NCBI GenBank assembly: GCA_937129385.1
Contig: CAKZNC010000105.1
Coordinates: 1-39,211 of the forward strand
Direction: 5' to 3'
Source: an uncultured Bacteroidota bacterium
GTDB lineage: Bacteria; Bacteroidota; Bacteroidia; Bacteroidales; GCA-2748055
DNA length: 39,211 bases
A program made the translations under genes and the position numbers. The notes under the pieces were generated by a model. That model was not told the DNA's origin, made no database searches, and saw only the letters and a list, made by a program, of their open reading frames with translations. How positions within the stretch are numbered: the first letter of the stretch is position 1; each line of letters begins with the position of its first letter. This document shows positions 1-39,211 of this stretch, piece by piece.

Positions 1-1923
1 CAACACATCAGGCGTGAACGTGCTACTTCGAACATCTGCACGGCCCAGGCCCTTCTGGCCAATATGGCCGGAATCTTCGTGGTTTACCACGGACCGGAGG
101 GCTTGCGCGAAATTGCCGAAGATGTACATACAGGAGCAGTTTACCTCGATGAAAAACTCAAGGAGATTGGCTTTGAACAGGAGAATGAATTCTTCCTCGA
201 CACCCTGAAGATTAAACTACACATGGACATCAATGCTTCAGATATCCGCAAGATCGCCGAATCCGCAGAGATCAACTTTTTCTATCCGGATGAACAGACA
301 GTAATTCTTTCCACCGACGAAACAACCAGGGAAAGAGAGTTGAATGCCATCCTGAATATTTTTGCCACTGCCGCCAAAAAATCATTCAGGATGAAAAACG
401 ACCTCAGCCGCCAATCGATCATCCCGGAACAACTGAAGCGAAGCGATGCCATCCTTGAACAGGAGGTATTCCACAATTACCGTTCTGAAACAGAACTGAT
501 GCGGTACATCAGGAAGCTGGAAAAACGGGACATCGCCCTTACGCAATCCATGATCTCCCTGGGATCATGCACGATGAAACTCAATGCAGCCACCCAGCTG
601 ATCCCGGTGAGCTTTTCAGAATTTGCATCCATCCACCCCTTTGTGCCCATGCAACAGGTGGAGGGATACTACCAGCTAATGAATGAACTGTGTCATGACC
701 TGGAGCGCATTACAGGTTTCGAGGCAATTTCGCTTCAACCAAACTCCGGTGCCACAGGTGAATACACAGGTATGATGGTGATACGGGCGTACCATGAAAG
801 CCGTGGAGAAGCACACCGGAATGTCGTCCTGATTCCCGCCTCGGCTCATGGAACAAATCCTGCCAGCGGTGTGATGGCGGGGATGACAGTGAAAGTTGTT
901 CCCTGCGATGAAATGGGTAATATTGATACAGAAGCGCTCCGCGAGATGGCCGCTTCCAATGCCGAACAGCTTGCCGCGATCATGATTACATATCCCTCGA
1001 CCCACGGTGTTTTTGAAGAAAATATTGTTGAGATCATTGACCTCGTGCACAAACACGGCGGACAGGTTTACCTGGATGGTGCCAACATGAACGCACAGGT
1101 AGGTTTGACCAACCCGGCCATGATCGGGGCAGATGTTTGTCACCTGAACCTGCACAAGACCTTCGCCATTCCACACGGTGGAGGCGGACCGGGCGTCGGA
1201 CCCATCGGGGTCGCAAAGCACCTGGTGGAATTCCTTCCATCACACCCTGTGGTCCCCACGGGCGGCGTGAAAGGTATCAACCCGGTTTCTGCTGCTCCCT
1301 TCGGCAGTGCAGGCATACTCCCCATCTCCCATGCGTATATGAAAATGCTCGGTCGGGAAGGCCTTGCACTATCGACAAAGATCGCCATCCTCAATGCCAA
1401 CTACCTGGCTGCCCGGTTAAAGAATCATTACAAGATACTGTATGTGGGGAAAAACGGTTTCGTTGCACATGAAATGATCGTCGACTGCAGGGGCTTTAAG
1501 GCAGATACGGGCATAACTGAAACAGATATTGCCAAACGTCTGATGGATTACGGGTTCCATGCTCCCACTCTCTCCTTCCCTGTACATGGAACCCTGATGA
1601 TCGAACCGACGGAAAGTGAATCAAAAGCCGAGCTCGACAGGTTTGCAGATGCCATGATCGATATCGCCGTTGAAATTGACGGGATCAGGAACGGAAATAT
1701 CGATAAGGAAGATAATGTGTTGAAGAATGCGCCCCATACGCAGGACGTGATCGTTGCGGATGAATGGAACCACCCCTATTCCCGAAAAAAGGCAGCTTTT
1801 CCCCTTGAATGGGTCAGGGAAAATAAGTTCTGGCCCCATGTCGGGAGGATCAATGATGTCTATGGCGATCGTAACCTCATCTGTACATGTACACCCATTG
1901 AGGCATTTATTGAACAGGATTGA
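1..1923 (+). CDS. gcvP: Glycine dehydrogenase (decarboxylating), P protein, 5'-truncated by window edge
   Basis: This is the PLP-dependent P protein of the glycine cleavage system, which decarboxylates glycine and passes the aminomethyl group to the lipoyl H protein. The frame is open from base 1 and begins inside the conserved HIRRERATSNICTAQALLAN region, so the real start lies upstream. About 640 residues of a usual ~950 are visible. The PLP-lysine motif LNLHKTFAIPHGGGGPG is intact, with the lysine codon at 1156-1158. The C-terminal swivel region ends normally (CTCTPIEAFIEQD). The internal ATG at 64 is not a real start. The gene ends in a strong hairpin terminator. No gcvT or gcvH is visible downstream, so the rest of the system is elsewhere or upstream. 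Confidence 0.97.
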   Translation, partial: QHIRRERATSNICTAQALLANMAGIFVVYHGPEGLREIAEDVHTGAVYLDEKLKEIGFEQENEFFLDTLKIKLHMDINASDIRKIAESAEINFFYPDEQTVILSTDETTRERELNAILNIFATAAKKSFRMKNDLSRQSIIPEQLKRSDAILEQEVFHNYRSETELMRYIRKLEKRDIALTQSMISLGSCTMKLNAATQLIPVSFSEFASIHPFVPMQQVEGYYQLMNELCHDLERITGFEAISLQPNSGATGEYTGMMVIRAYHESRGEAHRNVVLIPASAHGTNPASGVMAGMTVKVVPCDEMGNIDTEALREMAASNAEQLAAIMITYPSTHGVFEENIVEIIDLVHKHGGQVYLDGANMNAQVGLTNPAMIGADVCHLNLHKTFAIPHGGGGPGVGPIGVAKHLVEFLPSHPVVPTGGVKGINPVSAAPFGSAGILPISHAYMKMLGREGLALSTKIAILNANYLAARLKNHYKILYVGKNGFVAHEMIVDCRGFKADTGITETDIAKRLMDYGFHAPTLSFPVHGTLMIEPTESESKAELDRFADAMIDIAVEIDGIRNGNIDKEDNVLKNAPHTQDVIVADEWNHPYSRKKAAFPLEWVRENKFWPHVGRINDVYGDRNLICTCTPIEAFIEQD

Positions 1924-1943
1924 ATCTCATGTCAATAGAAAAA

Positions 1944-1978
1944 GCTGGTTCATTTGTCTGAACCAGCCTTTTCATTTT
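1944..1978 (+). terminator. Rho-independent terminator after gcvP
   Basis: A perfect 9-bp stem (GCTGGTTCA at 1944-1952, TGAACCAGC at 1959-1967) with a 6-nt loop is followed by a T-rich run, CTTTTCATTTT. It lies 20 bases after the gcvP stop. The upstream AAA and downstream TTTT could also make it work for ssb, which converges from the other side. Confidence 0.9.
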
Positions 1979-2021
1979 GAACGATAACAATATCAAGGAT
2001 CAATCCATTTGGATCCAGACA

Positions 2022-2369
2022 TTATTCTTCAACCTTGCGGGACCTGAGGAAAAGGAAATTATCACACTCGATCTCGGTGCTGTAATGCTTGTTCCCCTCC
2101 TTGTCATCCCAATTGTTGTTTACAATCTTTCCCTCGATGTAAAGAGCATCGCCCTTTTTTACATACTGGTTGATGACCGAGGCTTTTTTGTTCCAGACCT
2201 TCACCCGGTGCCACTGTGTACTTGTTACTTCCTCACCGTTCTTGTCTTTATAGGTTTCAGAAGTTGCGAATGGAAAAGTTGCCAGGAAAATCTCGCCATC
2301 CTTTTCGTTGACCTTTGGCAGTTCACCAACGTTTCCAACCAGCGTTGCTTTGTTAATTCCGTATTTCAT
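2022..2369 (-). CDS. ssb: Single-stranded DNA-binding protein (short, no acidic tail)
   Basis: This 115-residue protein is a single OB fold of the bacterial SSB family, which coats single-stranded DNA during replication, recombination and repair. Visible family marks are the N-terminal NKATLVGNVGELP strand, the QWHRVKVWNKKA segment and the GDALYIEGKI strand. Canonical SSBs are about 150-180 residues and end in an acidic DDDIPF-like tip that recruits partner proteins. This one stops at RSRKVEE directly after the OB fold, so the tail is absent. Bacteroidota often carry more than one SSB, and this may be an accessory paralog. It faces gcvP tail to tail, and the next gene upstream is transcribed divergently from it. 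Confidence 0.92.
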   Translation of the reverse strand: MKYGINKATLVGNVGELPKVNEKDGEIFLATFPFATSETYKDKNGEEVTSTQWHRVKVWNKKASVINQYVKKGDALYIEGKIVNNNWDDKEGNKHYSTEIECDNFLFLRSRKVEE

Positions 2370-2640
2370 AGTTCAAATTTTAAGTGATTATGTACCCGTT
2401 AATGTGTTGAGAAAGTGAAATATCGTGTGTAAATGGAAAAAGCATGAAGATTTTTTATATTCTGATGCTCGTCTATCAGGATTCCCTTCATCAAATGTTG
2501 ATCATTTCAGCAAGTCCGAGCCATCCTTAAAACTTACTCAAACCCCCTAGCCCTCCGCAATTTAAAACCATTCTAAAACACAAAAAAAAGATTGTTAAGC
2601 ATATCACATCTCGTGTAAAATTGCTTTCTTGCACAAGTTT

Positions 2641-2656
2641 TTAAATCCGGATTTAA
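2641..2656. promoter_or_regulatory. 16-bp perfect palindrome, possible operator
   Basis: TTAAATCCGGATTTAA reads the same on both strands. It lies about 77 bases upstream of the predicted -33 element of the cytochrome operon and far from ssb. A palindrome of this length in a regulatory gap is the usual shape of a dimeric-repressor or activator site. No regulator gene is adjacent, so the assignment is only inference. Confidence 0.4.
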
Positions 2657-2732
2657 TTATTGACTGTGACGATGTAAACTGACCCGGATCAGTATGAATT
2701 TGTCAGGCGAGCTTAATGTGAAATCAGTAACG

Positions 2733-2762
2733 TTTGTGTGAATTCATCAACATTTAAATTTG
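2733..2762 (+). promoter_or_regulatory. Bacteroidota-type promoter for the cytochrome operon
   Basis: A -33 TTTG at 2733-2736 and a -7 TAAATTTG at 2755-2762 match the Bacteroidota consensus TTTG-N(~19)-TAnnTTTG with an 18-base spacer. The start codon at 2786 follows 24 bases after the -7 element, giving a short leader. Confidence 0.6.
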
Positions 2763-2785
2763 CAAATAACTATAAATAATAAGGT

Positions 2786-3169
2786 ATGAAAATGAGATCT
2801 GAAAAACCCGCGAACTTAGGAGGTTTGTTTGCATTGTCCTTTGCCCTGGCAATGATATTGGGACTTCAATCATGTGAACAGTACGAGATCCTGCCTCCCC
2901 CACCACCAGAGGAAGTGACCTTTTCAGAGATCCAGGACATTTTTAACAATGGATGTGTTGGATGTCACGATGGTGTTACTGCAAATCCGGTACTTGAAGA
3001 GGGCGTAGCGTATGACAATCTGATGAACGGAGATTATATTGATACTGCAAACCCGGAGCAGAGTACACTATATGTAAAAATGAGTGATAGCAGTCATAGT
3101 CTTTACAGCTCCGGCGGCGAAAGAAACAAGGTCCTTAAATGGATCCAGGATGGAGCACCTAACAATTAA
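2786..3169 (+). CDS. Mono-heme c-type cytochrome lipoprotein
   Basis: This 127-residue protein is predicted to be an exported electron carrier tethered by lipid. The N-terminus has a hydrophobic signal followed by a lipobox, GLQSC, with the lipidated Cys near residue 30. A proline-rich linker (ILPPPPPEE) follows, then one heme-binding motif, CVGCH, in the setting FSEIQDIFNNGCVGCHDG. This setting resembles the planctomycete-type (PSCyt1) cytochrome c family. The ending, VLKWIQDGAPNN, is also typical of that family. It is the first gene of a five-gene run with short gaps. A second ATG two codons in is an equally plausible start. Its position next to an outer-membrane barrel gene suggests an outer-membrane location, which is inference. 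Confidence 0.88.
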   Translation: MKMRSEKPANLGGLFALSFALAMILGLQSCEQYEILPPPPPEEVTFSEIQDIFNNGCVGCHDGVTANPVLEEGVAYDNLMNGDYIDTANPEQSTLYVKMSDSSHSLYSSGGERNKVLKWIQDGAPNN

Positions 3170-3189
3170 CGAAAAAAATTTTACCTGCC

Positions 3190-4032
3190 ATGAATAAAAA
3201 ACTTTTCATAACCCTCGGACTGATTGTTGCAATCATATCTTCAAAACCTGCATTCTGCCAGGACGATGAAGACAAGCCCATCAGGCCTCCTTTTGAAACA
3301 ACACTTCTAATCGACAACCAGACAACCGTCAACCCATATAAGGGATCCATGACCCTGGAGATCCAGCACAGGTTTTCGCAGATCTCCTCCATCAGTGACC
3401 TGTTTGGCATCTATGGTACCGCAAATACAAGGATGGCCCTCTCATACGGGATCACTGACAAAGCGATGGTTGGATTTGGTACCACCCGCGGATATAAACT
3501 GCAGGACCTTTTCTGGAAATACAGCATCTTTACGCAGACCAGGTCGGGTAGTATGCCGGTTTCTCTGAGTTATGCTGGAAATGCCGTAATCGACGCGAGG
3601 AATTCCGAGGTATTCGGACCTGCGGAGGACTACACATTTATTCACAGGATGTCCTACATGAACCAGCTGATCGTCTCCAGGAAGATCGGCATGCTGTTCA
3701 GCGCACAACTTGCACCGACCTTCATCTGGATGAACGCTGTGGAAGAGGGATACAACAACCTGAACTTTTCACTGAATGCGGGCGTCAGGGCCATGGTTCT
3801 GGGATTTCATTCCATTATTCTCGAATACGAACAGCCTTTTACTCAGCCGGAAGGTGCAGACGTTTACCCCAACCTTGCCCTTGGTGTTGAAATCGGAACC
3901 AGTACACACTCATTCAGGGTGTTTGCCGCAAACTACAACGCCCTGGTGAAAAACTACAATGTTGTTTATAACCAGAACAATCCATTTGATATGGATTACC
4001 AGTTTGGTTTCAATATATCAATTAAGTTCTAA
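3190..4032 (+). CDS. DUF5777-family outer-membrane beta-barrel protein
   Basis: This 280-residue protein has a clear signal peptide (cleavage near AFC-Q, residue 23) and then many short amphipathic beta strands. It ends in a C-terminal phenylalanine (FGFNISIKF), as expected for an outer-membrane barrel. I recognise the pattern of the DUF5777 family from features such as the FETTLLIDNQTTVNP start and the MALSYGITDKAMVGFG strand pair. The family has no established function. It starts 20 bases after the cytochrome lipoprotein and ends 10 bases before the seven-heme cytochrome gene, so it almost certainly belongs to the same transcript. It could be a pore or scaffold that lets a cytochrome cross the outer membrane. 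That role is inference. Confidence 0.85.
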   Translation: MNKKLFITLGLIVAIISSKPAFCQDDEDKPIRPPFETTLLIDNQTTVNPYKGSMTLEIQHRFSQISSISDLFGIYGTANTRMALSYGITDKAMVGFGTTRGYKLQDLFWKYSIFTQTRSGSMPVSLSYAGNAVIDARNSEVFGPAEDYTFIHRMSYMNQLIVSRKIGMLFSAQLAPTFIWMNAVEEGYNNLNFSLNAGVRAMVLGFHSIILEYEQPFTQPEGADVYPNLALGVEIGTSTHSFRVFAANYNALVKNYNVVYNQNNPFDMDYQFGFNISIKF

Positions 4033-4042
4033 ATCGTAAACA

Positions 4043-5026
4043 ATGAAGAAGATCGCCTCAATAATACTTTCTCTTTTCCTGGCCTCTTCGATTTCCCTGG
4101 CAGCACAGTCCGACTCGCTGGAGAATGCTGCAGACCTGGAAAAATACCGGGAAGTCAATGATTTCGTTGATGAAAATGAATCCTGCTTTAAATGCCACGC
4201 CGAGACGAAATATGTGCTTGTAGATGAGTTTTTCGGAACTGAATTCGTCAATTCATTGTGTCCCGATAAAATGGTGACGCGGGACGAATACTACTCGATG
4301 GTGCATAAAAGCTTTGCATGTCTGGATTGTCATGCCTACGATTATGAAGAGTTCCCGCATCCGCTGTCAGCAAGACTGGAAGAGCCCTATCAGTGCATCG
4401 ATTGTCATGGATATGATGAAAATTATGCACATTTCCAGTTTGAGGACATCGAAATGGAATACATGGAAAGTGTTCATGCAGAACAGGTCGAAAATTTTTC
4501 ATGTTGGAAATGCCATGATCCACATTCATACCAGCTGACTGTCAGGGACGACGGCGCTACCATCAAGGAGGCAATTGCCTATAATAACGATATCTGCCTC
4601 TCCTGCCACTCTGATTTCAGCAGGTTTGAATTGCTGACCGACAGGGAGGAGATTGATATTCTCGATACCCATGACTGGTTGCCCAACCAGGCAGCTCACT
4701 TTGGCAGTGTCAGGTGTATTGAGTGCCATACATCATTATCCGACAGTACATTGGTTGCACACCATGTTCAGCCGAGCGAGCTGGCAGTGAAAAAATGCTC
4801 GGAATGCCATTCGAAAAATTCGATCCTCATGGCTTCACTGTATAAACACGAAGCCAAGGAAAGCAGGAGAAAATATGGTTTCATCAATGGTGTGATCCTG
4901 AATGAAGCCTATGTGATTGGCGCCAACAGGAATACCACGCTGAGTTTTATCGGGATCCTCCTCTTTTTACTCACGATGGGTGGTATCTCCATTCACATTG
5001 TTGCACGCATTATCTTTAAAAAGTAA
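4043..5026 (+). CDS. Seven-heme c-type cytochrome with C-terminal membrane anchor
   Basis: This 327-residue protein has an N-terminal signal peptide (about residues 1-21) and seven CxxCH heme motifs at C48, C93, C118, C154, C185, C225 and C252. A single C-terminal transmembrane helix spans about 298-320 and is followed by a basic end (IIFKK). The protein should sit in the periplasm, held to the inner membrane by the C-terminal helix. Many extra histidines (for example H130, H145, H161, H210, H219, H240, H241) could serve as distal heme ligands. The next gene is a cytochrome b whose ATG starts 4 bases after this stop. The pairing resembles Cbc-type quinol:cytochrome c oxidoreductases such as Geobacter CbcL, in which multiheme c and di-heme b parts are fused. 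That comparison is an analogy, not a proven homology. Confidence 0.92.
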   Translation: MKKIASIILSLFLASSISLAAQSDSLENAADLEKYREVNDFVDENESCFKCHAETKYVLVDEFFGTEFVNSLCPDKMVTRDEYYSMVHKSFACLDCHAYDYEEFPHPLSARLEEPYQCIDCHGYDENYAHFQFEDIEMEYMESVHAEQVENFSCWKCHDPHSYQLTVRDDGATIKEAIAYNNDICLSCHSDFSRFELLTDREEIDILDTHDWLPNQAAHFGSVRCIECHTSLSDSTLVAHHVQPSELAVKKCSECHSKNSILMASLYKHEAKESRRKYGFINGVILNEAYVIGANRNTTLSFIGILLFLLTMGGISIHIVARIIFKK

Positions 5027-5030
5027 TATC

Positions 5031-5666
5031 ATGGCAAAATTATCATATCACTATCCTCTGTCAATCAGGATATGGCATGGAATCAATGCGCTTTGTATCC
5101 TCCTGCTGATCGCAACCGGTATCAGTATGTACTATGTGGACCCCAACAGGACACTGATCGAATTCTCATGGGCTGTAAAAATTCACAATATCACCGGAGT
5201 GATCCTCAGCTTCAGCTACCTGATCTTTTTCATCTCCAACATCACCACGGGCAACAGAAAATATTACAAGATGCCCCTGAAAGGTATTGGAGAACGACTG
5301 CTCAAACAATCACAGTATTATGCTTTTGGCATGTTCAAGGGAGAAAAGAAACCATATCCGATCACGGAGCAAAGAAAATTTAACCCCCTTCAAAAACTGT
5401 TTTATGTGATCATCATGTATATTGGCGTTCCCCTTGTGATCATTTCAGGATGGGGACTGCTACTTCCGGAATCTGTCATTGGGGCTTTCATGGGAGTTAG
5501 TGGGATTCTGATCACCGACGTGCTGCACGTTGCAATGGGATTCTTTATCTCCCTTTTCCTTGTCATCCATATATATGTTAGTACGATCGGACATACACGC
5601 TCTGCCAATTTCAAGAGTATTGTCAATGGCTACGGATGGATCGAGGAATCGGAAAATGCAAAATGA
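5031..5666 (+). CDS. Di-heme-type cytochrome b (b561/HydC/FdnI-like) membrane subunit
   Basis: This 211-residue integral membrane protein has four predicted helices (about 12-34, 50-70, 122-145, 163-186). Histidines at positions suited to bind two b hemes are H16, H52, H166 and H180. Such subunits usually pass electrons between the quinone pool and a periplasmic partner. The start at 5031 is chosen because it follows the upstream stop by 4 bases and opens directly into the family pattern YHYPLSIRIWHGIN. An in-frame ATG at 4980 would lie inside the cytochrome gene. With the seven-heme protein it likely forms an inner-membrane quinol-cytochrome module. No molybdopterin, hydrogenase or nitrite reductase subunit is adjacent. 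Confidence 0.88.
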   Translation: MAKLSYHYPLSIRIWHGINALCILLLIATGISMYYVDPNRTLIEFSWAVKIHNITGVILSFSYLIFFISNITTGNRKYYKMPLKGIGERLLKQSQYYAFGMFKGEKKPYPITEQRKFNPLQKLFYVIIMYIGVPLVIISGWGLLLPESVIGAFMGVSGILITDVLHVAMGFFISLFLVIHIYVSTIGHTRSANFKSIVNGYGWIEESENAK

Positions 5667-5730
5667 TCATGGAAAAATCATTTTTGGTAAGCTTTTTGTA
5701 ATTAAATAAGTAACACATAAATTTTCAATC

Positions 5731-6147
5731 ATGAAAAAATTAATTAAAAATCTGACAGCGCTTGCAATAGTTGCAATCTTCTTCACAGCATTTTCAGCAA
5801 TGAACATGCCACAGGACCAACCTGAACCATGGCCGGTACCTGACAAATACAAGAACATGGAGAACCCGACAAAAGGTGATGCACAGGCAGTTAAAATGGG
5901 TGGAATGCTTTATAAAAGGCATTGTGCTTCCTGTCACGGCAGAACCGGACTTGGAGACGGACCAAAAGCCCGTGGTCTTGAAACATTCTCAGGTGACTTC
6001 TCAGGTGACTATTACCAGGACCAGACCGATGGTGAACATTTCTACAAAACCCTGGAAGGCCGCGGAGAGATGCCGGGCTATAAAGGCAAAATGTCAGAAG
6101 AAGACATTTGGTCGATTGTATCCTACATGCGTACATTTGACAAATAA
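5731..6147 (+). CDS. Small mono-heme cytochrome c (class I type)
   Basis: This 138-residue exported protein has a signal peptide (about residues 1-25), a linker, and a single cytochrome c domain. It contains one heme motif, CASCH, in the context YKRHCASCHGRTGLGDGPKA. A conserved methionine in GEMPGYKGKM probably gives the sixth iron ligand, and the domain ends in the usual helix EEDIWSIVSYMRTF. This is the form of a soluble periplasmic electron shuttle. It is the last gene of the redox operon, 64 bases after the cytochrome b gene, and is followed by a terminator. The wider gap leaves room for its own promoter, but I see no clear TAnnTTTG there. Confidence 0.92.
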   Translation: MKKLIKNLTALAIVAIFFTAFSAMNMPQDQPEPWPVPDKYKNMENPTKGDAQAVKMGGMLYKRHCASCHGRTGLGDGPKARGLETFSGDFSGDYYQDQTDGEHFYKTLEGRGEMPGYKGKMSEEDIWSIVSYMRTFDK

Positions 6148-6171
6148 AAATACGGATCCCCGGATCCTGGG

Positions 6172-6203
6172 AGCCGTCTCCATCTGGAGGCGGCTTTTTT
6201 TTT
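6172..6203 (+). terminator. Rho-independent terminator of the cytochrome operon
   Basis: The stem is GCCGTCTCC (6173-6181) against GGAGGCGGC (6186-6194) with one G-T wobble and a 4-nt loop, followed by nine T. It lies 25 bases after the last cytochrome stop. Confidence 0.93.
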
Positions 6204-6349
6204 GCTGTCATTTAAAGTGCAAATCCAGCTGTACACTGCGGTCGAAGTATTCTCCATACATCGTGAATTTTAAATATTTGAATACGTGAGGCTTATAACC
6301 ACAAGCCTAACAATTTGATTTTAACGGTTCGAAAATTGGAATTTATTTA

Positions 6350-6357
6350 TAGTTTTG
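6350..6357 (+). promoter_or_regulatory. Candidate -7 promoter element upstream of the acyl-CoA carboxylase operon
   Basis: TAGTTTTG matches TAnnTTTG exactly. A clear -33 TTTG at the right distance is missing (only TTCG at 6328-6331). The start codon is 74 bases further on, so a leader of about 65 bases would be made. The leader holds a weak inverted pair, TGACAA at 6370-6375 and TTGTCA at 6401-6406. Confidence 0.4.
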
Positions 6358-6431
6358 CGTTACAGAATTTGACAAGTTCGGAAACAAATGCAGACCTGAT
6401 TTGTCAGAACTATGACTGATACGAAAACTTC

Positions 6432-7991
6432 ATGGATATAAACGGAAGAAATTTCAAAAAATTCCTTGAAAGGCAGGAAGTATTTGAGTCACAATACGAC
6501 TCAGAATCCAAGAAAAAACAGCACTCCAAAGGAAAGTTAACTGCCCGGGAAAGAATCGCAATTTTATTTGATGAGGATACCTTTGAAGAAGTTGACGCCT
6601 ATGTGACTTCGGCAAAATCCGATGGTAATTTCGGGAAAATAAGCGGTTCATACGGTGATGGTGTCATCATTGGCCACGGCCAGGTACATGGCAGGCTGGT
6701 ATTTGCCTATGCCCAGGATTTTAACATCATGGGCGGATCACTCGGAACCATTCATGCTGCCAAGATCATGAAGTTACAGGACATGGCACTGAAAATGGGA
6801 GCACCCATCATTGGGTTGATCGATTCAGGAGGTGCAAGAATCCAGGAGGGTGTAGCAAGTCTGGCCGGATATGCCGGAATCTTTTACAGGAATGTACAGG
6901 CATCTGGTGTCATTCCCCAGGTCTCCGTGATCCTGGGTCCGGCAGCAGGAGGGGCAGTCTACTCTCCATCCATCACTGATTTTGTATTCATGACCAACAA
7001 GACCAGTTACATGTTTGTAACCGGTCCCAACGTGGTCAAGGAGGTCCTCAACGAGGATGTTTCGTTTGATGATCTCGGTGGTGCAGAGGTACATGCCAAG
7101 AAAAGCGGCGTTGCCCAGATGATCTTTGAAGATGAGGAGAATACCCTGATGGGGGTCAGGAGACTGATTTCCTTCCTTCCATCCAACAATCTTGAGAATT
7201 GCCCGGAAACAGAACTTGGTGAAGATGACACCGCCGACGTGGAGGAAAAACTGAGGGACATTGTGCCAGACGATGCCAATAAACCCTACGATGTTAAGGA
7301 TGTGATCAACCTGTTGGTTGACAAACGCTCTTTCTACGAGATCTCAGAAAGATTTGCACAGAATATCGTCGTGGGATTCGGCAGGCTTGACGGAAAGGTA
7401 ATCGGAATCATTGCCAACCAGCCAAAGGTTCTGGCCGGCACACTCGACATTGATAGTTCAAATAAGGGAGCTCGCTTTATCAGGTTTTGTGATTCATTCA
7501 ATATTCCACTTCTTACCCTTGAGGATGTGCCCGGATTTCTCCCGGGAATTGATCAGGAACACAGCGGCATTATCCGTCATGGCGCAAAATTATTGTACGC
7601 TTATGCCGACGCCACCGTGCCAAGGATAACCGTAATCCTCAGGAAGTCATATGGAGGTGCCTATTGCGTAATGAACAGTAAAAACCTTGGGGGAGATTTT
7701 AATTTTGCCTGGCCAACGGCAGAAATTGCAGTAATGGGGCCAGAGGGAGCAGTCGCAATTCTTTACAGGAAGGAACTGGCAGCTTCAGATGATCCGGCAA
7801 CACTTAAAAAAGAACTGGCTGTCAAGTACAGGGATGAGATCGCAAATCCTTATGTTGCAGATGAAAAAGGCTTCATAGATGAAGTGATCGATCCGGCCAT
7901 TACAAGGAAAAAGCTGAAATCCGCATTCCTTGCCCTTGAGAACAAATACATCACCAACCCAACGCGTAAACACGGTAATATACCTCTGTAA
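6432..7991 (+). CDS. pccB: Acyl-CoA (propionyl-CoA) carboxylase, carboxyltransferase subunit
   Basis: This 519-residue protein is a carboxyltransferase of the AccD/PccB crotonase-fold family, which moves CO2 from carboxybiotin to an acyl-CoA. Visible marks are the KLTARERIAILFD opening, the GGSLGTIHAAKI segment, the N-half oxyanion region DSGGARIQEGV, the GPAAGGAVYSP loop and the C-half KSYGGAYCVM region. The same family includes methylmalonyl-CoA decarboxylase alpha subunits. Here the next gene is an ATP-grasp biotin carboxylase and no sodium-pump beta subunit is present, so an ATP-dependent carboxylase is more likely. Propionyl-CoA is the expected substrate in this phylum, but substrate choice cannot be read directly. 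The gap to the next gene is 9 bases. Confidence 0.9.
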   Translation: MDINGRNFKKFLERQEVFESQYDSESKKKQHSKGKLTARERIAILFDEDTFEEVDAYVTSAKSDGNFGKISGSYGDGVIIGHGQVHGRLVFAYAQDFNIMGGSLGTIHAAKIMKLQDMALKMGAPIIGLIDSGGARIQEGVASLAGYAGIFYRNVQASGVIPQVSVILGPAAGGAVYSPSITDFVFMTNKTSYMFVTGPNVVKEVLNEDVSFDDLGGAEVHAKKSGVAQMIFEDEENTLMGVRRLISFLPSNNLENCPETELGEDDTADVEEKLRDIVPDDANKPYDVKDVINLLVDKRSFYEISERFAQNIVVGFGRLDGKVIGIIANQPKVLAGTLDIDSSNKGARFIRFCDSFNIPLLTLEDVPGFLPGIDQEHSGIIRHGAKLLYAYADATVPRITVILRKSYGGAYCVMNSKNLGGDFNFAWPTAEIAVMGPEGAVAILYRKELAASDDPATLKKELAVKYRDEIANPYVADEKGFIDEVIDPAITRKKLKSAFLALENKYITNPTRKHGNIPL

Positions 7992-8000
7992 ACGTCAGTT

Positions 8001-9500
8001 ATGAAAATCAAAAGCATACTTATCGCCAACCGGGGTGAAATTGCTATTCGTATTATGCGGACAGCTAAGCAGATGGGCATAGAAACCTATGCGATCAAAA
8101 CCGCAAAGGAGCCAACTGCCTGGTACCTCGATGAAGCGGATCACATCATCGATTTTACTGAGTGTCTCAGTGATACTCCTGAATTCCTCGATATTGAGAG
8201 AATCATTTATACCGTCAAAGATAATAAGATCGATGCCGTCCACCCGGGATACGGCTTCCTTGCAGAAAATCCGGTTTTCGCCCGCAGATGTGAAGAAGAA
8301 AAGATCAATTTCATAGGTCCTTCCTCAGAGGTCATCTACAACATGGGGAATAAAACCGTGGCCAAGGACCTGGCACGTAAATACAATGTTCCACTGCTGA
8401 GGGGAAGTAAAGGAACCTTGCTCAATGCCGACTATGCCCGGAGGATGGCCAATATCATCGGTTACCCGGTGATTCTGAAAGCTGCAGCCGGCGGAGGTGG
8501 AAGAGGTATGCGTGTTGCAACAAATGAAGCAGAGGTTGAACGAATGTACCATCTTGCCTCCAAAGAATCTGCCAAAGCATTCAATGACCCCTCCATGTTC
8601 ATTGAAAAATATGTTGCAGAACCCAGGCACATCGAGTTCCAGATCCTGGCAGACAAACATGGAAATACCATTCATCTCGGAGAACGTGAATGCTCAATCC
8701 AGCGAAAGCATCAGAAACTGCTGGAAGAATCCCCCTCCCCTGCACTCGATCCGGAACTCAGAAAAAAAATGGGCGAGGCAGCCATAAACATTGCCAAAGC
8801 GGTGGGTTACTATTCTGCCGGTACTGTTGAATTCCTGCTGGATGCCGACAAAAATTTCTACTTTATGGAGATGAATACCAGGATACAGGTAGAGCATCCT
8901 GTAACTGAAATGGTAACCGGCATCGACCTGATTGAGCAAATGATCAGAATCGCACAGGGAGAAAAACTCAGGATCAGCCAGGAAGAGGTGAGGCTCGAAG
9001 GACACGCTATAGAATTCCGTATAAATGCTGAAGATGTACAATCCGGATTTTCGCCCAGCCTGGGTACCATTGAAAAGATCTCATGGCCCGAAGGGGAAAA
9101 CATCAGGGTAGATACAGGTGTCAGGGACGGGTCGGTGATCACACCCTACTTTGATTCAATGATCGCGAAATTGATCGTTTATGGTGAATCAAGGGACAAA
9201 GTGCTGCAGGATTCCACCAATGCCATCAGGAAATCATGGATCAAGGGGACAAAGACAACCCTTTCATTTTGCCGCGCCGTCCTGCAGAACGGGAATTTCA
9301 GGAAGGGAAACTTCAACACCTCTTTTTTGAGCAGTGAACTGAAGATACATTACCACTCTGAACCCGATGAAGAGATGCTGGCAGCTTTCTTTGCCGTGTA
9401 TGATTATGCACGTGACCTTGAAGAAGCTGAAGGTAAAAAACTGAATGTCGACAAGGGAAAGAACATCACTCCCTGGCTGCTCAATAAACGATTACGTTAA
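8001..9500 (+). CDS. accC: Biotin carboxylase subunit of acyl-CoA carboxylase
   Basis: This 499-residue ATP-grasp enzyme carboxylates biotin on the carrier protein using ATP and bicarbonate. It shows the full set of family motifs: ILIANRGEIAIRI at the start, HPGYGFLAEN at 81-90, the glycine-rich ATP loop AAAGGGGRGMR at 161-171, ERECSIQRKHQK at 228-239 and EMNTRIQVEHP at 290-300. Its length fits a stand-alone biotin carboxylase, not the fused ~670-residue PccA, and the biotin carrier is a separate gene 10 bases downstream. The N-terminal region after residue 30 departs from the usual AVYSEAD pattern (AIKTAKEPTAWYLDEAD), which is a minor oddity. Confidence 0.93.
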   Translation: MKIKSILIANRGEIAIRIMRTAKQMGIETYAIKTAKEPTAWYLDEADHIIDFTECLSDTPEFLDIERIIYTVKDNKIDAVHPGYGFLAENPVFARRCEEEKINFIGPSSEVIYNMGNKTVAKDLARKYNVPLLRGSKGTLLNADYARRMANIIGYPVILKAAAGGGGRGMRVATNEAEVERMYHLASKESAKAFNDPSMFIEKYVAEPRHIEFQILADKHGNTIHLGERECSIQRKHQKLLEESPSPALDPELRKKMGEAAINIAKAVGYYSAGTVEFLLDADKNFYFMEMNTRIQVEHPVTEMVTGIDLIEQMIRIAQGEKLRISQEEVRLEGHAIEFRINAEDVQSGFSPSLGTIEKISWPEGENIRVDTGVRDGSVITPYFDSMIAKLIVYGESRDKVLQDSTNAIRKSWIKGTKTTLSFCRAVLQNGNFRKGNFNTSFLSSELKIHYHSEPDEEMLAAFFAVYDYARDLEEAEGKKLNVDKGKNITPWLLNKRLR

Positions 9501-9510
9501 AAGAAAAGTC

Positions 9511-10056
9511 ATGGCAGAAAAAAATAAAGGCGCAAAAACAACAAAAAAGAGTCAGCTGATCGCCCTCAGCGCTGCAAATAAACAGTATTCCTTTACAAAT
9601 CCCCTTGAGCGCGTTGTCAAATACAAGGGTGAAAATGTAAAGATCAAACTCTACGAGGATCCAAACGGCTTCTCATATGTGCTTTGGAAAAATAAGAAAT
9701 ACCCACTGGAGATCATTGAAAAGAGCCAGAACAAATACACGGTGATGCTCAACGGCGTATGGCATTCATTCACCGTGGAAACGCCTTTTTCACTGAAACG
9801 GAAAAAATTTCTTGAATCACAGGCCGGCACTTCATCGTCGGTTACCATCGATGCACCAATGCCGGGGAAGATCGTCGAAGTACTGATAGAAGAGGGTGCC
9901 GAGGTCAAATCAGGAGAATCCCTGTTGATCCTCGAGGCCATGAAAATGCAGAATGAGATCTCCAGCCACGTCGATGGCGTAGTGAAAAAGATCGCCATTC
10001 GTCAGAATGATTCCGTAATGAAAGATGACCTGCTCATCGAGATTGAAAAAAGTTGA
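9511..10056 (+). CDS. Biotin carboxyl carrier protein of acyl-CoA carboxylase
   Basis: This 181-residue protein carries the biotin that shuttles CO2 between the two preceding enzymes. The C-terminal biotinyl domain (about 107-181) has the attachment motif EAMKMQNE, with the biotinylated lysine at residue 145. The first 100 residues form a separate beta-rich domain that may correspond to the BT (holoenzyme-assembly) domain of propionyl-CoA carboxylase alpha subunits. That match is inferred from position and strand pattern. The start at 9511 is chosen because it follows the accC stop by 10 bases. A longer in-frame start at 9445 would overlap accC. The gene faces thpR with a 25-base gap and no clear terminator. 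Confidence 0.92.
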   Translation: MAEKNKGAKTTKKSQLIALSAANKQYSFTNPLERVVKYKGENVKIKLYEDPNGFSYVLWKNKKYPLEIIEKSQNKYTVMLNGVWHSFTVETPFSLKRKKFLESQAGTSSSVTIDAPMPGKIVEVLIEEGAEVKSGESLLILEAMKMQNEISSHVDGVVKKIAIRQNDSVMKDDLLIEIEKS

Positions 10057-10081
10057 ACAATTTATTTTTTAAGATCGTTCA

Positions 10082-10642
10082 TCAACTGCCGAATACTACT
10101 TCCTCCAGGCAGCTGTATTCGGGACCGCCAGGCTTTAGTATACTTTCAAAAAATACAACGCGGTCGATGCGTACCCTTCCCATCTCCTCATGTTCATAGT
10201 TCTTGATCTCCTGCCTGACCATGTCCGGTTCATGCAGACGTTTCATGCGTGCGAGCGTCAGGTGGGGCCTGAACGGTCGATGATCCTGCTCCTGGAGCAG
10301 CCCCGTGAGCATTTGGTCGGTCTGCTCCCTAAGCTTAACCACCGGTTCCGGATCTTCAATGCCTGCCCAGATCACTTTGAGCATTGAACGATGACCAAAA
10401 ATTCCCAGGCCGTCAAATGTAAGATCCCGTGTCTCCGGTGGGATGTATGCATCCTGCATGGCACGGCAGATCGATTCCACCATGCCGGGCTCTGTATCAC
10501 CAAGGAAACGGAGTGTAAGGTGCATCTGGCTGACTGGGATCCAGCGGATACGCTCAAGGTTTAATCTCCTTTGAAGTTCAAGCCGAACCTGCTCCAGGGC
10601 TGGAGGCAGATCGACAGGTATGGCAAGGAATGTCCGCTTCAT
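10082..10642 (-). CDS. thpR: RNA 2',3'-cyclic phosphodiesterase (2'-5' RNA ligase family)
   Basis: This 186-residue protein belongs to the 2H phosphoesterase family, which opens 2',3'-cyclic phosphates on RNA ends. The two catalytic HxTx motifs are both HLTL, beginning at H41 and H127, at the usual spacing. The start at 10642 (MKRTFLAIPVDLPP) fits the family. An in-frame GTG five codons upstream is less likely. It is transcribed divergently from elbB and convergently with the carboxylase operon. Confidence 0.9.
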   Translation of the reverse strand: MKRTFLAIPVDLPPALEQVRLELQRRLNLERIRWIPVSQMHLTLRFLGDTEPGMVESICRAMQDAYIPPETRDLTFDGLGIFGHRSMLKVIWAGIEDPEPVVKLREQTDQMLTGLLQEQDHRPFRPHLTLARMKRLHEPDMVRQEIKNYEHEEMGRVRIDRVVFFESILKPGGPEYSCLEEVVFGS

Positions 10643-10713
10643 CACTTTACTTTCCACATATTTTTCAATAAATTGGTCCTTGGAACAGTTATCTAAATAT
10701 AAAAAATATTATC

Positions 10714-11364
10714 ATGAAAAAATTTGCAGTGGTACTTTCCGGAAGCGGAGTTTATGATGGTTCAGAAATTCACGAGGCCACACTCAGTTTATATGCCATC
10801 GCAAACAATGCCGGAAGCTATGAGATCTTTGCTCCGGATATCGACCAGCACCATGTGATCAACCACCTCACAGGCGAAGAGATGCATGAAAAACGTAACG
10901 TACTTGTTGAATCAGCACGGATCTCAAGGGGAAAGATCAGGCCCCTTTCAGAATTTGATGCGGCAGAATTTGATGCGCTTCTCTTTCCGGGAGGCTTCGG
11001 AGCTGCGAAAAATCTGTCTGACTGGGCATTCAATGGACCTTCCGGAAGTGTGATCCCTGAGGTGACAAATGCCATACGGGCAATGGCTGATTTAGGAAAG
11101 CCTATAGGCGCACTTTGCATCTCCCCTGTTTTGATCGCGAAAACACTCGAAGGTGCAGAACTGACCATCGGTTCCGACCCTGAAACTGCCAAAGCAATAG
11201 AGACAGCCGGCGCTAAACATTCGCAAACCACCCATGGTGAAGTGGTGGTAGATGAAAAATACAATATCGCAACCACACCGTGCTATATGCTGGATGCAAA
11301 TATTCTGCAGATCGGGGCAGGTGCCGACAATATTGTGAAAGCAATGCTCAAGATGATGAAATAA
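10714..11364 (+). CDS. elbB: ElbB family glyoxalase (DJ-1/PfpI superfamily)
   Basis: This 216-residue protein is a close match to ElbB, a DJ-1/PfpI-like protein with glyoxalase activity reported in Escherichia coli and historically linked to isoprenoid synthesis. Family marks are the opening VVLSGSGVYDGSEIHE, the FPGGFGAAKNLSDWAF segment and the nucleophile elbow GALCISP with Cys135. It lies 43 bases before the DUF4294 gene, so the two may be co-transcribed. The physiological substrate is uncertain in the family as a whole. Confidence 0.93.
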   Translation: MKKFAVVLSGSGVYDGSEIHEATLSLYAIANNAGSYEIFAPDIDQHHVINHLTGEEMHEKRNVLVESARISRGKIRPLSEFDAAEFDALLFPGGFGAAKNLSDWAFNGPSGSVIPEVTNAIRAMADLGKPIGALCISPVLIAKTLEGAELTIGSDPETAKAIETAGAKHSQTTHGEVVVDEKYNIATTPCYMLDANILQIGAGADNIVKAMLKMMK

Positions 11365-11407
11365 GAGGCTGATTTTTAGGCCTGATATTTGTAATGGTGA
11401 GGGTAAG

Positions 11408-12013
11408 ATGAGAAGAAGAATGAAATATGTGATGTTGATAATGGTCATGGTGTTTTCCTTTTGCCTGAATACCCGGGCGCAGGCTGACTCTTCCATGAGG
11501 ACATTTCCTCCCAGGCAGCCATTGGTGTATGGTAGCGATACGGTACCCGTGATGAGAATTCCCGAGGTGCGGATTTATGATGTAAATAAATACAACTACC
11601 TGAAATCCTGGCGCTACCGGAGACTTGTCAGAAATGTAAAAAAAGCATACCCATATGCGGTGGTCGCCAACCTTCGCTTAAAACAGCTCGACCGTGAACT
11701 GGCCAACCTGGACTCAAAACGTGACCAAAAAGCTTTCATGAAAGAGAAGGAGAAAGAGATCATGGAGGAATTCCAGGATGAACTGAAAAGACTGACTATC
11801 TCCCAGGGGATCATCCTTGTGAAACTGATCGATCGGGAAACCGGAAACACGTCCTACGAGGTAATCAAGGATATCCGGGGCGGTCTTACCGCTTTCTTCT
11901 GGCAGGGAATCGCCAGAATATTCGGCAATGATCTTAAGCTGCAATACGACCCGGAAGGAAAAGACAAAGTGATCGAAGATATCATCATGGCCATTGAGCA
12001 TGGATTCATCTGA
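11408..12013 (+). CDS. DUF4294 domain protein, exported
   Basis: This 201-residue protein has an N-terminal signal (about residues 1-25) and a domain I recognise as DUF4294, found almost only in Bacteroidota. The segments EVRIYDVNKYNYLKSWRYRR and AYPYAVVANLRLKQLD are characteristic, followed by a charged helical stretch and the GLTAFFWQGIARIFGNDLK region. The function is unknown. The protein probably sits in the periplasm or on a membrane surface. It shares a short gap with elbB, but nothing in the sequence ties them functionally. Confidence 0.88.
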   Translation: MRRRMKYVMLIMVMVFSFCLNTRAQADSSMRTFPPRQPLVYGSDTVPVMRIPEVRIYDVNKYNYLKSWRYRRLVRNVKKAYPYAVVANLRLKQLDRELANLDSKRDQKAFMKEKEKEIMEEFQDELKRLTISQGIILVKLIDRETGNTSYEVIKDIRGGLTAFFWQGIARIFGNDLKLQYDPEGKDKVIEDIIMAIEHGFI

Positions 12014-12279
12014 CCATGCGCCGGGACACACTGACTTAATATTCAATTAACACGATACGATCAACAGACCGCCTTGATGCGCGAAATAAGACCGGAAATG
12101 CTGGTATAGCAGCGACACCTGTTCCTGTGTACTTAATGTGTATTTAACTTCGCGACCCAATCATTAACAAAAATTTAAAAATCAACTAATGTTGAGGTAA
12201 TTCCCCAGGCAGCCTTTTGACTTTTCTTTGTTGGTGTCAATTTGAAGTATTTGATATACATCTAAAAACCAATAAAAAA

Positions 12280-13503
12280 ATGAAAAAAGTCTCTAACGCT
12301 CTTATCGCAATTCTGACTGTAGTATCCTTTACCTTATTGTCGTCTTGTGACGGTCTTTTCGGTGGGGGTGATGCCCCTATTGTAGATGGTATCCTGGTTG
12401 ATGCCGACATCTCTGAAAATACTACATGGGAAACTGGAGAGGTATATGTACTGGGCGGACGAATAGTTGTTCTTGACGGCGTTACGCTAACCATTGAACC
12501 TGGAGTGATTGTAAAAGGACAGGCTGGTACCGGAGCCAACGCAACTGCATTACTTGTTGCCCGAGGTGGCAAACTGATGGCAGAAGGCACTGCCTCGGAT
12601 CCCATTATTTTCACCTCGCTCATTGATGAAATTGAACCAGGGCAGGTGGCCAGCCCAAACCTCGAACCTGAACTGAATGGATTATGGGGTGGCGTGATCG
12701 TCCTTGGAAATGCGCCTATCTCAGCTGATGCAGCTTCAATGCAAATCGAAGGTATTCCTGCTTCCGACCAGAACGGTCTGTATGGCGGAAGTGCATCAGA
12801 CGACAATTCAGGCATGATCAAATATGTATCCATCCGTCACGGTGGAGCCAACATTGGTGAAGGAAATGAGATCAACGGTCTTACCCTTGGCGGTGTTGGA
12901 TCAGGTACGGTAATAGAAAATGTTGAAATCGTATCCAACCAGGACGATGGAATTGAATGGTTCGGTGGAGCAGTATCTGTGAAAAATGCTGTTGTTTGGA
13001 ATACAGGAGATGATGCAATTGACACCGACCAGGCATGGGCAGGGACACTCGATAATTTTATTATCATCACTCCAGGAGATGAGTGCTTCGAACTTGACGG
13101 TGCAGAAGGCACAGCAGTTGCCGCTCATACCATCACAAATGGTACTGTTCTAGCAACGATCTTTGATGAAGAGGGAGAAGTTGTCAGGGGTGCTGAAGGT
13201 CTCGCCGACCTGGATAACAAAGGCGATGGTGATCCCGGGAATTCATTCCTTAACATGTCCAATGTCTATTTCTTTGGGTTGAATCCTGGTCAGGATTTCG
13301 ACGATAATCCTGCTGAACTCACTGCATCCTCACTTGAGGCGACACTCCCGTCGGATACACTGTCTCTCGACGAGTTTTTCAAAGCGGGTACAGATGCATT
13401 CGTCACATCAGTAGCTGAAGGTGCTAACACTGTGGGTGCTGATGTAACTAAATTCAACGGCTGGTCATGGGCCGCAGTAGATGGTGCTCTTGCTGATTTT
13501 TAA
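12280..13503 (+). CDS. Surface or periplasmic lipoprotein with parallel beta-helix-like repeats
   Basis: This 407-residue protein starts with an SPII signal and lipobox (LLSSC, Cys23). The rest is rich in short beta turns: a first block (about 45-100) with ENTTWETGEVYVLGG and VTLTIEPGVIVKGQ, then rungs such as IKYVSIRHGG, IENVEIVSNQDDGIEWFGG and VKNAVVWNTGDDAIDTDQAW. This is the pattern of a right-handed parallel beta-helix, seen in carbohydrate-binding and surface proteins. The later part is acidic (DDAIDTD, DEEGE), perhaps for calcium. The start at 12280 is chosen for the signal peptide; an in-frame TTG at 12217 would add an unlikely leader. It lies 84 bases before a TonB receptor and is probably its partner, though it is not a SusD homolog. 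Confidence 0.85.
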   Translation: MKKVSNALIAILTVVSFTLLSSCDGLFGGGDAPIVDGILVDADISENTTWETGEVYVLGGRIVVLDGVTLTIEPGVIVKGQAGTGANATALLVARGGKLMAEGTASDPIIFTSLIDEIEPGQVASPNLEPELNGLWGGVIVLGNAPISADAASMQIEGIPASDQNGLYGGSASDDNSGMIKYVSIRHGGANIGEGNEINGLTLGGVGSGTVIENVEIVSNQDDGIEWFGGAVSVKNAVVWNTGDDAIDTDQAWAGTLDNFIIITPGDECFELDGAEGTAVAAHTITNGTVLATIFDEEGEVVRGAEGLADLDNKGDGDPGNSFLNMSNVYFFGLNPGQDFDDNPAELTASSLEATLPSDTLSLDEFFKAGTDAFVTSVAEGANTVGADVTKFNGWSWAAVDGALADF

Positions 13504-13510
13504 GATTATA

Positions 13511-13566
13511 TTTTGTTTAGGTTAAACAAAAACACGCAATGCATGTAATTGCGTGTTTTTGCAATT
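13511..13566 (+). promoter_or_regulatory. Overlapping hairpins between lipoprotein and TonB receptor genes (possible attenuator)
   Basis: Hairpin 1 has a 9-bp perfect stem (13511-13519 with 13523-13531, loop GGT). Hairpin 2 has a 13-bp perfect stem (13528-13540 with 13548-13560, loop GCATGTA) that ends in TTTTT and has the form of a rho-independent terminator. The two share 13528-13531. A third pairing, AATTGC (13547-13552) with GCAATT (13561-13566), would break hairpin 2. Only 26 bases separate hairpin 2 from the receptor start, and no promoter is visible there, so the receptor is probably read through this site. Confidence 0.75.
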
Positions 13567-13586
13567 GTAAAAAGCAGGTAATAGAA

Positions 13587-16487
13587 ATGAAAATAAAACT
13601 TTTGGCTGGCATATTGATGCTTTTTGTGGGAATGCTGGCATATGGTCAAAACGGAACGGTCAGGGGAACAATTTTTGACAGTAACAATGGTGAATATCTA
13701 CCTGGAGTCACCATCTTCGCTGAAGGCACATCGGCAGGTACTATCACGGACCTTGAAGGTCAGTTTAACCTGGAAATCTCCCCTGGCACTTACACGCTCA
13801 GGATATCTTTTATCTCGTATGAAACCGTCCTTGTCGAAAATGTGATAGTGGAAGCCGGGGAAGAAACAGTTCTGGATGAACTGGGAATGGAAACTGCGAA
13901 TATCAGCATTGAAGAGGTGGTGATTACTGGTCAGACCATCAGGAACACCCAAAATGCCATGATCGCACTGAAAAAGAGATCTACCAATGTAATGGATGGC
14001 ATATCTGCTGCCAGCTTCAGGCAGATCGGCGATTCGGATGCCGCCGCCTCCATGAAGCGGGTGTCGGGTGTCTCTGTCACAGGTGGAAAATATGTTTATG
14101 TACGCGGACTGGGCGACAGGTATACGAAAACGGTCCTCAATGGTGTGGATGTTCCCGGACTGGATCCCGACAGGAACACCATCCAGATGGACCTGTTCCC
14201 CACGAACATCATCGACAATATAGTTGTGCATAAATCTTTTAGTGCAGACCTTCCTGCAGATTTTACAGGCGGAGTGGTTGATATTGAAATCCAGGATTTC
14301 CCGACAAACAGAAAAGGGAGCATTTCCCTGGGTGCAGGATACAGTCCGCAATACCATTTCAACCCCGAATACCTCGCATACCCTGGTGGTTCAACGGATT
14401 TTCTCGGATTTGATGACGGCACAAGAGCCTCTCCGGCGACATCCGATATTCCTGAATTTGCATATGCGCTCAGCGATCCGGACGGACCCCTTGGTCAGCG
14501 CTACAGGGAAATTCTCAACAGCTTCAATCCTACAATGGCGGCCATGCGTCAGACAAGCATGTTGGATTATTCGTTTGGCATCTCCTATGGAAACCAGGTA
14601 ACGAAAAAAGGCAAGACACATGGATTCAATTTTTCTTTGTCCTATAAGAATAATACAGAGTTTTTCGAGAATGCAATTGACGCCAGGTATAACATGGATG
14701 CACGGCCAGATGTCTATGCCCTCGATGTAAGTGAATACCAGGTGGGTGATTATGGCGTGAACAGTGTTTTCCTGTCCGGACTCGCCGGCTACGCTTACAA
14801 AACACAGTCGTCACGTATCCGTACCCATATCATGCATCTTCAGAATGGTGAATCCAGGGCGGGGATCTTCGACTTTACTGGTTCTGATGAAGGATCTGAT
14901 TTCAAGTCTCTTCAGCATACCCTTGACTACAGCCAGCGGTCGCTCACCAACGCACTGATTGATGGCAAACACCATCTCGAGGGTTCTGAGTGGAATCTGG
15001 AATGGAAAATCTCTCCTACCCTCTCCACCATGAATGATCCCGATGTAAGGTTCACCCGCTATAAAATAGATGAGGGAATCATTGAGATCGGAACAGAAGT
15101 AGGATTCCCCGAAAGAATCTGGAGGTCATTGACAGAAGTCAATATCGCAAATAGGATCCATGCGGAGCGCAAATACTCATTTCTTGGAAGGGAGGCAACT
15201 CTGAAGACTGGCGGAGCCTATACATTTAAATTCAGGAATTATTCCATCCAGACATTTAAGCTGAATGTGCGGGGGGGCGATAAGGGATATCTTCCCCTGA
15301 CCGGAAACCCGGATGAACTGCTCACCGAAGAGCTGAAGTGGCCCTACAAGGGAAACCTGAATTTCGGGACCACTTTTGAAAACGACCTTAATAAAGCCAA
15401 TATGTATCTCGCAATGGTCAACTATGGGGCCTTGTACCTTGCCACTGATGTTAATTTGCTTGAGAACCTGAAAGCTTCGGTCGGGGTCAGGGTAGAAGAA
15501 TATTACCAGACCTATACCGGTCAGAACCAGATCGGGAACAAAGTACTCGACAACGATGAGGTATTAAAAGACCTTGATATTTTCCCAGCCCTGAATCTCA
15601 ATTTCAATATCCATGACGACCAGAACCTTAGATTTTCAGCTTCTCAGACCATTGCGAGGCCTTCATTGAAAGAGCTTTCATTCGCAGAGATCTACGATCC
15701 ACTTAGCGGAAGTACATTTATTGGTGGTTTGCACCAGGAAGTGGACAATGAGAAAGGAATCGTATACTGGGATGGTGATCTGCGAAGTGTAAAAATTCAG
15801 AACTATGATTTGAGATGGGAGTACTTTTACAATACCGGACAAATGGTCTCTCTTAGTGGCTTTTACAAGAATTTCGATAACCCGATTGAGATGGTGCAGT
15901 TTGCTACACAGACCGGGGCATTTCAGCCAAGGAATGTAGGGACTGGCGAAGTGTACGGATTGGAATTCGAGATCAGACAATCACTGGAGTTTATCAGCAG
16001 CAGGCTGAAAGGTTTTAAGATTTCTTCGAATGTTACCATCAGCGAATCCCGGATCAAAATGAGCATTGTGGAATACAACTCGAGGGTAGAAAATGTAAAG
16101 AGTGGACAGGTTATCGATACCTTCCGGGCTATGGCCGGACAATCTCCTTACATAGTCAACGCTGGTATATCATATGAAGGGGGAGAAACTGGATTCTGGA
16201 AGAACCTGGAAGCGGGGGTCTTTTACAATGTGCAGGGAAAAACATTGCAGTACATCGGTGTTGCAGATATACCGGATGTGTACGCTGATCCGTTCCATAG
16301 CCTGAATTTCAACACCAACATGGTACTTGGATCATCTGAACGTTTCAAACTGGGCATCAAAGTCTCCAATATCCTAAACGAGAAAAAGGAATGGTTTTAC
16401 GAAGCCTTTAATGCCGACGATCCCTATTTTGAATACAGGCACCAGGGAACGACATTTTCAGTCACGCTGGGATATTCCTTTTTTTAA
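13587..16487 (+). CDS. TonB-dependent outer-membrane receptor with CarboxypepD_reg domain
   Basis: This 966-residue protein is an energised outer-membrane importer. It has a signal peptide (about 1-20), a CarboxypepD_reg-like beta-sandwich (about 22-100, TVRGTIFDSNNGEYLPGVTI), a possible TonB-interacting stretch (EEVVITG, 109-115), and a plug (about 125-240) with the mark YVRGLGDRYTKTVLNGVDVP. A ~700-residue barrel follows and ends in aromatic residues (GYSFF). The plug is of the type with SDAAASMKRVSGVSV, common in Bacteroidota and Proteobacteria receptors that are not SusC. The substrate is unknown. The gene sits just after a beta-helix-like lipoprotein, with a terminator-like hairpin between them. 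An in-frame ATG at 13539 lies inside that hairpin and is rejected as a start. Confidence 0.93.
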   Translation: MKIKLLAGILMLFVGMLAYGQNGTVRGTIFDSNNGEYLPGVTIFAEGTSAGTITDLEGQFNLEISPGTYTLRISFISYETVLVENVIVEAGEETVLDELGMETANISIEEVVITGQTIRNTQNAMIALKKRSTNVMDGISAASFRQIGDSDAAASMKRVSGVSVTGGKYVYVRGLGDRYTKTVLNGVDVPGLDPDRNTIQMDLFPTNIIDNIVVHKSFSADLPADFTGGVVDIEIQDFPTNRKGSISLGAGYSPQYHFNPEYLAYPGGSTDFLGFDDGTRASPATSDIPEFAYALSDPDGPLGQRYREILNSFNPTMAAMRQTSMLDYSFGISYGNQVTKKGKTHGFNFSLSYKNNTEFFENAIDARYNMDARPDVYALDVSEYQVGDYGVNSVFLSGLAGYAYKTQSSRIRTHIMHLQNGESRAGIFDFTGSDEGSDFKSLQHTLDYSQRSLTNALIDGKHHLEGSEWNLEWKISPTLSTMNDPDVRFTRYKIDEGIIEIGTEVGFPERIWRSLTEVNIANRIHAERKYSFLGREATLKTGGAYTFKFRNYSIQTFKLNVRGGDKGYLPLTGNPDELLTEELKWPYKGNLNFGTTFENDLNKANMYLAMVNYGALYLATDVNLLENLKASVGVRVEEYYQTYTGQNQIGNKVLDNDEVLKDLDIFPALNLNFNIHDDQNLRFSASQTIARPSLKELSFAEIYDPLSGSTFIGGLHQEVDNEKGIVYWDGDLRSVKIQNYDLRWEYFYNTGQMVSLSGFYKNFDNPIEMVQFATQTGAFQPRNVGTGEVYGLEFEIRQSLEFISSRLKGFKISSNVTISESRIKMSIVEYNSRVENVKSGQVIDTFRAMAGQSPYIVNAGISYEGGETGFWKNLEAGVFYNVQGKTLQYIGVADIPDVYADPFHSLNFNTNMVLGSSERFKLGIKVSNILNEKKEWFYEAFNADDPYFEYRHQGTTFSVTLGYSFF

Positions 16488-16545
16488 ATTCCTGAAGCGG
16501 AAATAGTTCAATCCAATCAGTCAGGTCCGGGATACCTGGCCCAAA

Positions 16546-16914
16546 TCAGGTACGCGGAGTAGTATCTGGATTGAAAGCGAAGCTGTACTGGCGAACCTCG
16601 GTATCTGCTGACCGTCTCATTTTAATCATCAGCTCCGTGGAGCTGTTCTCTTCAAGCCTGACCCTCTTCAGATGCGCATTTTTATAGGAAACATAGGAAA
16701 TTGAAATTTCATTGATACCGGGAGCGGCCTCTTTAAAACTGAATTTTCCGTCAAAATCGGTTATCGTTTCAGTACCGCTGGTTACGTGTTTCACTGTGGC
16801 ACCGGCAAGAGGTTCTCCAGTTTTATGATCCAACACCACTCCATGAAGCTGGGTTTGACCCGACACGATTGCAGCATATGCAAGTATTGACAGAAAGAGG
16901 ATTGTTTTTAGCAT
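16546..16914 (-). CDS. Stand-alone CarboxypepD_reg-like exported protein
   Basis: This 122-residue protein has a signal peptide (about 1-19, ending AAIVSGQ) and a single CarboxypepD_reg-like domain (LHGVVLDHKTGEPLAGATV, ITDFDGKFSF, ISYVSYKN). This is the domain normally found at the N-terminus of TonB receptors, here without plug or barrel. The C-terminus is a short charged tail (DTEVRQYSFAFNPDTTPRT). It converges on the receptor gene, whose own domain has the same layout. It could be the remnant of a receptor gene or a true small protein. The intact signal peptide and clean stop favour a real gene. Confidence 0.78.
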   Translation of the reverse strand: MLKTILFLSILAYAAIVSGQTQLHGVVLDHKTGEPLAGATVKHVTSGTETITDFDGKFSFKEAAPGINEISISYVSYKNAHLKRVRLEENSSTELMIKMRRSADTEVRQYSFAFNPDTTPRT

Positions 16915-17055
16915 AGCAGATATATATTACTCTTTGCAAAGAAACAATCAGAATATTAGCTTACTATTACTCCACTGTTAGGTATATATTAATTTTTGGC
17001 TTCTATGTAAATTAATTATTAAATCTGCTGTAGACGCGCGTGAACATTCGAATGT

Positions 17056-17063
17056 TACCTTTG
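17056..17063 (+). promoter_or_regulatory. Candidate -7 element for the CDGSH genes
   Basis: TACCTTTG matches TAnnTTTG exactly and lies 30 bases before the start codon at 17094. No clear -33 TTTG is visible at the expected distance. Confidence 0.45.
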
Positions 17064-17093
17064 TTTTAAAACTTTGAATAAGTATCTTAAAAA

Positions 17094-17603
17094 ATGGAAG
17101 ACCCCAGGGACAGACAATATACGAATGGTGAGATTACAGTATTCTGGAAGCCATCTAAATGCATTCATGCCACAACCTGTTTCAGGGAATTGATCGAGGT
17201 ATTCAATCCGGGCAGGCGGCCGTGGGTGAATATGGAGGGAGCGCCAACACGAAGGATCATCGAGGTGGTAAAAAAGTGCCCCACACAGGCCCTTGAATTC
17301 AAATACAACCGGGAAATGGACCAGGATGAGATCGAATCAAACAACCCGGTTGTCGCTGAAGAAACCCCTGAGACCCTGAACAGGAAAGAAGAAAAAGAGG
17401 AGGAGAATCAAACCAGGCCGACCAGGATCAACCTGATGAAAGACGGACCGATTGTTGTCGAAGGGGACTTCAAAGTAATCGGACCGGAAGGAAACACCTT
17501 GAAATCCATGCTTATGACCTCATTCTGCAGGTGCGGGGGATCAAAGAGCATGCCCTTCTGCGATGGAACTCATCGAAAAATCGGTTTTTCAGAAAAGGAT
17601 TGA
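17094..17603 (+). CDS. Fer4_19 plus CDGSH iron-sulfur fusion protein
   Basis: This 169-residue protein joins two small iron-sulfur domains. The N-terminal part (about 8-72) matches the divergent mono-cluster Fer4_19 (YjdI-like) pattern, with C23, H25, C29 and C62 in KCIHATTCFRELIEVF and KKCPTQALEF. A charged linker (about 73-108, rich in Glu) leads to a CDGSH domain (about 110-169) with C145, C147, C156 and H160, the three-Cys one-His set that binds a 2Fe-2S cluster. The protein is probably cytosolic. CDGSH proteins are linked to redox sensing or cluster transfer, but this member's role is unknown. Its stop overlaps the start of a second CDGSH gene. Confidence 0.9.
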   Translation: MEDPRDRQYTNGEITVFWKPSKCIHATTCFRELIEVFNPGRRPWVNMEGAPTRRIIEVVKKCPTQALEFKYNREMDQDEIESNNPVVAEETPETLNRKEEKEEENQTRPTRINLMKDGPIVVEGDFKVIGPEGNTLKSMLMTSFCRCGGSKSMPFCDGTHRKIGFSEKD

Positions 17604-17797
17604 TGATGGAAAATAAAAACACACAATTTAAAGTAAATGCCGACGGACCCCTCGAAATTTCGGGTGAATTTGAACTTTTCGATACATCAGGCGAGATCAT
17701 TACACGCCAGGGGCCTATTTATCTTTGCAGGTGTGGCAACAGCAAGGATAAGCCCTTCTGTGACGGATCCCACAAGGCCTCAGATTTTTCCGGCTAG
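17603..17797 (+). CDS. Small CDGSH iron-sulfur protein
   Basis: This 64-residue protein is a single CDGSH domain with cluster ligands C42, C44, C53 and H57 in YLCRCGNSKDKPFCDGSH. Its start overlaps the stop of the previous gene (TGATG), which suggests translational coupling; the next ATG, at 17606, is an equal alternative. Longer in-frame starts from 17531 would overlap the upstream CDGSH domain and are rejected. It resembles the second half of its neighbour, so the pair may have arisen by duplication. Confidence 0.9.
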   Translation: MMENKNTQFKVNADGPLEISGEFELFDTSGEIITRQGPIYLCRCGNSKDKPFCDGSHKASDFSG

Positions 17798-17817
17798 GGG
17801 ATTTCGGTCTGAAAACA

Positions 17818-17825
17818 TATCTTTG
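17818..17825 (+). promoter_or_regulatory. Candidate -7 element for arginine deiminase
   Basis: TATCTTTG followed by C matches TAnnTTTG exactly and sits 28 bases before the start at 17853. No good -33 element is seen, so read-through from the CDGSH genes is also possible. Confidence 0.5.
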
Positions 17826-17852
17826 CATACTCGTTTACCGTAATATCATGGG

Positions 17853-19100
17853 ATGTCAAAAGTAAGTGTATACTCAGAAATTGGAACACTTGAAGGTGTG
17901 ATTCTTCATCCGCCCGGACCGGAAGTTGAGAATATGACCCCTAAGAATGCCGAGCGTGCATTGTATAGTGATATTCTCAATCTTGCAGTTGCCAGGAAAG
18001 AATACAATCAGCTGGAATGTGCACTTCAACATATCACCGAGACTTTCAGAATCATCGATCTACTTCGCGATATCCTACGGTCAGGGGAGGTGAAAGAAAA
18101 GATAATAAAGAAGACCTGCTACAACGAAAGAAGGCCCGAGATGCTTGGCTATCTGATGGACCTGGAGCCAGGTGAATTAAGTCGCCTGCTTATCCAGGGA
18201 GTTCCTCTGATCAAAGAGACACTTACAAATTTTCTGAGTGATGAAAATTTTGCGCTCAGACCGCTGCATAATTTCTTCTTTACCCGTGATGCTGCAATCA
18301 CTGTCCACGACAGGGTACTGATCGGAAAAATGGCAAACAAAGTGCGGGACAGGGAAGCGCTGATCATGGAGGCCATCTTCAACTACCATCCCCGACTAAG
18401 ATCACAGACAATCGTGGCAGATGACCATGATATCGCGGGAAACAGGATCACCATCGAAGGCGGTGATGTACTGGTCGCCCGTGAAGATATCCTGCTGGTT
18501 GGGATCGGAAGCAGAACTTCAACCCAGGGTGTGGATTTTATGATGCAGCAGGCACGCCAGGAAAAAAAACCTTTCCACATCATCGTCCAGGAACTGCCCC
18601 AGAAACCAGAATCTTTCATACACCTGGACATGGTTTTTACGTTGCTGGATCATGATACATGTATGGTCTATGAACCCTTGATCCTGCGACCCAATAAATA
18701 TGAAACGGTTCACATTGCACTCGATAACGGTGAAGTAAAATCGATTCGTACTGTCGAGAATATTCCTTCCATCCTCGCTAAGCTTGGCATGGATCTAAAA
18801 CCCGCATTCTGCGGCGGCATGAACGATTCCAATATCCAGGAAAGAGAACAATGGCATAGCGGTGCCAATTTCTTTGCTGTAGGCCCCGGGAAGATCATCG
18901 GCTACAACCGCAACATCAACACCATAGAAAATCTGAGTCAGAACGGATTTGAGGTATTGAAAGCACGTGACCTGCATCATGGAAAGATCAACCTGAATGA
19001 TTACCAGAAATATGTGCTTACCATAGACGGCAGTGAACTATCCAGGGGAGGCGGTGGTGCAAGATGCATGACGATGCCATTCAAACGCAAAAACGATTAA
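17853..19100 (+). CDS. arcA: Arginine deiminase
   Basis: This 415-residue enzyme of the guanidino-group modifying family hydrolyses L-arginine to citrulline and ammonia. The catalytic set is complete: FTRD at 143-146, EGGDV at 202-206, HLDMVF at 257-262 and the nucleophile Cys405 in SRGGGGARCMTMP. The length is normal. No ornithine carbamoyltransferase or carbamate kinase gene is adjacent, so the classic ATP-forming pathway is not encoded here as an operon. The start at 17853 follows a TAnnTTTG element. It converges with the phosphatase gene, with 19 bases between stops and no clear terminator. Confidence 0.95.
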   Translation: MSKVSVYSEIGTLEGVILHPPGPEVENMTPKNAERALYSDILNLAVARKEYNQLECALQHITETFRIIDLLRDILRSGEVKEKIIKKTCYNERRPEMLGYLMDLEPGELSRLLIQGVPLIKETLTNFLSDENFALRPLHNFFFTRDAAITVHDRVLIGKMANKVRDREALIMEAIFNYHPRLRSQTIVADDHDIAGNRITIEGGDVLVAREDILLVGIGSRTSTQGVDFMMQQARQEKKPFHIIVQELPQKPESFIHLDMVFTLLDHDTCMVYEPLILRPNKYETVHIALDNGEVKSIRTVENIPSILAKLGMDLKPAFCGGMNDSNIQEREQWHSGANFFAVGPGKIIGYNRNINTIENLSQNGFEVLKARDLHHGKINLNDYQKYVLTIDGSELSRGGGGARCMTMPFKRKND

Positions 19101-19119
19101 TCCGGCAGAATCCTGATGG

Positions 19120-19896
19120 CTAATACCCCTTAAGTTTCTCCAGCACTTTCTCTTCTGAAGGCACACCGGCAGGAAAGAGAGCACGCTGCCAGCTACCATA
19201 GATCGGATTGGGAAATACAATGAAACGAGTGCCAAATTCTTCAGCATGCTCCCCTACATGTTGCTTTCCATTGTTGGATTCCCTGTTGTCAAAAATTCCG
19301 TCAAAATCTCCCAGGTTATCTCCTCCCAGCAGGATCAGGTCATACTCCTTTCGTATCTTTTCCCTGCGAAGATCTTTTGAAGAAGTTGAGGTCTTTAGCA
19401 ACAGGTGAGTCGTATCAGCGAATGGAAAACCATGTTTTTGAAGGTTCTCTAACGTCGCATCTCGCAGGGAAATGTGCCTGTTTGAAACGTAAAACACTTC
19501 GATTCCGAGTTTTTCTGCCAGCTGAACGAACTGCAACGCTCCCGGGACAGGTGTAGCATCTTTCTTCATACACCATTCCTTCCATAATTCTTCTGAATAG
19601 GATGCTCCTGTACGCAAGAGATGAACGTTGAAAGGACTGTTATCCAGCACAGTTTCATCAATATCAAGTGATACCGCCGGGGGAAGACCCGGTTCATCCA
19701 CCGCATAATTCCGAATGACCTCAGTGGCGACATTGTACCCTTGAAGGTACAGTGCCTCAACCTCTGCAGCATACTGGATCCACATTAATGCCTGGACACC
19801 CATCATTCCCTGGTGTTCATTCGTTTCCTGTTCAAATTTACACCCGGGGAGCATCAACCCGATAATGGTTACAAAAACTGCGATTCTATGGTTCAT
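19120..19896 (-). CDS. 5'-nucleotidase/acid phosphatase lipoprotein, e(P4) family
   Basis: This 258-residue lipoprotein belongs to the HAD class IIIB (outer-membrane P4) phosphatases, which dephosphorylate nucleotides outside the cytoplasm. It has a signal with lipobox (LPGC, Cys19) and the HAD motif D78-I-D-E-T82. The other family segments are FYVSNRHISLRDATLENLQ and LILLGGDNLGDFD. The start at 19896 is chosen because it opens the signal peptide. A TAnnTTTG element (TAATTTTG on the minus strand, 19917-19924) lies just upstream, so in-frame starts as far as 20025 are unlikely. It is divergent from the DUF2851 gene. Confidence 0.93.
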   Translation of the reverse strand: MNHRIAVFVTIIGLMLPGCKFEQETNEHQGMMGVQALMWIQYAAEVEALYLQGYNVATEVIRNYAVDEPGLPPAVSLDIDETVLDNSPFNVHLLRTGASYSEELWKEWCMKKDATPVPGALQFVQLAEKLGIEVFYVSNRHISLRDATLENLQKHGFPFADTTHLLLKTSTSSKDLRREKIRKEYDLILLGGDNLGDFDGIFDNRESNNGKQHVGEHAEEFGTRFIVFPNPIYGSWQRALFPAGVPSEEKVLEKLKGY

Positions 19897-19916
19897 GATT
19901 AATTGAATTGGTAGTG

Positions 19917-19924
19917 CAAAATTA
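19917..19924 (-). promoter_or_regulatory. Candidate -7 element for the e(P4) phosphatase
   Basis: On the minus strand the bases read TAATTTTG, an exact TAnnTTTG. The start codon is 20 bases downstream. The -33 part is weak. Confidence 0.45.
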
Positions 19925-20109
19925 GGAAATTCAGAAGTGTATCTACCCTGGATCAGGCGATAATTACCAAACACCAGGTCTGATGACTCCTTCGTACCCG
20001 GAATTGAATACCAGTTCTGATTCAAATTGCATATACATTTCCCGAATGGATCATTGCATCGGGCCTGGATACGATAATCGGCGTTTTCAGCACATTAATA
20101 CTAAAAAAG

Positions 20110-21402
20110 ATGAAAAAGATCGACGAAACCTTTCTTCATTTTCTTTGGAAAAACCAGCAACTGACCGGGATCATAACGGAGCCTGTTGGTCAGGAGAATA
20201 TCATCATTCATGATCCAGGTATACATAACCAGGATGCAGGTCCCGACTTTTTCAATGCAAGGATTGAAATCAACGGCACGACCTGGGCCGGGAATGTAGA
20301 ACTCCATATCAATGCATCTGACTGGATGCGACATGGTCATTCAGAAGACCCAACCTACGATACCGTGATACTGCATGTTGTCTATTTTAATGATTGTGAG
20401 ATAACACGGCCTGACGGCAGTGTCATCCCAGCCGTACTTTTAAGATTCCCGACGCTGATGTGGGACCGTTATGCAGACCTGCTCAACAGTGGCAACTGGA
20501 TCCCGTGCCAGGATCATCTCAGGGACCAGGAACCTGTTCATGTCGCACAATGGACCTCTTCATTGATGACAGAAAAACTTGAGGAGAGGTGTGCGATGCT
20601 ACAGAAGAACCTGGAAGATGTTGATGGACACTACGATGCAGCCTTGTCAAGAATTCTGTTCAGGTCCTTCGGCATACCGGTAAATACCACTCCCTTCGAA
20701 ATGCTGTCCATCCTGATCCCCTACCCCATTCTACTGAGAAGTCGGAATGATCTGTATTTGCTTGAAGCTTTGCTGTTCGGACAGGCGGGTATGCTTTCTG
20801 TCTCAATGGCCCATGACAAATATGTGGAGGGGCTTCGACAGGAATACCAGAGATTGTCTTCAAGGTTAGATGGGACAGCTATGCCAGGTCATGCCTGGAA
20901 ATTCCTGAGAATGCGGCCCTCCTCATTCCCATCAGTAAGGATTGCACAACTCGCAGCGCTGATCAGAAAATCCTTCCCAATGCACCAATACCTGGAATCA
21001 TTGCCTCCGATCAATGATCTATACGAAATCCTGCAATCGCGCGCTGGAGATTACTGGAACAACCATTACCAGCTGGGAAAAGAGACAACAAACAGACCCA
21101 AGGTCACCGGTGATCATTTCATACGGATCCTCATCATCAACGCCATTGTCCCCTACCTTTTCTTTTTCGGAAAAAACAATGACAAACAGAAATTTTGTGA
21201 TTATTCCATCAGTCTCCTGGAAGAGTTGCCAGCCGAGAATAATGTAGTTTTAAAAAAATGGGGTAAATTTGGAATGAAACCGGCAAATGCTTTTGAAAGC
21301 CAGGCTTACCTGTATTTATATAAAAATTATTGTAAAAACAGGAAATGCCTGCAATGCCAGTTTGGAAACAATATGATCCTGGATGGCAAAAATCAGAAAT
21401 AA
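20110..21402 (+). CDS. DUF2851 family protein
   Basis: This 430-residue protein matches the DUF2851 family, typical of Bacteroidota. Marks are the opening ETFLHFLWKNQQL, the segment PGIHNQDAGPDFFNARIEI, and the HINASDWMRHGHSEDPTYDTVILHVVY block, which resembles a nuclease-like fold with conserved acidic and histidine residues. The C-terminus has a Cys cluster (CKNRKCLQCQFG) that could bind a metal or iron-sulfur cluster. There is no signal peptide, so it is probably cytosolic. The function is unknown. It overlaps the next gene by 20 bases, showing tight co-transcription with a K+ channel gene. Confidence 0.9.
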   Translation: MKKIDETFLHFLWKNQQLTGIITEPVGQENIIIHDPGIHNQDAGPDFFNARIEINGTTWAGNVELHINASDWMRHGHSEDPTYDTVILHVVYFNDCEITRPDGSVIPAVLLRFPTLMWDRYADLLNSGNWIPCQDHLRDQEPVHVAQWTSSLMTEKLEERCAMLQKNLEDVDGHYDAALSRILFRSFGIPVNTTPFEMLSILIPYPILLRSRNDLYLLEALLFGQAGMLSVSMAHDKYVEGLRQEYQRLSSRLDGTAMPGHAWKFLRMRPSSFPSVRIAQLAALIRKSFPMHQYLESLPPINDLYEILQSRAGDYWNNHYQLGKETTNRPKVTGDHFIRILIINAIVPYLFFFGKNNDKQKFCDYSISLLEELPAENNVVLKKWGKFGMKPANAFESQAYLYLYKNYCKNRKCLQCQFGNNMILDGKNQK

Positions 21403-22408
21403 AAGTCTTACATCTGTTCTCACTGCAATACTCCTTTTACTGGTCGTGATCATTGTAGGTCTGACAGGATACAGGATCCTGGGATTCACACTTGTGGAGG
21501 CATTTTACCAGACCATCATCACCATTGCTACAGTTGGATTCAAGGAGGTGCATGACTTGAGTCCGAACGGAATGATCTTCACAGCTTTTCTGATCATATT
21601 CTCTTTCGGTATATTTGCATATGCCGTATCTACCCTCACAAGGTACATCGTCGAAGGCGTTTACAGGAACACAATAAAGGATACCAGAGTGAAAAGAAAA
21701 ATTGACCGATTAACAAATCATGTGGTGGTTTGTGGGTACGGGCGAAACGGGAAACAAACTGCCTCGGAACTTATTGAACATGATGTACCCCTCCTTGTGG
21801 TTGAAAAAGACCCGGAAATCATTGAATCATTGCGCTCAATCCCCGGTATGCTCTACATTGAAGGAGACGCGGTAGACGAGGAGATCATCAGGCAGGCAAG
21901 ACTCGAGTATGCGAAAGCTTTGATCACTACCCTTCCCGTTGATGCAGACAATCTCTTCGTTGTCCTTACGGCAAAGGAGCTAAATCCTGAACTTACCATT
22001 ATCAGCCGGGCATCGGCAGACCATGCCGATATCAAATTGAAACGTGCTGGTGCTACGAATGTGATCATGCCCGACAAGATAGGCGGACAAAGAATGGCGA
22101 AGCTTGTGGCACAACCCGATATTGTTGAATTTGTTGATTATATGCTTCTGCAAAGCGCTGAAAACGTAGTGCTTGAAGAAATCACATGTGAAAATATCGC
22201 TGCCTGCTTTGCCGGAAAATCCATCCGGGAACTTGACCTCAGGAATGAGTCAGGGGCGAACATCATTGGCATGAAACGGGCAGATATGTCTTACCTGATC
22301 AACCCCCTTCCCGAAACGGAACTCGATTCAAGTGACAGGCTGTTTGTGCTGGGAACAAGAAAACAGATCCAGCGACTTAAGAATGTAATCACCATGGAAT
22401 CAAAATAG
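21383..22408 (+). CDS. Potassium channel subunit with RCK (TrkA-N/TrkA-C) domains
   Basis: This 341-residue protein has two transmembrane helices (about 10-31 and 63-88) flanking a pore loop with filter TIATVGFKEV (T50-V51-G52-F53). A cytosolic RCK domain follows, with the nucleotide-binding loop CGYGRNG (117-123), the acidic E141 in VVEKD, and a C-terminal TrkA_C domain (about 255-341). The layout is that of MthK/Kch-type ligand-gated K+ channels. The filter lacks the GD of the usual TVGYGD. The start at 21383 lies inside the end of DUF2851 and suggests translational coupling. Confidence 0.92.
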   Translation: MAKIRNKSLTSVLTAILLLLVVIIVGLTGYRILGFTLVEAFYQTIITIATVGFKEVHDLSPNGMIFTAFLIIFSFGIFAYAVSTLTRYIVEGVYRNTIKDTRVKRKIDRLTNHVVVCGYGRNGKQTASELIEHDVPLLVVEKDPEIIESLRSIPGMLYIEGDAVDEEIIRQARLEYAKALITTLPVDADNLFVVLTAKELNPELTIISRASADHADIKLKRAGATNVIMPDKIGGQRMAKLVAQPDIVEFVDYMLLQSAENVVLEEITCENIAACFAGKSIRELDLRNESGANIIGMKRADMSYLINPLPETELDSSDRLFVLGTRKQIQRLKNVITMESK

Positions 22409-22492
22409 GTCATGCGCTTATACTATACCTATGAATGATCTGAATGTCATTGAAACTGCTGGTTATCAGCGCCAATAAATTTATTGTTGTTA

Positions 22493-22522
22493 TTGTAATT
22501 TTCAAAAAAATGAATACCTTTG
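22493..22522 (+). promoter_or_regulatory. Bacteroidota-type promoter for rpsO
   Basis: A -33 TTG at 22493-22495 and a -7 TACCTTTG at 22515-22522, with a 19-base spacer, match the consensus well. The start codon of rpsO lies 43 bases after the -7 element. Confidence 0.65.
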
Positions 22523-22564
22523 CGTCTCTAAAATTAGAAACAGATACTAAAGCACAAGAAAAGA

Positions 22565-22834
22565 ATGTATTTAACGGCTGAAAAGAAACAGGAGATTTTC
22601 AAGAAGTACGGAAAATCAGAATCCAATACCGGATCTGCTGAAGGTCAGATTGCTCTTTTTACATACAGGATCAACCATCTTACAGAGCACCTGAAAGCTA
22701 ACAACAAGGACCACAGCACACAACGTGCATTATTACGCCTCGTGGGTAAACGCAGGAGTCTTCTCGATTACCTTAAAGAGAAAGACATTGAGCGCTACAG
22801 GGCACTCATCAAAGACCTAAAGATCAGGAAATAA
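22565..22834 (+). CDS. rpsO: 30S ribosomal protein S15
   Basis: This 89-residue protein is the standard length of S15, which binds 16S rRNA early in small-subunit assembly. The segments [25 protein letters not shown] and [22 protein letters not shown] are diagnostic. It is followed by a strong terminator and then pnp, the same gene order as in many bacteria. S15 represses its own translation in E. coli; nothing here shows whether that occurs. Confidence 0.98.
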
Positions 22835-22854
22835 ATATTATTTATTCGTCGGGG

Positions 22855-22884
22855 AAAGGCAATTTGAAATTGCCTTTCTTTTTA
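22855..22884 (+). terminator. Hairpin terminator between rpsO and pnp
   Basis: A perfect 10-bp stem AAAGGCAATT/AATTGCCTTT (22855-22864 and 22868-22877) with loop TGA is followed by CTTTTTATA. Only 25 bases separate it from the pnp start, so pnp is probably reached by partial read-through. Confidence 0.9.
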
Positions 22885-22909
22885 TACGTAGTTTTTTATA
22901 AAATTAGAT

Positions 22910-25165
22910 ATGTCAAAACCAACACCAATTATTAAAACCATCGACCTTGGCGATGGGAGAGATATTAAAATAGAAACTGGAAAACTTGCCAAACAGGCCG
23001 ATGGCTCTGTTGTCGTCAGCATGGGCAGCACCATGCTCCTTGCTACAGTTGTTTCAGCAAAAGAGGCCAAAGAAGATGTGGACTTTATGCCATTATCGGT
23101 TGAATACCGGGAGAAATATTCATCACATGGCAGGTTTCCCGGCGGATTCCTGAAAAGGGAAGCTCGTCCAGGAGACCATGAAATCCTGATTTCAAGGCTG
23201 ATCGACAGGGCATTGCGTCCACTCTTCCCGGAGGATTTTCATGCAGACACTTTCGTAAATGTTTCATTGATTTCTGCCGACGGTGAGGTTATGCCTGATG
23301 CACTGGCCGGACTTGCAGCTTCTGCTGCACTTGCGGTTTCTGACATACCATTCAATGGCCCGATTGCAGAGGCAAGGGTAGCACGCATTGAGGGTAAATT
23401 TATGATCAATCCTACATTCGAGGAATTGGAGCAGGCAGACATTGATATAATGGTGGGGGCAACCTATGACAATATCCTGATGGTTGAGGGTGAAATGAGT
23501 GAGGTTTCCGAGGAGGAGATGCTCGAAGCGATAAAAATTGCGCATGAGGCTCTGAAGCCGATGTGCGCTGTTCAGAAAGAACTTGAAAAAGAGTGCGGAA
23601 AAACCAAGAAACGCGAATACAATCACGAGGAAAATGATGAAGAGCTAAAAGCCAGGGTCTGGAAAGAGCTGAAAAGTGATTGTGAAAAAGTTGCAGCATC
23701 CTCTAACAATGACAAACATGAAAGAACAGAAGCCTTTGCAAAGGTGAAAGAAGATTTCATTGAAAAGGTGACCGCCGAAATGGGCGAAGAAAAGGTAAAT
23801 ACCACACTCATCGACAGGTACTACCACGATCTTGAAAAAGAGGCAGTCCGCAACCTGATCCTCGATAAGGGCATTCGGCTTGATGGCAGGAAAACAGATG
23901 AGATCAGAGATATCTGGTGCGAGGTAGATTACCTGCCTGGCGCACATGGCTCAGCAGTCTTCACAAGGGGAGAAACACAATCTCTCACAACGATCACCCT
24001 TGGTACAAAGATGGATGAAAAGCAGATTGACCAGGTACTTACACAGGGATCTGAGAAATTTGTACTTCATTATAATTTTCCACCATTTTCTACAGGTGAT
24101 GCCAGGCCCATGAGGGGTACTAGCCGTCGCGAAATTGGTCATGGTAACCTTGCTCATCGTGCATTGAAAAAGATGGTGCCGGATCCGGCAGATCTGCCCT
24201 ATGCACTCAGGATTGTTTCAGACATTCTTGAGTCAAATGGGTCCTCTTCCATGGCAACCGTTTGCGCAGGAACACTGGCATTGATGGATGCTGGAATTCA
24301 GATCAATAAACCTGTATCAGGGATCGCTATGGGATTGATCACTGAGAAGGAGGGCGGCAGGTTTGCTGTTCTTTCCGATATTCTCGGCGATGAAGATCAC
24401 CTTGGAGATATGGACTTTAAAGTGACTGGAACCAGGGACGGAATCACTGCCACACAGATGGACATCAAGGTGGACGGACTTTCATACGAGGTGCTTGCAA
24501 AAGCCCTCGCCCAGGCAAAACAAGGAAGACTCCATATCCTGGATGTGATGTCAGAAACCATTGCCGAGCCAAATGCAGAATTAAAGCCGCATGCACCAAG
24601 GATCGAGCGCATTGAAATTGATAAGGAATTCATAGGTGCTATCATCGGGCCGGGAGGTAAAGTGATCCAGGAGATCCAGGCAGAAACCGGTACAACCATC
24701 ACCATTGATGAGGTTGAAAATAAAGGGATCGTTGATGTGTTCGCTTCAAATAGAGATTCCATCGAAGGGGCAATGAACAGGATTAAAAACATCATTGCTG
24801 TTCCCGAAGTAGATACCGTTTACGAAGGAAAAGTAAGAAGTATTCAGCCGTATGGCGCCTTCGTGGAGATCCTTCCCGGAAAGGACGGACTCCTGCATAT
24901 ATCGGAAATTGAATGGGGCCGCCTTGAAAAAGTTGAAGACGTTCTCAAGGAGGGAGATATCATCGAAGTAAAATTGATCGGTATCGAACCTGGCTCAGGG
25001 AAACTGAAACTTTCAAGAAGGGCTCTGCTTCCAAAACCCGAAGGTTTTGTGGAACCGGAACGTCGTAATTCCGGGAATCGCAGGGATAACAGGGACAGAA
25101 GGGATAACAGGGATCGCAGGGACAACCGCGATCGTCGTGACAACCGCGACCGTCGGAGGGATTAA
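22910..25165 (+). CDS. pnp: Polyribonucleotide nucleotidyltransferase (PNPase)
   Basis: This 751-residue 3'-5' phosphorolytic exoribonuclease works in RNA decay. It has two RNase PH-like domains (about 1-230 and 310-550) separated by a helical linker. The second includes [10 protein letters not shown] and the [23 protein letters not shown] block. A KH domain (about 555-620, [12 protein letters not shown] at 578-589) and an S1 domain (about 637-705, [17 protein letters not shown]) follow. After S1 the protein ends in a basic/acidic tail made of four copies of RRDNRD (residues 724-747). Its gene lies just after rpsO and a terminator. Confidence 0.98.
25079..25162 (+). repeat. 18-bp tandem repeat encoding the RRDNRD tail of PNPase
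   Basis: Four 18-base units (25079-25096, 25097-25114, 25115-25132, 25133-25150), each coding RRDNRD, are followed by a partial unit coding RRRD. Codon use drifts along the array (AGG to CGT/CGC), so the units are not identical copies. Unit number could vary between strains. Confidence 0.85.
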
Positions 25166-25182
25166 AACGATTCGTAGAAAGA

Positions 25183-25215
25183 AAAAGCCGCTTCAATTAA
25201 ATTGAGGCGGCTTTT
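25183..25215 (+). terminator. Rho-independent terminator after pnp
   Basis: A 15-bp stem with one G-T wobble (25183-25197 and 25201-25215, loop TAA) has AAAA on the left and TTTT on the right. It lies 17 bases after the pnp stop. Confidence 0.93.
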
Positions 25216-25293
25216 ATATATAAGTTATCCCAAATCAGGGAACATTCCTTGAATCAACTGAAATTGTGTGAGTTCTAAAGCATAAGATTTATC

Positions 25294-25324
25294 TTGTATG
25301 TCTGTATTGGGATCAATAACTTTA
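25294..25324 (+). promoter_or_regulatory. Candidate promoter for the prolyl oligopeptidase gene
   Basis: TTG at 25294-25296 and TAACTTTA at 25317-25324 (one mismatch to TAnnTTTG) are 20 bases apart. The start codon is 71 bases downstream. The remaining bases between the pnp terminator and this gene show nothing else. Confidence 0.4.
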
Positions 25325-25395
25325 GTACAACAATTCGATGCGACCCCGTTTCATATTACAAATGATGACTTATAAACCCTTCTAATCCGATAAAA

Positions 25396-27504
25396 ATGAA
25401 AAAATATTTAGTTTTTTTTGCAACGATTGCATTGGTTATGGCATGTACCCCTAAAAATGAAAAATTGCAGTACCCGGAAACCAGGAAGAGTGACCACGTT
25501 GACACCTATCATGGAACGGAAGTGGCAGATCCCTACAGGTGGCTTGAGGATGACAATTCCAAAGAAACCGGGGAGTGGGTGAAGGCACAAAATCAAGTGA
25601 CATTCAGCTACCTGGAGCAGATCCCATTCAGAGATGCGCTGAAAGAGAGGCTTACTGAAGTCTGGAATTATCCGAAAATGGGAAATCCCGTAAACCGCAA
25701 TGGGATCTATTTCTATTCCTTCAATACGGGACTACAGAATCAGAGTGTGATCTACATGAAAGAGAGTCTGGAAGAGGAGGGTGAGATTTTTCTTGACCCA
25801 AACACATTTTCTGAAGACGGAACAGTTGCATTGTCTGCATTCTCTGTCTCAAGGGACGGTAAGTATGCCGGGTACGGAATCTCCAGGGCGGGATCTGACT
25901 GGCAGGAATTTTATGTCAGGGATATTGAGACCGGTGAAGATTTGGACGACAAGCTTGACTGGGTCAAATTCTCCGGGATGTCCTGGTACAAAGATGGATT
26001 CTTCTACAGCCGCTACCCCAAACCCGAACAGGGTAATCAGCTTACCGGTTCCAATGAGAATAATAAAGTATTCTACCACCAGGTCGGAACACCGCAATCT
26101 GAAGATAAACTTATCTATGAAGACCCGGATAACCCGCTGAGAGGTTTTGGAGTGGGAGTAACTGATGATGAACAATATGCAATCATCTCCGCCACAGAGA
26201 GTACAAGTGGAAATGCTTTCGGATATAAAAAAATCGGGGACAAAGATTTTACCTGGCTCGTAGATTCATTCGACAAGGATTACCGCGCCATTGGTAACAA
26301 TGACAATATTCTATATGTGCTGACAAACCAGGATGCTCCAAGATATAAACTGGTTGCCATTGATCTGGATGACCCGGCCACCGGCAACTGGAAAGATCTT
26401 CTACCTGAACAGGAAGAAGTATTGCAGACATGCTCATTTATCGGTGGCAAACTGATCGCTACCTATATGAAAGATGCACATGATGTTGTGAAGGTATTCG
26501 ATACAGAAGGAAAAATGTTACACGAGGTTGAATTTCCGGGCATAGGATCTGTGGGTGGATTTTCAGGCGAAAAAGACGATCAGGTTACCTTTTATACCTT
26601 TACCTCCTTCAATTACCCACCGGTGATCTTTAAATATGACATACGTGAAAACAAGTCGGAAATCTTCTATGAGACCGAGGTGGATTTTGACGGGAGCAAA
26701 TATGATACAAAACAGGTTTTCTTTGAGAGCAAGGATGGTACGAAGATCCCAATGTTCATCATTCATAAAAAAGGCATGAAAATGAACGGTGAAAATCCAA
26801 CGATCCTGTATGGATATGGCGGATTTAATATCTCACAAACCCCTGGTTTCAGGGCTTCAAGGGCAGTATGGCTGGAACAGGGAGGCATTTATGCTGTTGC
26901 AAATATCAGGGGTGGAGGTGAATATGGAGAAGATTGGCACAAAGCAGGTACCATCTTCAATAAGCAAAACGTCTTTGACGATTTCATCGCTGCTGCTGAA
27001 TACCTGATCGCAGAGGATTACACATCCCCTGCAAAGCTTGGCGTACTGGGAGGTTCAAATGGCGGACTTCTCGTTGGAGCAGTCGTCAACCAGCGGCCAG
27101 AACTTTTTGCTGCAGCAATACCTGCCGTTGGCGTGATGGATATGCTCAGGTTTCATAAATTCACAATTGGAAGATATTGGGTGACAGATTATGGCTCTTC
27201 AGATGATCCTGACCAATTTGAATATATTTACAAATATTCACCGCTTCACAATATCTCAACCGAAAAAGAATATCCCGCAGTGATGGTCACAACAGCAGAT
27301 CATGACGACAGGGTTGTCCCTGCGCATTCCTTCAAATACATCGCCACACTTCAGGAAAAATACCAGGGTGACAATCCTGTGATTATCCGGATCGAGACCG
27401 ATGCAGGTCATGGAGGAGGAAAACCCACTTCAAAATATATAGAAGAGGTAACTGATGAATATGCCTTCTTCTGGGAAAATATGGATTTCGTACCGGAATT
27501 CTGA
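25396..27504 (+). CDS. Prolyl oligopeptidase family serine peptidase, lipoprotein
   Basis: This 702-residue S9A peptidase cuts short peptides after proline. It has a signal with lipobox (LVMAC, Cys17), so it should be membrane-tethered outside the cytoplasm. The N-terminal part has the family opening VADPYRWLEDDNS, then a beta-propeller (about 80-410). The C-terminal alpha/beta hydrolase domain carries the triad: Ser554 in GGSNGG, Asp in DHDDRVVP (about 635-642), and His672 in DAGHGGG. The length matches the family. It ends in a terminator that overlaps the next gene's promoter. Confidence 0.96.
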   Translation: MKKYLVFFATIALVMACTPKNEKLQYPETRKSDHVDTYHGTEVADPYRWLEDDNSKETGEWVKAQNQVTFSYLEQIPFRDALKERLTEVWNYPKMGNPVNRNGIYFYSFNTGLQNQSVIYMKESLEEEGEIFLDPNTFSEDGTVALSAFSVSRDGKYAGYGISRAGSDWQEFYVRDIETGEDLDDKLDWVKFSGMSWYKDGFFYSRYPKPEQGNQLTGSNENNKVFYHQVGTPQSEDKLIYEDPDNPLRGFGVGVTDDEQYAIISATESTSGNAFGYKKIGDKDFTWLVDSFDKDYRAIGNNDNILYVLTNQDAPRYKLVAIDLDDPATGNWKDLLPEQEEVLQTCSFIGGKLIATYMKDAHDVVKVFDTEGKMLHEVEFPGIGSVGGFSGEKDDQVTFYTFTSFNYPPVIFKYDIRENKSEIFYETEVDFDGSKYDTKQVFFESKDGTKIPMFIIHKKGMKMNGENPTILYGYGGFNISQTPGFRASRAVWLEQGGIYAVANIRGGGEYGEDWHKAGTIFNKQNVFDDFIAAAEYLIAEDYTSPAKLGVLGGSNGGLLVGAVVNQRPELFAAAIPAVGVMDMLRFHKFTIGRYWVTDYGSSDDPDQFEYIYKYSPLHNISTEKEYPAVMVTTADHDDRVVPAHSFKYIATLQEKYQGDNPVIIRIETDAGHGGGKPTSKYIEEVTDEYAFFWENMDFVPEF

Positions 27505-27528
27505 AAAATTTACCGGGAAATCAGAAAA

Positions 27529-27571
27529 AACTTGCCCCTTTCATTATCTCAGGGGCAAGTTTTTTATTTTT
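27529..27571 (+). terminator. Terminator after prolyl oligopeptidase, overlapping the next promoter
   Basis: An 11-bp perfect stem (AACTTGCCCCT at 27529-27539, AGGGGCAAGTT at 27551-27561) with an 11-base loop is followed by a T-rich run. The T-run is also the start of the -7 element of the next gene. Confidence 0.92.
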
Positions 27572-27572
27572 G
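27565..27572 (+). promoter_or_regulatory. -7 element for the deoxynucleoside kinase gene
   Basis: TATTTTTG matches TAnnTTTG and lies 22 bases before the GTG start at 27595. It uses the T-tract of the upstream terminator. The -33 position falls inside the hairpin stem and has no clear TTTG. Confidence 0.45.
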
Positions 27573-27594
27573 TAGCCCGTTCAACAATATAGAG

Positions 27595-28230
27595 GTGGAA
27601 TATAATTATCTCGTTATAGAAGGGAATATTGGTGCAGGCAAAACAACCCTGGCTAAAAAACTGGCAACGGACACCAATTCTAAATTGATCCTGGAACAGT
27701 TTGAAGAAAACCCGTTTCTTCCGAAATTTTACAAAGAACCTGACCGATATGCCTTCCCGGTGGAACTTACGTTTCTGGCTGACCGATACTCACAACTGAA
27801 AAATGAAATCCGTCCGAGAGACCTGTTCCAGACGAAGACCGTAAGTGACTACTATTTTGTCAAATCTCTCATTTTCAGCAGAAAAACACTTAAAGATGAT
27901 GAATATTCACTCTATAAAAGACTCTTTGAAATTATCCAGCAACAATTGACAATTCCCGACCTTTACGTTTACCTGCACGTCTCCACCGAACGTTTGCTGG
28001 AAAATATTAAATGCAGGGGACGGGAATATGAGACTGATATCACTGCTGAATACCTCGAACAAATACAGAATAGTTATTTCGATTACATCAGAACACACCC
28101 TGAAATGACTTCCCTGGTAATTGATGTGAATCAATTGGATTTTGTCAATAAACCGGACGATTATTTAAAGCTGAAAAAAGTTATCCTTGACCATGAATAT
28201 AAGGCAGGAATGAATATGCTAATTCTCTAG
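27595..28230 (+). CDS. Deoxynucleoside kinase (dNK family)
   Basis: This 211-residue kinase phosphorylates deoxynucleosides for salvage. It has the P-loop GNIGAGKTT at residues 10-18, the DRYSQLKN segment and a LID-like arginine region (ENIKCRGREYE). I place the start at GTG 27595 because it begins right before the family N-terminus (YNYLVIEGNIGAGK). An in-frame ATG at 27532 would lie inside the upstream terminator and before the predicted transcription start. Which deoxynucleoside it prefers cannot be told by eye. Confidence 0.87.
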   Translation: MEYNYLVIEGNIGAGKTTLAKKLATDTNSKLILEQFEENPFLPKFYKEPDRYAFPVELTFLADRYSQLKNEIRPRDLFQTKTVSDYYFVKSLIFSRKTLKDDEYSLYKRLFEIIQQQLTIPDLYVYLHVSTERLLENIKCRGREYETDITAEYLEQIQNSYFDYIRTHPEMTSLVIDVNQLDFVNKPDDYLKLKKVILDHEYKAGMNMLIL

Positions 28231-28278
28231 AAATACCTTGTAAACACTTATTTATTTTAATTTTATCAAAAACATTAT

Positions 28279-28286
28279 TAAGTTTG
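28279..28286 (+). promoter_or_regulatory. Candidate -7 element for the TPR lipoprotein gene
   Basis: TAAGTTTG matches TAnnTTTG exactly, 58 bases before the start codon. The -33 position is AT-rich without a clear TTTG. Confidence 0.5.
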
Positions 28287-28344
28287 TAGTTGAGAGAACT
28301 TATGCTTAAAACTATTTTAAATAAAAACAAATAACCAGATCGCT

Positions 28345-30054
28345 ATGAAAAAAATTAGAAACTCCGCTCTTATTATTCTTGCAGCAGCTGTCCTCAGTAG
28401 TTGCAGCGGCCTTAACAAAATGGTTAAGAATGCTGACGAGGTAGCATATTCGGTAACACCCGAGGTGCTGGAAATGCACGGTGGTGAGGTAGACGTTGCA
28501 GTTGAAGTGACCTACCCGGCCAAATACTTCAACAAGAAGGCCATCCTCACTTTAACACCGGTCGTTAAATATGCAGGAGGAGAAACTGAACTCGAATCCA
28601 TCGTTGTTCAGGGAGAAGATGTCACTGCCAACAACAAAGTGATCAATTACACAACGGGTGGTAAAGAAAAAGCATCTGACTCGTTTGATTATTCAGATGA
28701 AATGATGCGCTCTGAGCTGTTCGTCAAAATTACCGGTGAAGCAAAAGGAAAAACCGTACAGTTCGAAGATGTAAAACTCGCCGACGGAATCATTGCAACA
28801 CCCAACCTTGTGATGGTAAATCCGAAAGTGCTCACGTTTAGTGACAATTTTAAGAGGATCGTTCCTGAGGAGTATGTTACTGACATCCAGTATGTGATCA
28901 ACAGGGCCGATGTTCGCCGATCACAAACATCAAAAGACGGTGTAGTGAATATGGAGGAATTCCTTGCAGAAGCGAATGCCAATGACAGGATCGAAATGAA
29001 AAACCTCGAGATTTCTGCTTATGCTTCTCCAGACGGTCCGTACGACTTTAACGACAAACTGTCCGTTAAGCGTCAGAAATCAGCCGACAAGTATCTCAAG
29101 AGCACTTTGAGGAAAAAAGATATTTCCGTGGCCGATGAGCTCTTCTCACTGTTAACCACAGCAGAGGACTGGGAAGGTTTCAAGAAGTTGATGGAAAAAT
29201 CAGACATCCAGGACAAGGAGATGATTCTTCGTGTTTTGAGCATGCATTCAGATCCTCAGGTGCGGGAACAGGAGATCAAGAATATCACTGCTGCCTTTGA
29301 AGAGATCAAGGAAAAGATTCTTCCTGAATTGAGAAGGTCTAAATTCACTGTGAAAGTTGATAAAATTGGATGGAGTGATGATGAACTAAAAGAGATCTGG
29401 AGTAACGATCCCGGTAAATTGAACCTGGAGGAGCTGCTCTATACAGCTACCCTGGTAAATGACATGGAAACCAAGGCTGCTATTTATAAGCAGGCCGTCA
29501 AAGTATCTCCAAAATGTCTGCGCGCTCACAATAATCTTGGATGGACTCAGTTCAAAATGGGCAATTTTGATGCCGCTGAATCTTCATTTATGGCTGCCAA
29601 GGAGATTAAAGATCATGACATTATTAACAATAACCTGGGTGCTGTAGCACTTGTAAAAGAAGACGTTGAAAAAGCCAGCGAACTTTTCACCTCATCACTG
29701 GGAGCAGGAAAAGAAGTCAATTATAATCTTGGCATCGTGAACATCATTGATGGTGATTACAACAAGGCGCTGAACTATTTTGGAAGTGAAGCTTCTTATA
29801 ACAAGGCGCTTGCTCAGTATCTCAACGAGGATGTTGACATGAGCTTCAGAACAGCTGTGAATCTTACTGACGAAACTGCAAAACAGTATTATCTGGTTGC
29901 TGTTATTGCTGCAGAGCAGAAGAAAGATGATGTAGCTCTTGAAAACCTGAAAGTTGCGGTATCTAAAGATGCATCACTGAAGGAAAGAGCTAAAAAGGAC
30001 CTTGAATTTGCTGAACTGTTTGAAAGTGCAGAATTCAAATCAATCGTTGAATAA
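28345..30054 (+). CDS. TPR lipoprotein with an interrupted OmpA-like domain
   Basis: This 569-residue lipoprotein has a signal with lipobox (LSSC, Cys20) and a beta-rich N-terminal part (about 35-160). A region at about 180-345 recalls an OmpA-like peptidoglycan-binding fold. It has the IQYVINRADVR strand, then ISAYASPDGPYDFNDKLSVKRQKSADKYL at about 223-251, which parallels the usual SHTDSRG...N..LS..RA pattern. About 75 helical residues are inserted before the final strand (FTVKVDKIGWSDDELK). TPR repeats follow (RAHNNLGWTQFKMGNFDAAESSF at 393-415, then about 428-480 and 513-545). The protein probably acts as an envelope scaffold. The exact function is unknown. Confidence 0.8.
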   Translation: MKKIRNSALIILAAAVLSSCSGLNKMVKNADEVAYSVTPEVLEMHGGEVDVAVEVTYPAKYFNKKAILTLTPVVKYAGGETELESIVVQGEDVTANNKVINYTTGGKEKASDSFDYSDEMMRSELFVKITGEAKGKTVQFEDVKLADGIIATPNLVMVNPKVLTFSDNFKRIVPEEYVTDIQYVINRADVRRSQTSKDGVVNMEEFLAEANANDRIEMKNLEISAYASPDGPYDFNDKLSVKRQKSADKYLKSTLRKKDISVADELFSLLTTAEDWEGFKKLMEKSDIQDKEMILRVLSMHSDPQVREQEIKNITAAFEEIKEKILPELRRSKFTVKVDKIGWSDDELKEIWSNDPGKLNLEELLYTATLVNDMETKAAIYKQAVKVSPKCLRAHNNLGWTQFKMGNFDAAESSFMAAKEIKDHDIINNNLGAVALVKEDVEKASELFTSSLGAGKEVNYNLGIVNIIDGDYNKALNYFGSEASYNKALAQYLNEDVDMSFRTAVNLTDETAKQYYLVAVIAAEQKKDDVALENLKVAVSKDASLKERAKKDLEFAELFESAEFKSIVE

Positions 30055-30072
30055 ACGATCATACAATACAAC

Positions 30073-30110
30073 AAAAAAAAGAGGCTGCGGATCGCAGCCT
30101 CTTTTTTTTT
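30073..30110. terminator. Bidirectional terminator between the TPR lipoprotein gene and fucI
   Basis: A perfect 9-bp GC-rich stem (GAGGCTGCG at 30081-30089, CGCAGCCTC at 30093-30101, loop GAT) is flanked by eight A on the left and nine T on the right, so it can stop transcription from both convergent genes. Confidence 0.95.
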
Positions 30111-30134
30111 ACTATCCCAGCAACCTTGTATCTC

Positions 30135-31916
30135 CTATCCATATATAGGGCCGTAGTTCTCACAGGCCCTGTAATCAGCACCCTCTGTATCCTGACCAAA
30201 TGAGGCCCAGGCACTGGGTCTGAATATCTTATCTTTAGAAACATTATGCATGTTTACAGGTATGCGCAGCATTGAGGCCAGTGTGATCATGTCTGCACCT
30301 ATATGTCCGTATGCAATCGCTCCATGGTTGGCTCCCCAGTTCGCCATCACAGAATAAACATCACTGAAAGCTCCCTCACCTGTCAGATTTGGTACAAACC
30401 ATGTCGTAGGCCATGTCATATTTGTACGTTCATCAAGCAGTCGGTGTATCTCTCCTTCTATTTCCACACTGTATCCCTCTGCGATCTGCAATACCGGTCC
30501 CAGTCCTTTAACAAGGTTCAGTCGTGACATCGTAACCGGCATTCCTCCCTTTGTAAGGTACTTCGTTGAAAAACCTCCTCCCCTGAAATATTCCAGCACT
30601 GCCGGACACCATTCAGTGGCGTCAAGGCATTTTTGAACCTCATCGCCAGTAATCTCCCAAAAAGGCTTCATCACAGGACGCCCCTCTTCATCTGTCTGCT
30701 GCCCTGTGCCATCCAGGGTCGCCGGACCTGAATTGATCAGGTGTATAATCCCCTTCTCGGCCTTTCCGGTCAGACTTTTACCGGTCACTCTATGAACCGC
30801 GTCGGGACTCCAGTAAGTTCTTACATCTGCGAAAATCTGAGCGCGATTGGTCAACAGGTAGCCAAATAACATGGACAAACCGTTCAGGGCATCATTCTCG
30901 GTAGCGAGTAAAAAGGGAGCTCTCGTACCGTTCCAATCAAAAGAGGAATTTAGCATCGCCTCCATAAAATCTCCATTGGGAAAATGATCAGTCCACTGCC
31001 TTTGTCCCTGGAAACCCGCAACAATCGCATTATGGCCAAGTGATTCCTCACCGAAACCCGCCTCCCTGAGCTTTGGGTTCCCGATCATCAGGTCCCTTGC
31101 AATGAGCATCATTTTTACCACAAATTCCCATTTTTTATCGAGTTCAGCCCTCGATAGTTGATTCCCTTCTGGATTGACATCTTCACCCTCCTTACAATGG
31201 TCCTTCACCCAGACCAGTGCTTTTTGGAACTCCTTCTGATCATAGATTTCATTGTCGATTCGTCGTATGAATTCCGACATATCAATGTATTCATTCCGCA
31301 TACCAAGATATTCCTGGAATACCTCTTCATCAATAATTGAGCCGGCTATACCCATGGATACAGAACCCATTGACAGGTATGATTTTCCCTTCATCAGGGC
31401 CACAGAGAGACCTGCCTTTGCAAAACGAATCAGTTTCTCCTGTACATCCTCCGGAATGCGATCATCTCCAGCATCCTGGACATCTTTTCCGTAGATCCCA
31501 AAAGCAGGAATACCTTTCTGGTTATGTCCTGCAAGAGCTGCAGCCAGGTAGACCGCTCCTGGCCGTTCTGTACCGTTAAACCCCCAGATTGCCTTTGGCA
31601 TAAGTGGGTCCATATCGATCGTTTCACTTCCATAGCACCAGCATGGGGTGACAGTGATGGTCAACCCCACCCTGTTCAATGAGAATTTTTCTGCTGTTGC
31701 AGCAGCTTCTGCCACACCACCAATGCAGGTGTCTGCTATCACACATTTTACCGGACTCCCATCAGGATATTTTATTCGTTCTGAAAGAAAGGTCGCCAGG
31801 TTTGTGGCCATTGCATAGGTCTGCTCTTCAAGCGATTCTCGAACACCACCAAGTCTGCCGTCAATCGTTGGTCGGATACCAATAGTTGGGAATGCACCTT
31901 TGAATACTGTATTCAT
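30135..31916 (-). CDS. fucI: L-fucose isomerase
   Basis: This 593-residue enzyme converts L-fucose to L-fuculose (and often D-arabinose to D-ribulose). Its length and sequence match FucI. Key residues are Glu340 in [11 protein letters not shown] and Asp364 in [10 protein letters not shown], which correspond to the metal-binding Glu337 and Asp361 of E. coli. Other marks are [13 protein letters not shown] at the start and [10 protein letters not shown]. Its start lies 1 base after the stop of the DUF6786 lipoprotein gene, so they are co-transcribed. No fuculose kinase, aldolase or fucose transporter is seen next to it. Confidence 0.97.
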
Positions 31917-31917
31917 C

Positions 31918-33144
31918 TTATTTTTCTTTTGTATTAAATATTTTGTTCAGCTCAGATAATTCAATACCTGTAACATCTTTAACCAGGAGACCAAGCTCCT
32001 CCAGTCCCCCGTAAAAATGAAATACAGAATGCCGATGGGACATCGACTCCCCGGGTGAAAGTAATGCAGCTGGCGAAGAACTCTCTAATTCATAAAACGG
32101 GCCCATCTGATTGCCATCTTCAAGGGGACCGTCATTATATGCATTGACTGCATCTCCTTGAAATGGATCCTTCTCATCATTCCATTCCTGGTTAAGATAG
32201 GAGGCATCATTATTCAGGTCAAATTTAACATAAGTGAATAGCTGGTTAACAGGATCATAACTGGCCGCCCAATCATGGGAAAAGGCACCCTTTACACCAA
32301 TTTTACCCCTGGACCTGCCATCTGCAAGTAGGTAAATCACATTGTCCTTGATGCGCAACCGCTGGTGACCGATCTCACCAAAATAGTCGGTGGTAATTAC
32401 TTCCGGAGGAGCTCCATCTTGAAATGGAACCATTATTATCGTACGGTCGGATGGTGAAAACATATCCAGCATCCAGATTGAAATCGTACCTGTTTCTTTC
32501 GTCCACCTCTTTTCCCCGGTATTTGTGATCGTGTTGTCAGTGGTATACCCAACCATTTTTATACCTTTTTTCAGTCCCGTTTCCAGCATCTCTTCAGCCT
32601 CAACAATAGTTTGTAGGGTGACACTGCGATGGATCATAACATCAAAGGCCATTCCCTGCATGTTCACAAGTAGTGCCCTGTGAGACATCCATGCACTCTT
32701 CGTATCTGCACTATCCAGTGTCCAGGGTTCATGATCTATTGGCGCCGGAGTATGCCATTGATTGAATTCATAGTCGCTTCCTTTGCTAAAAAAGATAGAA
32801 TACTTACTTCCCTCCGGACCAAGCCATAACCTGTTTTCTCCGCCGTATGCATTCATGTGCGGATCAAGGGTATCGGTGGTGAGTGCCTTTTCATTTAACC
32901 AGCCAATACTGATGCCTTCAGGTCCGTTCAGTGTACTTGTAAAAACTTTCCCCTGGAAGCCAGGAGAGACCAGTACTTCTGACTGTCCCGATTTATCTGA
33001 AAGGATCAGGGCTTTGGGATCCTTCCGCATGACAAGCTCTGCATCCTGCTTAAAAGTATTTCCAGCCATTTTATTCTCCTTTTCCCCACATCCACAAATC
33101 ACGATGAGTAATATGATGAATGCATATGATCTCATTTTGAACAT
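31918..33144 (-). CDS. DUF6786 family lipoprotein
   Basis: This 408-residue protein has a short signal with lipobox-like ICGC (Cys19) and a long beta-rich domain that I recognise as DUF6786, a Bacteroidota family. Segments such as [37 protein letters not shown] and [12 protein letters not shown] recall the galactose-mutarotase-like beta-sandwich, which suggests sugar binding. That is inference. It lies 18 bases after trmH and 1 base before fucI, so a role in fucose or fucoside handling is plausible. Confidence 0.85.
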
Positions 33145-33162
33145 GATGGAATCAAAATTATA

Positions 33163-33702
33163 TTACCTGATCAACCCATTGAATTTCATGAAATATTCCC
33201 AAAGGACTATTCCTGCAGAAACTGATATATTTAATGAATGCTTGGTCCCATATTGCGGGATCTCAATGCAATGGTCACACGCGTCCACCACAGATTGATC
33301 TACACCCCGGACCTCATGGCCGAATACGAGGGCATATTTTGCATCTGAATCAATTTGAAGGTCTTCCAGCATGATGCTTCCTTCGGCTTGCTCCACTGCA
33401 CAGATGATATGACCTGAATCCCTGTAATATGCGATGGCTTCCAGGGTTTGGCCGAAATAACTCCAGTCCACAGTATCAGTGGCTCCTAAAGCAGTCTTAT
33501 GAATCTCTTTATGTGGGGGAGTGGCAGTAATACCACAAAGTGCTATGGAACTGATCCTGAATGCATCTGAAGTCCTGAAGATGGAACCCGTATTATTCAT
33601 ACTTCTCACGTTATCAAGAATGACAACCACCGGTATCTTAATTGCCTCCCTGAAGTCATCAACATCCAATCGGTCTAACTCTTCATTAAGGAGCTTTCTC
33701 AT
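33163..33702 (-). CDS. TrmH/SpoU family RNA methyltransferase
   Basis: This 179-residue protein is a SPOUT-class 2'-O-ribose RNA methyltransferase using S-adenosylmethionine. The three motifs are present: NVRSMNNTGSIFRT (motif 1, about 31-44), VFGHEVRGVD (motif 2, about 126-135) and IPQYGTKHSLNISVSAGI (motif 3, about 148-165). It is short, without an N-terminal substrate-binding domain, so the RNA target cannot be told. It is the first gene of a possible operon with the DUF6786 and fucI genes and is divergent from sucC. Confidence 0.92.
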   Translation of the reverse strand: MRKLLNEELDRLDVDDFREAIKIPVVVILDNVRSMNNTGSIFRTSDAFRISSIALCGITATPPHKEIHKTALGATDTVDWSYFGQTLEAIAYYRDSGHIICAVEQAEGSIMLEDLQIDSDAKYALVFGHEVRGVDQSVVDACDHCIEIPQYGTKHSLNISVSAGIVLWEYFMKFNGLIR

Positions 33703-33760
33703 AAAAGAAGCTTTTTACGAAAATACTGATTATATATCGCAGTATCCCGGGAAAAATCAA

Positions 33761-33768
33761 TAATTTTG
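33761..33768 (+). promoter_or_regulatory. Candidate -7 element for sucC
   Basis: TAATTTTG matches TAnnTTTG exactly and lies 27 bases before the start at 33795. The -33 part is not clear. Confidence 0.5.
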
Positions 33769-33794
33769 TTTGAAGCACTGAAAATCCAAATATT

Positions 33795-34982
33795 ATGAAC
33801 ATCCACGAGTACCAGGGCAAGGAAATACTGAAACGATCAGGTGTAGAAGTCCCGTTGGGATTTGTTGCAGAGACGGCAGATCAGGCAGTTGAAGCCGCGA
33901 AAAAGATCAACAGCGCAACTGGTGCAGATACATTCGCTGTGAAAGCACAGATCCATGCTGGTGGGCGTGGCAAGGGCGGCGGAGTTAAAATTGCAAAAAG
34001 CCTGGATGAGGTGAAGAAATATGCTGAAGCAATACTGGGAATGACGCTCGTTACGCATCAAACCGGACCCGAAGGAAAGCTGGTCAGAAAGGTGCTCATC
34101 GAACAGGGAATCTATTATTCTGGTGAATCTGATCCCGAAGAATTCTACATGAGTGTATTGCTTGACAGGCAATCAGGAAAGAACATCATCATGTATTCAA
34201 CAGAGGGTGGAATGGACATTGAAACGGTTGCTGAAAAGACTCCCCACCTGATCTTTAAAGAAACCGTCGAACCATCGGTCGGCATAAAACCTTTTCAGGC
34301 CAGGACCATTGCATTCAACCTGGGAGTTGAGGGAAAAGCATTTAAGCAAATGGTAAAATTTGTCATGAGCCTTTACAAGGCTTATGAGAATTCCGATGCC
34401 TCACTTTTCGAGATCAATCCTTTGTTTAAAACTTCAGATAACCTGATCATGGCTGCTGATGCAAAGGTAAACCTGGATGACAATGCCCTTTTCCGCCATA
34501 CGGACTTTGAGGCAATGAGGGATATCCATGAAGAAGATCCCACGGAGGTAGAAGCAGGAGAGTTTAATCTGAATTTTATTAAACTGGATGGCAATGTGGG
34601 TTGCATGGTGAATGGTGCAGGACTGGCAATGGCAACGATGGACATCATTCAGCTATCTGGTGGCAAACCAGCAAACTTTCTTGATGTGGGAGGAACTGCC
34701 AATGCCGAAACAGTGGAAGCAGGATTCAGAATCATTCTTAAGGATGAGAATGTAAAAGCCATTTTAATTAACATTTTCGGTGGAATTGTACGATGCGACA
34801 GGGTTGCCCAGGGAGTGGTTGACGCCTACAAATCAATTGGTGATATCCCGGTCCCGGTTATTGTAAGGCTCCAGGGAACCAATGCAGAGGAGGCCAAGGA
34901 ACTGATCGACAAATCAGGTCTCGCGGTTCATTCTGCAATCAGTCTTCAATCAGCAGCAGACAAAGTCAGGGAACTTGTTTAA
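33795..34982 (+). CDS. sucC: Succinyl-CoA synthetase beta subunit (ADP-forming type)
   Basis: This 395-residue ATP-grasp protein is the beta subunit of succinyl-CoA ligase in the TCA cycle. The opening [12 protein letters not shown], the [15 protein letters not shown] loop, LFEINPL, and the C-terminal [14 protein letters not shown] segment are diagnostic. The alpha subunit gene (sucD) is not next to it. Its stop overlaps the stop of the convergent pyrF gene by 4 bases. Confidence 0.97.
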
Positions 34983-35809
34983 ATGATCCCTGCCTTGGTC
35001 ATCAACACCTCCATCTGATCCCTGTATTCAATCGCTTTTTGCCGGGCTGAGATCTCAAAACGGTTGGTAACATCTGCATAGATAATAGACCGACTAACAT
35101 TTATAAGCATACCGCATGAGTTGTTATACCCATTCAGGAATACCTCTTCCAAATCTCCGCCCTGGGTACCAACACCAGGCACAAGGAGAAAATGATCAGG
35201 AATGATTTTTCGAATGCTTTTTAGCTGATCCGCCTTTGTTGCACCTATTACGAACATGGTGTTATCAACAGTTCCCCAGCTTGCTGCTGTCCTTATTACC
35301 TCTTCATATAAGGGTTTTCCATCCCCGGTCTCCATCTGCTGAAAATCCCTCGACCCGGCATTTGAGGTCAGACCAAGAATTACACTCCATTTATTCTTGA
35401 ATTCCATGTATGGCATGATACTGTCTTTCCCCATGTATGGAGAGAGGGTGACGGCATCGAAATCAAGATTCCTGAAAAAAGCATTTGCATAGAGCGTAGA
35501 TGTATTTCCAATATCTCCTCTTTTGGCATCAGCTATGAGAAAAATATCAGGATAGTTTTCCCTGACGTAATTAATTGTCATCTCCAGGCTCATCCAGCCT
35601 GCAGCTCCAAGGGATTCATAAAACGCCAGGTTGGGTTTGTAAGCCACTGCCAGGTCTTCCGTCGCATCAATAATATGCTTATTGAATTCAAAGACCGGGT
35701 AAGGCTTGTCCAGCAAGAACTTCGGTATCTTATTGAAATCGGTATCCAGACCAACACAAAGAAAGCTGGTCTTTTTCTTGATATTCCTGTACAGATCCGA
35801 TGATGTCAT
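34979..35809 (-). CDS. pyrF: Orotidine 5'-phosphate decarboxylase
   Basis: This 276-residue TIM-barrel enzyme makes UMP from OMP in pyrimidine synthesis. The catalytic Asp-Lys-Asp set is visible in IADAKRGDIGNTS (D94, K96, D99), and the length fits the longer type 2 OMP decarboxylases. Other marks are FLCVGLDTD at the start and LLVPGVGTQGGD near the phosphate site. It is the last gene of the purM-prfA-pyrF unit (15-base gap to prfA) and ends within the stop codon of sucC on the other strand. Confidence 0.96.
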   Translation of the reverse strand: MTSSDLYRNIKKKTSFLCVGLDTDFNKIPKFLLDKPYPVFEFNKHIIDATEDLAVAYKPNLAFYESLGAAGWMSLEMTINYVRENYPDIFLIADAKRGDIGNTSTLYANAFFRNLDFDAVTLSPYMGKDSIMPYMEFKNKWSVILGLTSNAGSRDFQQMETGDGKPLYEEVIRTAASWGTVDNTMFVIGATKADQLKSIRKIIPDHFLLVPGVGTQGGDLEEVFLNGYNNSCGMLINVSRSIIYADVTNRFEISARQKAIEYRDQMEVLMTKAGII

Positions 35810-35824
35810 AGGTGAAAATTTATT

Positions 35825-36913
35825 TTATTCCATACCGTTTTCCTTCAACTTCTCTGCATTCTCCGCCATCTGTAGCTTTTCGGTAATTTCATTGATATCT
35901 CCATCCATCACAGATGAGAGATTGTAGAGTGTAAGATTGATCCTGTGATCGGTAACCCGACCCTGGGGATAATTGTAGGTCCTGATCTTAGCAGAACGGT
36001 CGCCAGAGGATACCATGGTCTTACGCTTACTTGATATCTCATCCATACGTTTCTGATATTCCAGATTGTAAAGCCTTGTCTTCAGCTCTTTCATTGCCTT
36101 GTCCAGGTTCTTCAGTTGAGATTTTTCATCCTGGCACGTAACGACTATTCCAGTGGGAACGTGAGTAAGGCGTATGGCTGAATAGGTCGTATTCACAGAC
36201 TGACCCCCTGGTCCGGATGAACAATACGTATCCTTACGGATGTCTTCCTGTTTGACTTCTACTTCGAAATCTTCTGCTTCAGGTAAAACTGCTACAGTAG
36301 CAGCTGATGTATGAACCCGACCCTGTGTTTCGGTTTGGGGTACCCGCTGCACACGATGAACACCTGATTCATATTTCATAATTCCATAAACACCATTGCC
36401 GGTAATGGACATAATGATCTCCTTGTATCCCCCTACCGTTCCTTCGGTGAAACTGGTGGTAGCCACTTTCCATTTTCTTGATTCGGCAAATTTTAAATAC
36501 AATCGGTACAGGTCACCTGCAAATATACTTGCTTCATCGCCTCCCGTTCCAGCCCTTATCTCGACGATTGCGTCCTTATCATCTTCAGGATCACCAGGGA
36601 TCAGTAACAATTTGATCTTGTCCTCAAGGGGCTCAAGCCGCTCATTTAAAACATCGAGCTCTTCCCGGGCCATCTCTTTCATCTCCGCATCCTTCTCCTC
36701 GGATATGATCTCCCTTGCATCAGCAATATTACTTAACAGGTTTTTATAATCCTTGTAAGCTTCAACGACCGGTTCAAGCTGACTGTATTCTTTATTGAGC
36801 TTGACATATTTATTCATGTCCGAGATGATCTCGGGCTGTGTGATCAATTTCCCAACCTCTTCAAACCTGGATACGATGCCTTCCAGTTTTGTCAATATCA
36901 TATTTTCACTCAT
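35825..36913 (-). CDS. prfA: Peptide chain release factor 1
   Basis: This 362-residue factor ends translation at UAA and UAG. It has the GGQ motif (residues 236-238, in [12 protein letters not shown]) that triggers peptide release. The stop-codon reading motif P-x-T is PQT (192-194), in [20 protein letters not shown], where E. coli has PAT. Domain order and length are normal. It lies between purM (11-base gap) and pyrF. Confidence 0.97.
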
Positions 36914-36924
36914 CCTCTCACTTA

Positions 36925-38091
36925 TTAGTATTCAAATACACCCTCCCCCGTTTCGATGGTCAACCTTTTTGTTCCGGAAGGTTCAACACGACCGATGATC
37001 TTTGCATCGACGTTATATCTCCCTGCAATCTCGATCATCTGTTGTGCGGAGTCTTGATTGGTATAAATCTCAAACCTGTGTCCCATATTGAAAACCTGGT
37101 ACATCTCCTTCCATGAAGTCCCAGATTCCTCCTTGATCATCCGGAACAACGTAGGTATTTGAAACAAGTTGTCCTTCACCACATGTACCTGATCGGCAAA
37201 ATGCAATACCTTTGTCTGCGCACCCCCGGAACAATGAACCATTGCATGGATTTGATCCCGGTTTGATTTCAATATCTCCGCTGCGATCGGAGCATATGTC
37301 CTGGTCGGCGAGAGAACCAGCTTACCGGCATCGATACCCAGATCCTCGATCACTGAGGTCAGTTTATAAGATCCACTGTATACCAGGTGGTCCGGCACCT
37401 CAGGATCAAATCCTTCCGGGTACTTCTCTGCAAGATAATGCGCAAACACATCATGCCGCGCAGAAGTGAGACCATTACTTCCCATTCCTCCGTTGTATGC
37501 TTGTTCATAGGTCGCCTGTCCATATGAAGAAAACCCAACGATCACATCACCTGGTTGAATCCTCGCTTCGATCACGTCGCTCCTTTTTATCCTCGCGGTA
37601 ACAGTTGAATCCACAATAATCGTGCGTACAAGGTCACCAACATCTGCGGTTTCTCCACCACTGCTGAAAATTGAGATACCCAGATTTCTCAGTTCAGCAA
37701 GAATCTCTTCTGTTCCATTGATAATTGCAGATATCACCTCTCCGGGAATCCTGAGCTTATTCCTGCCTATTGTGGAGCTCAGGACAATATTGTCTGTAAC
37801 TCCAACACATAGCAGGTCATCAAGATTCATGATTATAGCATCCTGCGCGATCCCCTTCCAGACAGAGATATCTCCGGTCTCTTTCCAATAAAGATAAGCC
37901 AGTGATGATTTAGTACCGGCACCATCGGCATGCATTACCATGCAATATTCAGGATCCCGGGTTAAGATATCCGGAATGATTTTACAGAATGCGTTTGGGA
38001 ACAACCCTTTATCCAGACCTTTTAATGCGTTGTGAACATCTGCTTTGGAGGAGGAAACTCCTCGGGCCATGTATCTTGAAGACTCTTTCAT
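36925..38091 (-). CDS. purM: Phosphoribosylformylglycinamidine cyclo-ligase (AIR synthase)
   Basis: This 388-residue enzyme makes aminoimidazole ribotide in purine synthesis. It matches the Bacteroidota form of PurM, with segments [62 protein letters not shown] and [10 protein letters not shown]. The start at 38091 ([16 protein letters not shown]) fits known homologs and sits 20 bases after a TAnnTTTG element on the minus strand. In-frame starts as far as 38220 would begin upstream of that element and are rejected. It is the first gene of the purM-prfA-pyrF unit. Confidence 0.94.
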
Positions 38092-38110
38092 CAATTCAGC
38101 TGATTGTGCG

Positions 38111-38118
38111 CAAAAGTA
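38111..38118 (-). promoter_or_regulatory. -7 element for the purM-prfA-pyrF operon
   Basis: On the minus strand the bases read TACTTTTG followed by C, an exact TAnnTTTG, 20 bases before the purM start. The -33 part is weak. Confidence 0.55.
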
Positions 38119-38245
38119 CGAAATTATCAGGAGATAGCACGCGAAAAACTTGTTGCATCGAACCAGGCAGGGGGACATGTTAATCATTCTCCCTGCTGGA
38201 CAACAAATCAGGGGTATCAATGTCAGACAGCTTCAAAACGCAAGC

Positions 38246-39211
38246 CTAATTGGCAGGAATATAATCCGTTGAAAGCACCTTGAATTCTGTACGACGGTTG
38301 ATCTGATGCGCCATTTCCTGCTGCTCGAGAGGCAATTGGTTGATGAAACTCTCAGAAAGCACATCACCGGGCTCAAGGAAATCATACTCCTCAAGGATTA
38401 TCTCGTCGACTACCTTGGGCTGTGACTCGCCGTAACCTTTTGCCTGCAGCCTGTCAGCTGCAATACCCTTAGAGATCAGGTAATCAACAACAGATTGTGC
38501 CCGTTTCTGAGAAAGTTCCTGGTTATCAGCCGGTGCTCCCCTTGAATCGGTATGTGACATCAGCTCTATGGTCACATTGGGATTGTCATTTAAAGTCTCA
38601 ACAAGGTTATCCAGGGATACCATGGATTCTGGTCTCAGATCCCATTTTGCAAAATCGTACAGGATATTTGGAAGCTCAATGGCACGTTCGGTAGAAGCCA
38701 GATAGATGGTCACATCAAAGTCCCTGCTCTGTTCCAGGCCTTTTGTCGATTCCCTGGCCTTATTCCTTAGATAACCATCTTTACCTGCAATAAATACATA
38801 ATCGGTTGAAGGCTTCAACATGAATCGAAAAGTACCTTCCTCTTTGGTAGTGGATTCGATGGTGATCCCGTCACTTCCGACAGCTGTCACCTTTGCTCCT
38901 GTCAGTAACTCATTGTTCCTGTCATCACGGACTTCACCATTTACAGAGAACTCAAGTGGCGGCAAAACAAACGAATATATTTCATCATTGCCCCGCCCCT
39001 TTCTTGATGAGCTAAAAAATCCGCGTTCAACCGCTGCTTCGAAAACGATACCAAAATCATCTTCGATAGAATTGATCGGTGGTTTCAGGTTTTCAACTAC
39101 CCAGTTTCCCGTCTCGTCCTTTCTCGCTTTGAAAATATCCAGACCACCGAGACCTACCCTGCTGTCGGAACTAAAATAGAGAGTCCCGTCGGGATGCACA
39201 TAGGGAAACAG
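38246..39211 (-). CDS. OmpA-family protein with WD40-like and CarboxypepD_reg parts (PorE-like), 5' part outside window
   Basis: Only the C-terminal 321 residues are visible; the frame runs open to the window edge. It starts within a PD40/WD40-like propeller blade (FPYVHPDGTLYFSSDSRVG, then FFSSSRKGRGNDEIY). A CarboxypepD_reg-like domain follows (FSVNGEVRDDRNNELLTGAKV), and then an OmpA-like peptidoglycan-binding domain (ILYDFAKWDLRPES, SHTDSRGAPADNQELSQKRAQSVVDYL, ending NRRTEFKVLSTDY). This order is the same as in PorE of the type IX secretion system and related Bacteroidota proteins. Without the N-terminal TPR part, assignment to PorE itself is uncertain. Confidence 0.88.
   Translation of the reverse strand: MFPYVHPDGTLYFSSDSRVGLGGLDIFKARKDETGNWVVENLKPPINSIEDDFGIVFEAAVERGFFSSSRKGRGNDEIYSFVLPPLEFSVNGEVRDDRNNELLTGAKVTAVGSDGITIESTTKEEGTFRFMLKPSTDYVFIAGKDGYLRNKARESTKGLEQSRDFDVTIYLASTERAIELPNILYDFAKWDLRPESMVSLDNLVETLNDNPNVTIELMSHTDSRGAPADNQELSQKRAQSVVDYLISKGIAADRLQAKGYGESQPKVVDEIILEEYDFLEPGDVLSESFINQLPLEQQEMAHQINRRTEFKVLSTDYIPAN

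Follow-up and report, generated by a model that had tools for sequence, protein, structure and literature searches.

A conserved five-gene cytochrome cassette in Bacteroidota and the multiheme lipoproteins that may complete it

The window analysed here, 39,211 nt of contig CAKZNC010000105.1, carries five closely spaced plus-strand genes between positions 2786 and 6147, which a first-pass annotation had reported and which were confirmed by open reading frames, Pfam matches, and heme motifs. The first gene (mono; 2786..3169) encodes a lipid-anchored mono-heme cytochrome c with the lipobox LQSC and one CXXCH motif, and the second (3190..4032) encodes an outer-membrane beta barrel of the DUF5777 family (PF19089, E 3.2e-63) with 12 predicted strands. 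These are followed by the gene of a c-type cytochrome (hepta; 4043..5026) with seven CXXCH motifs and one C-terminal transmembrane stretch, the predicted inner-membrane anchor; by that of a cytochrome b561/PhsC-like protein (cytb; 5031..5666, with its ATG at 5031; PF01292, E 3.4e-25), probably diheme and putatively the quinol-side subunit; and by that of a soluble mono-heme cytochrome c with a signal peptide (solc; 5731..6147; PF13442, E 1.2e-12). The intergenic gaps are, in this order, 20, 10, 4, and 64 bases. An intrinsic terminator-like stem of 13 pairs with a T-run (6169..6198, plus strand) closes the cassette, in agreement with the earlier annotation. A promoter had also been proposed, but the single upstream match of Bacteroidota type (2733-2762) is no better than chance, the motif being observed twice in the window against 1.73 matches expected. 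Upstream of the cassette lies CTGACCCGGATCAG (2679..2692, no strand assigned), a palindrome of the CRP/FNR family (TGAYN4RTCA). No RNA families or tRNAs were found in the window, and its cytochrome cluster is indeed devoid of a catalytic subunit.

Conservation of this arrangement was assessed in a neighbourhood set of 94 loci (the best 80 of 391 confirmed loci, 13 whole-genome loci, and the window; repeat fetches of the same contigs were left out), reduced to 91 by dropping three with an identical hepta. Runs were defined as same-strand genes around the heptaheme gene with gaps below 400 bases, some loci being cut by contig ends. The same run as hepta contains cytb in 87, the DUF5777 gene in 83, mono in 76, and solc in 60 of these 91 non-identical loci, and the gene order is thus not due to chance. 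The core mono-DUF5777-(solc)-hepta-cytb is unbroken in 73 of 91, with solc, where present, varying in its position, and the median gaps are 29 bases for mono-DUF5777, 17 for DUF5777-hepta, and 1 for hepta-cytb (86 pairs). The first-pass annotation is thus supported in part, namely in its reading of a conserved set that places electron carriers from the inner to the outer membrane and is built from families other than those of MtrCAB. Extended runs add a DsrO-like Fe-S protein in 28/91 and NrfD in 26/91 sampled loci, a likeness to DsrMKJOP/Qrc; both subunits are absent from the window. A CcsB-type cytochrome c assembly gene, for which one member was annotated, lies in the flank of 28/94 sampled loci.

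With respect to the inner-membrane pair, alignment of 22 hepta sequences showed seven CXXCH motifs and seven further invariant His residues (88, 106, 145, 161, 210, 219, and 240), as well as an invariant His318 inside the C-terminal anchor, and alignment of 19 cytb sequences showed invariant His at 16, 52, 166, and 180. By their conservation, these residues are assigned as the ligands of seven c hemes in hepta and two b hemes in cytb. Beside the cassette, some relatives encode, in whole or in part, a 19-heme-plus-cytochrome-b fusion (11/94 sampled loci), the N-terminal part of which is matched by the hepta profile (probability 98.7, E 3e-16) and the C-terminal part by the cytb profile (probability 88.1, E 3e-6). 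Such fusions of a multiheme cytochrome with cytochrome b are the architecture described, in the excerpt available of PMC6295460, for CbcL, MtrH, and MtoC, and the terms "CbcL-like" and "ImcH-like" for proteins of relatives are used here by that architecture rather than by direct sequence comparison. Searches of solved structures with profiles yielded no useful match for cytb and three weak matches for hepta.

Hepta and the diheme cytb thus resemble, in split form, the CbcL/CbcBA type of quinol:multiheme oxidoreductase, with which they share, as with MtrH/MtoC, a b-type membrane cytochrome and a multiheme c-type partner. The b-type subunit is of the HydC/FdnI/b561 kind (PF01292, four invariant His), and the multiheme partner, the gene of which abuts cytb, is predicted to be held in the inner membrane by its C-terminal hydrophobic stretch. 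A putative homology to CbcL runs through the profile matches to the CbcL-like fusion of relatives, Geobacter CbcL and CbcBA being compared by description only. Unlike CbcL/CbcBA, the cassette comprises two genes with seven c hemes, accompanied by a lipoprotein cytochrome and DUF5777.

The first-pass annotation had proposed that the five products might form an envelope-spanning conduit; at the outer membrane, a reading in the manner of MtrCAB would have a cytochrome threaded through a DUF5777 sheath to carry electrons across. The barrel and lipoprotein cytochrome genes are neighbours in 76/91 sampled loci, and outside this system too, and MtrCAB/Pcc likewise has a barrel gene adjoining cytochrome genes and an inner-membrane quinol partner. 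The MtrB barrel, however, is far larger than that of DUF5777, the model of which is a 12-strand barrel (pLDDT 85) with KdgM (Z 18.2, rmsd 2.1 over 166), FapF, and NanC as the nearest solved folds; a barrel of that size would not accommodate a heme wire of the MtrAB type and would leave hemes no route through the outer membrane. MtrB/PioB are not among the fold matches listed, which by itself proves nothing, and the solved-structure profile search with DUF5777 gave nothing useful. Furthermore, DUF5777 occurs in 134/149 sampled Bacteroidia genomes, mostly without multiheme neighbours, and no protein with at least three CXXCH motifs was found in the 12 larger DUF5777 stretches that were read. The cassette lipoprotein also differs from its MtrCAB/Pcc counterpart in being mono-heme, an 11-heme-motif lipoprotein being encoded on another contig, C170. 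An MtrB-like sheath is thus rejected on predicted strand number and family distribution, the literal conduit is not supported, and we regard an MtrCAB-like arrangement as highly improbable. Searches of the available literature for papers naming DUF5777 and for a 12-stranded conduit found none.

The mono lipoprotein has a heme c motif and, in its model (pLDDT 92), a cytochrome c fold. The model superposes on the C-terminal region of chain A of hydrazine synthase (28% identity, Z 9.9, rmsd 1.5 over 85), at Z values, below about 13, that helical models often give; this match came from a second look with VIA, Foldseek alone giving no E under 0.001, and the Pfam cytochrome c match is below cut-off (E 0.026). 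Mono-type lipoproteins flank DUF5777 in 26/29 loci drawn from the Bacteroidia genome search. Since mono-DUF5777 also occurs without hepta-cytb, the two may form an unrelated envelope module that shares the operon, with hepta, cytb, and solc as a periplasmic chain feeding a conventional terminal enzyme, for instance a heme-copper oxidase. Two heme-copper oxidase genes are present in each of three genomes of the genus, that of the window included, and the latter also encodes a pair (L143) that is called NrfHA-like on the strength of size and heme count alone. We nevertheless judge a purely periplasmic chain unlikely, as mono-DUF5777 is kept with hepta-cytb across divergent loci and a shared type of operator ties the cassette to multiheme lipoproteins.

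In 58/73 loci, the window included, this operator, TGAYN4RTCA, stands no more than 350 bases ahead of mono, and in 32/46 it precedes the hexaheme lipoprotein gene of relatives (see below), compared with 41/646 for other genes and only 3/15 for the ImcH-like gene. The counts ahead of mono cover those of the 91 loci (74 in one tally, 73 in the other) that have this gene and a sufficiently long upstream region. Refinement and counting of the pattern drew on one set of loci, and the 646 control genes include operon-internal ones. In the genome that holds the window (G000), 24 places match CTGAYNNNGRTCAG, 21 inside and three outside open reading frames, and two of the latter three are the region upstream of the cassette and, on contig C170, the intergenic region between a CRP/FNR-family regulator gene and the 11-heme-motif lipoprotein gene, with a tandem-rhodanese lipoprotein gene next after it. 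Among 17 loci of relatives with regulator and 11-heme genes, the pattern stands between the two in 14 and just inside the called start in three; in genome G001, no site was found strictly between them. The pattern has 31 hits on both strands of the window's genome, compared with six when read backwards; abundance of the operator in that genome was rejected as evidence for a regulon, 21 of the 24 places being inside open reading frames.

FNR oxygen sensors have four cysteines for an Fe-S cluster, and the regulators of relatives keep three FNR-type cysteine columns in 70, 61, and 63 of 73 sequences. The C170 regulator has Cys at the first of these three columns only, with others at 17, 19, and 47, and oxygen sensing there therefore stays putative, which slightly lowers our confidence in the quinol-driven chain preferred below.

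Beside a matching operator, the 11-heme and rhodanese lipoproteins may take the outer place in the window's genome. A strong match to the 11-heme protein was found in 18/28 heptaheme-positive relatives and 0/33 heptaheme-negative ones and, outside the family, in 2/7 and 0/26 (p 0.04), the Fisher value of the overall comparison ignoring kinship. The remaining 10/28 cassette-bearing relatives, some with incomplete genomes, gave no strong match. The rhodanese gene is beside the 11-heme gene in 14/20 loci, several of the remainder being cut, and both genes adjoin the cassette in four relatives (L065, L069, L086, and L044), the first three of which also carry regulator and hexaheme genes next to it.

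These two lipoproteins could be taken to serve an outer-membrane sulfur respiration, acting on the cell surface as reductants of thiosulfate, polysulfide, or sulfur. Consistent with this reading, in addition to the pairing of the two genes, the cysteine loop CY[TS]GQ is kept in both rhodanese domains of 6/6 aligned proteins; among NCBIfam models, the one nearest to cytb is PRK15006 (E 7e-45, below the family's cut-off), that of thiosulfate reductase cytochrome b; and the 11-heme protein has a weak match (E 3e-5) to PDB 1sp3, octaheme tetrathionate reductase. The relatives without a strong 11-heme match count against it, as does the rhodanese ExtH of Geobacter, the cluster of which is tied, in the available parts of PMC6148476 and PMC5877670, to selenite and tellurite, with a sulfur role not proven. 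Sulfur respiration is thus possible, though rather unlikely.

In relatives, a second candidate is a hexaheme lipoprotein with a lipid anchor, a collagen-like stalk, and six heme motifs, for which no close homologue was found in the window's genome. Its profile, built from 20 of the 49 proteins in the cluster, significantly matches OcwA (PDB 6I5B, E 1.1e-16) and NrfA (6v0a, E 8.7e-12), from which the anchor, stalk, and six motifs set it apart. As to a conserved terminal reductase adjoining the cassette in relatives, which would speak against the conduit of the first-pass annotation, the result is divided: the gene of this NrfA/OcwA-related protein lies in the fetched flanks of 48/94 sampled loci, but only 4/91 have it ahead of mono within the run itself.

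Taken together, the window and contig C170 have a parts list like that of the Geobacter extHIJKL(MNOPQS) cluster, which in the part of the literature available combines a rhodanese lipoprotein with a porin-like outer-membrane protein, a cytochrome b of 23 kDa, cytochromes with 10 and 12 hemes, and a lipoprotein cytochrome; only the two jointly provide the rhodanese lipoprotein, 10-12-heme cytochrome, barrel, and cytochrome b. No close homology to ext was found (the nearest is ExtM, with 24.8 bits against a cut-off of 800), the parts are split over two contigs instead of forming one contiguous cluster, and the five-gene cassette is without a Rieske gene. A seven-gene cluster in an anode-enriched Bacteroidetes MAG, in the available part of PMC8258643, likewise combines multiheme cytochromes with one predicted barrel; it differs in having six multiheme genes, for which no families are given, and is compared here by description only.

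The direction of electron flow bears on a further alternative, in which an outer donor would supply electrons that flow inward to the quinones. Homologues of CbcL, MtrH, and MtoC occur in metal reducers and metal oxidisers alike (PMC6295460, available excerpt), which is compatible with electron uptake. A FadE-type acyl-CoA dehydrogenase, on the other hand, lies in the flank of 28/94 sampled loci, 24 of these 28 also having EtfA, EtfB, or HdrD-like genes (names from one annotated member of each), and these are, by family, quinol-producing donors. Uptake appears very unlikely. No close FadE of the flank type was found in the window's genome, G001, or G003. Strong matches to the ImcH-like protein and the 19-heme fusion, the genes that make relatives look electroactive, were likewise not found in these three genomes, which counts against the chain favoured below.

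The explanation that we favour, with a confidence only a little above even, is that multiheme lipoproteins of the outer membrane receive electrons from a chain that is driven by quinol and probably anaerobic, its parts list resembling that of the ext cluster. The cassette would constitute its inner-membrane and periplasmic portions and part of the outer-membrane one. Cytb would pass electrons from menaquinol via its two b hemes to the anchored bis-His hepta, the two forming a complex that acts as a split CbcL, like CbcBA, and solc would ferry the electrons over the periplasm. Mono and the narrow DUF5777 barrel would serve at the outer membrane as a docking or pore module, and terminal transfer to an acceptor would fall to lipoproteins encoded elsewhere and putatively co-regulated through the shared CRP/FNR-type operator, namely the 11-heme and tandem-rhodanese proteins in the window's genome and, in relatives, also the hexaheme OcwA/NrfA-like protein. 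In this account, the gene set, its order, the heme and ligand residues, the operator, and the C170 locus are read directly from sequence. The cassette thus looks less like a pore filled with hemes than like a variant form of a respiration already known in kind. A more specific form of this idea, less likely than not, is put forward tentatively: outer-surface respiration without a barrel-embedded heme wire, in which a split CbcBA-like quinol oxidase would pass electrons to lipoprotein cytochromes exported to the surface, with the narrow DUF5777 barrel as an aid, and on to the 11-heme/rhodanese or hexaheme OcwA-like lipoprotein, all within one CRP/FNR-type regulon.

Anoxic lakes, sediments, and digesters commonly harbour Bacteroidota, and digester members have been reported, in the part of PMC7382037 available, to express multiheme cytochromes. 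A literature search on Bacteroidetes and extracellular electron transfer found no described Bacteroidota conduit, and the available portions of PMC7399161 and PMC13374861 hold nothing on this gene set. The present analysis describes a conserved set of genes together with its operator and the partners that it probably has at the outer membrane. Marinifilum caeruleilacunae JC070 (L138), a named strain, carries the cassette, which makes the idea directly testable; if true, it would represent another way past an outer membrane for electrons and would provide a marker set for metagenomes.

All five genes of the cassette claimed by the first-pass annotation were found, with the same coordinates and strand: mono, a lipid-anchored mono-heme cytochrome c (2786-3169; motif evidence); the outer-membrane barrel protein DUF5777 (3190-4032; Pfam E 3.2e-63); hepta, a seven-CXXCH cytochrome with a C-terminal inner-membrane anchor (4043-5026; motif evidence); cytb, a cytochrome b561/PhsC-like quinol-side subunit (5031-5666; Pfam E 3.4e-25); and solc, a soluble cytochrome c (5731-6147; Pfam E 1.2e-12). 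The terminator expected to end the cassette corresponds to a terminator-like stem at 6169-6198. The completeness of the source genome of this 39,211-base contig is given as 99.7%. Genes looking like those of an acyl-CoA carboxylase follow the cassette (6432-10056), a possible sign of a connection with propionyl-CoA metabolism; the 519-residue carboxylase-like gene also occurs in the flank at loci L062, L064, L065, L069, and L086, and near the gene of a hexaheme lipoprotein in L288.

Hepta is present in 28 of the 61 genomes searched, the source genome included, and scanning of named genome contigs confirmed at least 391 relatives, the best 80 of which were kept. Nearly all of these 80 are from Bacteroidota MAGs, Marinifilum caeruleilacunae JC070 being the sole title without a MAG mark. 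Adding the window itself and 13 whole-genome loci brings the set to 94 loci, or 91 after removal of loci with identical proteins. In the latter set, same-strand runs around the hepta gene contain cytb (87/91), DUF5777 (83/91), mono (76/91), solc (60/91), a DsrO-like Fe-S protein (28/91), NrfD (26/91), and an unannotated protein of ~297 residues (25/91). The gene order holds among relatives, with mono-DUF5777-(solc)-hepta-cytb unbroken in 73 of the 91 loci; the position of solc varies, as it can follow cytb, separate DUF5777 from hepta, or stand behind the NrfD block. The ~297-residue family (L115:13871-14764; 25/94 loci) has a C-terminal transmembrane stretch and showed no Pfam or NCBIfam match in the members tested; in 23 of the 25 runs containing it, it stands immediately behind NrfD. 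In 8 of 82 mono-cluster proteins, CX4CH takes the place of CXXCH; mono-type genes with the former and without the latter occur in L050, L056, L099, L107, L118, L134, L139, and L141.

Alignment of 22 hepta sequences showed seven CXXCH motifs and seven more invariant His residues ahead of the membrane anchor, a pattern that would fit seven bis-His hemes—and hepta would thus be a carrier, not an enzyme. CbcA has seven hemes. The four invariant His residues of cytb (n = 19) are the number that two b hemes would call for. Relatives also encode a ~934-residue protein with 19 CXXCH motifs and a C-terminal cytochrome b part; in profile comparisons, the N-terminal part of this protein corresponded to hepta (probability 98.7, E 3e-16) and the C-terminal one to cytb (probability 88.1, E 3e-6). 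This 19-heme fusion has the same build as CbcL/MtrH/MtoC, described as fusions whose heme motifs number 3 to 23 (PMC6295460). A 2026 paper counts ImcH, CbcL, CbcBA, and CymA among the top markers for putative extracellular electron transfer (PMC12977616).

The first-pass annotation had further proposed a possible envelope-spanning electron conduit with DUF5777 as its outer-membrane barrel. The DUF5777 structure model (pLDDT 85) is a 12-strand barrel, with KdgM (Z 18.2, rmsd 2.1, 166 aligned), FapF, and NanC as the closest solved folds; taking the size of MtrB as the yardstick, the predicted barrel would probably not have room for a multiheme wire, and a literal barrel conduit is unlikely. For the mono model (pLDDT 92), the best match was to hydrazine synthase chain A, in its C-terminal part (Z 9.9, rmsd 1.5, 85 aligned, 28% identity), the model's other matches being mostly cytochromes c (Z ≤3.6). 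Of 149 genomes of the class, 134 encode DUF5777, the source genome counted, compared with none of 14 control genomes; among 29 loci drawn from this search, 26 have a mono-type gene within 1.5 kb. Of 12 larger stretches read, all contain a mono-type gene, 7 have an adjoining YceI-size gene (YceI identity was Pfam-confirmed in four proteins), and none encodes a protein carrying at least three CXXCH motifs. The source genome itself carries a paralogous mono-DUF5777-YceI set on contig C229 (L001, about 918-2750); it is without multiheme partners, and similar modules recur across Bacteroidia. The literature search found no paper naming DUF5777.

Alignment of upstream regions within the genus revealed an inverted repeat. 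The 350 bases ahead of mono contain TGAYN4RTCA at 58 of 73 loci, a count that is not independent because the motif was sharpened on the same loci; for the hexaheme gene the figure is 32 of 46, and for the neighboring regulator gene 50 of 64 (intergenic regions partly shared with the other counts). The motif precedes 41 of 646 other genes, which include operon-internal ones with coding sequence upstream, as well as ImcH-like (3/15), acyl-CoA dehydrogenase (3/24), and CcsB-type (2/28) genes. The looser TGAN6TCA precedes mono in 59 of 74 loci, versus a shuffled mean of 9.3 and maximum of 16. In the source genome, CTGAYNNNGRTCAG occurs at 24 places, 21 of them within ORFs, the window's second site (7146) lying inside a carboxylase gene; the three outside ORFs are at the cassette, on contig C80, and on contig C170. 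The C170 site lies between a CRP/FNR regulator gene (65% identity to a relative's regulator) and that of an 11-heme-motif lipoprotein (10 CXXCH and one CX3CH), downstream of which is encoded a lipoprotein with two rhodanese domains, their cysteine loops kept. This trio also occurs in G001, G003, and G008. At the 17 loci with regulator and 11-heme genes, TGAYN4RTCA lies between them in 14 and just within a called start in 3, including G001. L065, L069, and L086 each bring the hexaheme and regulator genes together with the 11-heme gene, the rhodanese gene, and the cassette as neighbors; in L044, the contig ends after the cassette and the rhodanese and 11-heme genes. Strong 11-heme matches were found in 18 of 28 hepta-positive versus 0 of 33 hepta-negative genomes (outside the family, 2/7 versus 0/26).

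The regulators adjoining cassette or partner genes are CRP/FNR proteins, in which three Cys columns are occupied in 70, 61, and 63 of 73 sequences; this would fit FNR-type oxygen sensing in the relatives. The C170 regulator has Cys at the first of these columns only (others at 17, 19, and 47), so that anoxic control of the window is an inference. L065 and L069 each encode two different CRP/FNR regulators, one divergent from mono with a CxxC-type N terminus and the other beside the 11-heme gene with a CTxS...C.C N terminus.

The hexaheme lipoprotein occurs in 48 of the 94 loci (including the best 80 of at least 391 relatives), and 20 aligned members have six invariant heme motifs (either CXXCH or CX4CH in the sixth) and, behind the lipobox, a collagen-like stretch. 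Its profile matches NrfA and PDB 6I5B (E 1.1e-16), the latter being OcwA, described as the terminal reductase on the cell surface of Thermincola potens (PMC6703420). For the hexaheme lipoprotein, the source genome yielded no close homologue, the one weak match being an NrfA-like protein, and neither an ImcH-like protein nor the 19-heme fusion gave a strong match there or in G001 and G003. Among the 94 loci, flanks encode a FadE-type acyl-CoA dehydrogenase in 28, EtfA in 22, EtfB in 19, and an HdrD-like protein in 25 (names from one annotated member of each), and the dehydrogenase set shares the cassette's run in 19 of 91, an arrangement suggesting that acyl-CoA oxidation supplies quinol in FadE-bearing lineages. 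On the tree, the FadE trait is clustered, yet requires 5 changes; acyl-CoA dehydrogenases in the source genome, G001, and G003 are only distant (best 33-34% identity). Elsewhere in the source genome, a NapC/NirT cytochrome domain is fused to an FGE-sulfatase domain (L204:8302-9816) next to a GFO/IDH/MocA oxidoreductase with a Tat-like signal at its start, and a nine-CXXCH protein adjoins what, by eye, resembles a GMC-type flavin-dependent dehydrogenase (L205:9126-11916).

An anode-enriched Bacteroidetes MAG is reported to have six multiheme proteins and a barrel encoded in one cluster, regarded there as probable electron-transfer genes of an uncharacterised kind (PMC8258643). The Geobacter ext cluster has a similar parts list, described as the rhodanese lipoprotein ExtH, the porin-like ExtI (12 or 21 strands, depending on the predictor), 10- and 12-heme cytochromes, a cytochrome b, and a lipoprotein cytochrome, with loss of ExtI impairing selenite and tellurite reduction (PMC6148476, PMC5877670). 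There is no close similarity in sequence (ExtM, 24.8 bits versus a cut-off of 800). The best reading, which we hold to be somewhat probable, with confidence reduced because the C170 regulator retains the FNR cysteines only in part, is a conserved chain that would pass electrons from quinol to lipoproteins of the outer membrane, sharing a CRP/FNR-type operator with those lipoproteins.
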